Assembly (NCBI RefSeq): GCF_000430045.1
Contig: NZ_KE387023.1
Location: 620,904-684,903, forward strand
Direction of reading: 5' to 3'
Source: Calidithermus chliarophilus DSM 9957
GTDB lineage: Bacteria; Deinococcota; Deinococci; Deinococcales; Thermaceae
Length of the DNA: 64,000 nucleotides
Of this stretch, positions 1 to 64,000 are shown in pieces. Each line of letters starts with the position of its first letter. Within the stretch, counting starts at the first letter, position 1. The notes below the pieces were generated by a model, which saw nothing but the letters and a program-made list of their open reading frames with translations, was not told where the DNA came from and ran no database searches. Made by a program: the position numbers and the translations under genes.

Positions 1-1967
1 GCGGCCTCGGGGTGGGGGGCGGCGACGCCGGCGCTGAGGCGCTCGAGCGCCCGCCGCCGCAGCCCCTCGGCCACCGCCAGCGCCTGGGACAGGCTCTCCT
101 GGGCGTCCTTGGGCACGCTGTGCACCCCCGAGCCCGGCAGGACGTCGTGGAACTGGCCCAGCAGCAGCGCCTTCCAGGCCCCCTCGAGCGCCTCCCACTC
201 CTCGCCCGCTCCGCCCAGCCCGGCCCGCTCCGCCAGCACCAGCGCCGCCTCGGCCTCGACCAAGGCGTGCTCGAGCCGCCGGTTGAGCCGCTTGACCTCG
301 GCCTGGGTGGTGTAGGTGGCCCGGTGCAGCTCGAGGTACATCTCCCCCACCCACACAGGCAGGGCCGAGGGCGGTGGGGCGTCGATGGTCGATGGTCGAT
401 GGTCGATAGCCAAGGGCCTTTGCTGCTTCCCGCCCTCCTGGCGTTCGGCGTTCGGCGTTCGGCGTTCGACGGCTTCGTAGAAGCCCTCCACCCGCCCGAT
501 CTCGGCCCTGGGCAGCCCCGGAAAGGCGCGGTAGCGGGCGTAGCGCTCGAGCATCTCGGCGCTGGGGCCGCCCCCGCCGTCGCCGTAGCCGAAGGCGTAG
601 AGGGTGGCGGGGTGGTAGCGCTTGCCCTTGAAGTTGTGCCAGGTGCCCGCGAGGTCCTTGGCCTCGAGCCGCCCGTTGTAGCTCTCGTTGGGGTTCCAGA
701 AGCCGTGGGCCAGCACCCGCGTGCCGTCGAGGCCCTCCCACTGCCATAGGTCGTGGGGGAAGGCGTTGGTCTCGTTCCAATTGAGCTTGGTGGTGAAGAA
801 GTAGGGCAGCCCGCCCTGGCTCAGGACCTGCGGCAGGTTGGCGGCGAAGCCGAAGGTGTCGGGCAGCCAGGCCACCGAGGCCCGCCGCCCGAACTTCTGC
901 TGGAAGTAGCCCTGCCCGTAGAGGAGCTGCCGCGCCCAGGACTCGCCCGAGAGCAAATTGCCGTCGGGCTCGACCCACGTCCCGCCCACCAGCTCCCAGC
1001 GGCCCTCCTGCACCCGCTTCCTGACCTCTTCGAACAGCTCGGGGTCGTCGGCCTCGAGCCAGGCGTAGGCCTGGGCGCTGGACTGGTTGAAGCACAGCTC
1101 GGGGTAGCGCTCCATCAGGTGCAGCACGGTGGCGAAGGTGCGCCGGACCTTGCGCCGGGTCTCGGCTACCGGCCACAGCCAGGCCAGGTCGATGTGGGCG
1201 TGGCCACTCATGAGCAGGCGGCCCGCCGATGGGTAGCGTTCCCGGATGGCCTCGAGCCGACGCGCGAGGTGGGCCCGCGCCGCCTCCAGGCTGGCGCGGT
1301 GCTCCGGGCCCAGCGCCAGGCCGGGGCCGTCGAACTTCCACTCCTCCCACAGCTGCGCGGTCATCCCCGACCAGCTCGAGCGCTCGAGCTGCTCGAGGTA
1401 GGCCTGGGCCGGGCCGCGCGGCAGCCGGACGAGGGCGAAGGTCTCGGAAAGGGCGTCGAGCAGGAGCTGGGCCACGTCGGGCTGGACCTGCTGGGCCGCG
1501 TCCAGGGCGCAGGCTAAGTCGGTGTGCAGCGCCCGCACCTGGAGGTCGGGGAGGAAGAGCCGGGCCTCCTCGAGCCGGGGGTGGGGCACCGGGCTGCCGA
1601 AGAGGCCCCTGGGCACCGCCTCGACCTCCAGCGCCACCACCTCGGCGCCCCTAGCGGCCTCGAGCAGCGGGTACTCGCGGTGGAAGGGGTTGAGCCCGCC
1701 CAGGGCCTTGCCGTCGAGGGTCAGGAGTCCCTCCCCGCCCACGTTCAGCCGCACCCACACCGGCTTGCCGGCCCAGGCGCTGGGCACGTGGCCGCTGAAG
1801 ATCATCTCGGCGGGGAAGGCCCGGCTGGGCCACTCCTGCCCCACCTCCAGCGGCAGCCAGTCGGTGTTGGGGGCGCGGAACTCGCACTCCAGCGGGAAGG
1901 TCTCGAGGTCGCTCCAGGCCGATAGCTCCTGCAGCCGTGCCCGCAGCCGTTCAAACTCCTGCTTCAT
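1..1967 (-). CDS. Alpha-mannosidase, GH38 family (3' end beyond the window)
   Basis: I read this gene by hand from ATG at 1967, preceded by GGGGAAGGAAG. About 655 codons are visible and the C-terminus lies past base 1. It should hydrolyse terminal alpha-mannose from oligosaccharides. The GH38 zinc motif HAHIDLAWLWP is near residue 255, and WLPDTFGFA near residue 362 carries the expected nucleophilic Asp. The N-terminus overlaps the end of the DUF885 gene by 17 bp, so translation is probably coupled. No signal peptide is visible, which suggests cytoplasmic trimming of imported sugars. Oddity: residues about 500-528 (bases 382-468) are a translated 7-bp repeat array of the kind otherwise found between genes. 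It sits just before the conserved LPVWVGEMYLELH segment and keeps the frame. Family assignment is firm; the natural substrate is inferred. Confidence 0.93.
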   Translation of the reverse strand, partial: MKQEFERLRARLQELSAWSDLETFPLECEFRAPNTDWLPLEVGQEWPSRAFPAEMIFSGHVPSAWAGKPVWVRLNVGGEGLLTLDGKALGGLNPFHREYPLLEAARGAEVVALEVEAVPRGLFGSPVPHPRLEEARLFLPDLQVRALHTDLACALDAAQQVQPDVAQLLLDALSETFALVRLPRGPAQAYLEQLERSSWSGMTAQLWEEWKFDGPGLALGPEHRASLEAARAHLARRLEAIRERYPSAGRLLMSGHAHIDLAWLWPVAETRRKVRRTFATVLHLMERYPELCFNQSSAQAYAWLEADDPELFEEVRKRVQEGRWELVGGTWVEPDGNLLSGESWARQLLYGQGYFQQKFGRRASVAWLPDTFGFAANLPQVLSQGGLPYFFTTKLNWNETNAFPHDLWQWEGLDGTRVLAHGFWNPNESYNGRLEAKDLAGTWHNFKGKRYHPATLYAFGYGDGGGGPSAEMLERYARYRAFPGLPRAEIGRVEGFYEAVERRTPNAERQEGGKQQRPLAIDHRPSTIDAPPPSALPVWVGEMYLELHRATYTTQAEVKRLNRRLEHALVEAEAALVLAERAGLGGAGEEWEALEGAWKALLLGQFHDVLPGSGVHSVPKDAQESLSQALAVAEGLRRRALERLSAGVAAPHPEA
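382..468. repeat. Heptamer tandem arrays inside the GH38 coding sequence
   Basis: Two blocks of 7-bp units lie within the reading frame: TCGATGG x3 plus TCGATAG (382-409), and GCGTTCG x4 (441-468). A 31-bp non-repetitive spacer separates them. The stretch totals 87 bp, exactly 29 codons, so the frame is kept although each unit is not a multiple of three. The same units occur in many intergenic arrays of this window. Confidence 0.9.
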
Positions 1968-3324
1968 AGTCTTCCTTCCCCTCGATCCAGGCCCGCACCA
2001 TGCCGGGCGTGACGGGCTCCTCGAGCAGGCGGCGGAACCAGGCCTCGGCGTACGGCGGCTCCGCCGCCGTCCCAGAGGGAATCTGCCTACTGGCGTACGG
2101 ACGATTGTCCGTCCCGGAGGGAATCTGCCCGCTGGCGTACGGACGATTGTCCGTCCCGGAGGGAATCTGCCCGCTGGCGTACGGACCGCGGTCCGTCCCG
2201 GAGGGAATCTGCCCCCGCACCCGGAACAGCTCGTCCAGCAGGTCGCCCCCGGCGGTGTAGGTGAAGATGTAGGAGCGCCAGGTGGGGTTGGTGATGAACT
2301 CGAGGCTCTTGCGGGCGCGCTCGGGCGTGGCGAGGGCGTAGCGCCGGAGGTAGCCCAGCACCTCGGCCTCGGGGCGCTTCTCCTCGTGCAGCAGCAGCGC
2401 CGCGTTGCCCGAGACGTGCTTGAGGGTGCGCTGCTGCCGCACCGCCGCCTGCATGGCCTCGACCTCGGCACGGCCCACGCCCAGGCCCAGGTACCCGGCG
2501 AGCTCGAGCAGCCACTGTGCCTCCTCGGCCTCCGGGAGCACCATCGCGCGGGCCTTGACCGCGATCCCCTCGGAGATCACGCACTCGGGGGAGTTGATGA
2601 GCAGGATCGAGGCCTCGGCGTGGCCCTGCTCGCGGTACAGGCGCAGCTCCTTGAGCACGTGCTCGGTGTGGTGGCCGGGGTAGCCCTCGTGGGCCATGGT
2701 GTCGGGGAGGGAATAGAGGTGGGTGGGGAGGTCGGTGTTGAGGTCGATGCGCGAGCGGTAGCCGCCCAGGTACCAGTTGTAGGCCCCCCAGGGCTGCTCC
2801 CTGACCAGCTCCACCGTGAACGACTCCTCCCTCGGCAGCCCGTAGCGCCCGCGCACCCGCTCGCCCAGGCGCTCGAGCAAAATCCCCAGCACCTCCCCCA
2901 CCCGCTCACGCGGCACCACGAAGCGCTGTCGGAAGGCCTCCAGGCGCTCGGGAACCGGCCCCTGGCCCGGCAGCACGTCCTCCAGGCCGGCGATGGCCTC
3001 CTCGAAGCGGGACTCGGGCACCGCCTCGGCCTCCACGCCGTACAGCCGCCGCACCTCCTCGCGGTAGGGCAGCGCCTCGCCCTGCAACAGCGCCAGGGTG
3101 GTCTGCATGGCCGCGACCTGCGCCTTTAGCCAGGCGCGGCGCGGTCCGGGCCCCAGGCCCTCCACCGCCCGGGCCAGCTCCTCGGCCTGCCGCGCCAGCT
3201 CCGCCAGCGGCAGCATGGCCTCGGGCTTCCAGTCCTCGGGGCCGAAATAGGCGTCGATGTAGCCCGGGAAGTGCTGCTCGATGCCGTGCGCCAGTTCGAT
3301 GTAGTGCCGTGCCACGTCGGTCAT
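1951..3324 (-). CDS. DUF885 family metallopeptidase-like protein
   Basis: A 457-residue protein of the DUF885 family. The family hallmark HEGYPGHH lies about two-fifths along, followed by SEGIAVKA, which fits a zinc-peptidase-like active site (HExxxHH plus a downstream Glu). The substrate is unknown; some DUF885 members are annotated as carboxypeptidase-like. There is no signal peptide, so a cytoplasmic role is likely. It overlaps the ROK kinase upstream (ATGA, 3321-3324) and the GH38 gene downstream, so it belongs to the sugar operon. Its C-terminal part contains four copies of a 14-residue unit such as QIPSGTDNRPYASG (bases about 2050-2218). The final 30 or so residues after this insert (AWFRRLLEEPVTPGMV) look like normal family sequence. 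The family call is strong; the function is not known. Confidence 0.88.
   Translation of the reverse strand: MTDVARHYIELAHGIEQHFPGYIDAYFGPEDWKPEAMLPLAELARQAEELARAVEGLGPGPRRAWLKAQVAAMQTTLALLQGEALPYREEVRRLYGVEAEAVPESRFEEAIAGLEDVLPGQGPVPERLEAFRQRFVVPRERVGEVLGILLERLGERVRGRYGLPREESFTVELVREQPWGAYNWYLGGYRSRIDLNTDLPTHLYSLPDTMAHEGYPGHHTEHVLKELRLYREQGHAEASILLINSPECVISEGIAVKARAMVLPEAEEAQWLLELAGYLGLGVGRAEVEAMQAAVRQQRTLKHVSGNAALLLHEEKRPEAEVLGYLRRYALATPERARKSLEFITNPTWRSYIFTYTAGGDLLDELFRVRGQIPSGTDRGPYASGQIPSGTDNRPYASGQIPSGTDNRPYASRQIPSGTAAEPPYAEAWFRRLLEEPVTPGMVRAWIEGKEDYEAGV
2050..2218. repeat. 42-bp tandem repeat with internal palindrome, in frame in the DUF885 gene
   Basis: About four units of 42 bp occur in tandem. 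Each holds ACGGAC-GATT-GTCCGT or a variant of it (a 6-bp stem with a 4-base loop) followed by CCCGGAGGGAATCTGCC. The unit length equals 14 codons, so copy-number changes would keep the frame. The outer copies are more diverged than the two central ones, which suggests recent amplification. Confidence 0.88.
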
Positions 3325-4163
3325 TGCGAAGTCCTCCCGGCCCAGTCGGCCGCCCCGATCAAGCCCGCGTCCGCGCCCAGCGCGGCGGGGAGCACCTCGA
3401 GCGCGTACAGCGGGTCCAGGCGGCCCAGCGCGGCCCGCACCCGCTCGAGGTAGCCCGCCGAGAGCCCCAACCCCCCGCCGATCACGGCGCGCTCGAGGCC
3501 CAGCATCACCTTGAGGTCGGCCAGCTTGTCGGCCACCAGGCCCGCGCTCTCGGTCAGCTTGGCCTCGGCGGCGGGGTCGGCGGCGGCCCGCCGGACCACC
3601 TCCCGCGCCCCCTCCCAGCCGCGCTCCCGCGCCCAGCGGTCCAGGGCGCCGCCGGAGGCGACGAGCTCGAGCGGGGTGCCGTCCGGCGCCCGCATGTAGC
3701 CCATCTCGGCGTGCAGGCCGTGGCGGCTGAGGTAGAGCCTGCCGCCCAGCACCAGCCCACTGCCCACGCCGGTCGAGACCGTCACGAAGATGAAGTTCTC
3801 CACCCCACGCCCGGCCCCGTAGGCCGCCTCGCCCCAGGCCGCCGCGTCGGCGTCGTTGACGACCGCCGTGGGCAGCCCGGTGGCCTCGTGCAGGGCGCCC
3901 TGCAGGTCGTAGGCGTGCCAGCCCTGCAGGGTGTCGGCGTTGAGCGCGGTGACCTTGCCCTCGGCCACGCCCCCGGTGGCGGCCACGCCCAGGGCCCTAG
4001 CCCCCGGCAAGAGCGGGCGCAGCAGCTCCAGCGCGGCCCGCGTCACCGCCTCGGGGCCCCGGTCGTGGGTGGGGGTGGGGGCCTCGAGCCGCTCCAGCAC
4101 CCGCCCCCCCTCCACCCGCGCCGCCGCCAGCTTAGTTCCCCCGATGTCGAGCGCCACGATCAT
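3321..4163 (-). CDS. ROK family sugar kinase, probable N-acetylmannosamine kinase
   Basis: A 280-residue ROK protein starting at ATG 4163. The N-terminal ATP-binding loop DIGGTKLAAA and the second phosphate loop STGVGSGLVLGG are clear, and the catalytic Asp is in VVNDADAAAWGE. With NanE encoded in the same cluster, phosphorylation of ManNAc (NanK role) is the likeliest job; GlcNAc or glucose kinase is possible. Odd: the usual ROK zinc site is missing. Where most ROK proteins have GEIGHM followed by a CxCGxxGCxE loop, this one has AEMGYM followed by RAPDGTPLELVASGG with no cysteines. A 24-codon mini-ORF ends on its start codon (CTATGA), and its own stop overlaps the DUF885 ATG, so four reading frames in a row are translationally coupled. 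Confidence 0.85.
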   Translation of the reverse strand: MIVALDIGGTKLAAARVEGGRVLERLEAPTPTHDRGPEAVTRAALELLRPLLPGARALGVAATGGVAEGKVTALNADTLQGWHAYDLQGALHEATGLPTAVVNDADAAAWGEAAYGAGRGVENFIFVTVSTGVGSGLVLGGRLYLSRHGLHAEMGYMRAPDGTPLELVASGGALDRWARERGWEGAREVVRRAAADPAAEAKLTESAGLVADKLADLKVMLGLERAVIGGGLGLSAGYLERVRAALGRLDPLYALEVLPAALGADAGLIGAADWAGRTSQ

Positions 4164-4234
4164 AGGCTGGAGTCCTCGTGCTTCAGGGGGCTGGAGTCCT
4201 TGCGCTTCATGACGCTGAAGTCCTCGTGCTTCAT
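4160..4234 (-). CDS. 24-codon mini-ORF made of a 24-bp tandem repeat
   Basis: The ATG at 4234 overlaps the TGA of the DUF4127 gene and reads 24 codons to a TGA overlapping the ROK ATG at 4163. The predicted peptide is MKHEDFSVMKRKDSSP followed by LKHEDSSL. It is encoded by three 24-bp (8-codon) repeats at 4164-4235. The exact stop/start overlap at both ends suggests it may act as a coupling cistron. It could equally be a repeat element whose translation has no function. I know of no homologue. Confidence 0.4.
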   Translation of the reverse strand: MKHEDFSVMKRKDSSPLKHEDSSL

Positions 4235-4235
4235 G
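4164..4235. repeat. Three 24-bp tandem repeats between DUF4127 and ROK genes
   Basis: Units at 4164-4187, 4188-4211 and 4212-4235 share the core CTGGAGTCCTCGTGCTTCA with few mismatches. On the minus strand the array supplies the DUF4127 stop codon and runs up to the ROK start codon. Confidence 0.9.
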
Positions 4236-5748
4236 CCCCATTCTCCCGGATGAGCCGCAAGGGGAAGACGCCGGTGAACAGCCGGGGCCAGGCCAGCGAG
4301 GCGGGCCCGCGCTCGAGCCGCACCCCCGGCAGCCGCGGGGCGAAGTGCCGCGCCCACAGCTCCTCGACCAAGGGGGCCATGCGGGCCTCGACTTCGGCCT
4401 CGGCGCGGGGCTTGAGCTCGCCCAGGTCGAAGGGGCTGGGGTTGGAGAGCGCCTCGCGCACCTCGCCGCGCACGCGGCCCTGGTAGAGCCAGTCGTCGGC
4501 GAGCCTCGAGAGGTTGGCCTCGGCCAGGGCCACGGGGTCGCCCCCGTAGAGGGCGCAAACCCCACAGGCGATGGCGCTGCCCAGCGTGTTCCCCGCCGTG
4601 TTCCAGGCCGCGTACCCGGCGAGGCGGGTCACGTCCACGGCGTCCAGCAGCAGCCGGGTGAAGCGCTCCTCGGCCCCGTTGGCGTAGGCCACGTCGGCTA
4701 CGGCGACCCTGCGGCCCGCCCCCAGGTCTTCGGCGACGCGCTCGACGAACTCGGGCAGGTGGCGGTTGGCGGTGTCCACCACCTCGAGGTCGGGCTGGCG
4801 GTGGGCCTGCCGGTGGGAGGGGGCGTTGACGGCCAGGATCAGGTCGGCGTCCTCGGGCGTAGGGGCCGCCACGCAGCCCGCCGCCCGCAGGTGGGCCTTG
4901 ACCAGCTCACCCAGCACGCGGTCCTCGTAGAGCATCACGCTGTGGGGGGCCAGGGCCGAGGGGTAGCGCACCCAGACGCGGGGCTTGCGGCCCGAGCCGT
5001 TGACCAAAGCCCGCGCCAGCAGCACCGCCGCCACCTCGTCGGCGCCGGGGTACACGTCGGCCCGGTTCCACAGGGAGAGCGCGTCGAGGCGGGCCTCGAG
5101 CCGCCGCCGGTCGCGCGCGGCCAGCCCGTAGGGGGTGGTGTCGTCGAGGGTGAGGCACAGGTGCTCGAGCACCCCCTCCTGCAGCAGGCCGATGGCCGCC
5201 TGGTGCAGGGCGTGGTTGCGCTCGCGGGTGGAAAGCCAGTCCCCCAGCACCTCGGCGGGCACCGCCTTGCGGGCCTCCTCGAGCTCGCCGGGGTCGGCCC
5301 CGCGCTCCACCCGGTCCGTCCACTCCGACACCCGGCGCAGCGCGGCGCCCCACTCGCCGTAGTAGGGCTTCTCCTCGAGCGGGTCGTTGTCGTGGGCCAC
5401 CCGCACGATCACGCCGTAGGCCAGCAGGCGCAGCCGGGGGTTGTCCCGCTTCACCTCGCGCAGCACCTCGAGCCGCCCCAGCGCCGCCTCGAGCGAGTCC
5501 GACACCCGGCGGGCCGGGATCATGCCGCCCAGGGCGAGGGTCTCGAGGGTGACGACGGCCACGTCGGCGGCGGGGGCGTGCTCGCGCAGCCAGCCGGCGA
5601 TTCGCGCGGTGTCGGCGGGCCGGTTGAGGTCGTTGAGCAGCTCGAGCGGGGGCGAAAGCAGCTCGACCCCGGCCACCCGCGCGAGCTGGTGGGGGAGCTC
5701 GAGGGTGGGCGGGCGGGTGTCACAGGGCAACAGCAGCACGCGCTTCAT
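4231..5748 (-). CDS. DUF4127 family protein
   Basis: A 505-residue protein starting MKRVLLLPCDTRPPTLELP, the typical N-terminus of the DUF4127 family (PLDxRPxN-like). The ATG at 5748 is preceded by CGAGGAGAA. The family has no established biochemical role. Conserved blocks such as TLETLALGGMIPAR and LTLDDTTPYG look like an enzyme active site. Its position between an FAD oxidoreductase and a ROK kinase, within genes for hexosaminidase and sugar transport, suggests a role in carbohydrate metabolism, but this is inference from neighbourhood only. No signal peptide or membrane segment is visible. The stop codon lies in a 24-bp repeat. Confidence 0.85.
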   Translation of the reverse strand: MKRVLLLPCDTRPPTLELPHQLARVAGVELLSPPLELLNDLNRPADTARIAGWLREHAPAADVAVVTLETLALGGMIPARRVSDSLEAALGRLEVLREVKRDNPRLRLLAYGVIVRVAHDNDPLEEKPYYGEWGAALRRVSEWTDRVERGADPGELEEARKAVPAEVLGDWLSTRERNHALHQAAIGLLQEGVLEHLCLTLDDTTPYGLAARDRRRLEARLDALSLWNRADVYPGADEVAAVLLARALVNGSGRKPRVWVRYPSALAPHSVMLYEDRVLGELVKAHLRAAGCVAAPTPEDADLILAVNAPSHRQAHRQPDLEVVDTANRHLPEFVERVAEDLGAGRRVAVADVAYANGAEERFTRLLLDAVDVTRLAGYAAWNTAGNTLGSAIACGVCALYGGDPVALAEANLSRLADDWLYQGRVRGEVREALSNPSPFDLGELKPRAEAEVEARMAPLVEELWARHFAPRLPGVRLERGPASLAWPRLFTGVFPLRLIRENGA

Positions 5749-5806
5749 CGGTAGGGATTCTCCTCGTCGGTGTCCCAGCCCAGGGGGCCGTGTTGAATGG
5801 TCGTTC

Positions 5807-5834
5807 GTAGGGACGACGCGCGCGTCGTCCCTAC
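5807..5834. repeat. 28-bp perfect palindrome between FAD oxidoreductase and DUF4127 genes
   Basis: GTAGGGACGACGCG is followed immediately by its reverse complement. A related 26-bp palindrome is at 26659-26684. It could fold into a long hairpin and act as a terminator or mRNA-stability element between two co-oriented genes. No T-run follows, so a Rho-independent terminator is uncertain. Confidence 0.85.
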
Positions 5835-5851
5835 AGGGTTAGGGTTCGCCC

Positions 5852-7231
5852 TCACAGGTTGGCCCCCTGCCGCCGCAGGGCCTCGCGCAACTCGACCCCG
5901 TCAATCTCGCGCACCCCCACGTCCCGCGCCGCGCACCACGCCGCCGCTACCCCCGCGGCCTCGCCCATCGAGTGGCAGTTCTGCTGCACCCGGATGGCGC
6001 TCTGGGCCTCGAAGGTGGCGCTGGCGCAGCGACCCGGCACCAGCACGTTGGAAAGCCCCAGCGGGATCAGGCTGCGGTAGGGGATCTCGTGGAAGGCGTC
6101 GGGCTTGAAGTAGGGCAGGTCGCCCGAGCGCTCGTGGTAGAGCTTCTGGCCGCGCGGGGTGTGGATGTCCACGGGGTAGTGGTTGCGGCAGACGGCGTCG
6201 GGGAAGGTCTTGCAGTAGAGGATGTCCTCCAGCGTCAGCACGTACTCCCCCACGATGCGCCGGGTCTCGCGCACCCCCACCATGGGGGCGTAGGAGGCGA
6301 TGAAGGCGTTCTCGCAGCCCTCGAAGGTGGCCCGCAGGAAGCGCAGCAGGCGGTCGATGGCCTCCTTGCCGTCCACCTGGGCCCGGCTCAGCGTCCAGGC
6401 GTCGGCCCCGTCGTTGAGCTCGGCGGCCAGGCGCGGGCAGTTGAAGGAGATCACCCCGGGCTGCCCCGGCACGCTGAAGCCCTGGAAGTAGTCGCCGTCG
6501 CGCTCGAGCAAGAGCCCCTCCTCGACCCCCCGGCGGAAGAGGGGCTCGAGGCTCGACTTCTTGCCCCACACCATCCAGAAGTGCATGAAACGGGGGCTCT
6601 CCTGCGGCTGGCCGTGGCGGGCCAGGAAGGCGCACAGCCGCTCGCCGTCCACCCCGCCCAGCATGAAGCGCAGGCTCATGGCCTGGTGCAGCCCGCTCTC
6701 GGCCTCCCCCGCCTCGAAGGGCGCCCCCGCCCGCACCGCCAGGTCGGCGTCGCCGGTGGCGTCCACGTAGGTGTGGGCCGCCAGCCGCACCAGCCCGTCC
6801 TTGTTGTGCACCACGACGGCCCGCACGCGCCCGCCCTCCAGCTCGGGCGCGACGAAGTGGGTGTGGTAGAGGATTTCCCCGCCCGACTCGACGAGCATGC
6901 GCTCGAGCACGTACTTCATCCCCTCGGGGTTGAACCAGTTGTCGTTGCCGCCCCGGTCGGTGGCCCCGTCGCCGCGCTCGCACAAGCGGCGCTTGAGCTC
7001 GTCGGTGAGGCCCCGGTTGAGGTTGACCCCCGCCGCGACGTTGCGCATGAGGGGCGTGACCTGGGCGTTGGTGCCGGTGCCGCCCAGCGAGCCCAGGGCC
7101 TCGACGACGAGGGTCCGGGCCCCGGCCCGGGCGGCGGCGATGGCGGCGATCGCGCCCGCCGTGCCGCCCCCCACGACGATCACGTCCCAGGTGCGGGCTT
7201 CGGTATGGATGGGTAGATTCACGGTCTGCAT
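5852..7231 (-). CDS. FAD-dependent oxidoreductase (FAD_oxidored family)
   Basis: A protein of about 459 residues, counting from ATG 7231; a GTG at 7240 is an alternative start and neither has a strong ribosome binding site. The Rossmann motif VIVVGGGTAGAIAAIAAARAGA near the N-terminus binds FAD. The downstream VDATGDADLAVRAGAPFEAG is typical of the FAD_oxidored family, which often sits in sugar operons with GH or ABC genes. The likely role is oxidation of a sugar or its derivative in the cytoplasm; the substrate is unknown. It lies 22 bp after the stop of the permease gene and is probably co-transcribed with it. Confidence 0.85.
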   Translation of the reverse strand: MQTVNLPIHTEARTWDVIVVGGGTAGAIAAIAAARAGARTLVVEALGSLGGTGTNAQVTPLMRNVAAGVNLNRGLTDELKRRLCERGDGATDRGGNDNWFNPEGMKYVLERMLVESGGEILYHTHFVAPELEGGRVRAVVVHNKDGLVRLAAHTYVDATGDADLAVRAGAPFEAGEAESGLHQAMSLRFMLGGVDGERLCAFLARHGQPQESPRFMHFWMVWGKKSSLEPLFRRGVEEGLLLERDGDYFQGFSVPGQPGVISFNCPRLAAELNDGADAWTLSRAQVDGKEAIDRLLRFLRATFEGCENAFIASYAPMVGVRETRRIVGEYVLTLEDILYCKTFPDAVCRNHYPVDIHTPRGQKLYHERSGDLPYFKPDAFHEIPYRSLIPLGLSNVLVPGRCASATFEAQSAIRVQQNCHSMGEAAGVAAAWCAARDVGVREIDGVELREALRRQGANL

Positions 7232-7253
7232 GGCGTTCACGTAAAGGGGGGCT

Positions 7254-8135
7254 TCAGCCTTTCACGGCCCCCTCGAGCCCCCGCATGAAGTAGCGCTGGA
7301 AGACGAAGAAGATGATCAGGATGGGGATGATCTGGATGATCGCCCCCGCCGAGACGGCGCGGGTGTTGGTGGCGAAGGCCCCCGCCAGGTCGAGCAGCCC
7401 GGCCGCCAGCGGGTAGAGCTCGCGGTCGCGCAGCACGATCACGGCCCACAGGAAGCTGTTCCAGATCGCCACGAACTGCAGGATGCTGAAGGCGGCGATG
7501 GTGGGCATGGTCAGGGGTAGCATCACCCGCCGCCAGATGGTCAGCTCGCTGGCCCCGTCGATGCGGGCGGCCTCGATGAGCTCCAGCGGCACCGCCAGGT
7601 AGGCCTGGCGCAGCAGGAACAGCCCCACCGTGCTGGGCAGGGCGGGCAGGATGATGGCGGCGAACTGCCCCACCGCGCCGGTCTCGGGGCGCAGCAGGCC
7701 CAGCTTGACCGTGGTCACGTAGTTGACGATCAGACCCGCCTCGTTGGGCAGCACCAGGGTCGCCAGGATGGCGTAGAAGACGAAGTTGCGCCCGGGGAAG
7801 TTCATCTTGGCCAGCGGGTAGGCCGCCAGCGCGCAGAAGGCCACGCTCAGGCCCACCCCGAACACGCACAGGAGAAGGCTGTTGAGCACCTGCCGGGCCA
7901 CCGGCACCAGCGAGAAGACCTCCTTGTAGTTGCGCAGGCTGGGGTCGGTGGGCACCAGCGAGGGCGGGAACTCGAAGATGCCGCCCGAGGTCTCGAGCGA
8001 GGTCACGAAGGTCCAGACGAAGGGGTAGACGCTGACCACCAGGATCAGCAGCAGCAGCAGGTAGATCAGCACGCGCTCGAGCAGCACGCGGAGGCGCTTG
8101 CGGGCGCGGATGCGCTGGAGCTCGAGGTCAGGCAC
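7254..8135 (-). CDS. Sugar ABC transporter permease, MalG type (set B)
   Basis: I place the start at GTG 8135 (VPDLELQRIRARKRL), which follows GGAGGGCGCC; upstream in-frame sequence is only translated repeat. The result is 293 residues with six predicted membrane segments. The EAA loop EAARIDGASELTIWRRVMLP contacts the ATPase. The C-terminus FMRGLEGAVKG is typical of MalG-like permeases. It pairs with the MalF-type permease upstream. The 177-bp gap between the two is filled by a heptamer array, unusual for genes that normally touch. The substrate is probably an oligosaccharide with amino sugars, judged from the adjacent GH20 gene. No ATPase gene is nearby; a shared MsiK-type ATPase is expected elsewhere. 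Confidence 0.92.
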   Translation of the reverse strand: MPDLELQRIRARKRLRVLLERVLIYLLLLLILVVSVYPFVWTFVTSLETSGGIFEFPPSLVPTDPSLRNYKEVFSLVPVARQVLNSLLLCVFGVGLSVAFCALAAYPLAKMNFPGRNFVFYAILATLVLPNEAGLIVNYVTTVKLGLLRPETGAVGQFAAIILPALPSTVGLFLLRQAYLAVPLELIEAARIDGASELTIWRRVMLPLTMPTIAAFSILQFVAIWNSFLWAVIVLRDRELYPLAAGLLDLAGAFATNTRAVSAGAIIQIIPILIIFFVFQRYFMRGLEGAVKG

Positions 8136-8149
8136 GGCGCCCTCCGGGC

Positions 8150-8316
8150 AGGCCGATAGCCGATAGCCGATAGCCAAGGGCTGCCGAACGCCGGACGCTA
8201 AACGCCAAACGCCCAGAACCACGGTCGAACGGCGTCTCGCGTCCCGCGTCTGGCGTCTGGCGTTTTGCGGCTTGCGTTCGGCGTTGGGCGTTCGGCGTTG
8301 GGCGTTCGGCGTTCAC
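8150..8316. repeat. Heptamer array between the two set-B permease genes
   Basis: The gap is built of CGATAGC units, then AACGCCGG/CTAAACGCC-type units, then GCGTCTG, GCGTTTT, GCGTTCG and GCGTTGG units. On the minus strand the array starts inside the stop codon of the upstream permease (TGAACGCC) and ends shortly before the ribosome binding site of the next gene. It appears to have expanded inside an operon. Confidence 0.85.
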
Positions 8317-9221
8317 GAGCTACTCCCCCCTCGAGTCAGCCGGAAGTTGATCACCCCGAAGATCAGGCTCACCGCCGCGATCACCAGGCCCGCGGCGGCG
8401 GCGTAGCCGTAGCGGAAGTCCTGGAAGGCCTGGGCATAGACGAAGTACATGGCGGTGTAGGTGCTGCCCGCCGGGCCGCCGGAGGTCATGACGAAGATCT
8501 CCTCGAAGACCTTGATGGCGCTGATGGTCGAGAGCAGGCTGCACACCAGGATGGTCGGGCGCAGGCCCGGCAGGGTGATGTTCCAGAAGACCTGCCAGCG
8601 GCCCGCCCCGTCGATCACGGCGGCCTCCTCGAGGCTCTTGTCGATGCTCTGCAACCCCGCGAGGTAGAGCACCATGTAGTAGCCCAGGCCCTTCCAGATG
8701 GTCACGAACATCACGGCGTAGAGGGCGAGGTGGGGGTTGGCGAGGAGGTTGGTGGGGTTGTCGGGGTTCATCAGGCCCAGCCGGGTGAGGATGAAGTTGA
8801 CCGGGCCGTACTGGTTGTACATCCAGTTCCACATCAGGCCGACCACCGCGAAGCTGGTCACCACCGGCACGTAGTAGGCGGTGCGGAAGAGGCTGATGGC
8901 GGGGAGCTGGCGGTTGACCAGCATCGCCAGCCCGATGGAGAGGATCTGGATGACGGGCACCACCAGCACGTACTTGACGCTGTTGGTCAGGCCGTACCAG
9001 AAGTCGCGGTCGGGGCCGCGCCCGGCGAAGGCGCCCAGCCCGAAGAGCTCCTCGAAATTCCTCAGGCCCACCCACCGGGGCGGGGAGATGATGTTGTACT
9101 CGGTGAAGGCTAAGTAGGTGCCGAAGAGGATGGGCCAGAAGGTGTAGACCGCCTTCAGCGCCAGCATCGGCAGCATGAAGCCGTAGGCGATGGCCAGGGT
9201 GCGCAGCAGGCGGGCGTTCAC
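8313..9221 (-). CDS. Sugar ABC transporter permease, MalF type (set B)
   Basis: GTG 9221 overlaps the GH20 stop by 4 bp (GTGA) and gives 302 residues. Six membrane segments are predicted, with the EAA loop EEAAVIDGAGRWQVFWNITLP. The cytoplasmic-membrane permease forms a heterodimer with the MalG-type partner downstream. The last codons GGC AGC TCG are followed by a TGA that is the first part of a heptamer array. Direct coupling to the secreted GH20 hexosaminidase argues that this transporter imports the products of that enzyme. Confidence 0.92.
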   Translation of the reverse strand: MNARLLRTLAIAYGFMLPMLALKAVYTFWPILFGTYLAFTEYNIISPPRWVGLRNFEELFGLGAFAGRGPDRDFWYGLTNSVKYVLVVPVIQILSIGLAMLVNRQLPAISLFRTAYYVPVVTSFAVVGLMWNWMYNQYGPVNFILTRLGLMNPDNPTNLLANPHLALYAVMFVTIWKGLGYYMVLYLAGLQSIDKSLEEAAVIDGAGRWQVFWNITLPGLRPTILVCSLLSTISAIKVFEEIFVMTSGGPAGSTYTAMYFVYAQAFQDFRYGYAAAAGLVIAAVSLIFGVINFRLTRGGSSS

Positions 9222-11296
9222 CGGGGGGCCTCCGCGCCGTTGGGGGAGCGCTCGAGCAGGGTCAGCCCGACGAGCGTGGGGTTGGCGGCGGCGCCGCTGG
9301 ACTCGAGGGTGAGGCTCTGGATGGGCAGCTCGGGCTTGGGGTTGTTCCACACGAGGGCGTTGAGCCCCGCGTCGAGCCCGTCGGCGGTCTTGCCGCGCCA
9401 CACCGGCTCGTAGATCACCGTGCGCACCTGGGGCTCGAGCCAGCTCGTGAGGTGGCGGCCGTACTCCAGCGCCAGCGTGGCCCTCGAGCCGTCGGCGTAG
9501 GTGAGGGTGTAGCTGCCGACGCGCTCGTAGCGCTGGCTGCCGATCCAGCCGGTGGTGTGCAGGAAGGCCAAGGCACGCGCCTTGACCCCGCCGAGCTCGA
9601 GGGTCACGCTCTGGGGCAGGTCGGCGGCCGCCGCGCGGGCCCCCTTGAGCATCACCGCGCCCGAGACGTGGAAGCGGTAGGGGCCCAGCCGCACCACCCC
9701 GGTCGGCAGGGCCGAGAGGTCGGTGCTGGGGCCTTTCTGGATCCACTGGGTCTCGTCGGGGTCGGCGAGGCGGCGGGTGACGGCCGGGCCGAGGTCGACG
9801 AGCTGCCCGGCGATGGGCGTGAAGGGCGGCACCCGCCAGGCGTGGCGGTAGCGGGCGGCGAGGTCGTCGGGGGCGGCGGGGGCCTGGGGGTTCCAGAAGG
9901 CGCCGGCGGCGTTGAAGTAGGCCACGGCCTGCTCGGCCTGCCCGTCGTACATGGTGGCGTTGCCGAAGTAGCCCGACCAGCGGGTCTGGAGCACCCCGCT
10001 CGCGCCGTGGCGCAGGGCGGCCTGGGCCATGCTCTCGGGGTTGCCGGGGTTGTACCAGGAAGAGCCCAGCACCCCGAAGCCCAGGCCCCGGATAGCCGCC
10101 AGGGGCGGGTAGTCGGCGGCGGCGCTGTAGTTCCAGTAGGTCACCACGACGTCCTTGGGCAGGGCGGGGGCGATCTGGTCGCGGTAGGCGTCGGCGAAGG
10201 CCACGTCGTGCCAGATCATGGTGCCCACGCCCAGGCCCTTGAGGTGGTTGTACAGCCGCAGGGTGTCGTCGACGAAGAGCTTGGGCAGCCCCACCGCCTG
10301 CGCCTCGGGCTTGGCGGGGAAGCGGTTCTGGGCGGTCAGCTCGTCGTGCCCGACGTGGACGTACCTGGGCTTGAAGACCTCCACCGCCTCGCTGAGGATG
10401 GGCAGCACCACCTCGTAGACGCGGGGCACCAGCGGGTCGTAGGCGTAGGGGTTGGGGGCCTCGGGGTCGGCCCAGAGGTCCTTGTTGCCGTCGTAGCGGC
10501 CGGTCTGGGGGTTGTAGAACAGCCACTGGGCGTGGCTCAGCAGCTCGAGGAGGGGGATGGGCTCCATGCCGTGCTCGCGGATGAGCCGCGCCACCCGCTC
10601 GGCCTCGGCCCTGGGTGCTCCGCTCGGGTGCCAGACGGCGCGGCTGCTGTTCCACTGCACGTAGTCGCTCATCACCAGCACGTGGCTGTACTTGAGCTTG
10701 GCGAGCAGGGGCACCAGCACGTCGTTGATGGCGCGGGAGTCCTTGTCGAGGTAGATCATGGCCATGCGCCAGCCGAAGGCGGGCCAGTCGCGCACCTGGG
10801 CGTGGCGAAAGCCCTGGGGGGTGAGCAACTGGCGCAGGGTTTGCGCGCCGCGGTAGGCGCCCAGCGCGTCGAAGCCCACCACCGCCGCGCCGCCCTCCTC
10901 GACCCACAGGGCGTAGCCCTCGGGCTTGTCGGGGGTGAGGCCGCGCTCACGGGCGGCCTGGGCGAGCTCGAGGTTCTCGAGCGTCCCCACCCGCACCCAC
11001 CTAGCGCCCTCCGTGAGCAGGCCGCGGCCGAAGCGGGCCTGCACCTCGCGGCTGAGGTCGCGCAGGGCCCACTGCAGCTCGGGCTGGGGGCCCTCGGCGC
11101 GGGCGGCGAGGCCCTCGAGCGGCAGGAAGGCCTCGGAAAGGCGGGCCTCCTGGGGCGGGGGCAGCAGGGCGGAGGGGGCGCTGCCCTGGTAGGCGTCGGG
11201 GACGGGGGTGAGGGTGAGGGGGGCGGCGAAGGCGGGGAAAGCGGCCAGGAATGCGGCGAGGGGGAGCAAAAAGGGGGTTCGGCGGGAAAGTCTCAT
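9218..11296 (-). CDS. Secreted beta-N-acetylhexosaminidase, GH20
   Basis: A 692-residue protein with a Sec signal peptide (MRLSRR, a hydrophobic stretch, AFAAPL cleavage near residue 25). After an alpha/beta domain (residues about 50-165) the GH20 barrel follows, with the catalytic Asp-Glu pair in YVHVGHDEL. It removes terminal GlcNAc or GalNAc from chitin, glycan or peptidoglycan fragments outside the cytoplasm; the Asp of the pair orients the substrate acetamido group. The C-terminal 150 residues look beta-rich and could bind carbohydrate. It overlaps the MalF-type permease and follows the solute-binding protein gene after a perfect palindrome. Confidence 0.9.
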   Translation of the reverse strand: MRLSRRTPFLLPLAAFLAAFPAFAAPLTLTPVPDAYQGSAPSALLPPPQEARLSEAFLPLEGLAARAEGPQPELQWALRDLSREVQARFGRGLLTEGARWVRVGTLENLELAQAARERGLTPDKPEGYALWVEEGGAAVVGFDALGAYRGAQTLRQLLTPQGFRHAQVRDWPAFGWRMAMIYLDKDSRAINDVLVPLLAKLKYSHVLVMSDYVQWNSSRAVWHPSGAPRAEAERVARLIREHGMEPIPLLELLSHAQWLFYNPQTGRYDGNKDLWADPEAPNPYAYDPLVPRVYEVVLPILSEAVEVFKPRYVHVGHDELTAQNRFPAKPEAQAVGLPKLFVDDTLRLYNHLKGLGVGTMIWHDVAFADAYRDQIAPALPKDVVVTYWNYSAAADYPPLAAIRGLGFGVLGSSWYNPGNPESMAQAALRHGASGVLQTRWSGYFGNATMYDGQAEQAVAYFNAAGAFWNPQAPAAPDDLAARYRHAWRVPPFTPIAGQLVDLGPAVTRRLADPDETQWIQKGPSTDLSALPTGVVRLGPYRFHVSGAVMLKGARAAAADLPQSVTLELGGVKARALAFLHTTGWIGSQRYERVGSYTLTYADGSRATLALEYGRHLTSWLEPQVRTVIYEPVWRGKTADGLDAGLNALVWNNPKPELPIQSLTLESSGAAANPTLVGLTLLERSPNGAEAPR

Positions 11297-11306
11297 CGGG
11301 TGTTGT

Positions 11307-11332
11307 GCGGGGGCGGCGCGCGCCGCCCCCGC
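11307..11332. terminator. 26-bp GC palindrome between binding-protein and GH20 genes
   Basis: A perfect palindrome of 13-bp arms, containing GGGGGCGGCGC and its reverse complement. It lies just after the solute-binding protein stop codon. No T-run follows. Such hairpins often stabilise the upstream mRNA, giving more binding protein than downstream enzyme; partial termination is an alternative. Confidence 0.6.
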
Positions 11333-11340
11333 GGGAGGGG

Positions 11341-12570
11341 CTAAAGGTTGGCGTTCCAGAACTTGACGATCTCGTCGAGGGCGGCCTTGGCGCTCTTCTG
11401 GCCGAAGATGGCGGCCTCGATGTTGTCCTTGAAGGCCTTGTTGAGCGCGGCGGCGTTGGGCACCGGCACGGTCAGGTCGCGGCCGTAGCGCATGGTCTTG
11501 GCGGCGGCCAGGCGGGCGAGGTCATTGACGCTGCTGCCGCCGGAGCGGAAGAAGGGGTCGTTGGCGGCCTTGACGGTGGTGGGGAAGGTGGTGCCGGTGC
11601 GCTTGGAGAAGGCGAGCTGGTTGTCGTCGTTGGTCAGCCAGGCGGCGAGCTGCGCCGAGCGCTTGGGGTCGCGCACGCCCTTGGGCACCGCGTAGGCGAA
11701 GGTGCTCGCCTGCACCACCTGCCCGGGGCCGATGGGGTGCGGGGCCACCACGGTGGCCTTCCAGACGGCGTTGTTGTCCTTCTCGAGCCGCGGCATGAAC
11801 TGCGGGCCGATGATGATGATGCCCAGCTTGCCGGCGGTGTAGAGCTCGTAGGCGGCGGTGAAGCCCCGGCGCATCACGTCCTCGGGGAAGTAGTCCTTCT
11901 TGCGCAATTCGACGTACTGCTGCAAAAGCGCCACGTGCGCCGGGGAGTTGAACACCGCCTTCTTGCGGGCGGCGTCGAAGATGGGCAGCCCGGCCTCCTG
12001 GAAGGCCTTGAGGAAGTCCACGTTGGCGATGAGCGGGGCGAAGCCGTAGACGCCGGTCTTGTCCTTGATGGTCCTGGCCCACTCGATGATGCCGGGGATG
12101 GTCTTGGGCGGGTTGTTGGGGTCGAGGCCCGCCTTGCGCAGGATGTCGCCGTTGAAGGCGACGATGCGGGTCGAAGCGTAGTCGGGCAGGCCGTAGACCT
12201 TGCCCTCGTAGGTGAAGGCGTCGAGCGCGGTCTTCTGGTAGTTCCGCAGCGTGGCGGCGTCGAGCAGGTCGTTCAGCGGCAGCAGGGCGCCCTGCTGGGC
12301 GAGCTCGAGGATCTGGCTCGAGTTGAGCTGCACCGCGTCCGGGGGGTTGCCCGCGGCGATGCCCGCGAGGATCTTCTGCTGGATGGCGTTCTGCGGCAGG
12401 TCAGTCCACTTGAGCTTGACCCCGGCGTTGGCCCGCTCGAAGCGCGCCACCAGCGGCTCGAAGAAGTCGTTGAAGGTGGGCGCGAGGCTGGTGGTGACGA
12501 ACTCGAGCTGCTGCGCGCTCGACAGCCCCAGCGTGAGCAGGGTGCCGATGGTCAGGAAACGTTTGAGCAT
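11341..12570 (-). CDS. Sugar ABC transporter substrate-binding protein (set A/B)
   Basis: A 409-residue family-1 extracellular solute-binding protein. ATG 12570 follows CAAGGAGGAAAG. A signal peptide MLKRFLTIGTLLTLGLSSAQ ends at a signal peptidase I-like site; there is no lipobox cysteine. The mature part has the two-lobed fold pattern, with AAGNPPDAVQLNSS and TYAV/AFAYAVPKG hinge-like blocks. It probably delivers an oligosaccharide to one of the two permease pairs flanking it. It shares the C-terminal pattern IEAAIFGQKSAKAALDEIVKFWNAN with the other binding protein in the cluster, which suggests an old duplication. Confidence 0.92.
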   Translation of the reverse strand: MLKRFLTIGTLLTLGLSSAQQLEFVTTSLAPTFNDFFEPLVARFERANAGVKLKWTDLPQNAIQQKILAGIAAGNPPDAVQLNSSQILELAQQGALLPLNDLLDAATLRNYQKTALDAFTYEGKVYGLPDYASTRIVAFNGDILRKAGLDPNNPPKTIPGIIEWARTIKDKTGVYGFAPLIANVDFLKAFQEAGLPIFDAARKKAVFNSPAHVALLQQYVELRKKDYFPEDVMRRGFTAAYELYTAGKLGIIIIGPQFMPRLEKDNNAVWKATVVAPHPIGPGQVVQASTFAYAVPKGVRDPKRSAQLAAWLTNDDNQLAFSKRTGTTFPTTVKAANDPFFRSGGSSVNDLARLAAAKTMRYGRDLTVPVPNAAALNKAFKDNIEAAIFGQKSAKAALDEIVKFWNANL

Positions 12571-12626
12571 GGTTCTTTCCTCCTTGTACTGCCTCGAAAG
12601 CCGGACACCGGCGAAAGGCCCCTTGG

Positions 12627-13526
12627 CTACCCCTTCACCGCCCCCTCCGTGCCCCGCATGAAGAAGCGCTGGGCGAGGAGGAAGACCACGAGCACCGGGA
12701 TCATCATGATCATCGCTCCGGCGGCGACGTTAAAGGAGTCGTAGTTAAACTGCCCCTTGAGCTTGAGGATCGCCACCGACATCGGCAGCAGGTCGTCGTT
12801 GGTCAGCAGGGCCACGCTGGGCCAGAAGTAGGCGTTCCAGGTGCCCACCAGCGTGAAGATGCCCAGCGCCGTGAGCGAGGGCAGCGACAGGGGCACCATG
12901 ACGCGCCACAGGATCTGCGCCTCGGTGGCCCCGTCGATGCGGGCGGCCTCCATCAGGGTGCTGGGGATGGCGAGGTAAGCCTGGCGCATGAGGAAGATGC
13001 CGAAGGCGGTCGCCACCGTGGGCAGCACCACCCCCAGGTAGGTGCCCAGCAGGCCCAGGTCGCGCAGGGTGAGCACGTTGACGATGAAGGCGATCTCGGT
13101 GGGCAGCACCAGCGTCGAGACGACGGCCCCGAAGATGAGGTTGCGGCCGGGGAAGCTCATGCGCGCCAGGGGGTAGGCCGCCAGCGCCGAGACCAGCAGC
13201 GTGCCCAGCACGGTGAGGCCGGTGATGACGACCGAGTTGAGGAAGTACTTGCCCAGGTTGAGCTTCTCGACGACCTCGAGGAAGTTGCCCAGCGTGAGTG
13301 CCTTGGGGAAGAGGCTCTGGGGGAAGGCGTAGATGCTGGTGCCCCCGACCACGGTCTTGTCGGTGATGGCGATGGCCAGCGTCCAGAGGAAGGGGAACAC
13401 CGCGAAGGCGAAGATCGCCAGCAGCAGCGCGTAGTTGAGCACCCGCGCCACGAGGCGGCGCCACCGGGGGCGGCGCAGGCGCCCGGCCCCCGCGGCTTTG
13501 GACAGCCCGGCGACCTCCTGCCTCAC
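12627..13526 (-). CDS. Sugar ABC transporter permease, MalG type (set A)
   Basis: The start is GTG 13526, which overlaps the stop of the MalF-type gene by 4 bp (GTGA). The product is 299 residues with six membrane segments. The EAA loop is EAARIDGATEAQILWRVMVP and the C-terminus is RFFMRGTEGAVKG, nearly the same as in the set-B permease. It works with the MalF-type partner in the cytoplasmic membrane. The binding-protein gene follows after 56 bp. Confidence 0.93.
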   Translation of the reverse strand: MRQEVAGLSKAAGAGRLRRPRWRRLVARVLNYALLLAIFAFAVFPFLWTLAIAITDKTVVGGTSIYAFPQSLFPKALTLGNFLEVVEKLNLGKYFLNSVVITGLTVLGTLLVSALAAYPLARMSFPGRNLIFGAVVSTLVLPTEIAFIVNVLTLRDLGLLGTYLGVVLPTVATAFGIFLMRQAYLAIPSTLMEAARIDGATEAQILWRVMVPLSLPSLTALGIFTLVGTWNAYFWPSVALLTNDDLLPMSVAILKLKGQFNYDSFNVAAGAMIMMIPVLVVFLLAQRFFMRGTEGAVKG

Positions 13527-14446
13527 GCCCGTCCCCCCCTCTCCTCGCGGGTGAGGTAGAAGTTGAGGTAGCTCAGAGCGAAGCCCACCAGCGCGATCAG
13601 GAGCCCGGCCGCCCCGGCCACGCCGAAGTTGGCGTCGAGCATGTTGCCCCAGCTCTTGTTGTAGACGTACAGCAGCGCGGTGTAGGTGGAGTTGAGCGGC
13701 CCGCCGCTGCCGCCGGTGAAGACGATGATCTCCTCGAGCACCCGGATCGCCGCGATGGTCGACAGCAGGCTGCACAGCAGCAGCGTGGGCTTCATCAGCG
13801 GCACCGTGATGCGCCAGAAGCGCTGCCAGGCGCCCGCCCCGTCGAGCACCGCGGCCTCCTCGAGCTCCGCCGGGATGCTCTGCAAGCCCGCGAGGTAGAG
13901 CACCATGTAGTAGCCGAAGCCGCGCCAGAAGGTCACCAGCATGATCGCCCACAGCGCGGTGTGCTCGTTGAGCAGCCAGCTAAAGCGCCCCTCCCAGTTG
14001 ATGAGGTGCAGCAGCCGCAGCGACCAGTTGAGAAAGCCGTCCTTCTGGAAAATCCAGTCCCACATCACCGCCGCCAGCGCGATCGAGGTCACGACCGGCA
14101 CGTAGTAGCTGGTGCGGAAAAGCCCCATCAGGGGCAGCTTCTGGTTGACCAGCACCGCCACCGCCAGCGCCGCGACCTGCAGCACCGGCACCACCAGCAG
14201 GTACTTGAGCGAGTTCCAGACCCCCGTCTGGAACAGCGGGTCGCCCAGCACCTGCGCGAAGTTGGCGAAGCCCACCCACCGGGGCGGCTCCTTGGCGGCG
14301 AGGTCGGCGATGGTGTAGTCGGTGAAGCCTAAAAAGGCCCCGTAGATCACGGGGTAGAAGGTGAACAACCCCATCAGCACCAGCGCAGGCGCCAAAAACG
14401 CGTAGGCGATGAGGGCAGTGGTCAGGGCTCGGCGTTTCACGTGCAC
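13523..14446 (-). CDS. Sugar ABC transporter permease, MalF type (set A)
   Basis: A product of about 307 residues from GTG 14446 (another GTG two codons on is possible). Six membrane segments are predicted, with the EAA loop EEAAVLDGAGAWQRFWRITVP. It is clearly homologous to the set-B MalF-type permease (shared FRTxYYVPVVTS and GFGYYMVLYLAGLQSI), so the two pairs arose by duplication or are close relatives. It lies 188 bp after the other binding-protein gene, and that gap may contain an internal promoter. Confidence 0.92.
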   Translation of the reverse strand: MHVKRRALTTALIAYAFLAPALVLMGLFTFYPVIYGAFLGFTDYTIADLAAKEPPRWVGFANFAQVLGDPLFQTGVWNSLKYLLVVPVLQVAALAVAVLVNQKLPLMGLFRTSYYVPVVTSIALAAVMWDWIFQKDGFLNWSLRLLHLINWEGRFSWLLNEHTALWAIMLVTFWRGFGYYMVLYLAGLQSIPAELEEAAVLDGAGAWQRFWRITVPLMKPTLLLCSLLSTIAAIRVLEEIIVFTGGSGGPLNSTYTALLYVYNKSWGNMLDANFGVAGAAGLLIALVGFALSYLNFYLTREERGGRA

Positions 14447-14566
14447 CCCGTTTGGCCTGTTACCGAAAGGACGCCTTCGAACATTTGGGGTATTTCTGCG
14501 GCGGACCGCGCCCGAACGGGGGCCCTGCGAGGCAGGTGAAGGACCGGAGTCATAAGTTCCCTGGCG

Positions 14567-14634
14567 GATGGCCGGTAGCCCATAGCCAAAATCTCCCCTC
14601 TCGCTACGGGCTACCGGCTACCGGCTATCGGCGT
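14567..14634. repeat. Heptamer array after the binding-protein gene
   Basis: GCCGGTAGCCCATAGCC and, after about 20 bp, CTACCGG/CTATCGG units on the other strand make an inverted arrangement. On the minus strand the array starts 1 bp after the TAG of the binding-protein gene. The rest of the gap (14447-14566) shows no ORF, and I see no convincing promoter in it. Confidence 0.75.
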
Positions 14635-15900
14635 CTACTTAGCATTCGCGTTCCAGAAGGTCACCGCGTCGTCGAGGGCCTGCTTGGCGCTCTTGCGGCC
14701 CAGGAAGGCGGCCTCGATGTTGTCGTTGAAGTTCTTGAAGATGTCGTCGGTGTTCTTCGGGGGCTTGAAGCCGGGGTTGATGAAGCGGCCCGAGCCCGAG
14801 ACCATGCCCTTGGCGACCTCGATGGGGTCGTTGGGGTCTTTGGGCCTGAGGTTGGGGTCGTTCTCCGAGCCGCGCGCCGTCGAGACGATGGGCACCACGT
14901 TGGCGAACTTGACCTGGTTGGCGCGGCTGGTCATGAAGCTGGCGAAGAGGGCGGCCTCGCGCTTCTTGGTCGAGGCCTTGGGGATGACGAGGTCCATGGC
15001 CCCGCCGGTCTGGAGCTTGGCGGCGCCCAAGGGCGCGGCGACGACCTTGGTCTTCTTGTAGAGGTCGGGGTTGGACTCCTTGACGCGGTTGAGCGACTGC
15101 GGCCCGCCGATCATGATGGCGACCTTGCCCTGGCTGTAGAGCTCGTTGGTGAGCTGGAAGGCCTCCTTGCGCAAGAGCTCCTGCGGGATCACGTCGGCCT
15201 TCATGAGGTCGACGTACTTCTGCAAGAGCGCCACGTGGGCGGCGGAGTTGAAGTTGGCCTTGCCCTGCGCGTCGTAGATCGACAGGCCCTCGAGGAAGAA
15301 GCGGCCCAGGAAGCTCGCGCCGTTGGGATCCTTGACCGGGGGCAGCCAGCCGTAGGCCCCGGTGGCCTTCTTGATCTTCTCCGAGGCGGCGAGCAGGTCG
15401 TCGGTGGTCTTGATGCCGTTGGGGTCCACGCCGGCCTTGGCGAGGAGCTCGGGGTTGTACATCATCACGCCCTGGTCCACCCAGCCGTACCAGGGGTAGC
15501 CGTAGGGCTTGCCGTCGACGGTGAAGATGCTGAGCACGTTGGGGTAGTAGGCGTTCTCGAGCGCGGCCTGGGTGGTGAGCTCGGTGAGCGGGGTCAGCAG
15601 CCCGTTCTGCGCGGCGGCGAAGGTGGAGTCTTGCCAGAGGTTGACCACGTCGGGGGCCTTGCCCAGCGCGATCGCGGCGGTGAGGTCGCGCTCCATGGTG
15701 TCCTGCTTGTCGACCCACTTGACCTTGACGGTGGGGTTGGCCTTCTCGAAGTCGGCGATCACCCCCTTGATGTAGTTGTCGAAGTTGGGGCTGAGGTAAT
15801 ACGTCCAGAACTCGATCTCCACGGTTCTCTGCTGGGCCATGCCGCCGAGGCCCAATAGCCCCAGGCCCAACATCCCTGCTGCGAGTAGCTTCTTGACCAT
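14635..15900 (-). CDS. Sugar ABC transporter substrate-binding protein (set A)
   Basis: A 421-residue family-1 solute-binding protein. ATG 15900 follows a very strong CAGGAGGAGGAT. The signal peptide MVKKLLAAGMLGLGLLGLGG ends near MAQQ. Mature-domain blocks IEFWTYYLSPNFDNY, KAPDVVNLWQDSTF and DLVIPKAS are typical. It is encoded between the RpiR-type regulator and the set-A permeases and is probably their partner. The substrate is unknown; neighbouring genes suggest an N-acetylhexosamine-containing sugar. Confidence 0.92.
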   Translation of the reverse strand: MVKKLLAAGMLGLGLLGLGGMAQQRTVEIEFWTYYLSPNFDNYIKGVIADFEKANPTVKVKWVDKQDTMERDLTAAIALGKAPDVVNLWQDSTFAAAQNGLLTPLTELTTQAALENAYYPNVLSIFTVDGKPYGYPWYGWVDQGVMMYNPELLAKAGVDPNGIKTTDDLLAASEKIKKATGAYGWLPPVKDPNGASFLGRFFLEGLSIYDAQGKANFNSAAHVALLQKYVDLMKADVIPQELLRKEAFQLTNELYSQGKVAIMIGGPQSLNRVKESNPDLYKKTKVVAAPLGAAKLQTGGAMDLVIPKASTKKREAALFASFMTSRANQVKFANVVPIVSTARGSENDPNLRPKDPNDPIEVAKGMVSGSGRFINPGFKPPKNTDDIFKNFNDNIEAAFLGRKSAKQALDDAVTFWNANAK

Positions 15901-15947
15901 ATCCTCCTCCTGAATGTGCCTACGGGCATAACCCGAAAAGCCAACGG

Positions 15948-16787
15948 CTAGTAGTTGCGGTCGGCCACCGCCGCCGCCGTCTTGGCGATGTGCTCCGACG
16001 AGCGGGGGTGGCGCAACCCCACCAGGGTGTAGAGCAGGTCGAGCAGCAAGAGCTGCCCCATCTTGGCGCTCACCGAGCCGCCGGTGAGGGGCGACTCGGC
16101 CACGGGGGTGGTGAGGGTGAAGGCGGCGGCGCGGGCCAGCGGGCTCTTGGCCCGGTGGGTGATGGCGACGGTGGTGGCCCCGGCCTGCTGGGCGAGCTCG
16201 AGCGCCTTGACGGTGTCGATGGTGGTGCCCGAGCGCGAGATGCCCACTGCCACCGCCTGCGCGTCGAGGGTGCTGGCCGACATGGCCGCGAGGTGGGGGT
16301 CGGCGTAGCCCTGCGCCATGTAGCCCAGCCGCAGGAACTTGTAGGCGAAGTCCAGCGCCGTCACGCCCGAAGCGCCCACGCCGTAGAACTCCAGCCGCCT
16401 CGCGCCGAGGATGCGCTCGACCACGGCCTCCACCGCCGCCAGGTCGAGCATGCGCACGGCGTCCTCGAGCGCCTGGCGGGCGTGGTGGGTGACGTACTCG
16501 AGCACCTCCGGCGCGGTGCGGGGGTTCTCCTGCGGCGTGAGCCCCACCGGGTTGGCGGCGAGGTCGGAGGCCAGCGCCAGCTTGAACTCCTGGAAGCCGC
16601 TGAAGCCCAGGTCGCGGCAGAAGCGGATCACGCTCGCCTCCGACGACCCCGAAGCCTCGGCCACCTCCACCACGGTCTGGTAGAGCAGTTGCTCGGGGTT
16701 CTCCCGCACGTACTCGGCGATCTTCTGCAGCGCCGGGGTGAGCCCCTTGCCCACGGAGCGCAGGGAGGCTAAAGCGCCGTTAGGCAC
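15948..16787 (-). CDS. RpiR/MurR-type transcriptional regulator (HTH plus SIS)
   Basis: I place the start at GTG 16787 (CCGGAGGTGCCC upstream), giving 279 residues. Upstream codons are translated repeat. The N-terminal HTH_6 domain (residues about 5-80; ASGSSEASVIRFCRDLGFSGFQEFK) binds DNA. The C-terminal SIS domain (about 125-260; EFYGVGASG, ISRSGTT) binds a phosphosugar. By position it likely controls nanE, the ABC genes and perhaps the divergent GH3 gene, sensing ManNAc-6-P, GlcNAc-6-P or a related metabolite. A dyad at 17695-17714 is a possible operator. Gene family is certain; effector is inferred. Confidence 0.92.
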   Translation of the reverse strand: MPNGALASLRSVGKGLTPALQKIAEYVRENPEQLLYQTVVEVAEASGSSEASVIRFCRDLGFSGFQEFKLALASDLAANPVGLTPQENPRTAPEVLEYVTHHARQALEDAVRMLDLAAVEAVVERILGARRLEFYGVGASGVTALDFAYKFLRLGYMAQGYADPHLAAMSASTLDAQAVAVGISRSGTTIDTVKALELAQQAGATTVAITHRAKSPLARAAAFTLTTPVAESPLTGGSVSAKMGQLLLLDLLYTLVGLRHPRSSEHIAKTAAAVADRNY

Positions 16788-16802
16788 GGGCACCTCCGGT
16801 GC

Positions 16803-16956
16803 GCCGATAGCCGATAGCTGCCGAACGCCCAACGCTAAACGCTAAACGCCCGAAGCCGTGATCAAACGGCGTCTTGCGTTTCACCGCCTTGGTGTAGGAC
16901 GTAGGACATACGATCCTCTCGCGTTGGGCGTTCGGCGTTGGGCGTTCAGTGTTCAC
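16803..16956. repeat. Heptamer array between nanE and the regulator gene
   Basis: GCCGATAGCCGATAGC, then CTAAACG/CCCAACG units, a 60-bp middle part with GTAGGACGTAGGAC, then GCGTTGG/GCGTTCG units up to the nanE stop (TGAACAC). It lies inside an apparent operon. Confidence 0.85.
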
Positions 16957-17648
16957 CCCGCCACCTTCCCCTCCGCCAGCGCGTCCACGAAGGCTTTCGT
17001 CAGGAGCTCGATGCGGGTGAGCGCGGTGCCCACGGTCACGGCGAAGGCGCCGGCCTCGAGCGCGGCCCGGGCGTCTCGGGGGGTGCCGATGCGCCCCTCG
17101 GCGATGGTGCGCACGCCGCGGGCGGCGAGTTGGCGCACGAGCTCGAGGTCGGGGCCGGCGAGCTTGGGCGAGTGGTCGGTGTAGCCGGAGAGGGTCGAGC
17201 CCACGAAGTCGGCTCCCAGGCGGTGGGCCTCGAGGCCCTCCTCGAGGGTGGAGACGTCGGCCATGGCTAAGCAGCCGTGGGCGTGGACGGCCGCGATCAG
17301 GTCGGCCACCGGCACCGGGCGGGGGCGCTGGGTGGCGTCGAAGGCGATGATCTCGGCGCCGCGGCGGGCCAGGGCCTCCACGTCGGCGAGGTGGGGGGTG
17401 ATGTAGACGGGCGAGCCCTCCACCTCCTTCTTGACCAGGCCGATGACGGGCAGCCGGGTGACGGCGCGGGTGGCCTCGAGGTCGGCCAGGCCCTCGATGC
17501 GCAGGGCCACGGCGCCGCCGGCCTCGGTGGCCTGGGCCAGCGCCGCGACGAGGTGGGGGTGGTCGAGGGGGCCGCCGCGCACGGGCTGGCAGGACGCGAT
17601 GAGCCCGCCGTGCAGGCGTTGGGGGATGCCGGACGTGTCCCTGGGCAT
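16953..17648 (-). CDS. nanE: N-acetylmannosamine-6-phosphate 2-epimerase
   Basis: A 231-residue TIM barrel that interconverts ManNAc-6-P and GlcNAc-6-P in the cytoplasm. Family blocks are clear: GGLIASCQPVRGGPLD near the start, LPVIGLVKKEVEGSPVYITP with the catalytic Lys, IIAFDATQRPRP, and the phosphate-binding VGTALTRIE at the end. The length is usual for NanE. ATG 17648 follows GAGGAG. With the ROK kinase it would route ManNAc to GlcNAc-6-P; nagA and nagB are not in the window, nor is a sialate lyase. It is the first gene of the long minus-strand cluster. Confidence 0.93.
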   Translation of the reverse strand: MPRDTSGIPQRLHGGLIASCQPVRGGPLDHPHLVAALAQATEAGGAVALRIEGLADLEATRAVTRLPVIGLVKKEVEGSPVYITPHLADVEALARRGAEIIAFDATQRPRPVPVADLIAAVHAHGCLAMADVSTLEEGLEAHRLGADFVGSTLSGYTDHSPKLAGPDLELVRQLAARGVRTIAEGRIGTPRDARAALEAGAFAVTVGTALTRIELLTKAFVDALAEGKVAG

Positions 17649-17694
17649 GGGTGGCTTCTCCTCTGAAGTGTTGCTCTACCCAAGACGCTATTGC

Positions 17695-17714
17695 TTGAAG
17701 TAAAGTTTTGTCAA
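17695..17714. promoter_or_regulatory. Candidate operator and nanE -35 region in the nanE/GH3 divergent gap
   Basis: A 20-bp dyad reads TTGA-N3-AA-N2-TT-N3-TCAA. Its right half is, on the minus strand, the sequence TTGACA that could serve as -35 of nanE (possible -10 TAGCGT 18 bp on). A regulator bound here would block nanE and could also affect the divergent GH3 gene, whose ATG is only 12 bp away. The RpiR-type protein encoded next door is the natural candidate. Inference from position and symmetry. Confidence 0.45.
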
Positions 17715-17725
17715 GAGGAGCCAAC

Positions 17726-19252
17726 ATGGATGAAACGTTACGCCTCGCCGGACGCCTGATGGGCGTGGACATCCCCGCCCCCGAGCTCGACGACGCCACC
17801 CGCGCCCACCTGGCGAAGTACCGCTTCGGCTCGGTGTGCCTGTTCCGCAAGAACATCCGCGACCGGCACCAGCTCGCCCGGCTGGTGGCCGAGCTGCGCG
17901 AGATCCTGGGCCCCGAGTGCCTCATCTCCATCGACCAGGAGGGCGGCGCGGTGCAGCGCACCACCGACCTGCCCGAGGCCCCCGCGCCCATGGCCATCGG
18001 CGCCACCGGCGACGCGGGGTTGGCCGAGGCGGTGGGCGGCGCGGTGGGGCGCTCCCTGATCTCGCTGGGCGTCAACTGGAACTTCGCCCCCAGCCTCGAC
18101 GTCAACACCAACCCGCTCAACCCGGTCATCGGCGACCGCAGCTTCGGCTCCGACCCGCAGAAGGTGGCCGCGCTGGGGCTGGCCTGGGCGAAGGGCCTCG
18201 AGCAAGCCGGGGTGATGGCCTGCGTCAAGCACTTCCCCGGCCACGGCGACACCCACCTCGACTCGCACCTCGACCTCCCCACCGTGGGCAAGCCCCGCGC
18301 CCTGCTCGAGCGCCTGGAGTTCCTCCCCTTCCGGCGGGCGGCGGAGGCCGGCGTGGGCTCGTTCATGACCGCGCACATCGTCTACCCCGAGCTCGACCCC
18401 GACTACCCCGCCACCCTCTCCCCGCGCATCCTCGGCGGCCTCCTGCGCCAGGAGTGGGGCTACGACGGCGTGGTGGTCACCGACTCGATGGACATGAAGG
18501 CCATCACCAAGTTCAGCCCCGACGCCGGCGCGGCGGCCGTGCGGGCCTTCGCCGCCGGGGCCGACATGGTGCTGGCGCTGGGCCCCAAGCCGGTCCAGGC
18601 CGCCCAGGCCGAAGCCCTGGCGAAGGCCATCGCCGAGGGCACCATCCCCCGGGCGCGGCTCGAGCACAGCCTCGAGCGCCTCGCCCGGGCCGCCCGGGCC
18701 TTCCCCGGCACCCCCCGCCACTACAGCGCCCAGGCCGAAGCCGCCGACCGCGCCCTGATGAAGGAGGCCGCCGCCCGCAGCCTCACCCGCCACGGCCCCG
18801 TGCGCCTGCCCCGCCCCGCCGACCGCGTGCTCTTCGTCGCCCCCGACGTCGCCCCCGGCGAGAGCGCCTACGAGAACGGCCCCGCCGCCCAGGACCTCGC
18901 CCGCCGCCTCAAGGAGCGCTTCCCCGGCCTCCGCACCCTCGCCTACCCCCGCCAGCAGCCCCAGGCCGTCCTGGCCTCGGCCCAGGCCGCCGCGAAGGAG
19001 TCCGACTTCATCCTCTACGTCTCCACCACCCGCCAGCAGCTCTCCCACGCCGAAGCCGAACTCGCCCAAGCCCTCTTCGCCCTCGACAAGCCCGCCCTGC
19101 ACGTGGCGTTGTGGAACCCCTACCACGTCCAGGTGGTCCGCCAACCCGCCCTCATCACCTACGGCTGGCGCCCACCCACCCTCGAGGCCCTCGTCGAAGC
19201 CCTCAGCGGCGCCGAGACCCCGGGAAAGCTGCCGGTGGAACTGGCGGGGTGA
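17726..19252 (+). CDS. Beta-N-acetylhexosaminidase, GH3 (NagZ type, two-domain)
   Basis: ATG 17726 follows AGAGGAG, giving 508 residues. The NagZ signature KHFPGHGDTHLDSH (near residue 168) supplies the Asp-His acid/base dyad on a flexible loop, and VVTDSMDMKAI (near 251) the nucleophilic Asp. Residues about 1-335 form the barrel; the remaining 170 form a C-terminal domain like that of Bacillus NagZ rather than the single-domain enterobacterial enzyme. There is no signal peptide, so it likely cleaves GlcNAc from imported or recycled muropeptides or oligosaccharides in the cytoplasm. It diverges from nanE and probably shares its control. Confidence 0.92.
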   Translation: MDETLRLAGRLMGVDIPAPELDDATRAHLAKYRFGSVCLFRKNIRDRHQLARLVAELREILGPECLISIDQEGGAVQRTTDLPEAPAPMAIGATGDAGLAEAVGGAVGRSLISLGVNWNFAPSLDVNTNPLNPVIGDRSFGSDPQKVAALGLAWAKGLEQAGVMACVKHFPGHGDTHLDSHLDLPTVGKPRALLERLEFLPFRRAAEAGVGSFMTAHIVYPELDPDYPATLSPRILGGLLRQEWGYDGVVVTDSMDMKAITKFSPDAGAAAVRAFAAGADMVLALGPKPVQAAQAEALAKAIAEGTIPRARLEHSLERLARAARAFPGTPRHYSAQAEAADRALMKEAAARSLTRHGPVRLPRPADRVLFVAPDVAPGESAYENGPAAQDLARRLKERFPGLRTLAYPRQQPQAVLASAQAAAKESDFILYVSTTRQQLSHAEAELAQALFALDKPALHVALWNPYHVQVVRQPALITYGWRPPTLEALVEALSGAETPGKLPVELAG

Positions 19253-19253
19253 G

Positions 19254-19434
19254 ACGCTGAACGTCGAACGCGAAACGCCGATTGTAGGGGCGGGCCCCGT
19301 GCCCGCCCCGCCTCTTGCCCCCTATCGACGTCTTCCGGCGTTGGGCGTTGGGCGTTCGGCGTTCAGCATATTGCGTTTTGCGTCTGGCGTTGGGCGTTGG
19401 GCGTTCGGCTATCGACCATCAACCATCGACCCAA
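19254..19434. repeat. Heptamer array with GC hairpin after the GH3 gene
   Basis: The array starts right after the stop with units like GAACGTC and GAACGCG, is interrupted by a 9-bp-stem hairpin (GGGGCGGGC, loop CCCGT, GCCCGCCCC; 19287-19309), then continues with GCGTTGG, GCGTTCG, GCGTTTT, GCGTCTG and ATCGACC/ATCAACC units up to the promoter of the next gene. Confidence 0.88.
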
Positions 19435-19440
19435 TAAGCT
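19435..19440 (+). promoter_or_regulatory. Probable leaderless -10 box of the quinone oxidoreductase gene
   Basis: TAAGCT fits TANNNT and lies exactly six bases before ATG 19447. No Shine-Dalgarno sequence exists, since the region upstream is repeat array. This spacing matches other genes here that look leaderless (25940, 31194, 21695). Confidence 0.5.
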
Positions 19441-19446
19441 TTGACC

Positions 19447-20409
19447 ATGAAAGCCATCCGCGTGCACAACCCTGGCGGCCTCGAGGCCATGCGGCTCGAA
19501 GAAATTCCCGTGCCCGTACCCGGTGAGGGGCAGGCGTTGGTGCGGCTCGAGGCCGTTGGGGTCAACTTCATCGACGTGTACAAGCGCTCCGGGATCTACA
19601 AGCTGGACACGCCCTTCACCGTGGGCGAGGAGGCGGCCGGGGTGGTCGAGGCGGTGGGGCCCGGGGTGAGCGGGCTGCGGCCCGGCGACCGGGTGGCCTA
19701 CGCCAACGTGATGGGGGCTTATGCCGAGTACGCCGTGGTCCCGGCCGATAAGCTCGTGCGCGTGCCGGAGGGCCTCGACTCCCGCACCGCCGCCGCCCTG
19801 ATGCTGCAGGGCATGACCGCACACTACCTCGTCAAGAGCACCTACCCCCTCAAGGCGGGCGAGACCTGCGTGGTCCACGCCGGGGCCGGCGGGGTGGGGC
19901 TGCTGCTGATCCAGATGGCCAAGATGGCCGGCGCGCGGGTGATCTCCACCGCCTCGAGCGAGGCCAAGCGCGCCCTGGCGCGCGGGGCCGGGGCCGATCA
20001 CACCCTGCCCTACGAGGGCTTCGAGCAAGGGGTGCTCGAGATCACCGGCGGCCAGAAGGCCGACGTGGTCTACGACGGGGTGGGCCAGGCCACCTGGGAA
20101 GGCAGCCTGAACTCGCTGCGGGTGCGGGGCATGCTGGTGCTCTACGGCCAGTCGAGTGGCCCGGTGCCGCCCTTCGACCCCCAGGTTCTCAACCGCAAGG
20201 GCGGCCTCTACCTCACCCGCCCCTCGCTGTGGCACTACACCCAAGACCGTGCCGAGCTCGAGTGGCGCGCCGGGGAAATCCTGCGGTGGGCCGCCGAGGG
20301 CCGCCTCCAAGTGCGCATCGGCGCAGAATTCCCGCTCGAGCAGGCCGCCGAGGCCCACGCCAAGCTGCAAGGGCGCGAGACCACCGGCAAGGTGCTGCTG
20401 ATCCCCTGA
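19447..20409 (+). CDS. NADPH:quinone oxidoreductase, zinc-free MDR family
   Basis: A 320-residue medium-chain dehydrogenase of the QOR subfamily. Residues 1-120 form the catalytic GroES-like domain (VNFIDVYKRSGIY), without the Cys/His zinc ligands of alcohol dehydrogenases. The Rossmann fold carries AGAGGVGLLLIQMAK, the usual NADPH-binding AxxGxxG-type motif. It probably reduces quinones or reactive carbonyls by NADPH in the cytoplasm. It has no ribosome binding site. The small gene 20417-20698 follows 7 bp later. Confidence 0.92.
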   Translation: MKAIRVHNPGGLEAMRLEEIPVPVPGEGQALVRLEAVGVNFIDVYKRSGIYKLDTPFTVGEEAAGVVEAVGPGVSGLRPGDRVAYANVMGAYAEYAVVPADKLVRVPEGLDSRTAAALMLQGMTAHYLVKSTYPLKAGETCVVHAGAGGVGLLLIQMAKMAGARVISTASSEAKRALARGAGADHTLPYEGFEQGVLEITGGQKADVVYDGVGQATWEGSLNSLRVRGMLVLYGQSSGPVPPFDPQVLNRKGGLYLTRPSLWHYTQDRAELEWRAGEILRWAAEGRLQVRIGAEFPLEQAAEAHAKLQGRETTGKVLLIP

Positions 20410-20416
20410 GGCCGCC

Positions 20417-20698
20417 ATGCCCAAGCGCCGCGCTCGAGACCTGGGCCTGCCCTTCGGGGGCGAGACCGGCTCCCTCAACGCTGACCTTCAGACCCGATCC
20501 CTCGAGGCCCTGCTGGTGGAGCTAGAGCAGAGCGCGGCCGACTACCTGCTGCTGCGGGCGCGGCTGCGCGGCACAGCGCTGGGCGACGATGAGCGGGAGC
20601 AACTCGAGGCCGACCTCCACGCCAAGGTGGTGCTGCTGGCCTCGAGCGCGGAACAGGCCGAGGAGGCCTTGGCCGATACACAAGCCGATACACAGTGA
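20417..20698 (+). CDS. Hypothetical protein, 93 aa
   Basis: A small soluble protein starting MPKRRARDLGLPFGGE and continuing as a probable helical region (LEALLVELEQSAADYLLLRARL) rich in Glu and Ala. It lies 7 bp after the quinone oxidoreductase gene and is probably co-transcribed. The stop is followed after about 20 bp by a MITE-like element. I do not recognise a family. Confidence 0.65.
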   Translation: MPKRRARDLGLPFGGETGSLNADLQTRSLEALLVELEQSAADYLLLRARLRGTALGDDEREQLEADLHAKVVLLASSAEQAEEALADTQADTQ

Positions 20699-20719
20699 AG
20701 GGCCATTCACGAGGTCTTA

Positions 20720-20845
20720 TACCGGATTCAAAAAGATAGTCATCCGAACCAAAGAGACCCAGAGGCTATCTTTTTGAATCCCAGAGCACTCCCTTCGGTC
20801 GGGTTAGTTCGTCACCGAACGGTGACGAACTAACCGAATCTGGTA
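20720..20845. mobile_element. MITE-like element, copy 1 (126 bp)
   Basis: Ends are TACCGGATTC and GAATCTGGTA (9 of 10 bp inverted match), flanked by the direct repeat TTA at 20717-20719 and 20846-20848. Inside are two hairpins: GATTCAAAAAGATAG pairs with its complement about 25 bp on, and GGTTAGTTCGTCACC pairs across a GAAC loop with its complement. There is no coding capacity, so it would depend on a transposase elsewhere. The right target copy is the TAA stop of the minus-strand gene at 20846. Confidence 0.85.
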
Positions 20846-21076
20846 TTAGCCCATATCAGAGGTTTTGTTTAAGCCGCGTCCGAGAGCGATCTCCCGCGCC
20901 CCGTTGACCACGTCGGACCCGATGTCCTGCAACAGGGCGGTTTGATCGGGCGGATAGCCCTCGAAAAAGCTCGGGTCGCGGCGCACCTCGGCGACCACGG
21001 CCTTCCGCTCCTCGAGGCTTTCCGACATGGCAGCCTGAGTTAGGAAAGAGCGGGCCTGTTCAAACGTGCGTTTCAC
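20846..21076 (-). CDS. Hypothetical protein, 76 aa
   Basis: GTG 21076 follows CCAGGAGGTCGCC, a strong ribosome binding site, so I prefer it to the longer frame. The product is charged and helical (RTFEQARSFLTQAAMSES, RKAVVAEVRRDPSFF) with no membrane segment. The stop codon TAA coincides with the 3-bp target duplication of the adjacent MITE-like element; since the target itself reads TAA, the gene was probably not truncated by the insertion. I recognise no family. Confidence 0.6.
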   Translation of the reverse strand: MKRTFEQARSFLTQAAMSESLEERKAVVAEVRRDPSFFEGYPPDQTALLQDIGSDVVNGAREIALGRGLNKTSDMG

Positions 21077-21095
21077 GGCGACCTCCTGGACGTGA

Positions 21096-21130
21096 GCAGT
21101 CAGGAAAGTCAGGAAAGTCAGGAAAGCCGG
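21096..21130. repeat. Short tandem repeat GTCAGGAAA
   Basis: Three to four copies of a 9-bp unit GTCAGGAAA, followed by the hairpin GCCGGGTGACCCGGC at about 21127-21141. It lies upstream of the 76-aa gene, between it and the lipoprotein gene. Confidence 0.7.
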
Positions 21131-21233
21131 GTGACCCGGCACCTATCGTCCACGGTTACGCTCCAAAACATCAAAGCCCATCGGTTCGCCAATGAGGGCT
21201 GTTAGGCAACAACAAGGGCCACGCTGGCAATAG

Positions 21234-21695
21234 CTACTTGAGCTTGAGGGTGCAGGTGCCGAACTTCGAGAAATCCTTAGTTCGGTTGGCCTTAGACAGC
21301 TCCTCTGCGTCGCCCGCCAGGTAGCGGCCTTCGAACGAGGCGGCCGGGCCGACCGCATTCTCGATATAGCAGAAAGCCCCTTGCCGCTTTTGAGGGTCGG
21401 TGATGATCGTGGCGATAGCGGCGGCCTCCTTGGGGGTGTAGAAGATGCCCGCGCTGTAGTAGAAGAGGTTCCCGCTCAAGCGAAGCTCCGGCACGTCCTC
21501 GTAAGCGTAGCTCTCCCCATAGGGCTTTTTTTCGCGGAGGTTGAGGAGGAACACGTGCGTGGTGTTCTGCCAGCGCCCGGTGAGCTCCCAGGTCTGGCCG
21601 ACCTGGAACGGACCAGCCTGCCGGGAGCTAGAGGTCGAGGGGACACAAGCGGCCAGGACGAGGGACGTCAGCACCAGGAGAAGAAAACGTTTCAC
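21234..21695 (-). CDS. Predicted lipoprotein, 153 aa
   Basis: The N-terminus MKRFLLLVLTSLVLAACVPS is a lipoprotein signal peptide with lipobox LAAC (Cys 17). The mature domain is beta-rich with two further cysteines (CYIEN and FGTCTL) that could form a disulfide. The start is GTG 21695 with TAAGAT six bases upstream and no Shine-Dalgarno, so it looks leaderless. It is probably anchored to the outside of the cytoplasmic membrane or the inner face of the outer membrane. The function is unknown. Confidence 0.75.
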   Translation of the reverse strand: MKRFLLLVLTSLVLAACVPSTSSSRQAGPFQVGQTWELTGRWQNTTHVFLLNLREKKPYGESYAYEDVPELRLSGNLFYYSAGIFYTPKEAAAIATIITDPQKRQGAFCYIENAVGPAASFEGRYLAGDAEELSKANRTKDFSKFGTCTLKLK

Positions 21696-21736
21696 CCCAG
21701 AATCTTATCCAGAAAATGTCCCTACTTTTGGGGCAT

Positions 21737-23089
21737 TTAGCCCGCCAGCTTGCGCGCCAGGCTCGGCAGCCCCTCGGCCAGGGTGGGGTGGATGTGCACG
21801 GACTGCTCGAGCCGGCGCCACGTCGAGCCCGCCTCCATGTGGGCCAGGAAAACGTGCACCAGCTCGGCGGCCTCAGGGCCCACCAGCGTCGCGCCCAGGA
21901 TGCGCTCGGTCTGGCGGTCTACGACCATGCGGTAAAAGCCCAGCGTCTCTCCCGTCTCCCAGGCGCGGGCCACCTTCTCCAGCGGGAGGTCCACGGCTCG
22001 GGCGTCGTGCCCCTTCCGGCGGGCCTGCTCGAGCGTGAGCCCTACCCGGCCCACCTGGGGGTCGGTGAAGACGGCGTAGCCCAGCGCCCGGTCGTCGCGG
22101 CGGCGGTCCTCGCCGGCTAGGATGGCCTTCAGGCGGCGGTGGTCCTCCCAGGAGACGTGGGTGAACTGCGGCTGGCCCGCCACGTCCCCGATGGCGTAGA
22201 CCCCCTCGGCGCTGGTGCGGAATTGGTCGTCGGTCTTCACGAAGCCGCGCTCGTCGGTCTCGACGCCGGCGGCCTCGAGCCGCAGCGCCTCGGTGTTGGG
22301 CCTGCGCCCGGTGGCGACGAGCAGGGCGTCGCCCTCGAGCCTCTCGCCGCCGAGCTCGAGGGTGAAGCGCTGGCGGCCATAGCGCACCGCCCGGACCTTG
22401 CTCCTGAGGTGCAGCTTGACCCCGTCGGCCTCGAGGGCCTCCTGCAGCACCTCGCTCACCTCGGGCTCCTCGCGCGCGAGCACGCGGTCGTTGCGGTCGA
22501 GGACGTGCACCGCGCAGCCCAGCCGGGCCAGGCCCTGGCCGAGCTCGAGGCCCACGTAGCCCCCGCCCAGCACCAGCACCCGCTCGGGCCGCTCGCGCAG
22601 CTCCCAGAAGTTGTCGCTGGTGAGGTAGGGGGTTCCGGCCAGGCCGGGAATTTCGGGCTCGAGCGGCGAGGTGCCGGTGTCGATGAGGACCACCGGGGCC
22701 TGCACCCGCACGCCCCCGCCCTCCACGCGCCGCTCGCCCACGAAGCGGGCCTCGGCCCGCACCAGCCGCACCCCGGCCTTCTTTAGCCGCCCCTCCACCC
22801 CCCGCGACGAGGCCTCGGGGTAGCCGCGCACCCGCTCCATCACCGCCGCGAAATCGACCGTCACCTCGGCCCGCACGCCCAGCCCCAGCCGCTCGGCCTT
22901 GCGGGCCCGGCCTGCGGCGTGGGCCGAGGCCAGGAAGGCCTTGGACGGGGTGCAACCGGTGTTGACGCAGGTGCCGCCCAAGGCCCCGCGCTCGAAGAGG
23001 ACCACCCTCCGGCCCTGCTGCGCCCACTCGGCGGCCAGGGGAACCCCGCCCTGCCCGCTGCCGATGACGATCAAGTCCGCACTCTCCAT
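21737..23089 (-). CDS. Mercuric-reductase-like pyridine nucleotide-disulfide oxidoreductase
   Basis: A 450-residue class-I flavoprotein starting at ATG 23089 after GCGGAGGCGGC. FAD motif VIGSGQGGVPLA is followed by GGTCVNTGCTPSK with the redox-active Cys pair, the NAD(P) motif VLVLGGGYVGLELGQGLA, the second FAD block VYAIGDVAG, and a C-terminal dimer domain with HIHPTLAEGLPSL (catalytic His-Glu type). It lacks both the N-terminal HMA domain and the C-terminal Cys pair of true mercuric reductase. So it is more likely a dihydrolipoamide- or soluble-transhydrogenase-like reductase of unknown substrate. Confidence 0.88.
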   Translation of the reverse strand: MESADLIVIGSGQGGVPLAAEWAQQGRRVVLFERGALGGTCVNTGCTPSKAFLASAHAAGRARKAERLGLGVRAEVTVDFAAVMERVRGYPEASSRGVEGRLKKAGVRLVRAEARFVGERRVEGGGVRVQAPVVLIDTGTSPLEPEIPGLAGTPYLTSDNFWELRERPERVLVLGGGYVGLELGQGLARLGCAVHVLDRNDRVLAREEPEVSEVLQEALEADGVKLHLRSKVRAVRYGRQRFTLELGGERLEGDALLVATGRRPNTEALRLEAAGVETDERGFVKTDDQFRTSAEGVYAIGDVAGQPQFTHVSWEDHRRLKAILAGEDRRRDDRALGYAVFTDPQVGRVGLTLEQARRKGHDARAVDLPLEKVARAWETGETLGFYRMVVDRQTERILGATLVGPEAAELVHVFLAHMEAGSTWRRLEQSVHIHPTLAEGLPSLARKLAG

Positions 23090-23203
23090 GCGCCGCCTCC
23101 GCTCCACGACCCCGGGCGCCGGCCGGGGTCCGTCCGTTTTCCCGCCCCCCAACCGTGAGCCGCGGGTCGTCCGGGCTACCCGGCGGGGCGTACACTAGCC
23201 ATG

Positions 23204-24121
23204 ATGATTCGCCACGCTGTGCTGCAACTGAAACCCGAAAAGGGTCACGTCCAGAAGAACATCGAGCGCATCGGGCAGGTCTTGCGGGAGATCCGGGGGC
23301 ACCGCCCCGACGTGGTGGTGCTGCCCGAGGCCTTCCTCTCGGGCTACTTCCTGCAAGGGGGCGTGCGCGAGGTGGCCCTCACCCAGGCCGAGCTCAGCGC
23401 GGCCATGAGCGCCCTCTACGACTCGCTCGCCTGGGACGGCCCCCTCGACGTGGTGCTGGGCTTCTACGAGCAGGACAGCGGCATCTACTACAACAGCGCC
23501 GCCTACCTCGAGCTCGGCGGGCGCGGCCTGCTCAACGTGCACCGCAAGGTCTTCCTGCCCACCTACGGCGTCTTCGACGAGGAGCGCTACATCTCGCGCG
23601 GCAACCGGGTCGAGGCCTTCGACACCCGCTTCGGCCGGGTGGCCCTGCTGATCTGCGAGGACTTCTGGCACTCCGTCACCGGCATGATCGCCGCGCTCGA
23701 CGGGGCCGACATCCTCTACGTGCCCTCGGCCTCGCCCGCTCGAGGCTTCGCCGGGGCCGAGCCGGCCAACGTGGCCCGCTGGAAGAGCCTCACCCAGGCT
23801 ACCGCCGCCGAGCACGGGGTCTACGTGGTGCTCAGCTCGCTGGTGGGCCTCGAGGCGGGCAAGGGGCTGGTGGGCGGCAGCGTGATCACCGGCCCCGAGG
23901 GCAACCTCCTGGGCGCGGCGCCGGTCTTCGAGGAGGCGGTGCTGCTGGGCGACATCGACCTCGCCCGCATCGCCCCCGTGCGCTACGACAACCCCCTGCT
24001 CGCCGACATGGAGGCCGGGATGCCGCTGTTGATGAACGACCTCGAGCGCGTCATGGCCGGGCTCAAGGTGCTCGGCAAGAACCCCCGCCCCCTGCACGGG
24101 AAGGAACTGGCCCGGGGCTAG
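23204..24121 (+). CDS. Nitrilase-fold amidohydrolase, probable glutaminase partner of NadE
   Basis: About 305 residues. ATG 23201 and ATG 23204 are both possible; TACACT at 23191-23196 would place a leaderless start at 23204. The nitrilase triad is visible: Glu in VVLPEAFLSGY, Lys in HRKVFLPTYGVF, Cys in LLICEDFW. The gene ends 15 bp before nadE, so the likely job is hydrolysis of glutamine to supply ammonia for NAD synthesis. In most bacteria this domain is fused to NadE; here it is a separate protein. Another amide substrate is possible. Confidence 0.85.
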   Translation: MIRHAVLQLKPEKGHVQKNIERIGQVLREIRGHRPDVVVLPEAFLSGYFLQGGVREVALTQAELSAAMSALYDSLAWDGPLDVVLGFYEQDSGIYYNSAAYLELGGRGLLNVHRKVFLPTYGVFDEERYISRGNRVEAFDTRFGRVALLICEDFWHSVTGMIAALDGADILYVPSASPARGFAGAEPANVARWKSLTQATAAEHGVYVVLSSLVGLEAGKGLVGGSVITGPEGNLLGAAPVFEEAVLLGDIDLARIAPVRYDNPLLADMEAGMPLLMNDLERVMAGLKVLGKNPRPLHGKELARG

Positions 24122-24136
24122 AGGGAGGAAAAAACC

Positions 24137-24991
24137 GTGCTGAAGATCGTCGAAGCCGCCCCCGGGCGCGAAGTCCTCGAGCTCAACTACCCCCTGGTCA
24201 CCGACTTCCTCACCCGCTTCATCCGCGAGGAGCTGGGGTGGCGCGGCTTCAGCCGCGCGGTGGTCGCCAACTCCGGCGGGGTGGACTCCGCCACCACCAT
24301 CGCCCTGACCGTGCGCGCGCTGGGGCCCGAGAACGTCTTCACCGTGTTCATGCCCCACGCCATCTCGAGGCCCGAGTCGGCCGAGCACGCCCGGCTGGTG
24401 GCCGAGCACTACGGCACGCCCTACGAGGTGGTGGACATCACCCCCATGGTCGAGGGCTACGCCGCCCAGACCCCCGGCATCACCCCCCGCCGCCTGGGCA
24501 ACGTCATGGCCCGCGCCCGCACCATCGTGGGCTTCGACAAGGGCGAGCAATACCGCGCGCTGCACTTGGGCACCGGCAACAAGACCGAGCGCCTCTTCGG
24601 CTACTACACCTGGCACGACGTGGCCGACACCGGCCCCATCGCCCCGCTGGGCGACCTCTACAAGACCCAGGTCTGGGGCCTAGCCGAGTACCTGGGCGTC
24701 CCCGAGGTGGTGCGCGGCAAGCCCCCCACCGCCGACCTTGAGGCCGGCCAGACCGACGAGGGCGACCTGGGCATCTCCTACCGCAAGGCCGACGTGATCT
24801 TAGAGCACTACCTCAAGGGCTACCCCGACGCCTACATCGTGGGCCTGGGCTACACCGAGGCCGAAGTAGCACGGGTCAAGAGCCTGGTCAACAAGACCCA
24901 CTGGAAGCGCCACCTCCCCACCAACGCCGTGGTGAGCACCACCGCCATCCACGAGTTCTACCTGCGGCCGCTGGACTTCCGGCTAGGGTAG
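24137..24991 (+). CDS. nadE: NAD(+) synthase
   Basis: GTG 24137 follows GAGGGAGG, giving 284 residues. The ATP-pyrophosphatase P-loop is NSGGVDSATTIAL. Further conserved blocks include LGTGNKTERLFGYYTWHDVADTGPIAPLGDLYKTQVW and GQTDEGDLGISY. It amidates nicotinic acid adenine dinucleotide to NAD with ATP. The protein has only the synthetase domain, so it uses ammonia directly or from the adjacent nitrilase-fold protein. The stop TAG opens a repeat array. Confidence 0.93.
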   Translation: MLKIVEAAPGREVLELNYPLVTDFLTRFIREELGWRGFSRAVVANSGGVDSATTIALTVRALGPENVFTVFMPHAISRPESAEHARLVAEHYGTPYEVVDITPMVEGYAAQTPGITPRRLGNVMARARTIVGFDKGEQYRALHLGTGNKTERLFGYYTWHDVADTGPIAPLGDLYKTQVWGLAEYLGVPEVVRGKPPTADLEAGQTDEGDLGISYRKADVILEHYLKGYPDAYIVGLGYTEAEVARVKSLVNKTHWKRHLPTNAVVSTTAIHEFYLRPLDFRLG

Positions 24992-25396
24992 CCGGAAGCG
25001 GTCAGCGAACGGCTGGTGGCCCGTGGTTCGTCGAGGATCGAGGGTCGAGGGCCAAAGCGTCCCGCGACTTGCGTTCGGCGTTCGACGTTCGACGTTTTGC
25101 GTACGACGTACGACGTAATACCGGATTCAAAAAGATAATCATCCGATCCGAAGAGCCCCGGAGGCTATCTTTTTGAATCCTAGAGCACACCCCTCCCTGA
25201 CGGTCGGCGAAGCAAGCGTATCCCTTCCAAGGGGCGCTATCGCCCTCCGCCACGCGGATAACTTCGGTCGGGTTAGTTCGCCGCCATCTGGCGCCGAACT
25301 AACCGAATCTGGTATAAGACGTACGACCGGCGTCTTGCATCTCGCGTTCGGCGTAGGACGTACGACGTACGACCCGCGCCCAACGTCCTCCACCAC
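24992..25396. repeat. Intergenic heptamer array interrupted by a MITE-like element
   Basis: This 405-bp gap has no gene. It begins at the nadE stop with GGAAGCGGTCAGCG, then TCGAGGA/TCGAGGG units, then GCGTTCG, ACGTTCG, ACGTTTT, GCGTACG and ACGTACG units up to 25116. A MITE-like element (25119-25314) has landed inside the ACGTACG run; the array resumes to its right with GACGTACGACC and ends near 25390. Confidence 0.85.
25119..25314. mobile_element. MITE-like element, copy 2 (196 bp)
   Basis: The ends TACCGGATTC and GAATCTGGTA are identical to copy 1, here flanked by the direct repeat TAA (25116-25118 and 25315-25317). The left hairpin arms (GGATTCAAAAAGATA and complement) and right arms (GGTTAGTTCG and complement) are kept, but the centre is about 70 bp longer than in copy 1. 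There is no ORF. It is nested in a heptamer array, so it is younger than the array. Confidence 0.87.
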
Positions 25397-25405
25397 GCAC
25401 CCCCT

Positions 25406-25627
25406 CTACCCGAGCAACCGCCCCGCCACGGCGAAGACCAGCACCATCAGGCCCACGCTCAGCGCCAGGGCCAGCCAGGGCGGGCCTTCGCGCACGTAGC
25501 GAAAGAAGCGGCTTTTGCCGAAGAGCGCCCGGCTCAGGGCAATCAGCAGCACGCCGCCGCAAAACACCGACAGCAGGACCATCAAGCGCACGGGCTCGAG
25601 GCCGCCCAGCCCTTCCAGCCGTTCCAC
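25406..25627 (-). CDS. Small membrane protein, 73 aa
   Basis: Two hydrophobic segments (LMVLLSVFCGGVLLIALSRAL and LALALSVGLMVLVFAVAGRLL) joined by a basic loop KSRFFRYVREG suggest a two-span cytoplasmic-membrane protein. It diverges from the zinc-ribbon gene across a repeat-filled gap. No family is recognised; the composition and position support a real gene. Confidence 0.6.
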   Translation of the reverse strand: MERLEGLGGLEPVRLMVLLSVFCGGVLLIALSRALFGKSRFFRYVREGPPWLALALSVGLMVLVFAVAGRLLG

Positions 25628-25656
25628 GCCTCTAGCTTAGTCCCTCGAGAGGATTA

Positions 25657-25850
25657 AGCCGTCAGCTATCAGCGTTCAGCCGTCAGCGAAAGGCGGGCTC
25701 ATGGCGTGTGGCACTCGAGGGTCTAGGGCCAAGGGCCAAAGCGTCCCGCGTCCCGCGCCTTGCGTATTGCGTTTTGCGTACGACGTAGGACGTACGACGC
25801 ACGACCCGCGTTTTGCGTTTGGCTATCAGCTATCGGCTATCCGCAACATC
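25657..25850. repeat. Heptamer array in a divergent gap
   Basis: Units CCGTCAGC, CTATCAG, GCGTCCC, GCGTATT, GCGTTTT, GCGTACG, ACGTAGG, ACGTACG and CTATCGG follow each other. Unlike most arrays here this one lies 5' of both flanking genes. The rest of the 312-bp gap (25851-25939) holds the promoter of the zinc-ribbon gene. Confidence 0.82.
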
Positions 25851-25903
25851 CCCTAAATATCGCTATTTCCGCGCCCAATCCCCCTTTTTACCGCCCCTGC
25901 GCT

Positions 25904-25933
25904 TTGCACGCAGCTTGTGGGCTGGCTTAGACT
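25904..25933 (+). promoter_or_regulatory. Promoter of the zinc-ribbon protein gene, leaderless
   Basis: TTGCAC (25904-25909), an 18-bp spacer, and TAGACT (25928-25933). Six bases after the -10 box comes GTG 25940, so the transcript should begin on or next to the start codon. Confidence 0.7.
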
Positions 25934-25939
25934 AGGCTT

Positions 25940-26662
25940 GTGAACGGGTCCGACGCGCTGGCCGAACTGTTTCGTCTACAAGAAAAAGACCTCGAGCTAG
26001 ACCGCATCCGTGAGGAACAGGGCAACATCCCCGAAGACCTCAAGGCCGCCCGTGCTCGCTGGCAAAGCCTCGAAGCCGAACTCGCCAAACACCAGGGCGA
26101 CCTGCGCGAGCAGGAGATGGAATACCGCCAGAACGAGGCCGAAATCGCCGACCTCAAGGAAAAGCTGGGCCGGGCCAAGGAGGCGCAGCGCCAGGCCCAG
26201 GGAGCCCGCGAACAGACCCAGTACGAGAACGTGATCCAGCAGCTCACCGGGCGCTACGAGGAGCTCGAGGGCCTCAACGAGCCCAAGTTCGAGGAGATCA
26301 GCCGCCTGGAGGGGGAGGTCGAGCGGGTGAAGGCCCTGCTGGCGGAGGCCAAGCCCAAGCTCGAGGAGCTCGAGGCCGCCAACGCCGCGCGGGTGGAGGC
26401 GCTCGAGGCCAGCTACCAGAGCAAGCTCGCCGAGCGCAACGCCCTGGCCGCCACCATCCCCGCCAACCTGGTCAAGGAGTACGAGGCCGTGCGCAAGTCG
26501 CGCAAGGGCCAGGGGGTCGCCAAGGTCGCCCGCACCGGCTCGGGCTACCGCTGCATGGGCTGCAACGTGCAACTGCCCATGAACATCGCGCAGAAGGTGT
26601 ACCAGGGCAACCAGATCGTGCGCTGTCCCTCCTGCGGACGCATCATGTGGAAGGGCGAGTAG
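25940..26662 (+). CDS. Coiled-coil protein with C-terminal C4 zinc ribbon (zf-RING_7 family)
   Basis: A 240-residue protein. Residues about 10-180 are a long antiparallel coiled coil rich in Glu, Leu and Lys. The C-terminal zinc ribbon has the pattern CMGC...CPSC (GYRCMGCNVQLPM, VRCPSCGRIMW). The family is widespread and often annotated as nucleic acid-binding; in other bacteria related proteins are linked to RNA metabolism or cell shape, with no settled function. The GTG start appears leaderless. The stop codon TAG is part of a GTAGGG palindrome. Confidence 0.85.
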   Translation: MNGSDALAELFRLQEKDLELDRIREEQGNIPEDLKAARARWQSLEAELAKHQGDLREQEMEYRQNEAEIADLKEKLGRAKEAQRQAQGAREQTQYENVIQQLTGRYEELEGLNEPKFEEISRLEGEVERVKALLAEAKPKLEELEAANAARVEALEASYQSKLAERNALAATIPANLVKEYEAVRKSRKGQGVAKVARTGSGYRCMGCNVQLPMNIAQKVYQGNQIVRCPSCGRIMWKGE

Positions 26663-26684
26663 GGGCGACGCGCGTCGCCCCTAC
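26659..26684. repeat. 26-bp perfect palindrome at the stop codon
   Basis: GTAGGGGCGACGC followed by its reverse complement. The TAG of the zinc-ribbon gene (26660-26662) lies in the left arm. It resembles the palindrome at 5807-5834 and may terminate or protect the transcript. Confidence 0.85.
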
Positions 26685-26759
26685 AGCGTTTTCGGGATCG
26701 GGGATGACGCCACCCCCCATGGCTGCGCCGCCGGCCGGTCCCGGCTCGAGGAGGTGCCC

Positions 26760-27674
26760 GTGTCCAGCGGCAGGATGCACGCCGACGAGCTAGACACCGA
26801 CGCGTCGCTCGTACGCCGGCTGCTCGAGGCGCAGTTCCCGCAGTGGGCCGGCCTCCCGGTCGAGCGGGTCCGCTCCGCCGGCACGGACAACGCGATCTAC
26901 CGGCTCGGCGACGGCATGGCCGTGCGCCTTCCCCGCATCCCCGCCGCCGCCGCGCAGGTGGACAAGGAGCAGCAGTGGCTGCCCAGGCTGGCCCCATTGC
27001 TGCCGCTTCCCGTCCCGGTGCCGCTCGCCAAGGGAGCGCCCGGCGAGGGCTACCCCTGGCACTGGTCCGTCTGCCGCTGGCTCGAGGGCGAGAACGCGAC
27101 CCTCGAGCGCCTCGCCGAGGCGGCCCAGGCGGCGGCCGGCCTGGCGCACTTCGTCGCCGCCCTACAGCGCATCGACGCCACGGGCGGCCCGCCCCCCGGC
27201 CGGCACAACTCCGGCCGGGGTGCGCCGCTGGCCGTGCGCGACGGGCCCACCCGGGCCGCGATCGCCTCGCTGCAGGGCATGCTCGACACCGGCGCGGTAA
27301 CGGCGGCGTGGGAGGCCGCGCTCCAGGCTCCCCCGCACGACGGCCCGCCCGTCTGGATCCACGGCGACCTGCAACCCGGGAACCTGCTGGCGGTAGGGGG
27401 CCGGCTCAGCGCGGTCATCGACTTCGGCTGCCTGGGCGTGGGCGACCCCGCCTGCGACCTGCAGGCGGCGTGGAACCTCTTCACCGCCGAGGCTCGGGAA
27501 GCCTTCCGCGCGGCCCTGGGGGTCGACGGCGCGACCTGGGCGAGGGGGCGCGGCTGGGCCCTGTCCGTCGCCCTGATCGCCCTCCCCTATTACCAGCACA
27601 CCAACCCTTTCCTCGCCGGCGTCGCCCGGCACACGATCCGCGAAGTCCTCGCCGACCATGGGCACGGCGCGTGA
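26760..27674 (+). CDS. Aminoglycoside phosphotransferase (APH) family kinase
   Basis: I choose GTG 26760, after CGAGGAGGTGCCC; GTG 26754 and ATG 26775 are alternatives. About 304 residues with the APH kinase motifs: WIHGDLQPGNLL (catalytic loop, Asp) and VIDFGCLGVGDPACDLQAAW (metal-binding DFG-type Asp). The N-terminal lobe has DNAIYRLGDGMAVRLPR. It likely phosphorylates a small molecule. Whether that is an antibiotic or a metabolite cannot be told from sequence. It stands alone, followed by a hairpin terminator. Confidence 0.85.
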   Translation: MSSGRMHADELDTDASLVRRLLEAQFPQWAGLPVERVRSAGTDNAIYRLGDGMAVRLPRIPAAAAQVDKEQQWLPRLAPLLPLPVPVPLAKGAPGEGYPWHWSVCRWLEGENATLERLAEAAQAAAGLAHFVAALQRIDATGGPPPGRHNSGRGAPLAVRDGPTRAAIASLQGMLDTGAVTAAWEAALQAPPHDGPPVWIHGDLQPGNLLAVGGRLSAVIDFGCLGVGDPACDLQAAWNLFTAEAREAFRAALGVDGATWARGRGWALSVALIALPYYQHTNPFLAGVARHTIREVLADHGHGA

Positions 27675-27761
27675 CGGACATGGCGGGTGCTGCGAGAGGG
27701 CCGGCGTTCGTGGGGTTCTCGCTCGAGCGTCCCGCACCGCTGACCGCACCCGGAAATGCTT

Positions 27762-27787
27762 CAGGGCCAGCCTGGCGGCTGGCCCTG
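27762..27787. terminator. Hairpin between convergent APH and HU genes
   Basis: CAGGGCCAGCC, loop TGGC, GGCTGGCCCTG: an 11-bp perfect stem. It is followed by CTGTTGCTTT on the plus strand. A smaller hairpin GGGAGG...CCTCCC lies at 27811-27826, closer to the HU stop. One or both probably end transcription from each side. Confidence 0.65.
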
Positions 27788-27859
27788 CTGTTGCTTTGGG
27801 GAGACAACGAGGGAGGTAGGCCTCCCCCGTTTGAAGGAAAAACTAAGGTCGCTGGAACC

Positions 27860-28153
27860 TTACTTCTTGACCTTCTCCTTGAGCGCCTTGCCGGGCTTGA
27901 AGGCCGGGTACTTGGAGGCGGGGATTTTGATCTTCTGGGTGGTGCCGGGCTTCACGCCGGTACGGGCCTTGCGGGAACGCACCTCGAAGGTGCCGAAGCC
28001 GGTGAGCTGGACCTTGTGGCCACCGCTCAGGGCAGCTTCCACCTTGGAGAGGAAGGCGTCCACGGCAGCCTTGGCGTCTTTCTTCTTCAGGCCGGAGGCC
28101 GCAGCAACTTGGTCGATCAGATCAGCTTTGGTCTTGGTGGTCTTCTTCGCCAT
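27860..28153 (-). CDS. hup: HU family DNA-binding protein
   Basis: A 97-residue nucleoid protein. It begins [22 protein letters not shown] and has the conserved [15 protein letters not shown] arm motif and [17 protein letters not shown] end. It bends and compacts DNA as a dimer. The short Lys-rich N-terminal extension (KKTTKTK) before the usual HU start is common in Deinococcota. ATG 28153 follows AAAGGAGGTAATGC. A good promoter lies upstream. Confidence 0.95.
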
Positions 28154-28186
28154 GCATTACCTCCTTTAGTTTTCCCTTCAGGACGG

Positions 28187-28216
28187 AGTGTAGCACACCA
28201 TGAGAGAGAAATGCAA
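28187..28216 (-). promoter_or_regulatory. Promoter of the HU gene
   Basis: On the minus strand TTGCAT (28211-28216), 18-bp spacer, TACACT (28187-28192), preceded by TGTGC that resembles an extended -10. Transcription would start about 25 bases before the ATG. Confidence 0.7.
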
Positions 28217-28245
28217 GCATCTGGTGGGGCTTCCCCCGCATTATG

Positions 28246-28884
28246 TTAAGAACCGACAGGCGCCGAATTGCCCTTGCTTACATACTCAGGGGGCAAAAGT
28301 GCCGCAACCATGGCCTCGAGCTGACGCGTGACCTCCTCCAACCCCTGATGATCAAGCTTCTTGTCGGGGAGGGTGATGGGATCGCCGAAAACCACTTTTA
28401 TGTTCCTACGCAAGCGCGGCGCATGGCCCACGGGCCAGGCCTTGTCGCTGCCGGTGATGGCGACGGGCACGATCTTGGCCCCGGTGCGCATGGCGATGGA
28501 GGCCGTCCCCGACTTGAAGGGCTCGAGCTTGCCCGTGCGGCTGCGCTGGCCCTCGGGGAAGATGCCGAACGCCAGCCCCTCCTTCAGCGCCCGGATGGCG
28601 GCCTTGACCGCCCCAAGGTCGCTGGTGCCGCGCTCGACCGGGATGGCGTAGACCCGCGGCAGCAGCCACGAAAGCACCGGGTAGCGGAAAATATCGGCCC
28701 GGGCAATGAAAGCCACGGGCCGCGGGCACACCGAGCCGACGGCGATGGGGTCGAGGAAGGACAGGTGGTTGGAAGCCAGGATGACGGGCCCGTCCTTAGG
28801 CACCCGCTCCGCCCCCTCCACCCGCAGGCCGAACAGCACGCGCAGCAGGAAATAGGCCAATGCTTTGCAGATCGCGTAAATCAT
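28246..28884 (-). CDS. plsC: 1-acyl-sn-glycerol-3-phosphate acyltransferase
   Basis: A 212-residue member of the PlsC family that acylates lysophosphatidic acid to phosphatidic acid at the membrane. The acyltransferase motifs are SNHLSFLDP (His-x4-Asp), FGIFPEGQRSR, and PVAITGSDKAWP. A hydrophobic N-terminal segment (ICKALAYFLLRVLFGL) anchors it to the membrane. The length is typical. It ends about 30 bp upstream of the HU promoter. Confidence 0.9.
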   Translation of the reverse strand: MIYAICKALAYFLLRVLFGLRVEGAERVPKDGPVILASNHLSFLDPIAVGSVCPRPVAFIARADIFRYPVLSWLLPRVYAIPVERGTSDLGAVKAAIRALKEGLAFGIFPEGQRSRTGKLEPFKSGTASIAMRTGAKIVPVAITGSDKAWPVGHAPRLRRNIKVVFGDPITLPDKKLDHQGLEEVTRQLEAMVAALLPPEYVSKGNSAPVGS

Positions 28885-28914
28885 GCGATTAGATTACCGT
28901 GGAATGTGGGAGGC

Positions 28915-29131
28915 AGGGCGTCGATGGTCGATAGCCGATAGCCGAACGCCGGGCGCGGGCCGTACGTCCTGCATCGTCGTACGTCGTACGCAAAACGCCC
29001 CTTTTTTACCCCCCTTAGCAAGGGGGGCAGGGGGTATCCCCCCTCCCCGGCGGCGGGGAGGGGTTTACCACGAGCCACGGACCACGGGCCTCCCGATTAC
29101 CGCTGACGGCTGACGGCTGAAAGCTGACCGC
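28915..29131. repeat. Composite repeat region: heptamers plus G-rich hairpin element
   Basis: From left: TCGATGG/CGATAGC units, GTACGTC/GTCGTAC units, then a hairpin element (CCCCCCTT-AGC-AAGGGGGG at 29009-29027 and CCCCTCCCC-GGCGGC-GGGGAGGGG at 29040-29063), then ACCACGAGCC-type and GACGGCT units. The last unit supplies the TAA of the DUF454 gene. Confidence 0.85.
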
Positions 29132-29575
29132 TTACGGCTTACGGTTTTCCCTCGTCGGCACCCGGAAGAGGATGAACCAGACGCCTGCTACGCCCAGGGC
29201 GAGGGCCAGGGCTCGAGCGGCCCAGGATTCAACGGCGACGCTGCTCAGGAGCACGGCGACCGAGCACATGGAGGCGGCGATGCGCTTGGCGCGCAGGGGC
29301 ATGCCTTTGCCGGCGCGGTAGTCGCGCACCAGGGGGCCCACCTTCGGCAGGGCCAGCAGCCACTCGAGCCAGCGGCGGCTGCCGCGGGCGAAGCAGTAGG
29401 CGGCGATGATGAAGAACACCGTCGAGGGCATCACGGGCAGGAAGGCCCCGATGAAGCCCAGGGCGACGAAGAAAAAGCCCACCCCGATCCAGACCCAGCG
29501 GATCGGCTGGGCCAGGACGGCCTCGGCGGGCGGGGTGAGGGCGGGTTCGGGGGTGGACGCTTCGCGCTCGGGCAT
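29132..29575 (-). CDS. DUF454 (YbaN) family membrane protein
   Basis: A 147-residue protein with the DUF454 pattern: WVWIGVGFFFVALGFIGAFLPVMPSTVFFIIAAYCFARGS followed by LPKVGPLVRDYRAGKGMPLRAKRIA, then two C-terminal hydrophobic segments. It probably spans the membrane three or four times; the family function is unknown. The last residues RKP and the stop come from CGTAAGC repeat units, so the C-terminus may have been altered by the neighbouring array. Confidence 0.82.
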   Translation of the reverse strand: MPEREASTPEPALTPPAEAVLAQPIRWVWIGVGFFFVALGFIGAFLPVMPSTVFFIIAAYCFARGSRRWLEWLLALPKVGPLVRDYRAGKGMPLRAKRIAASMCSVAVLLSSVAVESWAARALALALGVAGVWFILFRVPTRENRKP

Positions 29576-29681
29576 AGGCTCGCCTCAAAGTCTTCAACAG
29601 TCTACGGGCTCGAGGCTACCGCATCGCGCCCTGGGCAACCTTTGGGACGTTTGTCCCTGGAAACGGGTGATAATGCCCCCG

Positions 29682-30131
29682 ATGAGGCTTTCACCCCAGG
29701 TCATCCGGGCCATCGGGCAAATCCTGGCCGTCTCCTACCCCCTCTTAGCACTCTCCACCGGCGCGCGCGGGGTCTACCAGCTCTGCTGCAAGCCCGGCGT
29801 CAGCGACTACCTCGCCCCCGCCATCACCACAGTAGCCGCCGCGTGCTACCTGCTGGCGACGCTGGGCTTCGTGATCCGCAAGCCCGGCACGTGGCGCCTG
29901 GCCGTGGGCCTGCTGAGCTTCGAGACCGCCGGGGTGCTGCTGGTGGGCACCCTCACCGTGCTCGAGCCAACCGCCATCGGCCACACCGCGTGGTCCTACT
30001 TCGGCAAGGACTACGGCTTCCTACCCCTGCTCCAGCCGATCCTGGGGCTGGTGTGGCTGCTGTGGCGGGAGAACCGGGAGGCCTACGGGGTTGTGAGCGG
30101 TCGGGCGGCAGGGGCAGAGGGAAAGCACTGA
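29682..30131 (+). CDS. Membrane protein of unknown function, 149 aa
   Basis: ATG 29682 (MRLSPQVIRAIGQILAVSY) is preferred because GATAAT lies at 29669-29674, seven bases upstream; ATG 29673 is in frame. Four hydrophobic stretches suggest an integral membrane protein, for example LAPAITTVAAACYLLATLGFV and LAVGLLSFETAGVLLVGTLTV. Two adjacent cysteines (LCCKPG) lie in the first loop. I recognise no family. The stop TGA opens a repeat array. Confidence 0.65.
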   Translation: MRLSPQVIRAIGQILAVSYPLLALSTGARGVYQLCCKPGVSDYLAPAITTVAAACYLLATLGFVIRKPGTWRLAVGLLSFETAGVLLVGTLTVLEPTAIGHTAWSYFGKDYGFLPLLQPILGLVWLLWRENREAYGVVSGRAAGAEGKH

Positions 30132-30362
30132 GCGGTCAGCCATCAGCCGTCAGTGGTCAGCTTGTGGCCTGTGGCCCGTGGTAAACCCCTCCCCGGCGGC
30201 GGGGAGGGGATATCCCCCCAGCCCCCCTTGCTAAGGGGGGTGACAAGGCGTCTTGCGTCTTGCGTCTTGCGTTTGGCGTAGGGCGTTTGGCGTTTGGCGT
30301 AGGGCGTACGACCCGCCCCCGGCGCCCGGCGTCCGGCGTTGGGCGTCCGGCTATCGGCCATC
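30131..30362. repeat. Composite repeat region between convergent genes
   Basis: Starts at the stop with GCGGTCA/GCCATCA/GCCGTCA units, then GGCCTGTGGCCCGTGG, then the G-rich hairpin element in the orientation opposite to that at 29009 (hairpins at 30186-30209 and 30222-30240), then GCGTCTT, GCGTTTG, GCGTAGG units and finally CGGCTAT. The far end gives the TGA of the next gene. Confidence 0.85.
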
Positions 30363-31194
30363 AGCACCCCGCATCCAGCACCTCCCGCACCCACGGCGCC
30401 ACGTCCAGCAGCGAGGTCATCGCGGGGACGGTGGAAGCCTTGGGGCCCAGCACCAGCAGGGGCACCGGGTTGCGGGTGTGGGCGCCGTGCCAGGGTTCTT
30501 CGGCGTTGCCGTGGTCGGCGGTGAGGAGCAGGGTGGCCTCGGGGGCGGCCTCGAGCCAGCCCCACACGAAGCGCTCGAGCTCGGTGAAGCGCTCGGGCAG
30601 GCGCTCGGGCTCGCGGTGGGCGGAGTAGTCGAGCGACCAGTTCTCCAGGAAGAGCAGGTCGTTTTGCCCGGCCATCCCGGCGAAGCGCTCGCCCGCACGC
30701 TCGGGCTCGGGCCAGAAGGCCGGGAGCATGGCCCGCGGGTCGTCGAGGGGCAGCAGCTCGAGGCCCGCCGCCACCGCGGCGTAGGCGAAGGCCGAGAACA
30801 TGTTGCGCCGGGAGCCGCGCAGGCGCTCGAGGTACTCGCGCCGGTAGCCGTTGGCGTGCAGCACGCGCAGGCCACGCCGCACGGCCCACACCTGGAGGCT
30901 TTGCTCGCGCAGCAGTTCCTGCAGGCGCGAGCCGGGGTGGGGCCCCTGGTGGTGGCCCAGGAGGGCGCTGGCGTTGGCGCCGGTGAGCAGCGTGGTCTGG
31001 CCGGTGCCCGACTGGGGCAGGCCCTCCAGGCCCAGGTTGGCGTCGAGCACGCGGTAGGCCACGCCGGGGGCGTCGTGGGCGGCGGGGGCGAAGCCGCCGG
31101 TCAGGGCGTGCAGGGTGGGCAGCTCGAGCTGCCGCAGCGGGCTGCGGGGGTCAGCGGATAGCCCCAGGCCGTCCACGAAGAGGAAGGCGAGCAC
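30361..31194 (-). CDS. Alkaline-phosphatase-superfamily metalloenzyme domain protein
   Basis: A 277-residue protein related to the phosphatase part of cofactor-independent phosphoglycerate mutase. The metal-binding blocks are FLFVDGLGL at the N-terminus, SGTGQTTLLTGANASALLGHHQGP (nucleophile Thr) and TADHGNAEEPWHGAHTRNPVPLLVLG. The mutase insert domain is lacking, so phosphohydrolase or phosphomutase activity on an unknown substrate is likely. GTG 31194 has no Shine-Dalgarno; TAGACT six bases upstream suggests a leaderless mRNA. The start codon lies within a 12-bp-stem hairpin. Confidence 0.8.
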   Translation of the reverse strand: MLAFLFVDGLGLSADPRSPLRQLELPTLHALTGGFAPAAHDAPGVAYRVLDANLGLEGLPQSGTGQTTLLTGANASALLGHHQGPHPGSRLQELLREQSLQVWAVRRGLRVLHANGYRREYLERLRGSRRNMFSAFAYAAVAAGLELLPLDDPRAMLPAFWPEPERAGERFAGMAGQNDLLFLENWSLDYSAHREPERLPERFTELERFVWGWLEAAPEATLLLTADHGNAEEPWHGAHTRNPVPLLVLGPKASTVPAMTSLLDVAPWVREVLDAGC

Positions 31195-31223
31195 CCCTCG
31201 AGTCTACCGGGCTCGAGGGGTGC
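31191..31223. terminator. 12-bp-stem hairpin after glnB, overlapping the next start codon
   Basis: GCACCCCTCGAG, nine-base loop, CTCGAGGGGTGC: a perfect 12-bp stem 17 bp after the glnB stop. On the minus strand the right half covers the GTG start of the following gene, and the loop contains part of its TAGACT -10 box. It may end the amtB-glnB transcript and also influence initiation of the next gene. Confidence 0.6.
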
Positions 31224-31239
31224 GACCGGGGGCCGGCGC

Positions 31240-31590
<351 letters not shown>

Positions 31591-31601
31591 GCCCTACCCC
31601 C

Positions 31602-32969
31602 TCAGCCCTTCACGGTAGCGGGCGCGCCGCGCGGCTCGCCGGACTCGAGCACCAGGATGGCCCCCTCGCCGCTGGTGTAGCTCTCCTCGCCGTGCTGGCT
31701 AACGTCCATGCCGGTGGCCTCGTCCTTGGCGCTGGCCCGCAGCGGGGTGACGGCCCCCACCAGCTTGAGCAGGCCGAAGGTCATCAGGCCGCTGTAGAGC
31801 ACCGCGATCAGCACCGCGAAGGCCTGGATCAGCACCTGCTGGGGGTTGCCGGCGATGAGGCCGTCGAAGTAGCCCACCTCCACCCCGGCGATCACCTTCT
31901 GGCCGAAGACCCCGGTCAGGATGGCCCCGGTCATGCCGCCCACGCCGTGGCCGGCGAACACGTCGAGGGAGTCGTCGAGCTTGCTGCGGGCGCGCCACAG
32001 CAGGGCGAAGTAGCTGGGGAAGGCCCCGATGGCCCCCATCAGCAGCGCCGAGGTGGGCGAGACGTAGCCGGCTGCCGGGGTAATCACCACCAGCCCCACC
32101 ACGATGGCCGTCGCTAGGCCCACCGCCGTCACCTTGCCGGTGCGGGTGAGGTCCAAGAGCGCCCACGCCACCAGCGTGGCCGCCGGGGCCAGCAGGGTGT
32201 TGACGAAGGCGATGGAAGCGCTCTGGCTCGCGCCCCAAGCACTCCCCGCGTTGAAGCCGAACCAGCCGAACCACAGCAAGGCCGCGCCCAGCAGCACGAA
32301 GGGCACGTTGTGGGGCAGGATGGCCTGGCGGCCGAAGTCCTTGCGGGCCCCGAGCACCAGCGCGGCCACCAGGCCCGAGATGCCCGCGTTGATGTGCACC
32401 ACCGTTCCGCCCGCGAAGTCCCAAGCACCCAGGTCGGCCAGGAAGCCCCCGCCCCACACCCACTTCGCCAGCGGCGCGTAGACCGCCACGCTCCACAGCG
32501 TCATGAACAGCATGAAGGCCGGGAAGCGCATGCGCTCGACGACGGCCCCCGAGATCAGCGCCGCCGTGATGACGCAGAAGGTGCCCTGGAAGGCCATCCA
32601 CAGGAGGTGGGGGATGGTGATGGGCACCACCGCGCCCTTGTTCTCGAGGCTCACCCCGCTCAGGAAGCCAAAGCGCAAGTCCCCGATGAAGTTGTTGCCG
32701 CCCGGGCTCAGCGAGAGCGAGTAGCCCACCAGCGCCCAGGCCACCCCCACGAAGCCCAGCGCCACGAAGCTCATCATCATGGTGTTGAGCGAGCTCTTCG
32801 CCCGCACCAGCCCGCCGTAGAAGAAGGCCAGGGCCGGGGTCATCAGCAGCACCAAGCCCGTAGCCACCAGCATCCAGGCGGTGTCGGCCGCCGAGAGCTC
32901 GGGTTCTTGGGCGAGCCCTACCGAGCCGGCCCCCACGGCCAGCATCCCCAACCAACGAAGGTTTTTCAT
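31602..32969 (-). CDS. amt: Ammonium transporter
   Basis: A 455-residue Amt protein with a cleavable-looking N-terminal segment (LRWLGMLAVGAGSVGLAQ) and eleven membrane helices. The pore histidines are in FAGGTVVHINAG and FAGHGVGGMTG; the amphipathic C-terminal region ends in an extended hydrophilic tail of about 40 residues (DEATGMDVSQHGEE). It conducts ammonium across the cytoplasmic membrane and is gated by the PII protein encoded next to it. A good sigma-70-type promoter lies 30 bp upstream. Confidence 0.95.
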   Translation of the reverse strand: MKNLRWLGMLAVGAGSVGLAQEPELSAADTAWMLVATGLVLLMTPALAFFYGGLVRAKSSLNTMMMSFVALGFVGVAWALVGYSLSLSPGGNNFIGDLRFGFLSGVSLENKGAVVPITIPHLLWMAFQGTFCVITAALISGAVVERMRFPAFMLFMTLWSVAVYAPLAKWVWGGGFLADLGAWDFAGGTVVHINAGISGLVAALVLGARKDFGRQAILPHNVPFVLLGAALLWFGWFGFNAGSAWGASQSASIAFVNTLLAPAATLVAWALLDLTRTGKVTAVGLATAIVVGLVVITPAAGYVSPTSALLMGAIGAFPSYFALLWRARSKLDDSLDVFAGHGVGGMTGAILTGVFGQKVIAGVEVGYFDGLIAGNPQQVLIQAFAVLIAVLYSGLMTFGLLKLVGAVTPLRASAKDEATGMDVSQHGEESYTSGEGAILVLESGEPRGAPATVKG

Positions 32970-32990
32970 CCCCGCACCTCCATGGCCCAG

Positions 32991-33019
32991 AGGCTAGCAG
33001 GGGTCATGTCAAATGTCAA
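32991..33019 (-). promoter_or_regulatory. Promoter of the amt-glnB operon
   Basis: On the minus strand TTGACA (33014-33019), 17-bp spacer, TAGCCT (32991-32996). A second TTGACA-like sequence, TTTGACATGA, follows directly, giving a tandem repeat across the -35 region that could be a regulator site. Confidence 0.72.
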
Positions 33020-33250
33020 ATTTGCCGCGAACGGTTTGCCAAGCTATAACCAAAATTGCCCACCAATTATCGAAACTGCCGACATCTTGTTACATCCTGT
33101 TTGAGCAAGTGTGTAAGATTTAAATAACAGTGCGCAAGAGGACCGCCGCTTTGGTATACCTTTAGAGCGGGGCCGGGGCCGCAAGACGTGAGGGATGGAT
33201 GCTTTCCTCACTGCACGCTGCGGCGGCAGGCGCATAAACTAGAGGTTGAG
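33020..33250. other. Divergent gap between amt and hrcA
   Basis: This region is unusually AT-rich for the window (33040-33130). It contains TTTAAATAA and the palindrome GGTATACC (33153-33160). It should hold the hrcA promoter; TAAACT at about 33236 is a possible -10 but I cannot pair it with a good -35. I see no CIRCE element (TTAGCACTC-N9-GAGTGCTAA) here. Confidence 0.5.
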
Positions 33251-34177
33251 ATGACCGAGCGGCAGCGCACCCTGTTGCACCTCCTGGTGGAGAGCTACAT
33301 CCAGGGCCAGGCCCCGGTGCCTTCGGCCGTCCTGGCCGAGCGGCTGGGGCTCTCCCCGGCCATGGTGCGCTACGAGCTCATCGAGCTCGAGGAGGCCGGG
33401 TACGTCGCCAAGCCCCACGCCTCGGCGGGGCGGGTGCCCACCCGGCAGGGCTTCCGGCACTACGCCCTCTCCAAGCTGCCGCCCGACCTGCTGCCCAAGG
33501 CCACCCTCGAGCGCTTAGCCCTGGTGATGGGCGGCGCGGGCGACCGGCGCGAGATGCTGCTGGTGCAGGTGGCCTCCAAGCTCTCGGGCTACCCCGCGCT
33601 GCTGCGCCTGCGGCTGCAGCGCTCGACGCGCATCCGGCAGGTGCACCTCTCCTCGCTGGGCGAGGGCAAGGTGCTGGCGGTGGCGGTGCTCGAGGGCGGG
33701 CGGGTGCGCGAGGCGCGCCTCGAGCTCAGCTTCGCCCCCAGCGAGCCCCAGCTCACCGAGGCCGAGGGGCGGCTGCGCGGGCAGGTGGTGCTCGAGCCCC
33801 AGCCCGCCGACACCCCCACCACCCGCGAGCTCTTCGCCGCCTTGAAGCGGGCCTTCACCCAGGACGAGCTCGAGGAGTACCGCGAGGGCATGGGCCTGCT
33901 GCTGGGCGAGCCCGAGGCCATGGACCCGGCCTTCCTGCGCCACGCGCTGCAGCTCTTCGAAGCCCCCGGCGACGAGCCCCTCACCCCGCCCGGCGGCCTC
34001 AACGTGCGGGTGGGCGAGGTCGAGGGGATCTCGCTGGTGCAGGCGGGGGTGGCCCTGGGCGAGACGGTGGGCGAGCTCTCCCTGCTGGGGCCCATCCGCA
34101 TGCGCTACCCCCAGGCGCTTTCGGTGGCCTTCGGCCTGAGCCAGGTGTACATGGGGAAGGAGCGCTATGCGAATTGA
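33251..34177 (+). CDS. hrcA: Heat-inducible transcription repressor
   Basis: A 308-residue HrcA. The N-terminal winged helix (residues 1-75) shows LLVESYIQGQAPVPSAVLAERLGLSPAMVRYELIELEEAGYV followed by the HrcA hallmark PHASAGRVPTRQGFRHY. A GAF-like core follows, ending in GPIRMRYPQALSVAFGLSQVYM. It normally represses dnaK and groE operons through CIRCE, using GroEL for folding. Here it is not linked to the dnaK operon, and no CIRCE is visible upstream of dnaK, so its targets may differ. The last 11 bp overlap the MoaD-MoaE gene. ATG 33251 follows AGAGGTTGAG. Confidence 0.93.
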   Translation: MTERQRTLLHLLVESYIQGQAPVPSAVLAERLGLSPAMVRYELIELEEAGYVAKPHASAGRVPTRQGFRHYALSKLPPDLLPKATLERLALVMGGAGDRREMLLVQVASKLSGYPALLRLRLQRSTRIRQVHLSSLGEGKVLAVAVLEGGRVREARLELSFAPSEPQLTEAEGRLRGQVVLEPQPADTPTTRELFAALKRAFTQDELEEYREGMGLLLGEPEAMDPAFLRHALQLFEAPGDEPLTPPGGLNVRVGEVEGISLVQAGVALGETVGELSLLGPIRMRYPQALSVAFGLSQVYMGKERYAN

Positions 34178-34865
34178 CGTCCTCTTCTTCGCCCTCTTCC
34201 GCGAGCAGGCCGGCACCCGCGCCACCGCCCTCGAGCTCCCCGAAGGCGCCACCGTGCGCGACGCCCAGCGTGCCCTCGAGGCCCGCTTCCCCGGCCTGGC
34301 GCTGGGCCAGGGGCTGGCCGCGGTCAACCAGGAGTTCCGTCCCGCCGAGCACCCCCTGAGCGAGGGCGACGAGCTGGCCTTCCTGCCCCCCGTCTCGGGC
34401 GGCGGCGTGCCGGAGGTGGCCGAGGCCCAAGACAGTTGGGGGCTCACCGAGGAGCCGCTCGAGCCCCAGCGCTGGCTGGACTGGGCCAGCGCCCCGCCCT
34501 ACGGCGCGGTGGTGAGCTTCCTGGGCACCACCCGCAGCCCCAACAAGGGCAAGGAGGTGGCCTACCTCGAGTACGAGGCCTACGGCGGCATGGCCGAGCG
34601 GGTGATGGGGCAGATCATCGCCGAGATGCGCGGGCGCTGGGTGCTGGGGCGCGTGGCGCTGTGGCACCGCGTGGGGCGGGTCGAACCGGCCGAGGCCTCC
34701 ATCCTGATCGTGGTGTCCTCGCCCCACCGCCCCGAGGGCTTCGAGGCCTGCCGCTACGCCATCGAGCGCGTCAAGCAGGTGCTGCCGGTGTGGAAGAAGG
34801 AGTACCTCACCGACGGCTCGCACTGGGTGGAGGGCTTCGCCCCCGACGAGCTGCGCCTGCGATGA
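34167..34865 (+). CDS. MoaD-MoaE fusion, molybdopterin synthase
   Basis: A 232-residue single chain. Residues 1-79 are MoaD, the sulfur carrier (IDVLFFALFREQAG ... LAFLPPVSGG), and about 95-230 are MoaE, the catalytic subunit (GAVVSFLGTTRSPNKGKEVAYLEYEAYGGMAE, WHRVGRVEPAEAS, VWKKEYLTDGSHWVEG). Together they convert precursor Z to molybdopterin. MoaD must end in Gly-Gly to carry thiocarboxylate; here GGG (78-80) is internal, so the chain must be cut after it, as reported for mycobacterial MoaX. It overlaps hrcA and the next small gene. The other moa genes are not in the window. Confidence 0.92.
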   Translation: MRIDVLFFALFREQAGTRATALELPEGATVRDAQRALEARFPGLALGQGLAAVNQEFRPAEHPLSEGDELAFLPPVSGGGVPEVAEAQDSWGLTEEPLEPQRWLDWASAPPYGAVVSFLGTTRSPNKGKEVAYLEYEAYGGMAERVMGQIIAEMRGRWVLGRVALWHRVGRVEPAEASILIVVSSPHRPEGFEACRYAIERVKQVLPVWKKEYLTDGSHWVEGFAPDELRLR

Positions 34866-35095
34866 ACGAGGCCACCTTCGTGCTGATCCGCCTGGTCGTG
34901 TGGCTCTTGCCCGCGGTCCTGGGCTTCCTGGCGATGCGGGCTTGGCGCGGGGGGCGGGCCCGGGTCGCGAGCGGGCTGGCGCTGGGCGGGCTGCTGGCGG
35001 GCCTGCTGGCGAAGCCCTTGCCCGTCGGGTTGGTGCTGCTGGTTCTGGGCCTTCTGGCAGGTTGGGGCGGGGTTTTGCAGGGGACCAAGCGTTAA
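34862..35095 (+). CDS. Small membrane protein, 77 aa
   Basis: ATG 34862 overlaps the stop of the MoaD-MoaE gene (ATGA). Three hydrophobic segments (FVLIRLVVWLLPAVLGFLAM, VASGLALGGLLAGLLA, LPVGLVLLVLGLLAGWGG) separated by a basic loop RAWRGGRAR predict an integral membrane protein. No family is recognised. The tight overlap suggests co-translation; a link to molybdenum cofactor is not shown. Confidence 0.65.
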   Translation: MNEATFVLIRLVVWLLPAVLGFLAMRAWRGGRARVASGLALGGLLAGLLAKPLPVGLVLLVLGLLAGWGGVLQGTKR

Positions 35096-35201
35096 TGATA
35101 CCGGCTCTTCGGGCTGGCTTTGTCGGATTTGACCATCGCGGGCTGTTCGCGCCGACTACACTGGGAAGATAAGTTGGGCTGTATCTCCTGGAGGGCATCG
35201 G

Positions 35202-37211
35202 GTGAATGAGTTCAATTGGAAATTATTCGCGCCGCTCTCGATCGAGGGTTCGACCCTCTTGATTGAACACCAGGAGCTTCCCGAGGGCACGGCGGTGCGG
35301 CTGGGGGGTTCGGCCGGGACCGTGCTGCGCGCGCCCGAGGCGCAGGAATTGCTGCTGCACCTGCTGACCGGCGAGTCGTGGGTGAGCAACCGCCTGGTGT
35401 GGGCCGCGCCCCGCCTGCACCTGGGCCACAAGGGCTACAACCTCAACGAGCGGGCCCGCCTGGCCCTCATCGAGTCGCTGCAGTCCCTGCTGGCCGACAG
35501 CCAGGACACCGCCGGCGGCGCCCAGCCCCAGGACTCCTGGCAGCGCGTGGTGCTGCAGCTCGCCCAGGGCCAGTTCGCCTCCCTCGAGCAGGCCCTCCCC
35601 CGGTTGGGGGAGGCCACGCTGAAGCTCTTGGGCCTGGAGAGCCTCAGCCTGTGGGTGCGCGACCCCGACACCCGCCACCTGCGGCTGGCGGCGCGCTACC
35701 CCCAGATCAACACCCCCGAGCGCCTGATCACCGCCCAGGACAACCCGGTCTACTTCGCCGCGCTCGAGCGCACCCTGCTGCTCACCGTCGAGGACGCCAA
35801 GACCGACGCCCGCGTGGCCGAGCTGCGCGGCATGCTCACCACCTGGGGCGTGCAGTCGATGCAGCAGGTCGTCTTCCACGGCGAGGGCGGGGTGCTGGGC
35901 GTGCTGTGGCTGGAGAACGGCCAGCCCCGCACCTGGAGCAGCGAGAAGGAGGTGCTGGCGCTGTCGCTGGGCCACCTCTTCGAGCGCCAGATCTACCAGC
36001 CGCAGGGCGAGGCCCCGCGGGTGGTGCTCCAATCGCGCAAGAGCATCGGGCTCAAGCTCACCGAGTTCGAGGCCCAGATCGCGCACGCCATCGCCCTGGC
36101 CGGGCGCCACAAGCGCATGGTGGGACTGGTGCGCGTGCAGATCGACGGCCTGGCAACCGGCCAGAACGAGACCGCCGCCAAGGAGATCGCCACCTGCCTG
36201 CGCAGCTCCGACGCCATCACCTGGCTGGGCGCGCAGGGCTACGCCCTGCTCCTGTCGGAGATCCGCTGGCCCAGCGGCGCGGCCCGGGTGGCCCAGCGCA
36301 TCCTGCAGCGGCTGCGCTCGGCGCTGGGGCACGGCTTCAAGGTCGCCATCGGCATCGCGGTCTTCCCGCAGGACGCCAGCGCCGTTCCCGAGCTGTGGGA
36401 GCGGGCCGAGCAGGCCTGCGCGCAGGCGCTGGAGGACGGCGGGGGCATCCGCCTGCTGACCCCCGGGGCCTCCGAGCTGCAAGAGGCCATCACCCGCGAC
36501 AACCTCACCCTGCACTTCCAGCCCATCCTGCGCCTGTCAGACCTCGAGCTCATCGCCGTCGAGGCGCTGGTGCGCTGGCCCCGCGCCCGCGGGGCCACCA
36601 AGCAGGCGGGCGAGTTCCTGGGCACCGCCCACCAGGCCGGGCTCATCGCCGTGCAGGACCGCTGGACCCTCGAGCGCGTGCTCGAGCAGGCCGCGCTGTG
36701 GCGCCCCTCCGGCGTCAACGCCTACTTCAGCCTCAACCTCTCCGGCGAGACCCTCACCGACCCCGCCTTCCCCACCCGCCTGCAAGACCTGCTGCAGGCC
36801 AAGCGGCTCGCCCCCGAGATCCTGGTGCTCGAAGTGCGCGAGGAGGCGCTGTCGTGGGACCTCGAGGCCTCCATCCGCACCCTCACCCTGCTCAAGGAGA
36901 TGGGCGTGACCATCGCCCTTGACGACTTCGGCACCAGCCCCATCCCCATGGACCAGCTCAAGCGCCTGCCGCTCGACTGGATCAAGCTCGCCCCCCTCTT
37001 CACCAACCCCGACAACGCCGCCTTAGCCAAGGCCGCCGTCGAGATCGCCCACGCCATCGGCGCCAAGGCCATCGCCAAGGGCCTCGAAGACCAGAGCCAG
37101 CTCACCCGCCTCAAAGAGCTCGGCTGCGACTTCGGCCAAGGCCACCTCCTGGGCTGGCCCGTCCCCGCCGAAGACCTGGGCGCCCTGCTGGTCTGGGGCA
37201 TCGGGAGCTGA
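35202..37211 (+). CDS. GAF-GGDEF-EAL protein with degenerate catalytic motifs
   Basis: A 669-residue cytoplasmic signalling protein from GTG 35202 (CCTGGAGGGC upstream). N-terminal part: a small unknown domain (1-105), then a GAF domain (about 110-265), a GGDEF-like domain (about 285-415) and an EAL domain (about 425-660). The GGDEF signature is replaced by GAQGYALLL. In EAL, VEALVRW and LNLSGETL are kept, but the metal-site DDFGTG reads DDFGTS, the following KID reads KLA, and AEGVE reads AKGLE. It is therefore probably a c-di-GMP sensor or a protein-interaction module, not an active phosphodiesterase. Confidence 0.87.
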   Translation: MNEFNWKLFAPLSIEGSTLLIEHQELPEGTAVRLGGSAGTVLRAPEAQELLLHLLTGESWVSNRLVWAAPRLHLGHKGYNLNERARLALIESLQSLLADSQDTAGGAQPQDSWQRVVLQLAQGQFASLEQALPRLGEATLKLLGLESLSLWVRDPDTRHLRLAARYPQINTPERLITAQDNPVYFAALERTLLLTVEDAKTDARVAELRGMLTTWGVQSMQQVVFHGEGGVLGVLWLENGQPRTWSSEKEVLALSLGHLFERQIYQPQGEAPRVVLQSRKSIGLKLTEFEAQIAHAIALAGRHKRMVGLVRVQIDGLATGQNETAAKEIATCLRSSDAITWLGAQGYALLLSEIRWPSGAARVAQRILQRLRSALGHGFKVAIGIAVFPQDASAVPELWERAEQACAQALEDGGGIRLLTPGASELQEAITRDNLTLHFQPILRLSDLELIAVEALVRWPRARGATKQAGEFLGTAHQAGLIAVQDRWTLERVLEQAALWRPSGVNAYFSLNLSGETLTDPAFPTRLQDLLQAKRLAPEILVLEVREEALSWDLEASIRTLTLLKEMGVTIALDDFGTSPIPMDQLKRLPLDWIKLAPLFTNPDNAALAKAAVEIAHAIGAKAIAKGLEDQSQLTRLKELGCDFGQGHLLGWPVPAEDLGALLVWGIGS

Positions 37212-37466
37212 GCCCGGCAGCGGTCAGCTATCAGCCGTCAGCCCTCAGCTCGTGGCCTGTGGCGTGTGGGAATATCCCCCCTGGCCCCCCTTGTTAAGGG
37301 GGGTAAAGAAAAGGCGTTTTGCGTTTTGCGTTTTGCGTTTGGCGTTTGGCGTTTGGCGTCTTGCGTACGACGTAGGACGTACGACGTACGACCCGCGCCC
37401 GGCTATCGGCTATCAGCTATGGGCTATCAACGTCGGGCGGTCGGCTACCGACCCCCGACCCCCGCC
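37212..37466. repeat. Composite repeat region between convergent EAL and aldo-keto reductase genes
   Basis: GCGGTCA/GCTATCA/GCCGTCA/GCCCTCA units, then GGCCTGT/GGCGTGT units, a hairpin CCCCCCTT-GTT-AAGGGGGG (37285-37303), then eleven clean 7-bp units from 37314 (GCGTTTT x3, GCGTTTG x3, GCGTCTT, GCGTACG, ACGTAGG, ACGTACG x2), then GGCTATC-type units. This is the clearest example of the 7-bp period in the window. Confidence 0.92.
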
Positions 37467-37467
37467 A

Positions 37468-38439
37468 TCAATCCGACCAATGCGCCGGCCTCCGCACCCA
37501 GCGGTGCTTGCGCAGGCGGGCCATGAGGTCTTCGGGCAGGGGCTCGAGCCCGCTCACGGCGGCGTTGGCCTCTACGTGGCGCACGCGGCGCATGCCGGGG
37601 ATCACGGTGGAGACGTCGGGGTTTTGCAGGATGAAGCGCAGGGCCAGCTCGGGGAGGGTCATGCCCTCGGGGAGGTCGGCCTTGAGGCGCTCGACGCGCT
37701 CTAGGGTGGGGATGAGGTTCTCCTTGCTGAAGTAGCGGTTGCGCCAGTCGCCCTCGGGGAAGGTGGTGTCGGGGGTGAGGGTGCCGGTGAGGGAGCCCTC
37801 GTCGAAGGGCACGCGGGCGATGACGGCGACGCCCAGCTCGCGGCAGCGCGGGAAGAGCTCGTCCTCGGGGTTCTGGTCGAAGAGGTTGTAGATGACCTGT
37901 ACCGCGTCGATGAGGCCGGTCTCGAGCGCCAGCAGGGCGTTCTCGGGCTCCCAGCGGTTGATGCTGATGCCCCAGGCCTTCACTAAGCCCTCCTCCTTGA
38001 GCTTCTCCACCTCACGCTGCCAGCGCGCGTCGCGGGCCCAGTTGTCGTGCCAGACGTGGAACTGCATGAGGTCGAGGGAGGGCAGGCCCAGGTTTTGCAG
38101 GCTCCACTCGGTGTAGCGGCGGATGTGGTCGGGGGGGTAGGTCTCCTCGAGCGGGTACTCGGCCCGGGCGGGCCACTTGAAGTTCTTGGCGGGGATCTTG
38201 CTGGCGGTCCAGAGCTTCTTGCCGGGGTTGGCCCGCACCAGCTCGCCCAGCATCCGCTCACTCCTGCCGTCGCCGTACGCCCAGGCGGTGTCGAAGAAGT
38301 TTATGCCCAGGTCCACGGCGCGCTGCAACGCCTGGCGCACCTCCGCCTCGTCCGAGCCCGTCCAGCCCGCCAAGCCCCACATGCCGTAGCCGATCTCCGA
38401 GACCGGCCAGCCCAGTCGTCCAAAGGTCCGGTGGCGCAT
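37468..38439 (-). CDS. Aldo/keto reductase
   Basis: A 323-residue AKR barrel using NADPH. The tetrad Asp-Tyr-Lys-His is visible: FFDTAWAYGDGRSE, WTASKI, MQFHVWHDN. The C-terminal cofactor site IPGMRRVRHVEANAAV is present. It resembles YghZ/YajO-type AKRs that reduce aldehydes or sugars; the natural substrate is unknown. ATG 38439 has CACAAT six bases upstream and no Shine-Dalgarno, so it may be leaderless. The stop TGA borders a repeat array. Confidence 0.9.
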   Translation of the reverse strand: MRHRTFGRLGWPVSEIGYGMWGLAGWTGSDEAEVRQALQRAVDLGINFFDTAWAYGDGRSERMLGELVRANPGKKLWTASKIPAKNFKWPARAEYPLEETYPPDHIRRYTEWSLQNLGLPSLDLMQFHVWHDNWARDARWQREVEKLKEEGLVKAWGISINRWEPENALLALETGLIDAVQVIYNLFDQNPEDELFPRCRELGVAVIARVPFDEGSLTGTLTPDTTFPEGDWRNRYFSKENLIPTLERVERLKADLPEGMTLPELALRFILQNPDVSTVIPGMRRVRHVEANAAVSGLEPLPEDLMARLRKHRWVRRPAHWSD

Positions 38440-38477
38440 GGGACCATTGTGGCACGGGCTCGAGGACTTCTAGCAGG

Positions 38478-38535
38478 GGTTGCTGATAGCCGATAGCCGA
38501 TAGCCGATAGCTGATGGCTGATAGCCAACAGACGC
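38478..38535. repeat. Heptamer array upstream of the aldo-keto reductase
   Basis: CTGATAG, CCGATAG x3, CTGATGG, CTGATAG units run for about 50 bp. The rest of the 38440-38619 gap holds no ORF and no clear signal. Confidence 0.85.
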
Positions 38536-38619
38536 GTCGGACAGGCCGGGCCGTGGGCGCTCCGGAGCACTAGCACGGGAACACCACTCCAGCCCTGGAC
38601 TCGCTACCCGGTCGCGGCT

Positions 38620-38862
38620 TCACCAGCCCACGCGCTCGAGCACCTCCACCACCAGCGCTGCCCCGACCAGGTTCACGCCCAGGTCGCGGCGGATGCGCTC
38701 GGCCCGGCGCAGGCGCAGGAGGTCGTGGGGCTGGAAGTACCAGTGCCCGCCCGCCTCCGTCGGCTCCACGAAGCCGATCTCCACGTACGCGCGCACCGCT
38801 GCCGGGGAAAGCCCTTCGCCGGCGATGGCCTCGAGGCTGTACAGCTCGCTGCGCACCAGCAT
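38620..38862 (-). CDS. dafA: DafA-like DnaK-DnaJ assembly factor (CbpM/MerR_2 family)
   Basis: An 80-residue protein 16 bp after dnaJ. The sequence [29 protein letters not shown] ... [33 protein letters not shown] is a MerR-like helical fold of the CbpM family. In Thermus thermophilus the corresponding position encodes DafA (78 residues), which joins DnaK and DnaJ trimers into a complex; length, position and fold match. ATG 38862 follows GAGGAGGGGAAG. It is the last gene of the chaperone operon here; clpB is not next to it. Confidence 0.85.
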
Positions 38863-38878
38863 CTTCCCCTCCTCGCGT

Positions 38879-39769
38879 CTAGTGCTTGGCCTTGAGCAGT
38901 TCGGCCAACTGCTGGTAAAGCTTCTCCTCCTCGGGGGTGGGGTGGGTGGGGAGCACCACCCGGATCTCGGCGTACTGGTCGCCGCGGCTGCCGTCGCGGC
39001 GCGGCCAGCCCTTGCCCTTGAGCCGCAGCTTGCGGCCGTTCTGGCTGTGCTTGGGGACGTGCAGGTCCACGGGGCCGTCGAGGGTGGTCACCCGCACGTT
39101 GCCGCCCACCACCGCGACGGGCGCGGGAACCTCGGCCACCACGTAGACGTCGTCGCCCTCGAGCCGCATGGCGGGGCTGGGCTGGAGGCGCACGGTGAGG
39201 TAGAGGTCGCCGCCCGAGCGGCCCTTGCCCGCCAGCCGGACCTTCTGGCCCTCGCGCACGCCGGGCGGGATGCGCACGCTCAGGCGCTCGTTGTTGACCG
39301 AGATCAGCTTCTCGCCGCCGCGGTAGGCCTCCTCCAGGCTCAGGACGAGCTCGGCCTCGAGGTCGCGCCGCTCGCCCACGCGCACTCGGCCCCCGGCCCG
39401 GCCCCCGCCGAAGAATTCCTCGAAGCCCCCGAAGCCGCCCGAGCCGCGCCCGGCGAAGTTACCGAAGAGCTGCTGGAAGAAGTCGGAGAAGTCGCCCACG
39501 TTGCCGCTGAAGCCGCCCTGCCCCGGCGGGGGCCCCTGCCAGCGGGCCTGGCCGGGGTCGGAGCCGTAGCGGTCGTAGAATTGGCGCTTCTCGGGGTCGG
39601 AGAGCACCGTGTAGGCCTCGTTGATCTCCTTGAAGCGCTCCTCGGCCCCGGGGTCCTTGTTGACGTCGGGGTGGTACTTGCGCGCGAGCTTCTTGAACGC
39701 CTTCTTGACCTCGTCTTCCGAGGCGTTCTTGGAGACACCGAGGATGGCGTAGTAGTCCTTGTAGGCCAT
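38879..39769 (-). CDS. dnaJ: Chaperone DnaJ, type without zinc finger
   Basis: A 296-residue co-chaperone. The J domain (residues 1-70; [18 protein letters not shown] with HPD) stimulates the DnaK ATPase. A Gly/Phe-rich linker (about 75-130) follows, then two substrate-binding beta domains. The CxxCxGxG zinc-finger repeats of classical DnaJ are absent and there are no cysteines at all, as in the Thermus homologue and CbpA. It is encoded between grpE and dafA. Confidence 0.93.
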
Positions 39770-39784
39770 AACGATCGCCGGCAG

Positions 39785-39833
39785 CGGATGGCTTACAGCC
39801 GGTAGCCAGGCAGCGACGAGCTACCGGCTACCC
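39785..39833. repeat. Repeat at the grpE stop codon
   Basis: GCCGGTAGCC and, inverted, CTACCGGCTACC units flank a short unique centre (GCAGCGACGAG). On the minus strand the unit TAGCCGG supplies the grpE stop; the preceding codons for ADGG also match the repeat. Confidence 0.75.
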
Positions 39834-40382
39834 GCCATCCGCCTTCGGCTCCTCCCCCTTGCCCACGACCACCCGGGCCTCGCGCACCAGCGCGGGGCCG
39901 TAGCGGTAGCCTTCCTGGTAGACGTGCAGGATCTTGTCCTTCTCGCCCTCGAGCATCCCGATGGCCTCGTGGTAGCGCGGGTCGAAGTCGGCGCCCACGC
40001 CGGGCACGGGCTCGACGCCCAGGCCCGTCAGGGTTCGCTTGAAGTTCTCCAGCACGGCCCTGACGCCGGGGATCAGGTCCTCGGGCTTGGCCTGGGCGAA
40101 GCCCAGGGCGCGCTCGAGGTCGTCGGCGACGGGGAGCAGGGCCCGCAGCACCTTCAGCTCGCCGCTCCTGCGGGCGTCCTCGAGGTCGGCGGCGGTGCGC
40201 TTGCGGAAGTTGTCGAAGTCGGCGTACAGCCGCACGTACTTGTCCTTGGCGGCGCGCAGCTCGGCCTGCAGCACGTCGAGCTCGGCCCGCAGGCGCTCGA
40301 CCTCGGGGATGTCGGGCTGGGCCTCGCCGGCGGGGTTCTCCGCGGCGGCTTCGACGGGTTGGGTGTTTTTGGTCTCTTCCAT
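39828..40382 (-). CDS. grpE: Nucleotide exchange factor GrpE
   Basis: A 184-residue GrpE that releases ADP from DnaK. The N-terminus is acidic and disordered; residues about 28-90 form the long coiled coil (LRAELDVLQAELRAAKDKYVRLYADFDNFRKRT). The C-terminal beta domain has DFDPRYHEAIGM and VYQEGYRYGPALVREARVVV, both conserved. It lies 69 bp after dnaK, a gap filled with repeat units. ATG 40382. Confidence 0.94.
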   Translation of the reverse strand: MEETKNTQPVEAAAENPAGEAQPDIPEVERLRAELDVLQAELRAAKDKYVRLYADFDNFRKRTAADLEDARRSGELKVLRALLPVADDLERALGFAQAKPEDLIPGVRAVLENFKRTLTGLGVEPVPGVGADFDPRYHEAIGMLEGEKDKILHVYQEGYRYGPALVREARVVVGKGEEPKADGG

Positions 40383-40397
40383 ACCTTCCTCGCGCGT

Positions 40398-40451
40398 GGC
40401 CGGTAGCCGACAGCCCCTGGGTCATAGGCTATCAGCTACCGGCGTCGGCGT

Positions 40452-40460
<9 letters not shown>
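40398..40460. repeat. Repeat array between dnaK and grpE
   Basis: GGCCGGTAGCCGACAGCC and CTATCAG/CTACCGG/CGTCGGC units. On the minus strand it starts in the dnaK stop (TGAACGCCGACGCC). Confidence 0.8.
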
Positions 40461-42332
<1,872 letters not shown>

Positions 42333-42419
42333 TGCGGTCACCTCTTCAGTTCGCGTTGGGGGCGCGCTAGCCCCGGCTCTGCGTCGCTATCCTCAACCCA
42401 CTAGCTGTGGAGGAACTGA

Positions 42420-42467
42420 GGCTAGCTCACTAGCCTTAAGACTAGCTTTACGAGGCGCCAATGTCAA
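42420..42467 (-). promoter_or_regulatory. dnaK operon promoter with overlapping inverted repeat
   Basis: On the minus strand TTGACA (42462-42467), 17-bp spacer, TAGTCT (42439-42444). Transcription should begin near 42432. The start site lies inside a perfect dyad GGCTAG-TGAG-CTAGCC (42420-42435), and further AGCTAGT sequences occur at the -10 region and at about 42399. This could be an operator for a heat-shock regulator. It is not CIRCE. The leader before the ATG is about 100 nt. Confidence 0.7.
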
Positions 42468-42469
42468 TA

Positions 42470-42710
42470 GACTTGAGTGTGGTTATATCAAGGTTGGCCG
42501 GGGGCTCGAGCGGGCGCGGCTTTTGGCGGCTGTGGCAGGGGAAGGCGGTGGCGGGCACCCTCGTAGGGGATTCTCAGAAATTCGCCGCCGGGATTTGCCG
42601 GTTCCACGACGCAAAAGCTGGGCCTAAGGTGGCTTTAAGCCAGTGGGCGGAGCATGGGTTGCATGAAAGGCAGCTCAACGTTCCAGAGGGCATTTTGCGT
42701 GTGTTTGGCT
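42470..42710. other. Gap between divergent dnaK and ftsH promoters
   Basis: About 240 bp without a credible gene. A 96-codon frame runs through it (42461-42751) but begins inside the dnaK -35 box, lacks a ribosome binding site and ends inside the ftsH leader. I see no heptamer array here, unlike most gaps of this size. GGCTTTAAGCC at about 42631-42641 is a small dyad. Confidence 0.5.
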
Positions 42711-42714
42711 ACCT

Positions 42715-42744
42715 TTGTCCCCCCCGCGCGATGTACCCTATAAA
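42715..42744 (+). promoter_or_regulatory. ftsH promoter
   Basis: TTGTCC (42715-42720), 18-bp spacer, TATAAA (42739-42744). The ribosome binding site AGGAGAGAGGA and ATG 42767 follow, so the leader is only about 16 nt. Confidence 0.65.
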
Positions 42745-42766
42745 CACTTAGGAGAGAGGATCCTAC

Positions 42767-44647
<1,881 letters not shown>

Positions 44648-44659
44648 TGGGTGGGACGC

Positions 44660-44885
44660 CGAGCGCTAATAGCCGATAGCTGATAGCCAGACGCCGGACG
44701 CAGGGTGTACGACCCGCGTCCGGCGTCGTACGTCTTACGTCGTACGTCGTACGCCAAACGCGAGACGCAAGACGCCTTGTCACCCCCCTTAGCAAGGCTA
44801 GGGGGATATTCCCACACGCCACGGGCCACGGGCCTTTGCTGACGGCTGAAAGCTGACCGCTGACCGCTTCCCTCACACCGTCTTG
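44660..44885. repeat. Composite repeat region between convergent ftsH and REC-TrxR genes
   Basis: AATAGCC/GATAGCT/GATAGCC units, GTACGTC/TTACGTC/GTACGTC units, GAGACGCAAGACGCC, a decayed hairpin CCCCCCTTAGCAAGG (44783 onward), then CACGGGCC/CACGGGCC, then GACGGCT/GAAAGCT/GACCGCT units that touch the stop of the next gene. Confidence 0.85.
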
Positions 44886-46561
44886 AGGTACTGGTGCACC
44901 AAGCCCACGGTCACCCCGCCCTCGCCCACGGCGGAGGCCACGCGGCGAACGGCGCCCTGGCGCACGTCGCCGGCGGCGAAGATGCCGGGGACGCTGGTCT
45001 CGAGCAGGAAGGGGTCGCGCTTGAGGGTCCAGCCCCTGGGGCGCCGGCCCTCGCGCAGCAGTTCGGGGCCGGTGAGGACGAAGCCGGCGGCGTTGAGCTC
45101 CACCAGGCCGGCGAGCATGCGGGTGTGGGGGACCGCGCCGATGAACAAGAACAGGGCCGCCGCCGGCAGGGTCTGGCTGGACCCGCTTTCGAGGTCGCGC
45201 ACCACGACGGCCTCGAGGTGCTCCTCCCCCTCGACCCCGGCGACGACGGCGCGGGTGCACACCTCGATGTTGGGCTGGGCGCGGATCTGGTCCACGAGGT
45301 ACTGCGACATGCCGCGCTCCAGCGCCTCGGCCCGCACCAGCATCGTCACCCTGCGGGCGTAGCCGGCGAGGAAGATTGCGCCCTGGCCGGCCGAGTTGGC
45401 CCCGCCGACGACGAAGACCTCCCGGTCCCGGTAGAGCGCCGCCTCGGTCACGGCGGCCCCGTAGTAGACCCCGGCCCCGGTCAGGCGCTCGACCCCGGGG
45501 GCCTCCAGGCGCTGGGCGGTGGCCCCGGTGGCGATGAGCACGGCGCGGCAGCTCAGCTCGCCGCCGTCCTCGAGCTCGAGGACGCGGTAGGAGTCCTCCG
45601 CCCGCACCCGCCCGACCTCGCGGGGGGTGAGGATCTCGGTGCCGAAGCGCCGGGCCTGGGCCTCGGCCCGGCGGGCGAGCTCGACCCCGGAGAGGCCCTT
45701 GGGGAAGCCCAGGTAGTTCTCGATGCGGCTGCTGGTGCCCGCCTGCCCGCCCAGGGCCTCCTTCTCGACGACCAGCGTGCGCAGGCCCTCCGAGGAGGCG
45801 TAGACCGCCGCCCCCAGCCCGGCCGGGCCGCCCCCCACGATGATGAGGTCGTAGAAGGGCTGGCTGGCCTGGGTCCTCATGCCGATCTTCTCGGCCAGCG
45901 CCCGCGGGGCGGGGGCCTCGAGGCTGCTGCCGTCGGGGAACCAGACCACCGGCAGCCGCGGGCTGGGCCCGCCCAGCGTGGAGAGCAGCCGCAAGGCCTC
46001 GGGGTCGTGCTCGAGGTCGAGCCAGTGGTAGGGGACGCGGTTGCGGGCCAGGAAGTCGCGCACCTGGTGGCTCGACGCCGACCACAGCGTGCCCACCACC
46101 CGGATCCCCTCGTAGGGGAGCGAGACGCTCTGGGCCCACTCCTCGAGCAGGTCGTCGAGGACCGGGTAGAGGTGCTGCTCGGGCGGGTCCCAGGGCTTCA
46201 TGAGGTAGTAGTCGAGGCCGATGCGGTTGATGCTGGTGATGGCGGCTTCGGTGTCGGCGTAGGCGGTGAGCAGCACCTTGCGGGCGTCGGGGTAGAGCTC
46301 GAGGGCCTGGGCCAAGAACTCCGTCCCCGTCATCTGCGGCATGCGCTGGTCGGCCAGCAGCAGCGCCACCGGGACGCCGCGCTGCTTGAGCCGCCGCAGG
46401 GCCTCGAGGGCTTCCGCGCCGCCCCCGGCCCCCATCACCCGGTACTCGCGGTAGCGGCGCCGCAGGTCCCGCTCGACCGCGCCCAGCACGGCGGGCTCGT
46501 CGTCGACGGCCAGGACGACCGGCTTGGCCGGCCGCTTGTGGTTCAGGGGTTCTTCAACCAT
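44873..46561 (-). CDS. Response regulator fused to thioredoxin-reductase-like flavoenzyme
   Basis: A 562-residue fusion. Residues about 14-135 are a REC domain (VLAVDDEPAVLG, phospho-Asp in LLADQRMPQM, Lys in YYLMKPW). About 150-230 is a glutaredoxin-like region without a CxxC. From about 237 comes a TrxR-like FAD/NAD(P) module (IIVGGGPAGLGAAVYASSEG, FVVGGANSAGQGAIFLAGYA, GIFAAGDVRQGAVRRVASAVGEG). The catalytic CxxC of thioredoxin reductase is replaced by YYGAAVTEA. The protein seems to couple phosphorylation to NAD(P)H-dependent redox chemistry, not DNA binding. It is the last gene of the kinase operon. Confidence 0.88.
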   Translation of the reverse strand: MVEEPLNHKRPAKPVVLAVDDEPAVLGAVERDLRRRYREYRVMGAGGGAEALEALRRLKQRGVPVALLLADQRMPQMTGTEFLAQALELYPDARKVLLTAYADTEAAITSINRIGLDYYLMKPWDPPEQHLYPVLDDLLEEWAQSVSLPYEGIRVVGTLWSASSHQVRDFLARNRVPYHWLDLEHDPEALRLLSTLGGPSPRLPVVWFPDGSSLEAPAPRALAEKIGMRTQASQPFYDLIIVGGGPAGLGAAVYASSEGLRTLVVEKEALGGQAGTSSRIENYLGFPKGLSGVELARRAEAQARRFGTEILTPREVGRVRAEDSYRVLELEDGGELSCRAVLIATGATAQRLEAPGVERLTGAGVYYGAAVTEAALYRDREVFVVGGANSAGQGAIFLAGYARRVTMLVRAEALERGMSQYLVDQIRAQPNIEVCTRAVVAGVEGEEHLEAVVVRDLESGSSQTLPAAALFLFIGAVPHTRMLAGLVELNAAGFVLTGPELLREGRRPRGWTLKRDPFLLETSVPGIFAAGDVRQGAVRRVASAVGEGGVTVGLVHQYLKTV

Positions 46562-46615
46562 GCCCGGACTCCTTTACTCGACACCGATAGCTGCTTCCGG
46601 CCTGCGTTCGAAGGC

Positions 46616-46873
46616 CTATTCCTTCCCGTACTCCTCGGAAAAGCGCCGCGCGTACTGCTCGGGCCAGTCGGGGCCCTGCACCTCGCGGCCCATCCTCGCC
46701 AGCCACTCGGCCAGCTCCTCCCGGCCCAGCGGCCTGCGCGCGTAGGCCTGCAGCCGGGGGTGGAGGTACTCGGCGTACCACCGCGGCCACTGTGGGTCGT
46801 CGCCGCCGGCGTGCGCGAAGGCCCGGTGGTGGGCCTCCCCCGCCTCACGGAACAGCTCATCCAGCGGCTTCAT
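46616..46873 (-). CDS. Hypothetical protein, 85 aa
   Basis: A small helical, acidic and Trp-rich protein ([36 protein letters not shown]). It overlaps the end of the REC-histidine kinase gene by 17 bp and precedes the REC-TrxR gene by 54 bp, so it is very likely part of the operon. No family is recognised; a small adaptor for the kinases or the flavoenzyme is possible. Confidence 0.7.
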
Positions 46874-48278
46874 CCGGGCTCCTCTCCAGGCGCAGCGGCA
46901 GGCGCACGCGGAAGGTGGTGCGGCCGGGCCGGGACTCCACCGTGATGCTCCCCTTGTGCCGCTGGGTGACGATGCCGTGGCTGATGCTCAGCCCCAGGCC
47001 GGTCCCCTCGCCGGGGGCCTTGGTGGTGAAGAAGGGGTCGAAGATCCTGGGCCGGATCTCGGGGGGGATGCCGGGGCCGGTGTCGGTGACCTCCACCACC
47101 ACCGCGTCGCCGTCGCGGCGGGTGACGAGGGTGAGCTCGCCCTGGCCCCGCATGGCCTGGACGGCGTTGTCGATGAGGTTGGTCCAGAGCTGGTTGAGCT
47201 CGCCGCCGTAGCCCTCGATGGCGGGCAGGTCGGGGGCGTAGTCGCGGCGCACCGTGACGCCGTGCTTCAGCCGCGCGCGCAGCATGACCAGGGTGTTCTC
47301 CAGGCCCTCGTGGACGTCGACGTTCTGCACCGGGGCCTGGTCCATGTAGGTGTAGGCCTTCAGCGCCCGCACGATGGCGTGGACCCGCCGGGCCCCCTCG
47401 CCGATCTCCTCGAGCACGCTGAAGACGGTGAAGCCGCTGCTGAGCCAGGCCAGCAGGGCCGGAACATGCCCGGGGAAGCGCTCGGCCAGCCCCGCCAGCG
47501 CGTCCGGGCCGTAGCCCATCGAGACCAGCACCGGGGCCGCCTCCCAGGCCTGCTCGAGGCCCGCGTCCTCCAGCCAGCGCTCGAGCTCGTCCTCGAGGTC
47601 GCCGCGGCGCAGGGGGTCGAGCGCGCCCACCCGCTCGCGGCAGGCCTCCTGCTCGGCGGCCAGGCGCCGGAGGGTCTCGACCTGCTCGGGGCCGAGCGGG
47701 GCGGTGCAAAGCTTTAAGTAGGCGGCCAGGTGCTCTCGCAGGGCCCGCTCGAGCTGCTCGGCCCCGCGCTGCGCGGCGGCGACCGGGTTGCCCAGCTCGT
47801 GGGCGATGCCCGCGGAGAGCTTGCCCAGCGTCGCCAGCTTCTCGCTCTGGCGCAGCATCAGCTCCTGCTGCAGGTAGGCCTGCTCGAGGTCGCGCAGCTT
47901 CTTGCGGCGCAGCGAGGCCTCCAGGCGCGCCCGCAGGAAGACGGCGTTGAAGGGCTTGGGGAGGTAGTCCTCGGCCCCCATCTCGATGCAGCGCACCGCG
48001 CTGTCCACCTCGTCGAGCGCGGTGATGACGATCACCGGGACGTGCCGCAGCGCGGGGTCGTCCTTCATCCGCGCCAGCACCGCGTAGCCGTCCATCTCGG
48101 GCATCAGGATGTCGAGCAGCACCGCGTCGAAGGGCTCCTGGCCCAGCCGCTCGAGCGCCTGGCGGCCGTCCTCGGCCAGGGCCACGGCGTGCCCCTGCTG
48201 CTCGAGGGTGCGGGCCAGGGTCATGCGGTTGACCCGGTTGTCGTCGACCACCAGGATGCGCCCGCGCTCGCCTTCCAC
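46857..48278 (-). CDS. Response regulator-histidine kinase fusion (REC-HisKA-HATPase)
   Basis: A 473-residue soluble protein. Residues 8-125 form a REC domain ([15 protein letters not shown], phospho-Asp in [13 protein letters not shown], Lys in DYLPKPF). A coiled coil leads to the dimerisation domain, His near residue 159 in [15 protein letters not shown] long insert of about 110 residues precedes the HATPase ([44 protein letters not shown]). It could receive phosphate from the Hpt of the upstream hybrid kinase and act as an intermediate. It starts 6 bp after the hybrid kinase stop. Confidence 0.9.
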
Positions 48279-48284
48279 CGGGGC

Positions 48285-51623
<3,339 letters not shown>

Positions 51624-51625
51624 GG

Positions 51626-52204
51626 CTACCTGCTATGCGCCAGCATCCGGGCCACGTGGGGGTCCACGTCGATCTTGAGGGCGTCGGCCAGGGTGTCGTT
51701 CATGGCCGCGACCGCCGCCATGAAGACGATCTCCACGATCTCCTCGTCGCTCAAGCCCTCCTCGCGCAGGCGCTGGTAGTCCTCCGCCGAGAGCTCCTTG
51801 GGGTGCAAGGAGGCCTTGATGGCGAATTGCAGGATGGCCTGCAGCCGCTCGGGCGAGACGTTGCCCAGGTCCTCCACCACCCCCGCCAGCGTCTGCTCGT
51901 CGATCCCCAGGGTGCGGCAGGAGAGCTCGTTCCAGGCGCTGCAGTACTCGCAATTGCGCCGCTCGGCGATGGCGTAGAGGATGATCGACTGCAGCGACTG
52001 CGGCAGGCTCGAGTGCTCGAGGCTCGCCCGCAAGAAGGCCCAGTAGATCTTGAACACGGCGGGCGAGTTCGCCAGCACCCGCATCGAATTGGGCACGAAG
52101 GGGATCTGCAGCGCGCGCTTGATCTCGGCGAACGCCTCCGCCATCTCCCCCGTGGCCTCGCCCTCCCCGACCAACGCCAGCCCGCTCTTGAGAATATGGA
52201 CCAT
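51626..52204 (-). CDS. Carboxymuconolactone decarboxylase/AhpD-like protein
   Basis: A 192-residue all-helical protein. The AhpD-type core is [19 protein letters not shown]: Glu and the CxxC pair are present, but the His that normally follows (CxxCxxxH) is Asn. It may still act as a thiol reductase or peroxidase component. The C-terminal half ([29 protein letters not shown]) also fits the family. It is the first gene of the kinase operon; a perfect TATAAT lies on its strand at 52262-52267, without a good -35 box. Confidence 0.85.
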
Positions 52205-52261
52205 GATCGCAATCCCCCAGCCTGCCGGTTCCCGCCCGCGGTAAATTGTGGTAACCCCACC

Positions 52262-52267
52262 ATTATA
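52262..52267 (-). promoter_or_regulatory. -10 box of the AhpD-kinase operon
   Basis: TATAAT on the minus strand, 58 bp before the ATG at 52204. Just downstream is GGTGGGGTTACCACA, an imperfect dyad in the divergent gap with dps that could bind a regulator. Confidence 0.45.
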
Positions 52268-52372
52268 GGGCCTTACCGCCGCCGCCGGCCTCTTGCCGGG
52301 CCACGATTGCGCCGAGGGTTACACGCGGCTTTCACCCTCGTGCCCTACCGTAAGGTCAGCAAGGAGGCAGCT

Positions 52373-52903
52373 ATGGCGACCAAGCGACCGAGGGGCAATT
52401 CCGGCAAGGGCAGCGCGGTAAAGGCCAGGCTCAACCCCACCCGCAACGACCTCCCCACCGACGTGCGCCACGCGGTGGTCAACCTGCTCTCGCCCTACCT
52501 GGCGAGCGCCGTCGACCTGCACTGGCAGGCTAAGCAGGCCCACTGGAACGTCAAGGGCCCCAACTTCATCGGCCTGCACGAGCTCTTCGACCGGGTGGCC
52601 GAGGCGGTGGACGGCTGGGCCGACCTGCTGGCCGAGCGCGTCGTGCAGCTCGGGGGCGTCGCCGAGGGCACCGTGCAGGTCGCCGTCGACCGCTCCGCGC
52701 TGCCGGCCTACCCGCTCGACATCCTGCGCTGGAGCGACCACGTCGAAGCGCTCTCGAGCTCCCTCGCCGCCTTCGGCAAGCTGGTGCGCGAGGGCATCGA
52801 CCAGGCGGGCGAGCTCGGCGACCAGGATACCGCCGACTTGTGCACCGAGATCTCGCGCGAGGTCGACAAGTTCGTGTGGTTCGTCGAGGCGCACAACCAG
52901 TAA
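52373..52903 (+). CDS. dps: Dps-family ferritin-like DNA-protection protein
   Basis: A 176-residue protein from ATG 52373 (AAGGAGGCAGCT upstream). The ferritin-like helices carry the Dps ferroxidase pattern: DLHWQAKQAHWNVKGPNFIGLHELFDRVAEAVDGWADLLAERV. A Lys/Arg-rich N-terminal tail (MATKRPRGNSGKGSAVKARL) could bind DNA. It oxidises ferrous iron with hydrogen peroxide and stores it in a dodecamer. It diverges from the AhpD-kinase operon, which suggests a shared oxidative-stress theme. Confidence 0.93.
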   Translation: MATKRPRGNSGKGSAVKARLNPTRNDLPTDVRHAVVNLLSPYLASAVDLHWQAKQAHWNVKGPNFIGLHELFDRVAEAVDGWADLLAERVVQLGGVAEGTVQVAVDRSALPAYPLDILRWSDHVEALSSSLAAFGKLVREGIDQAGELGDQDTADLCTEISREVDKFVWFVEAHNQ

Positions 52904-52980
52904 CCCCCCGCCTGCCCCCTCCCGTCCCCAAAGGTGAGCCCCCTCACCAGGCCCCACCGCCCACCCGCTACCGTGAGGGC

Positions 52981-53286
52981 ATGAACGCACTCGGGTGGGT
53001 CCTGCTGGTTCTGGGCGTGTTGCTGGCTACCGGGCTGCTGGGGCCGGCGATCGGGCTGGTGCTGGCTTTGCTGGCCTTGCCGGTCGCCCTCATCGCGGGG
53101 GTCGCCGTCCTGCCGGTCGTGCTGGTGCTGGCGGTGCTGGGCCTGGCGTTCGCCGTCCTGGGCTCGCTGATCGGCGGGCTGTTCGCGCTGCTGGGCCTCC
53201 TGGTCAAGTTCTTACTGCCCCTGCTGCTGGTGGCCCTGGGGCTGTGGCTGATCCTGAACCGCCGCCGCCCGGTGCGAAGCCCGTAA
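52981..53286 (+). CDS. Membrane protein, 101 aa
   Basis: Starts at ATG 52981 (GTGAGGGC before it). Nearly the whole protein is hydrophobic, with Leu/Val/Ala-rich segments forming three to four membrane helices and a basic end NRRRPVRSP. No family can be named with confidence. It stands 77 bp after dps, with no ribosome binding site of note; the IS200/IS605 remnant begins right after it. Confidence 0.6.
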   Translation: MNALGWVLLVLGVLLATGLLGPAIGLVLALLALPVALIAGVAVLPVVLVLAVLGLAFAVLGSLIGGLFALLGLLVKFLLPLLLVALGLWLILNRRRPVRSP

Positions 53287-53296
53287 ACACCAGTTG

Positions 53297-53330
53297 ACAC
53301 TCCCACGGCTAAAGCGCGTGGGATTCTTCG
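53297..53330. mobile_element. IS200/IS605-type right-end hairpin
   Basis: TTGACACTCCCACGGCT then a stem completed by CGTGGGATTCTT: TCCCACG and CGTGGGA pair around a nine-base loop. This matches the right-end structure common to IS605-group elements, which also forms the 3' part of the omega RNA used by TnpB. Read on the minus strand, the element would end at or near TCAA, and the sequence to the left would be the guide/target flank. Confidence 0.65.
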
Positions 53331-53761
53331 TTCACAGGCTCGGCCCATGCCGACACCTCCCGAAGCTCACCGGGCGTGTCCCGCCCTGTGTTCGGTTTGC
53401 GATAGGCAAAGCGCTTGAAGTTGCCCGCCGCCAGCACGTCCCGGTCGTGGCGCCTGCCGCACCCCGGGCAGTCCCACGCCCTATCCGCAAGGGTGAGCGC
53501 GTGGTTGTAGTAGCCACACACGCACAGGCGAGAGGACGGCTCGAACCGCCCAATAGTACGCAGGTGTTTACCGTTCCACGCGGCCTTGTATTCCAGCATT
53601 GAGCCGAACATGGCCCACCCACTCTGCCCGACGTGCCTCGCCAAGTTCCCGTTCGCCATCATGCCCTTGACGTTCAAATCCTCTAAACAGATGGTATCGA
53701 AGCGGCGCACAAGGTCAGTGGATAGCTTGTGCAGGGAGTCGGCCCTGGCAAAAGCTACTTT
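53309..53761 (-). pseudogene. TnpB (OrfB) remnant, C-terminal part only
   Basis: About 150 codons of an IS200/IS605 TnpB. The RuvC Glu is in ICLEDLNVKGMMANGNLARH, the zinc ribbon in LCVCGYYN...WDCPGCGRR, and the last RuvC Asp in HDRDVLAAGNF. Homology starts only near ADSLHKLSTDLVRRFD; the first two-thirds, including the first RuvC Asp, are missing. Upstream in the same frame is non-homologous sequence antisense to a GNAT gene. The frame still reaches a normal stop, but the protein cannot be an active nuclease. Confidence 0.85.
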
Positions 53762-54079
53762 GCCCGCGACCCCCAGGGCCGGCTGGTCGGCTACACCGAG
53801 GTCTACGGCCACCCCAACCGGCCGCAGGTCATCCACCAGGGGGCCACCGGGGTGCGGCCGGAGCACCGGAGCGTGGGGCTGGGGCGCTGGCTCAAGGCCG
53901 CCATGCTGGAGCGCATCCTGGAGCGCCAGCCCCAGGCCCGTTTCGTGCGCACGGGCAACGCCGACTCCAACGGCCCCATGCTCAGGATCAACCACGCCCT
54001 GGGCTTCAAGCCCTACGTCTCCAACGTGGTCTGGCAGGTGCCGGCCGACAAGGTGGCGGGCTACCTCGGCGAGGACTGA
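53750..54079 (+). pseudogene. GNAT acetyltransferase, C-terminal fragment
   Basis: The frame encodes a GNAT C-terminal half: GRLVGYTEVYGHPNRPQVIHQGATGVRPEHRSVGLG (acetyl-CoA loop RSVGLGRWL), and RTGNADSNGPMLRINHALGFKPY. The N-terminal half is missing because the sequence switches to antisense TnpB near 53755. The only start codon is a GTG or ATG inside TnpB sequence. A deletion or rearrangement associated with the IS element seems to have removed the 5' parts of both genes. It could still be expressed as a short fragment. Confidence 0.78.
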
Positions 54080-54164
54080 GACTAGACCTCGTGCGGGGAC
54101 CGTCGAGGCCGCGTTCGGGATAGCAGCCTGGGGTGGCTCGCGAAATTATCCGCGAGCGGCCGGC

Positions 54165-54890
54165 TCAGAGGCGCACCCGCAGGCGCACGAAGGCATACCA
54201 GGCCCCGTCGCCGCCGGCCTCGCCCTGGAGGCTGAGGCCCTCGAGCACGGGGTAGAACGCCCCCAGGTAGGGCCCGTGCCCCAGGTAGGAACCGCCCGCG
54301 AGCACGGCGCCGAGGTAGAGGCTGTAGCCGGCGTAGAGGGTGAGCGGGTCCAGGCCGTAGAAGTCGGCCTCGAGGTAGCTCGAGAGGTAGGCCTCCGCGG
54401 GCAGCAGGTACAGCCGCGCCTCCAGGTTGGCGAGGAGTTCCCAGTCGTCGGCGAGTTCGTAGCCCAGGTCCAGCCCGGCGTAGGGGGCGAGGTTGAAGCC
54501 GAAGGCGTAGTCGGGCGGGGCCAGGCTCAGGTCGGCCCGGGCCCCGGCGTAGCCCCCCAGGCTCAGGCCGGTCTCGTCGAGCAGGGGGGCGGCGTACTCG
54601 AGGTAGGGGCTCAGGCCGAAGCCGGGCAGGCTCGCGCCGTCCTCGGGCTTGCCCCGGCCTCTCCCCTTCCCCGCCCCGCCGGGGGCCGCCGTGAGGCCCA
54701 GGCTGGCGTAGGCCCGCAGCCCGGCCTCCAGCCCGGGGAGCAGCTCGAGGCGGTAGCTGCCCTGCAGGGTCAGCTCGCCCGACTCCAACAGGGGCCGGCT
54801 GTCGAAGCGCAGCGCCAGGGAGAAATTCTGGGCCGATCCCGGGGTCAGCACGAACCCGGCCGCGGCGATCACGATCAGCAGCATCCTCAT
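54165..54890 (-). CDS. Secreted beta-barrel-like protein, 241 aa
   Basis: ATG 54890 (GGCAGGAGACC upstream). The signal peptide MRMLLIVIAAAGFVLTPGSAQ is followed by alternating amphipathic strands rich in Tyr, Leu and Gly (LAPYAGLDLGYELADD, TLYAGYSLYLGAVLAGG) and ends in WYAFVRLRVRL, a pattern of outer-membrane beta barrels whose last residue is aromatic or Leu. A Gly/Lys-rich stretch (GGAGKGRGRGKPEDG) may be a surface loop. It is a candidate outer-membrane protein of unknown function. Confidence 0.7.
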   Translation of the reverse strand: MRMLLIVIAAAGFVLTPGSAQNFSLALRFDSRPLLESGELTLQGSYRLELLPGLEAGLRAYASLGLTAAPGGAGKGRGRGKPEDGASLPGFGLSPYLEYAAPLLDETGLSLGGYAGARADLSLAPPDYAFGFNLAPYAGLDLGYELADDWELLANLEARLYLLPAEAYLSSYLEADFYGLDPLTLYAGYSLYLGAVLAGGSYLGHGPYLGAFYPVLEGLSLQGEAGGDGAWYAFVRLRVRL

Positions 54891-55008
54891 GGCTCGGTCT
54901 CCTGCCCCGGACCATAGCACGCGGGAACAGGGGCGGGCAATCCGGCCCGGGAGCACGGAAAAACCCGCACGCCGTACAGGCGTGCGGGCCAGGGATCAGG
55001 CCGGCGAA

Positions 55009-56613
55009 CTACCGCGCCACCGGGCGGCGGCGCTCGAAGGGGCGACGGTCGCGGCCCTCGGAGGGGCGCCCGCCGCGCGGACGCTCCTCGCGCGCGCCCG
55101 CGCCGGCCTCGGCCGGGACCTCGTGGGCGCGGGAGAGGTGGAACTCGGTGAGATGCGACTGCACGGACTCGAGCTCCTCCCCCGGCAGGTCGAGGTAGGC
55201 GGCGCTGTCGGTGAGCAGGATGCGCCCGATGCGCCCGGCGCCCGCCTTCTTCAGCACCGCCACCACGCGGGGCACCGACAGGCGCGGGCCGGTGAGCTTG
55301 ACCGTGACCAGGCCCTCCTCCCCGGTGATCAGGCTCTTGGAGGCGGGGGCGCCGCCCAGCAGCAGCGCCAGCATCCCGGCCACCGCCTCGAGCTCGCCCT
55401 CCGCCACCAGGCGGGCGGCGTACTCGCGCCACAGGGCCCGGTCGGCGGCGGGCTGGCTGGTGAGGCGGTTCAGCAGGCCGCGCCACTTGGCCTCCATCAC
55501 CTCCTCGGGGGTGGGGGGGTTGATGCGGCGGAACTTGCGGCTCACCTCGCGCTCGAGCTGCTCGAGGTCGCGGCGCTCGCGCGGCCCGTAGAGGATGATG
55601 ACCCGGCCCGAGCGCCCCGCGCGGCCGGTGCGGCCGGAGCGGTGCTGGTAGGACTCGGCCTGCTCGGGGAGGCGGTAGTGCACCACCAGGTCCACCTCGG
55701 GGATGTCCAGGCCGCGGGCGGCCACGTCGGTAGCCACGAGCACGGCGTCCTGGCCGCTGCGGAAGCGGCCCATCACCAGCTCGCGCTCGCGCTGGCTCAT
55801 GTCGCCGTGGATGGCGGCGGCGGGGAGGGCCCTGGCCTGCAGGCCCAGCGCCACCTCGTCGGCCTCGGCCTTGGTGCGGGTGAAGACGATCGAGCGCTCG
55901 GGGGCGTAGGCGTAGAGCAGGTCGGAGAGGGTGGCGAGGCGGGTCTGCAGGGGGGCCTGCAGCGCGAGCTCCTCGTAGCTCACCCGCTCGTCCTTGATCA
56001 CGTTGACGTGGACGAAGTTCTTGAGGTAGCGGTCGGCCAGGCGCTTGGCCCAGGCGGGCACGGTGGCCGAAAAGAGCAAGGTCTGGCGCTCGTCGGGGGT
56101 GTGCTGCAGCAGCTTCTCGACGTCCTCCTCGAAGCCCATGGAGAGCATCTCGTCGGCCTCGTCGAGCACGGCGATCTGGACCTTGGAGAGGTCGAGGATG
56201 CCCTGCTCGAGGTAGTCGATGGCCCGGCCCGGCGTGGCCACGACCACGTCGCAGCCGCGCTTGAGGGCCTCGGCCTGCTTGCCGTAGCCGGTGCCGCCGT
56301 AGACCGTCACGACCGCCAGGTCGCGGGCGATCCACTCCAGCTCCTTCGCCACCTGCAGCGCGAGCTCGCGGGTGGGGGCCAGCACGAAGGCCCTGGGGGC
56401 CCGGCCCCGCTCGCGGGCGGGCTCGAGGCGGTTGGCGATGGGCAGGGCGAAGGCCAGCGTCTTGCCGGTGCCGGTGCGGGCCTGGCCCAGGATGTCGCGC
56501 CCCTCCAGCGCCAGCGGCAGCGCGGCGGCCTGGATGGGGGTCGGGGTGGAAAAACCTTTGGCTTGCAGCGCGGCAAGCACCTCAGCCTTGAGGGGGAAAG
56601 CAGAAAACTCCAT
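55009..56613 (-). CDS. DEAD-box RNA helicase, Hera-like
   Basis: A 534-residue helicase. Domain 1: TPIQAAALP (Q-motif), ARTGTGKT (motif I), PTRELALQ, TPGR, DEAD, SAT. Domain 2: FTRTKAEADEV, HGDMSQRER, ATDVAARGLDIP and HRSGRTGRAGR. Residues about 370-430 fit a dimerisation domain and about 435-505 an RRM-like RNA-binding domain, with an Arg-rich tail (EERPRGGRPSEGRDRR), the layout of Thermus Hera. It unwinds structured RNA, for example in ribosome assembly. ATG 56613 follows GGAAAGGA. The transcript has a long structured leader. Confidence 0.92.
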   Translation of the reverse strand: MEFSAFPLKAEVLAALQAKGFSTPTPIQAAALPLALEGRDILGQARTGTGKTLAFALPIANRLEPARERGRAPRAFVLAPTRELALQVAKELEWIARDLAVVTVYGGTGYGKQAEALKRGCDVVVATPGRAIDYLEQGILDLSKVQIAVLDEADEMLSMGFEEDVEKLLQHTPDERQTLLFSATVPAWAKRLADRYLKNFVHVNVIKDERVSYEELALQAPLQTRLATLSDLLYAYAPERSIVFTRTKAEADEVALGLQARALPAAAIHGDMSQRERELVMGRFRSGQDAVLVATDVAARGLDIPEVDLVVHYRLPEQAESYQHRSGRTGRAGRSGRVIILYGPRERRDLEQLEREVSRKFRRINPPTPEEVMEAKWRGLLNRLTSQPAADRALWREYAARLVAEGELEAVAGMLALLLGGAPASKSLITGEEGLVTVKLTGPRLSVPRVVAVLKKAGAGRIGRILLTDSAAYLDLPGEELESVQSHLTEFHLSRAHEVPAEAGAGAREERPRGGRPSEGRDRRPFERRRPVAR

Positions 56614-56747
56614 CGATCTTTGATCCTTTCCGAGCTCGCTACCGCACACACCCGGAAAGTCAAAACAACCGTCGAGGGGCAATGCAGCTAAACGAGCTTC
56701 TGGCTGTACGGGGCGGGTGCCTTCGCACCCCACTCCTCGGAGCCAAC
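56614..56747 (-). promoter_or_regulatory. Long 5' leader of the DEAD-box helicase gene
   Basis: Between the predicted transcription start (about 56747) and the ATG lie about 134 nt without an ORF. On the minus strand it contains GGGGTGC-GAAG-GCACCC (56720-56735 region), a hairpin with a GNRA-like loop. Long leaders are common in cold-induced helicase mRNAs and allow translational or autoregulatory control. The function is inferred. Confidence 0.5.
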
Positions 56748-56753
56748 CTATGC

Positions 56754-56782
56754 AGTATGGCGGCAAAAGGCCAATAGGTCAA
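56754..56782 (-). promoter_or_regulatory. Promoter of the DEAD-box helicase gene
   Basis: On the minus strand TTGACC (56777-56782), 17-bp spacer, CATACT (56754-56759). Confidence 0.65.
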
Positions 56783-56840
56783 GGACCTACCTGCCAAAGG
56801 GCGTGCTCGAGCCCGCCCTCCCCCTGCGCCGTCCCGCAGG

Positions 56841-56869
56841 TTGACGACTCGGGGCCTTGTCGCTAAACT
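56841..56869 (+). promoter_or_regulatory. Promoter of tRNA-Pro
   Basis: TTGACG (56841-56846), 17-bp spacer, TAAACT (56864-56869), 44 bp before the mature tRNA 5' end. Confidence 0.75.
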
Positions 56870-56913
56870 ATGGAGCGCGCGGCAAGCGCAGGGCTGCCGC
56901 GTAAAGAGCAAAA

Positions 56914-56990
56914 CGGGGTGTAGCGCAGCCTGGTAGCGCACACGCTTGGGGTGCGTGTGGTCGTGAGTTCAAATCTCGCCACCCCGACCA
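56914..56990 (+). tRNA. tRNA-Pro (anticodon GGG)
   Basis: Acceptor arms CGGGGTG and CACCCCG pair fully. The anticodon stem CACGC/GCGTG encloses the loop TTGGGGT with anticodon GGG at 34-36, reading CCC. The T arm contains GTTCAAATC. The discriminator base A and an encoded CCA complete the 77-nt molecule. Confidence 0.96.
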
Positions 56991-56993
56991 GAG

Positions 56994-57028
56994 CAGGACG
57001 GAGGCCCAAAGCCCCGTCCTGTTTTTTT
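56994..57028 (+). terminator. Rho-independent terminator of tRNA-Pro
   Basis: CAGGACGG pairs with CCGTCCTG around a 12-nt loop and is followed by seven T residues. It is the best classical terminator in the window. Confidence 0.9.
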
Positions 57029-57057
57029 CACCCCATGGGCAGCTCCTGAGCCCGGGC

Positions 57058-57435
57058 TCAGGGGTGGCCCTGCCCCACCCCGCTGAGCAGCCGCCGCACC
57101 CGCCCGACGATCTCGTGGAAGGAGGCGGGCTTGATGAGGTAGTCGCTGGCCCCGGCCTCCAGGCCCTCCTGCACGCTCTCCTCGGAGTCCTTGCCGCTGA
57201 AGAGCAGCACGGCGCAGGCGGGGTCCTTCTGGCGGATGGCCCGCAGCACCTCGAGGCCGTCCATCTGCGGCATCATCACGTCGAGGATCACCAGCGCGGG
57301 CCGCGACCGCTCGAACTCGCGCAGGCCCTCGGGGCCTGATCCCGCCGTGGCCACCTCAAAGCCCTGGTAACTCAAGCCTCGCCTCAGGAATGAGCAAACG
57401 GCAGGGTCGTCGTCGATGACAAGGATTCTCTGCAT
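57058..57435 (-). CDS. Single-domain response regulator
   Basis: A 125-residue REC-only protein: ILVIDDDPAVCSFL, phospho-Asp in LVILDVMMPQMDG, Ser/Thr switch in LLFSGKDS, Lys in DYLIKPASF. Without an output domain it would act like CheY or Spo0F through protein contacts. It follows the PAS histidine kinase gene by 119 bp in the same direction; a palindrome between them probably makes termination partial. Its partner is likely that kinase. Confidence 0.9.
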   Translation of the reverse strand: MQRILVIDDDPAVCSFLRRGLSYQGFEVATAGSGPEGLREFERSRPALVILDVMMPQMDGLEVLRAIRQKDPACAVLLFSGKDSEESVQEGLEAGASDYLIKPASFHEIVGRVRRLLSGVGQGHP

Positions 57436-57520
57436 GTACCCCCGAATTCAAATTGGCGAAACTACGCCCAAAGCCTAAACCAGGGCGCGGCGGCCGACTC
57501 GAGCCTGCCTCACAAAAGCT

Positions 57521-57540
57521 GGGCGGCTCGCGAGCCGCCC
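57521..57540 (-). terminator. Palindromic terminator after the PAS kinase gene
   Basis: GGGCGGCTCG followed by its exact reverse complement, 15 bp after the kinase stop. On the minus strand AGCTTTTGTG follows, a short T-rich run. It likely ends or reduces transcription into the response regulator gene. Confidence 0.6.
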
Positions 57541-57554
57541 GTCGCCCACGACGC

Positions 57555-59267
57555 TCAGGCGACGGGCAGGTGGACCGTCACCGTGGTGCCCCGGCCCAGC
57601 TCGCTCTCGAGCCAGACCCTCCCGCCGTGCTGCTCCACGATCCAGCGGGCGATGGACAGCCCCAGCCCGGTGCCGTCCGCGTCGCGGCTGCGCGCGGGGT
57701 CGGCGCGCCAGAAGCGCTCGAAGACGTGGGGCAGGTCCTCGGGGGCGATGCCGATGCCCTCGTCGGCCACCCGGACGCGCACCTCCTGCCCGGCTTCCAC
57801 CTCCAGCCGCACCCGCCCCGGCGGGGGGGTGTACTTGAGGGCGTTGTCCAGGAGGATGAGCAGGAGCTGCTCGAGGCGGTCGGGGTCGGCGTGGATCTCC
57901 AGCGGCGGGACGGGGGCGAGCTCGAGGCGGTGGCCCTTCGCCAGGCTGCGGGCCTTGGCCCACGCCGAGGCCACCACCTCCTCCAGGCGCACCCAGCGCT
58001 TGTGCACGGTGCGGCCCGCGTCGCCCCGCGCCAGGGCGAGCATGTCGTTGACCAGCCGCGCCAGCCGCCGGGCCTCGCGGTGCGTCTCGCGCAGGGCCTC
58101 GGCCCGGTCCTGCTCGGGCATCTGCGGGAACTCCACCAGCAGGTCGAGGTTGCCCTGGATGGCGGTGAGGGGGGCGCGCAGCTCGTGGGCGGCGTCGTTG
58201 ACGAAGCGCTTCTGGCTCTCCGAGAGCTCGCGGTAGCGCTCCTCGCTGATGCGCAGGGCCTCCTCGGCCTCCTTGCGGTCGTGGATGTCGTGGAAGTAGG
58301 CGGCCAGGCCCTGGGGGTCGGGGTAGGCCCGCACCTCGAACCAGCGGCGCAGCGGCATGTACAGCGCCTCGAAGGCCACGCTGCCGCCCGAGTCGCGGGC
58401 CCAGAGGAAGTTCTGGTAGATGGCGGTCTGCCGCAGGTGGGGGAACTCCTCCCACAGGTTCTTGCCGATGAGCTGGGGGCACTTGCGCCCCAGCAGGCGC
58501 TCGGCGGCGCGGTTGAGGTAGGTGAAGCGCCAGGCGGTGTCGAGCACGAAGAAGGCGTCGCCCACGCTGTCGAGCACCTGGATCACCTGGCGGCGGGTGC
58601 GCTCGAGGAACTGCTGGGCCTCCTTGGCGGCGCTGACGTCCAGGCAGTACCCCACCACCCCCAGCGCCGGCCCCTCCGCCCCCCGCCGCACCTCCCCGCG
58701 GTCGAGCAGCCAGCGGTAGCGGCCGTCCTTGTGGCGCAGGCGGTACTCCAAGGCAAAGGGCCCGCGCGCCTCCAGCCGCTTGCGCACGGGCCCCAGGTCG
58801 TCGGGGTGGATCAGGGCGTACCAGCCCTCCGGGCCGGGCGGCAACTCCTCGGGGGCGTAGCCGGTGACCTGCGCCAGGTTGGGGCTGTAGTGCAGGCGGC
58901 CCTCGCACAGCTCCCAGGCGTAGGCGAAGGCCCCGGCGGCCTGCTCGGCCCGGGCGTAGCGCTCGCCGGGCCAGGCCGGGGGCTGGGGCGCTTCCGCGAA
59001 GACGGCGACCGCCAGGCCGGGGGCCTCGAGGGGGGTGATCTGCACGCGGGGCTGCTCCAGCAGCACCGGCTCGCCCTGTTGCAGCGCCCGGCGCACGGCG
59101 GGCTCGAGCACCCCCGGCTCCGGGGCCTTGGCCGGTCCCCCCATCTGCCACAGGCGGTTGGCCCCCAGCACCTCGCCCCTCTCGCCCAGCAGGAGGGCGG
59201 GAAGGGGCAGCGCCTTCAGGATGGCCTCCGCGACGGAGGGGATCGCTTGGTCTCGCCGTACGTCCAT
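57555..59267 (-). CDS. PAS-domain sensor histidine kinase
   Basis: A 570-residue soluble kinase. The N-terminus (10-95) resembles a PAS domain; PAS_3-like 105-215 (YSPNLAQVTGYAPEELPPGPEGWYALIHPDDLGPV); a third PAS 230-330 (DAFFVLDTAWRFTYLNRAAERLLGR). HisKA has His near 359 (FVNDAAHELRAPLTAIQGNL). HATPase: [55 protein letters not shown]. The REC-only protein downstream is the obvious partner. There is no membrane segment, so it senses an internal signal. Confidence 0.92.
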   Translation of the reverse strand: MDVRRDQAIPSVAEAILKALPLPALLLGERGEVLGANRLWQMGGPAKAPEPGVLEPAVRRALQQGEPVLLEQPRVQITPLEAPGLAVAVFAEAPQPPAWPGERYARAEQAAGAFAYAWELCEGRLHYSPNLAQVTGYAPEELPPGPEGWYALIHPDDLGPVRKRLEARGPFALEYRLRHKDGRYRWLLDRGEVRRGAEGPALGVVGYCLDVSAAKEAQQFLERTRRQVIQVLDSVGDAFFVLDTAWRFTYLNRAAERLLGRKCPQLIGKNLWEEFPHLRQTAIYQNFLWARDSGGSVAFEALYMPLRRWFEVRAYPDPQGLAAYFHDIHDRKEAEEALRISEERYRELSESQKRFVNDAAHELRAPLTAIQGNLDLLVEFPQMPEQDRAEALRETHREARRLARLVNDMLALARGDAGRTVHKRWVRLEEVVASAWAKARSLAKGHRLELAPVPPLEIHADPDRLEQLLLILLDNALKYTPPPGRVRLEVEAGQEVRVRVADEGIGIAPEDLPHVFERFWRADPARSRDADGTGLGLSIARWIVEQHGGRVWLESELGRGTTVTVHLPVA

Positions 59268-59463
59268 ACCGCTCGAGCCCTCCGGCTCAGCCTCCAGTAC
59301 AGCCGAGCCGGTTGTGGCTGGTCTGAGCGCGTCCTGAGGCTTTCAGGGGTGACGCATGGCTGATGCGACGAGGAGGGCAGAGCCCGTGCAGGGAGCGAGG
59401 GGCCCCGGCCGGCCCCTTTGTCCCTGCCGCCGCGCGGGGGCGTGGGTTAGAGTGCCCTTAGCT

Positions 59464-60747
59464 ATGGACGAGAACACCCAGGTCCTCCGGCTGGGCGAGG
59501 CCACCCACCCCAGCCCCCTGCTGGGCCGCCGGGACCAGTTCATCCCCGAGGGGGCGCGGGTGCTGCTGGGCTCGACCCTCCCGGAGGTCGAGCCCTACCT
59601 CCAGCGGGGCCAGCTCCCCCCGAGCTTCGAGCAGGCCGGCCCCCGCGAGCGCATCTTCTTCGACCCCAAGGGCATCGCCTGCGGCATCGTGACCTGCGGG
59701 GGGCTGTGCCCCGGGCTCAACGACGTGATCCGCGCGGTGGTGCTGACGCTGTACTACAGCTACGGCGTCGAGCGCATCTACGGCTTCCGCTACGGCTACG
59801 CCGGGCTGGCGGCGAGCCAGGGGATCAAGCCCCTCCCCCTCACCCCGGCGGTGGTGGAGCCCATCCACGAGCAGGGCGGCACCCTGCTGGGCTCCTCGCG
59901 CGGCCCGCAAGAGCTGGACGACATGCTCCAGACCCTGCTCGAGCTCAACGTGCGCGTCCTCTTCACCGTGGGGGGCGACGGCACCCTGCGGGGCGCGACG
60001 GCGCTGGCCAAGGAGATCCTGCGGCGCGGCCTGCCCATCAGCGTGGTGGGCATCCCCAAGACCATCGACAACGACCTGCACTGGGTCGAGCGCAGCTTCG
60101 GCTTCGCCACGGCGGTCGAGGAGGCCACGCGGGCGCTGGTGGCCGCCCACGTCGAGGCCAAGGGGGCCTTCAACGGCATCGGGCTGGTCAAGCTGATGGG
60201 CCGCCACAGCGGCTTCATCACCGCCCACGCCACCCTGGCCAACAGCGACGTGAACTTCTGCCTGGTGCCGGAGGTGCCGGTGAGCCTTCAGGGCTTCCTG
60301 GGGGCGCTCGAGGAGCGGTTGCGGCAGCGCCACCACGCGGTGATCGCCCTGGCCGAGGGCGCGGGCCAGGACTGGATAGACGGCGAGGTGGCCCGCGACG
60401 CCTCGGGCAACCTCAAGCTCAAGGACGTGGGGGCCTTCCTGCGCGGCACCATCGAGCGCCACTTCGACGCGCTGGGGCTCGAGGCCACCGTCAAGTACAT
60501 CGACCCCAGCTACACCATCCGCAGCCTTCCCGCCAACGCCCTCGACTCCGAGTACTGCCTGGCGCTGGGCCAGCACGCGGTGCATGCGGGGATGAGCGGG
60601 CGCACCAACCTGATGGTGGGTTACTGGAACCAGCACTTCACCCACGTGCCGCTCGAGCTCGTCACCGGCCAGCGCCGCCAGATGGACCCCTCGAGCGAGC
60701 TGTGGCAGCGGGTGCTGGCCTCGACCGGGCAGCCCTCGGTGATGTAG
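59464..60747 (+). CDS. 6-phosphofructokinase family protein (PfkA superfamily, ATP/PPi group)
   Basis: A 427-residue phosphofructokinase from ATG 59464, no clear ribosome binding site. After about 70 extra N-terminal residues come GIVTCGGLCPGLNDVIRAVV, then TVGGDGTLRGA and GIPKTIDNDLHWVERSFGFATAVEEA with the catalytic Asp. The Gly in GGDGT predicts ATP as phosphate donor (PPi enzymes have GGDD), while PKTIDND is the PPi-type form; this mix is known from trypanosomatid and plant-like ATP-PFKs. It phosphorylates fructose-6-P in glycolysis. It may be a second PFK besides a classical PfkA elsewhere. Confidence 0.88.
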   Translation: MDENTQVLRLGEATHPSPLLGRRDQFIPEGARVLLGSTLPEVEPYLQRGQLPPSFEQAGPRERIFFDPKGIACGIVTCGGLCPGLNDVIRAVVLTLYYSYGVERIYGFRYGYAGLAASQGIKPLPLTPAVVEPIHEQGGTLLGSSRGPQELDDMLQTLLELNVRVLFTVGGDGTLRGATALAKEILRRGLPISVVGIPKTIDNDLHWVERSFGFATAVEEATRALVAAHVEAKGAFNGIGLVKLMGRHSGFITAHATLANSDVNFCLVPEVPVSLQGFLGALEERLRQRHHAVIALAEGAGQDWIDGEVARDASGNLKLKDVGAFLRGTIERHFDALGLEATVKYIDPSYTIRSLPANALDSEYCLALGQHAVHAGMSGRTNLMVGYWNQHFTHVPLELVTGQRRQMDPSSELWQRVLASTGQPSVM

Positions 60748-60757
60748 GCCCCGCCCC

Positions 60758-61501
60758 TCAGTACCCGCTCTGCAAGCCGGTCTTCTCGGCGGCCTGGGCG
60801 GTCCCGGCCTTGCGGGCCTTGAAGTCCTCGAGGATGGCCTGCGTCGCGGTGGCCCCCACCCGGGTCACGCCCAGGTTCATGACCTCGAGCAGCGCGTCCA
60901 GGGTGCGCACCCCGCCCGCCGCCTTGACCTGCACGTGGGGGGAGACCGACGAGCGCATCAGCCTGAGGTCTTCGAGGGTCGCGCCGCTGGGGGCGAAGCC
61001 GGTGGAGGTCTTGACGAAGTCGGCCCCGGCCTCTTCGGTGAGCCTCGAGCCCAGCACCTTCTGCTCGTCGGTGAGGTAGGCGTTCTCGAGGATCACCTTG
61101 ACCAGCGCCCCGCCCGCCCTGGCCGCCTCCACCACCGCGCGGATGTCCTCTAGCACGTACTCGGCCTCGCCGCCGCGCAAGCGCCCGATGTTGAGCACCA
61201 TGTCGAGCTCGGCGGCGCCCTGCTCCATCGCCAGCCGGGCCTCGAAGACCTTGGTGGCGGTGGCGTGGCTGCCGTGGGGGAAGCCCACCACGGTGCCCAC
61301 GAGCACGCTCGAGCCCTCTAGCACCTTCGCCGCCAGCTCCACGTCGCACGGCTTCACACACACCGAGGCCACCTCGTACCTCGCCGCGAGCTCGCAGCCG
61401 GCCACGACCTCGGCGGGGGTGAGCTCGGGGCGCAGCAGCGAGTGGTCGATCATCCTGGCTACCTGGGCATAGCTGAGGGTTTCTACGGTCATCTCTTGCA
61501 T
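60758..61501 (-). CDS. deoC: Deoxyribose-phosphate aldolase
   Basis: A 247-residue class-I aldolase cleaving deoxyribose-5-P into glyceraldehyde-3-P and acetaldehyde. Conserved blocks: MIDHSLLRPELTP, VCVKPCDV, TVVGFPHGSHATATKV, ELDMVLNIG, VKVILENAYLT, DFVKTSTGFAPSGATLEDLRLM (Schiff-base Lys), VKAAGGVRTLDAL. The start could be ATG 61501 or the in-frame ATG three codons later. It is the last gene of a four-gene minus-strand set with sugar isomerase, Gfo/Idh oxidoreductase and phosphotriesterase-like genes. Confidence 0.94.
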   Translation of the reverse strand: MQEMTVETLSYAQVARMIDHSLLRPELTPAEVVAGCELAARYEVASVCVKPCDVELAAKVLEGSSVLVGTVVGFPHGSHATATKVFEARLAMEQGAAELDMVLNIGRLRGGEAEYVLEDIRAVVEAARAGGALVKVILENAYLTDEQKVLGSRLTEEAGADFVKTSTGFAPSGATLEDLRLMRSSVSPHVQVKAAGGVRTLDALLEVMNLGVTRVGATATQAILEDFKARKAGTAQAAEKTGLQSGY

Positions 61502-61518
61502 TTAAGGCTCCTTGGGGT

Positions 61519-62433
61519 TCAGATCACGAAATTGCGCAGGAAGCGCCCGGCCTGGACGATCGAGCGCTTGCGGTCGTCGAGCGAGCCCTCGTAGGCGCGG
61601 TCCTCGACCTCGATGCACACCGGCCCCGAGTAGCGGGCCTCGGTGAGGTTGGAGAAGAACTGGGTCCAGTTCACGTCGCCCAGCCCCGGCAGCTTGGGGG
61701 TGTGGTACTCCAGCGGCGTCGCCAGGGTCCCCACCTCCCGCAGCTTGTCGCGCTCGAGGCGCACGTCCTTGGCGTGGACGTGGAAGAGCTTGTCCTTGAA
61801 CTCCAGGATCGGCCAGGCCGGGTCCATCATCTGCCAGACCAGGTGGCTGGGGTCGTAGTTGAGGCCGAAGTGGTCGGAGGGGATGCGGCTGAACATCTCG
61901 CGCCAGATGGCCGGGCTCACCGCCAGGTTCTTGCCGCCGGGCCACTCGTCGGTCGTGAAGTACATGGGGCAGTTCTCGATGCCCACCCTCACCCCCTCGT
62001 GCTCGGCGTGCTCGATGATCCCGGGCCAGCGCTCGTCGAAGAGGGCCCAGTTGTCGGCCAGGGAGCGGGCGGGGTCGCGCCCGACGAAGGTGTTCATGCG
62101 CCCGATGCCCAGCCTCGCCGCGGCGCTGATGACCTTCTTGATGTGCTCGATGTAGACGCCTGCCTCCTGCTCGTCGGCCACCAGGGGGTTGGGGTAGTAG
62201 CCCAGCCCCGAGATCGAGACGCCGTACTTCTGGGTCAGGCCCCGGATCCGCCCCGCCTCCGCGTCGTCGAGTTCGTTCACGTCGATGTGGGTGACCCCCG
62301 CGTAGCGCCGCTCGGCCTTGCCCTTGGGCCAGCACATCACCTCCACGGTGTCGAAGCCCTGCTCGGCGGCGAACTTCAGGACTTCCTCGAGGCTGAGGTC
62401 GGGGAGAATCGCGCTTACGAAGCCAAGTTCCAT
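61519..62433 (-). CDS. Sugar phosphate isomerase/epimerase (xylose isomerase-like TIM barrel)
   Basis: A 304-residue AP_endonuc_2-family barrel. Metal-ligand regions are visible: [33 protein letters not shown] and [11 protein letters not shown]. It probably interconverts keto and epimer forms of a sugar or inositol. It ends 17 bp before deoC and starts 150 bp after the Gfo/Idh gene; such isomerases often work in series with Gfo/Idh dehydrogenases, for example in inositol or 3-keto-sugar metabolism. The substrate is unknown. Confidence 0.87.
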
Positions 62434-62454
62434 TCCTTTACCTCCTTCGGAGGG

Positions 62455-62587
62455 CTGTCAGCCGTCAGCCTTCAGCCTTCGGATAAAACCGTGGAGCATC
62501 TGCTTGACCTCTACGAGCCGGCTGTGAAGCGCACAGCCACCGGCTCGAGCCGGTCGTTGTCGCTGACGGCTAACGGCTTCTCCATCA
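62455..62587. repeat. Repeat units and hairpin between Gfo/Idh and isomerase genes
   Basis: GCTGTCA/GCCGTCA/GCCTTCA units at 62456-62480, a hairpin at 62514-62547 (CGAGCCGG and CCGGCTCG outer arms, CTGTG/CACAG inner arms), then GCTGACG/GCTAACG/GCTTCTC units that reach the stop codon of the Gfo/Idh gene at 62585-62587. Confidence 0.75.
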
Positions 62588-63784
62588 ATACTTCACCTTC
62601 ACCCACTTGCCCTTGCGGCTGCTCTCGAGGATCGCCTCGCACAGCGCGAGCTCCTTGTGCCCGTCCTCGAAGGTGGCGTAGAGCGGGTTCTCGGAGGGCT
62701 TTCCGGCGGCGATGTCGGCGTAGACGGCGCGGTAGAGCTGCTTGAAGGTGTCGGGGAAGCCCTCGGCGTGGCCGCCCGGATAGCTGGTGTAGGCGCTGGC
62801 GGCGCGGTCGAGCAGGCCGGGGTCGCGCATCAGGATCCGGTTGGCCTCGCCGCGTTCGCCGACCCAAAGCTCTTCCGGGCGCTCGCCGTTCCAGGCGACG
62901 GCCCGCTTGCTCCCGGCGATCTCCCACTCGAGCCGGTTCTTGCGCCCCGCCGTGACCTGCGAGACGGTGAGCACTCCCCTGGCTCCGCCCCCGAAGCGCA
63001 GCAGCACGCTGGCGTAGTCCTCGGTGTCGATGTGTACCGGCGTGGTGCTGAGTTTCTTTTTAGCTCCTTTTTTACCGCCAGTATCCGCCGTCGCGGAGGG
63101 CTGATCGCCCTTGGAGCTGAAGGTCTCCACCGAGCCCTGGGGCGGGGCCTGGCGCACCGGGTGGACGGTCTTGAGGTCGGCCATCACTTCCTCGACCTCG
63201 AGGCCGGTGATGAAGCTCACCAGGTCGAGCCAGTGGGTTCCGATGTCGCCGACGGCCCGCAGCGCGCCGCCCTCGGAGGCCAGCACCCGCCAGTTGAAGT
63301 CGGTGGGGTACAAAAGCCAGTCCTGCACGTAGCTGCCCTTGACGTGGAAGACCTCGCCCACCTCGCCCGAGCGCACCATGGCGCGCGCTTGCAGGCACAG
63401 CGGGTAGAAGCGGATGTTGTAGTTGACCGCCGTGACCAGCCCGGGGTGCTTCCTCGCGGCGGCGACGAGCTCCCGGGTCTCACGGGTGGTCATGCCCAGA
63501 GGTTTCTCGCAGACCACGTGCTTGCCCGCTTCCAGGGCCTGCAGGACCTGCTCGCGGTGGAAGCGGTTGGGGCTGGTGAGGTGCACCACGCCCACCTCGG
63601 GGTCGGCCAGCAGCTCGGGGTAGCTCGAGTACCCCCGCTCCAGGCCCATCCGCTGGGCCGCCGCCTGCGACTTCTGGGCGCTCGAGCCCAGCACCCCCTT
63701 GACCTCCACCCCGATGCGCCTGAGGGCCTCCACGTGGACCGGGCCGATGAACCCCGTGCCGACAACGCCAACTTTCATCGCCAT
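62585..63784 (-). CDS. Gfo/Idh/MocA family oxidoreductase
   Basis: A 399-residue NAD(P)-dependent dehydrogenase. The Rossmann motif VGVVGTGFIGPVHVEALRRIG opens the protein; EKPLGMTTRE carries the conserved EKP; GDIGTHWLDLVSFITG is the C-terminal domain site. A loop at about residues 224-245 (SSKGDQPSATADTGGKKGAKKK) is Lys-rich and encoded by locally AT-rich DNA, apparently less constrained than the rest. It oxidises or reduces a sugar or cyclitol; with the isomerase and deoC it probably forms a catabolic operon. Confidence 0.9.
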   Translation of the reverse strand: MAMKVGVVGTGFIGPVHVEALRRIGVEVKGVLGSSAQKSQAAAQRMGLERGYSSYPELLADPEVGVVHLTSPNRFHREQVLQALEAGKHVVCEKPLGMTTRETRELVAAARKHPGLVTAVNYNIRFYPLCLQARAMVRSGEVGEVFHVKGSYVQDWLLYPTDFNWRVLASEGGALRAVGDIGTHWLDLVSFITGLEVEEVMADLKTVHPVRQAPPQGSVETFSSKGDQPSATADTGGKKGAKKKLSTTPVHIDTEDYASVLLRFGGGARGVLTVSQVTAGRKNRLEWEIAGSKRAVAWNGERPEELWVGERGEANRILMRDPGLLDRAASAYTSYPGGHAEGFPDTFKQLYRAVYADIAAGKPSENPLYATFEDGHKELALCEAILESSRKGKWVKVKY

Positions 63785-63805
63785 ATCGCCTCCGAATTCC
63801 GTCCT

Positions 63806-64000
63806 TCACGAGGGGTCGAACGCCAGCCACCGCCGGGGGTTGTGGCGCAAAAGGTCGTCGAGCTGCCCCGGGGAGAGCCCCGCCCCCAGCAGCATGGGGG
63901 CCACGGTGCGGGGGAGGTGCTCGAGGCCGGGCCCCCCGCCGTAGCTGTGGAAGTAGGAGCGGCGGGCCATGTCGCCGCCGAGGAGGATCTGCCGAGCGTG
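63806..64000 (-). CDS. Phosphotriesterase-family metal hydrolase, C-terminal part
   Basis: Only the last 64 codons are inside the window; the gene starts beyond base 64000. The sequence HARQILLGGDMARRSYF with the active-site Asp, then HSYGGGPGLEHLPRTV, and LDDLLRHNPRRWLAF matches the end of phosphotriesterase/lactonase (PF02126) proteins. Family members hydrolyse lactones or phosphotriesters; in a sugar operon, opening of a sugar lactone made by the Gfo/Idh enzyme is plausible. The gap to the Gfo/Idh gene is 21 bp. Confidence 0.75.
   Translation of the reverse strand, partial: HARQILLGGDMARRSYFHSYGGGPGLEHLPRTVAPMLLGAGLSPGQLDDLLRHNPRRWLAFDPS

Follow-up and report, generated by a model that had tools for sequence, protein, structure and literature searches.

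Tandemly repeated heptanucleotides have been described in several bacterial groups, among them TAACTGA in Beggiatoaceae and the STRR sequences of cyanobacteria (PMC4679880) and the GGGAATC/GGGGATT heptamers of Xanthomonas and Nostoc (PMC4692102). Copies of TAACTGA that fall within ORFs are mostly located at protein ends, with one exception (PMC4679880). Repeats that are translated inside proteins are known from the Rickettsia palindromic elements (RPEs), which are approximately 150 bp long and encode a conserved peptide; of the copies initially reported in R. conorii, almost half lie in ORFs (PMC10969869). REPs have been counted in Calidithermus roseus (PMC12306157), in a passage that makes no mention of heptamers.

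We followed up a sequence-only reading of a 64,000-bp stretch of DNA (C3:620904-684903 of a 4.69-Mb genome; hereafter, the window), according to which two blocks of 7-bp units that otherwise occur between genes sit in frame within a GH38 alpha-mannosidase gene. That observation was confirmed: the arrays are perfect, the ORF is intact, and intergenic regions are rich in the same units. Similar to STRR and other bacterial heptanucleotide repeats, the sequences analysed here are 7-bp units repeated in tandem at numerous locations (446 arrays in 2.2 Mb), most of them between genes and few in ORFs. In contrast to the STRR, TAACTGA and GGGAATC repeats, however, many heptamers here are fixed-order blocks of one element with hairpins, and the coding copy lies within the protein, where it separates two conserved enzyme domains. 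The comparison with REP- and MITE-type repeats is similarly mixed: many dispersed intergenic copies, a preference for 3′ gene ends and hairpins in the full composite element are shared, but the main body is built of tandem heptamer blocks that differ in copy number, and no terminal inverted repeats or target duplications were recognised.

Results

The insert and its gene

The GH38 ORF is encoded on the minus strand, begins with an ATG at window position 1967 and runs past the window to C3:619739, comprising 1043 codons (33 residues masked) without a stop. Its membership in GH38 follows from the presence of both the N-terminal catalytic domain (PF01074) and the middle domain (PF09261; Table 1). 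The motifs GHAHID, LPDTFGF and QFHDVLPGS are invariant or conserved in the homologue alignment (A1). LPDTFGF is the nucleophile motif, and the GH38 motifs have a catalytic role; judged from the same alignment, the metal-site and nucleophile motifs of the window protein are all kept.

The insert is placed between the two domains, immediately before the conserved LPVWVGEMYLELH, and its 28 + 31 + 28 = 87 bp add exactly the 29 codons that the sequence-only reading had counted. Read on the plus strand, it consists of a GGTCGAT (Y) block, ATAGCCAAGG, a spacer (GCCTTTGCTGCTTCCCGCCC) and a GGCGTTC (F) block. Exact period-7 runs as large as those of the insert did not occur in a Markov shuffle of the window. 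Approximately 24 bp of the spacer had no match among the intergenic copies seen, and no target-site duplication at the insert was recognised by eye.

The codon score of the insert was −0.39 per codon versus +0.35 for the GH38 gene, that is, its codon use resembles that of non-coding DNA. It is open in all three sense frames, and because of this any in-frame insert length survives translation. The RNA fold of 101 nt at the insert showed no excess structure compared with shuffles (z = 0.05), and no Rfam match was found near the insert. An AlphaFold model of the window protein, run with four relatives, was too poor for use (mean pLDDT 51).

Table 1. Positions of the GH38 gene, its domains, the parts of the insert and three intergenic heptamer loci in the window.
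Feature	Position	Strand	Details
GH38 alpha-mannosidase gene, N-terminal 655 codons	1..1967	-	Pfam Glyco_hydro_38N 2.9e-85, Alpha-mann_mid 1.7e-21; full ORF without stop
GH38 catalytic domain, residues 253-506, with GHAHIDLAWLWP and LPDTFGF	450..1211	-	Pfam PF01074 (Glyco_hydro_38N); both motifs invariant in alignment A1
Alpha-mannosidase middle domain, residues 546-644, directly after the insert	36..332	-	Pfam PF09261 (Alpha-mann_mid)
In-frame insert, 87 bp, residues ~501-529 (RRTPNAERQEGGKQQRPLAIDHRPSTIDA)	382..468	-	Missing from nearly all homologues; codon score −0.39 per codon (gene, +0.35); open in all three sense frames
Heptamer block Y, GTCGATG x3.9 (coding strand CATCGAC)	381..407	+	Period 7, 100% match (Tandem Repeats Finder); same family as the genome-wide ATCGACC/GGTCGAT block
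Spacer, starts AGCCAAGG	408..439	+	Resembles the Y/t-to-F junction of intergenic copies, e.g. GATAGCCAAGG at C3:942750; remainder unique
Heptamer block F, GGCGTTC x4.1 (coding strand GAACGCC)	440..468	+	Period 7, 100% match (Tandem Repeats Finder); the genome's commonest heptamer block
Intergenic heptamer locus: GATAGCC block, then GGCGT.. blocks	8151..8314	+	Comparison locus
Near-complete composite element: GTCAGC block, GTGGC, CCCCCCTTGTTAAGGGGGG hairpin, GCGTTTT, GACGTAC, GGCTATC and CGACCCC blocks	37218..37470	+	
Composite element, reverse orientation	44640..44880	-	

Homologues and the variable linker

In a search of 61 genomes, the best homologues matched the window protein up to residue ~502-507 and resumed at ~532-535 in directly adjacent DNA; at the position of the insert, the alignment shows a native linker of a few residues or none. 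The nearest named relatives of the gene are from Meiothermus, and the source is accordingly assigned to the Thermaceae, as a bacterium of the hot-spring type. A scan of viral contigs found no further GH38 relatives. Relative to most Meiothermus homologues, the insert corresponds to a gap of exactly 29 alignment columns, and relative to others the gap is a few columns smaller, owing to differences of a few residues in the length of the native linker. The solved GH38 proteins (7UFR, 7UFS, 7UFT, 7UFU and Ams1, 6LZ1) share the domains and motifs that flank the insert site, but S. pombe Ams1 (6LZ1) and the bacterial 7UFS are without the segment, their linkers measuring 3-7 residues versus ~30 here. 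A conserved segment of equal length and composition, which would have refuted the sequence-only reading, is thus missing from nearly all homologues, both within the genus and beyond it, and from the solved proteins.

Two relatives have an insert of their own at the same linker. In a Meiothermus MAG (L031), it is a different heptamer array of three CCCCGAC units and one GAACGCC unit, and in another relative (L036), it is an unrelated G-rich insert of 29 residues without heptamers; taken together, these two sequences indicate that the GH38 linker is generally expandable. In a tree calculated from the GH38 core without the linker, the window gene was placed outside the clade formed by L031 and Meiothermus (UFBoot 99), and therefore the linker expanded more than once, or early with subsequent loss. 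A single ancestral insertion shared with L031 was suggested by the like order of a GGTCGGG-type array followed by one GGCGTTC unit, but L031 groups with Meiothermus and its genome had no match to the composite element. The arrays in L031 and the window may thus reflect either shared ancestry with later loss or an independent origin.

A directional composite element between genes

When the intergenic heptamer loci were coded by unit type, they resolved into one directional composite element or its exact reverse complement, with the block order GTCAGC (d), GTGGC (H), GC-rich hairpins, GCGTTT (F), GTACGAC (A), GGCTATC (T) and ATCGACC (y). Counting block pairs within 120 bp of each other, the stated order and orientation was observed for 72 of 73 d to F pairs, 66 of 69 H to F pairs, 81 of 92 A to T pairs and 106 of 110 T to y pairs. 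The arrays in the GH38 gene thus belong to the genome's intergenic heptamers, as the sequence-only reading had it, but these are blocks of one ordered element and not free arrays. A 30% sample of the genome contained 188 array-bearing intergenic regions.

In a minor form of the element, GGTCGAT (Y) and GATAGCC are located upstream of F on the same strand. The GH38 insert is this minor form by block order and orientation and is among the 20 Y-F pairs counted. It also has the junction GCCAAGG, which recurs in many intergenic copies, and its units match hundreds of intergenic arrays in the window and the genome.

The composite element is present in the same genus (G001) and in another genus (G004 and G007), with traces in a few others; at the threshold used, neither the small genomes of genus g5 nor those from outside the family yielded a copy. 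No description of the ordered heptamer element was found in the literature searched, which is weak evidence of novelty.

Two other repeats were seen in contact with the heptamers. A MITE-like element (ATACCGGATTC...GAATCTGGTAT) at window 25118-25316 interrupts the GACGTAC block of a heptamer element, and a related start is found at 20719. A different repeat ending in GGCACAACCCCAGTGGATGATT is often located directly 5′ of a short GGCGTT-GGCTATC-ATCGACC tail (L072:6631, L121:14795, L209:19412 and others), as if a second element family shared the 3′ part of the heptamer element.

Arrays are rare inside genes

Genes were called with a purpose-made codon-usage gene caller on sampled stretches (47% of the genome), and the resulting counts hold for intact genes, as the caller may miss genes already broken by an array. 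Overall, 430 of the 446 arrays were intergenic, 12 overlapped a gene end, and 4 were located inside genes. Because approximately 81% of the DNA was called coding, genes are strongly avoided by arrays. The 4 gene-internal arrays comprise one poly-A run, the two GH38 blocks and one array in a PaaB-like gene at C3:995310, leaving GH38 and PaaB as the only two genes with internal heptamer arrays, both in linkers and encoding different peptides. The view that arrays can spread into genes thus stands for these two cases, but with two genes among 446 arrays such spread is exceptional.

All 12 gene-end arrays extend over a stop codon, and arrays prefer convergent gene pairs (61 of 118) to divergent ones (11 of 149). 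Tandem repeats with periods of 5, 6 or 8-12 bp accounted for only 3-34 arrays each in 1.41 Mb and were mostly in genes.

Several side observations concern repeats at or within coding regions. The arrays over stop codons supply short C-terminal tails, for example VDSR* or ADSR* (e.g. C3:1801344 and C3:363352). In the PaaB-like protein (TIGR02157; L069:15089-15643), a proline-rich heptamer-encoded linker, PPAPDPRPST, is situated between two halves. The gene next to GH38 (window 1951-3324, minus strand; no Pfam/NCBIfam match) contains a 42-bp repeat with 3.5 copies (window 2067-2214) in frame near its C-terminus, encoding RPYASGQIPSGTDN units. This second protein-embedded repeat is not of the heptamer kind and did not recur elsewhere in the 1.41 Mb sampled. 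A 24-bp tandem repeat (x2.9) at window 4166-4235 is located between, or at the start of, a ROK kinase gene and a DUF4127 gene.

Block orientation and replication

Strand bias was tested on evenly placed and held-out stretches, with dnaA (C3:754648) taken as the origin marker. Among F arrays of at least 3 units, GGCGTTT was mostly on the plus strand to the left of dnaA and on the minus strand to the right (14:5 versus 23:62, p = 3e-4, stretches chosen because of a hit excluded). The G-rich strand of the Y blocks followed the same rule (p = 1.3e-3, unselected stretches), and T (GGCTATC) and A (GTACGAC) blocks, whose units lack GC skew, showed no bias by side of dnaA. In the held-out stretches alone, the polarity was weaker (F, p = 0.04; Y, p = 0.16), and in the relative G007 it had the same direction without being significant (13:8 versus 4:8, p = 0.16). 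The orientation of whole elements showed no positional polarity, 167 of 400 shuffles reaching the observed score, and the orientation-dependent property is block length, not element direction. The GH38 blocks are located to the left of dnaA with both G-rich strands on the plus strand, the favoured orientation.

Neighbouring units are identical and units differ between loci, which points to local expansion of the arrays. Strand-biased slippage at the replication fork would give the polarity observed. We see an even chance that the heptamers form one directional composite element in which strand-biased slippage, governed by the direction of replication, lengthens the GC-skewed blocks, with the GH38 insert as a coding copy having both blocks in the favoured orientation.

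Discussion

The best explanation for the 87 bp is a partial copy of a dispersed, heptamer-built intergenic element, antisense in the GH38 gene. We consider it likely that the insert is a fragment of this element that expanded by slippage in a tolerant linker and was retained owing to its lack of stops and a length divisible by three. A fragment would have entered the GH38 linker, whereupon its two blocks would have grown and homogenised through strand slippage at the replication fork. Retention would be due to both heptamers being stop-free in all sense frames, a net length divisible by three and a linker that tolerates additions.

An origin in place, with a short native linker expanded by slippage into arrays and nothing transferred from the intergenic element, appears unlikely, although the length of the linker is variable, L036 has an unrelated expansion of 29 residues there, and the different array at the same site of L031, in a genome without the element, suggests that heptamers can arise at the linker without element transfer. 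Against it, both blocks of the window gene belong to the genome's own heptamer families and have the order, orientation and junction sequence of the intergenic subtype, an arrangement that two independent expansions would be less likely to yield. That the segment is a conserved part of GH38 and merely looks repetitive has practically no probability; its position beside a conserved motif is the only point in favour, and the alignments refute it, the segment being missing in nearly all homologues and in the solved structures.

Two further readings would give the insert a role. A unit of 7 bp is not divisible by three, and a pair of perfect arrays of this unit within an ORF is a frame-shifting repeat as in phase-variable loci, so that the gain or loss of one unit would shift the frame and turn the mannosidase on or off; such a contingency switch is nevertheless very improbable, given that only a single allele is known, genes are depleted of arrays, not enriched in them, the gene is metabolic and does not encode a surface antigen, and the alternative frames stay open far downstream in GC-rich DNA, which would make for an untidy switch. 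Less probable still is a functional segment for binding, oligomerisation or regulation that was selected in this lineage: the 29 residues are in frame and stop-free in a gene with conserved catalytic motifs, but their sequence is that of non-coding repeats with non-coding-like codon use, and relatives either lack the segment or have an insert of unrelated sequence. Compared with these readings, we favour entry of an element fragment, with the added residues probably serving as a flexible linker that has no function of its own and the insert being a rare, probably neutral passenger. In our view it contributes nothing to the enzyme: the codon use is unlike that of the gene, the sense frames are open and the linker is variable in the family.

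Like an RPE, the insert is an intergenic repeat that is also found within the reading frame of a conserved metabolic gene, whose product it extends by a short peptide. Unlike an RPE, it has no excess fold and no conserved peptide, and coding copies make up less than 1% of the arrays. The resemblance to Rickettsia that the sequence-only reading had drawn therefore holds as an analogy only, also in view of the missing series of in-frame copies; the insert behaves as a protein-embedded repeat without being an RPE.

The locus is a clean case of a non-coding repeat that is read in frame within the interior of an enzyme. Hundreds of copies of its source element persist in the genome, and because the source is still there, the conditions for survival in a gene (stop-free units, a length divisible by three and a tolerant linker) can be read directly. 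Orientation-dependent block lengths would make the old slippage explanation for the excess of heptamers in bacteria testable within one genome. If this holds true, the expansion of repeats on the leading and lagging strands is naturally recorded in the hundreds of copies.
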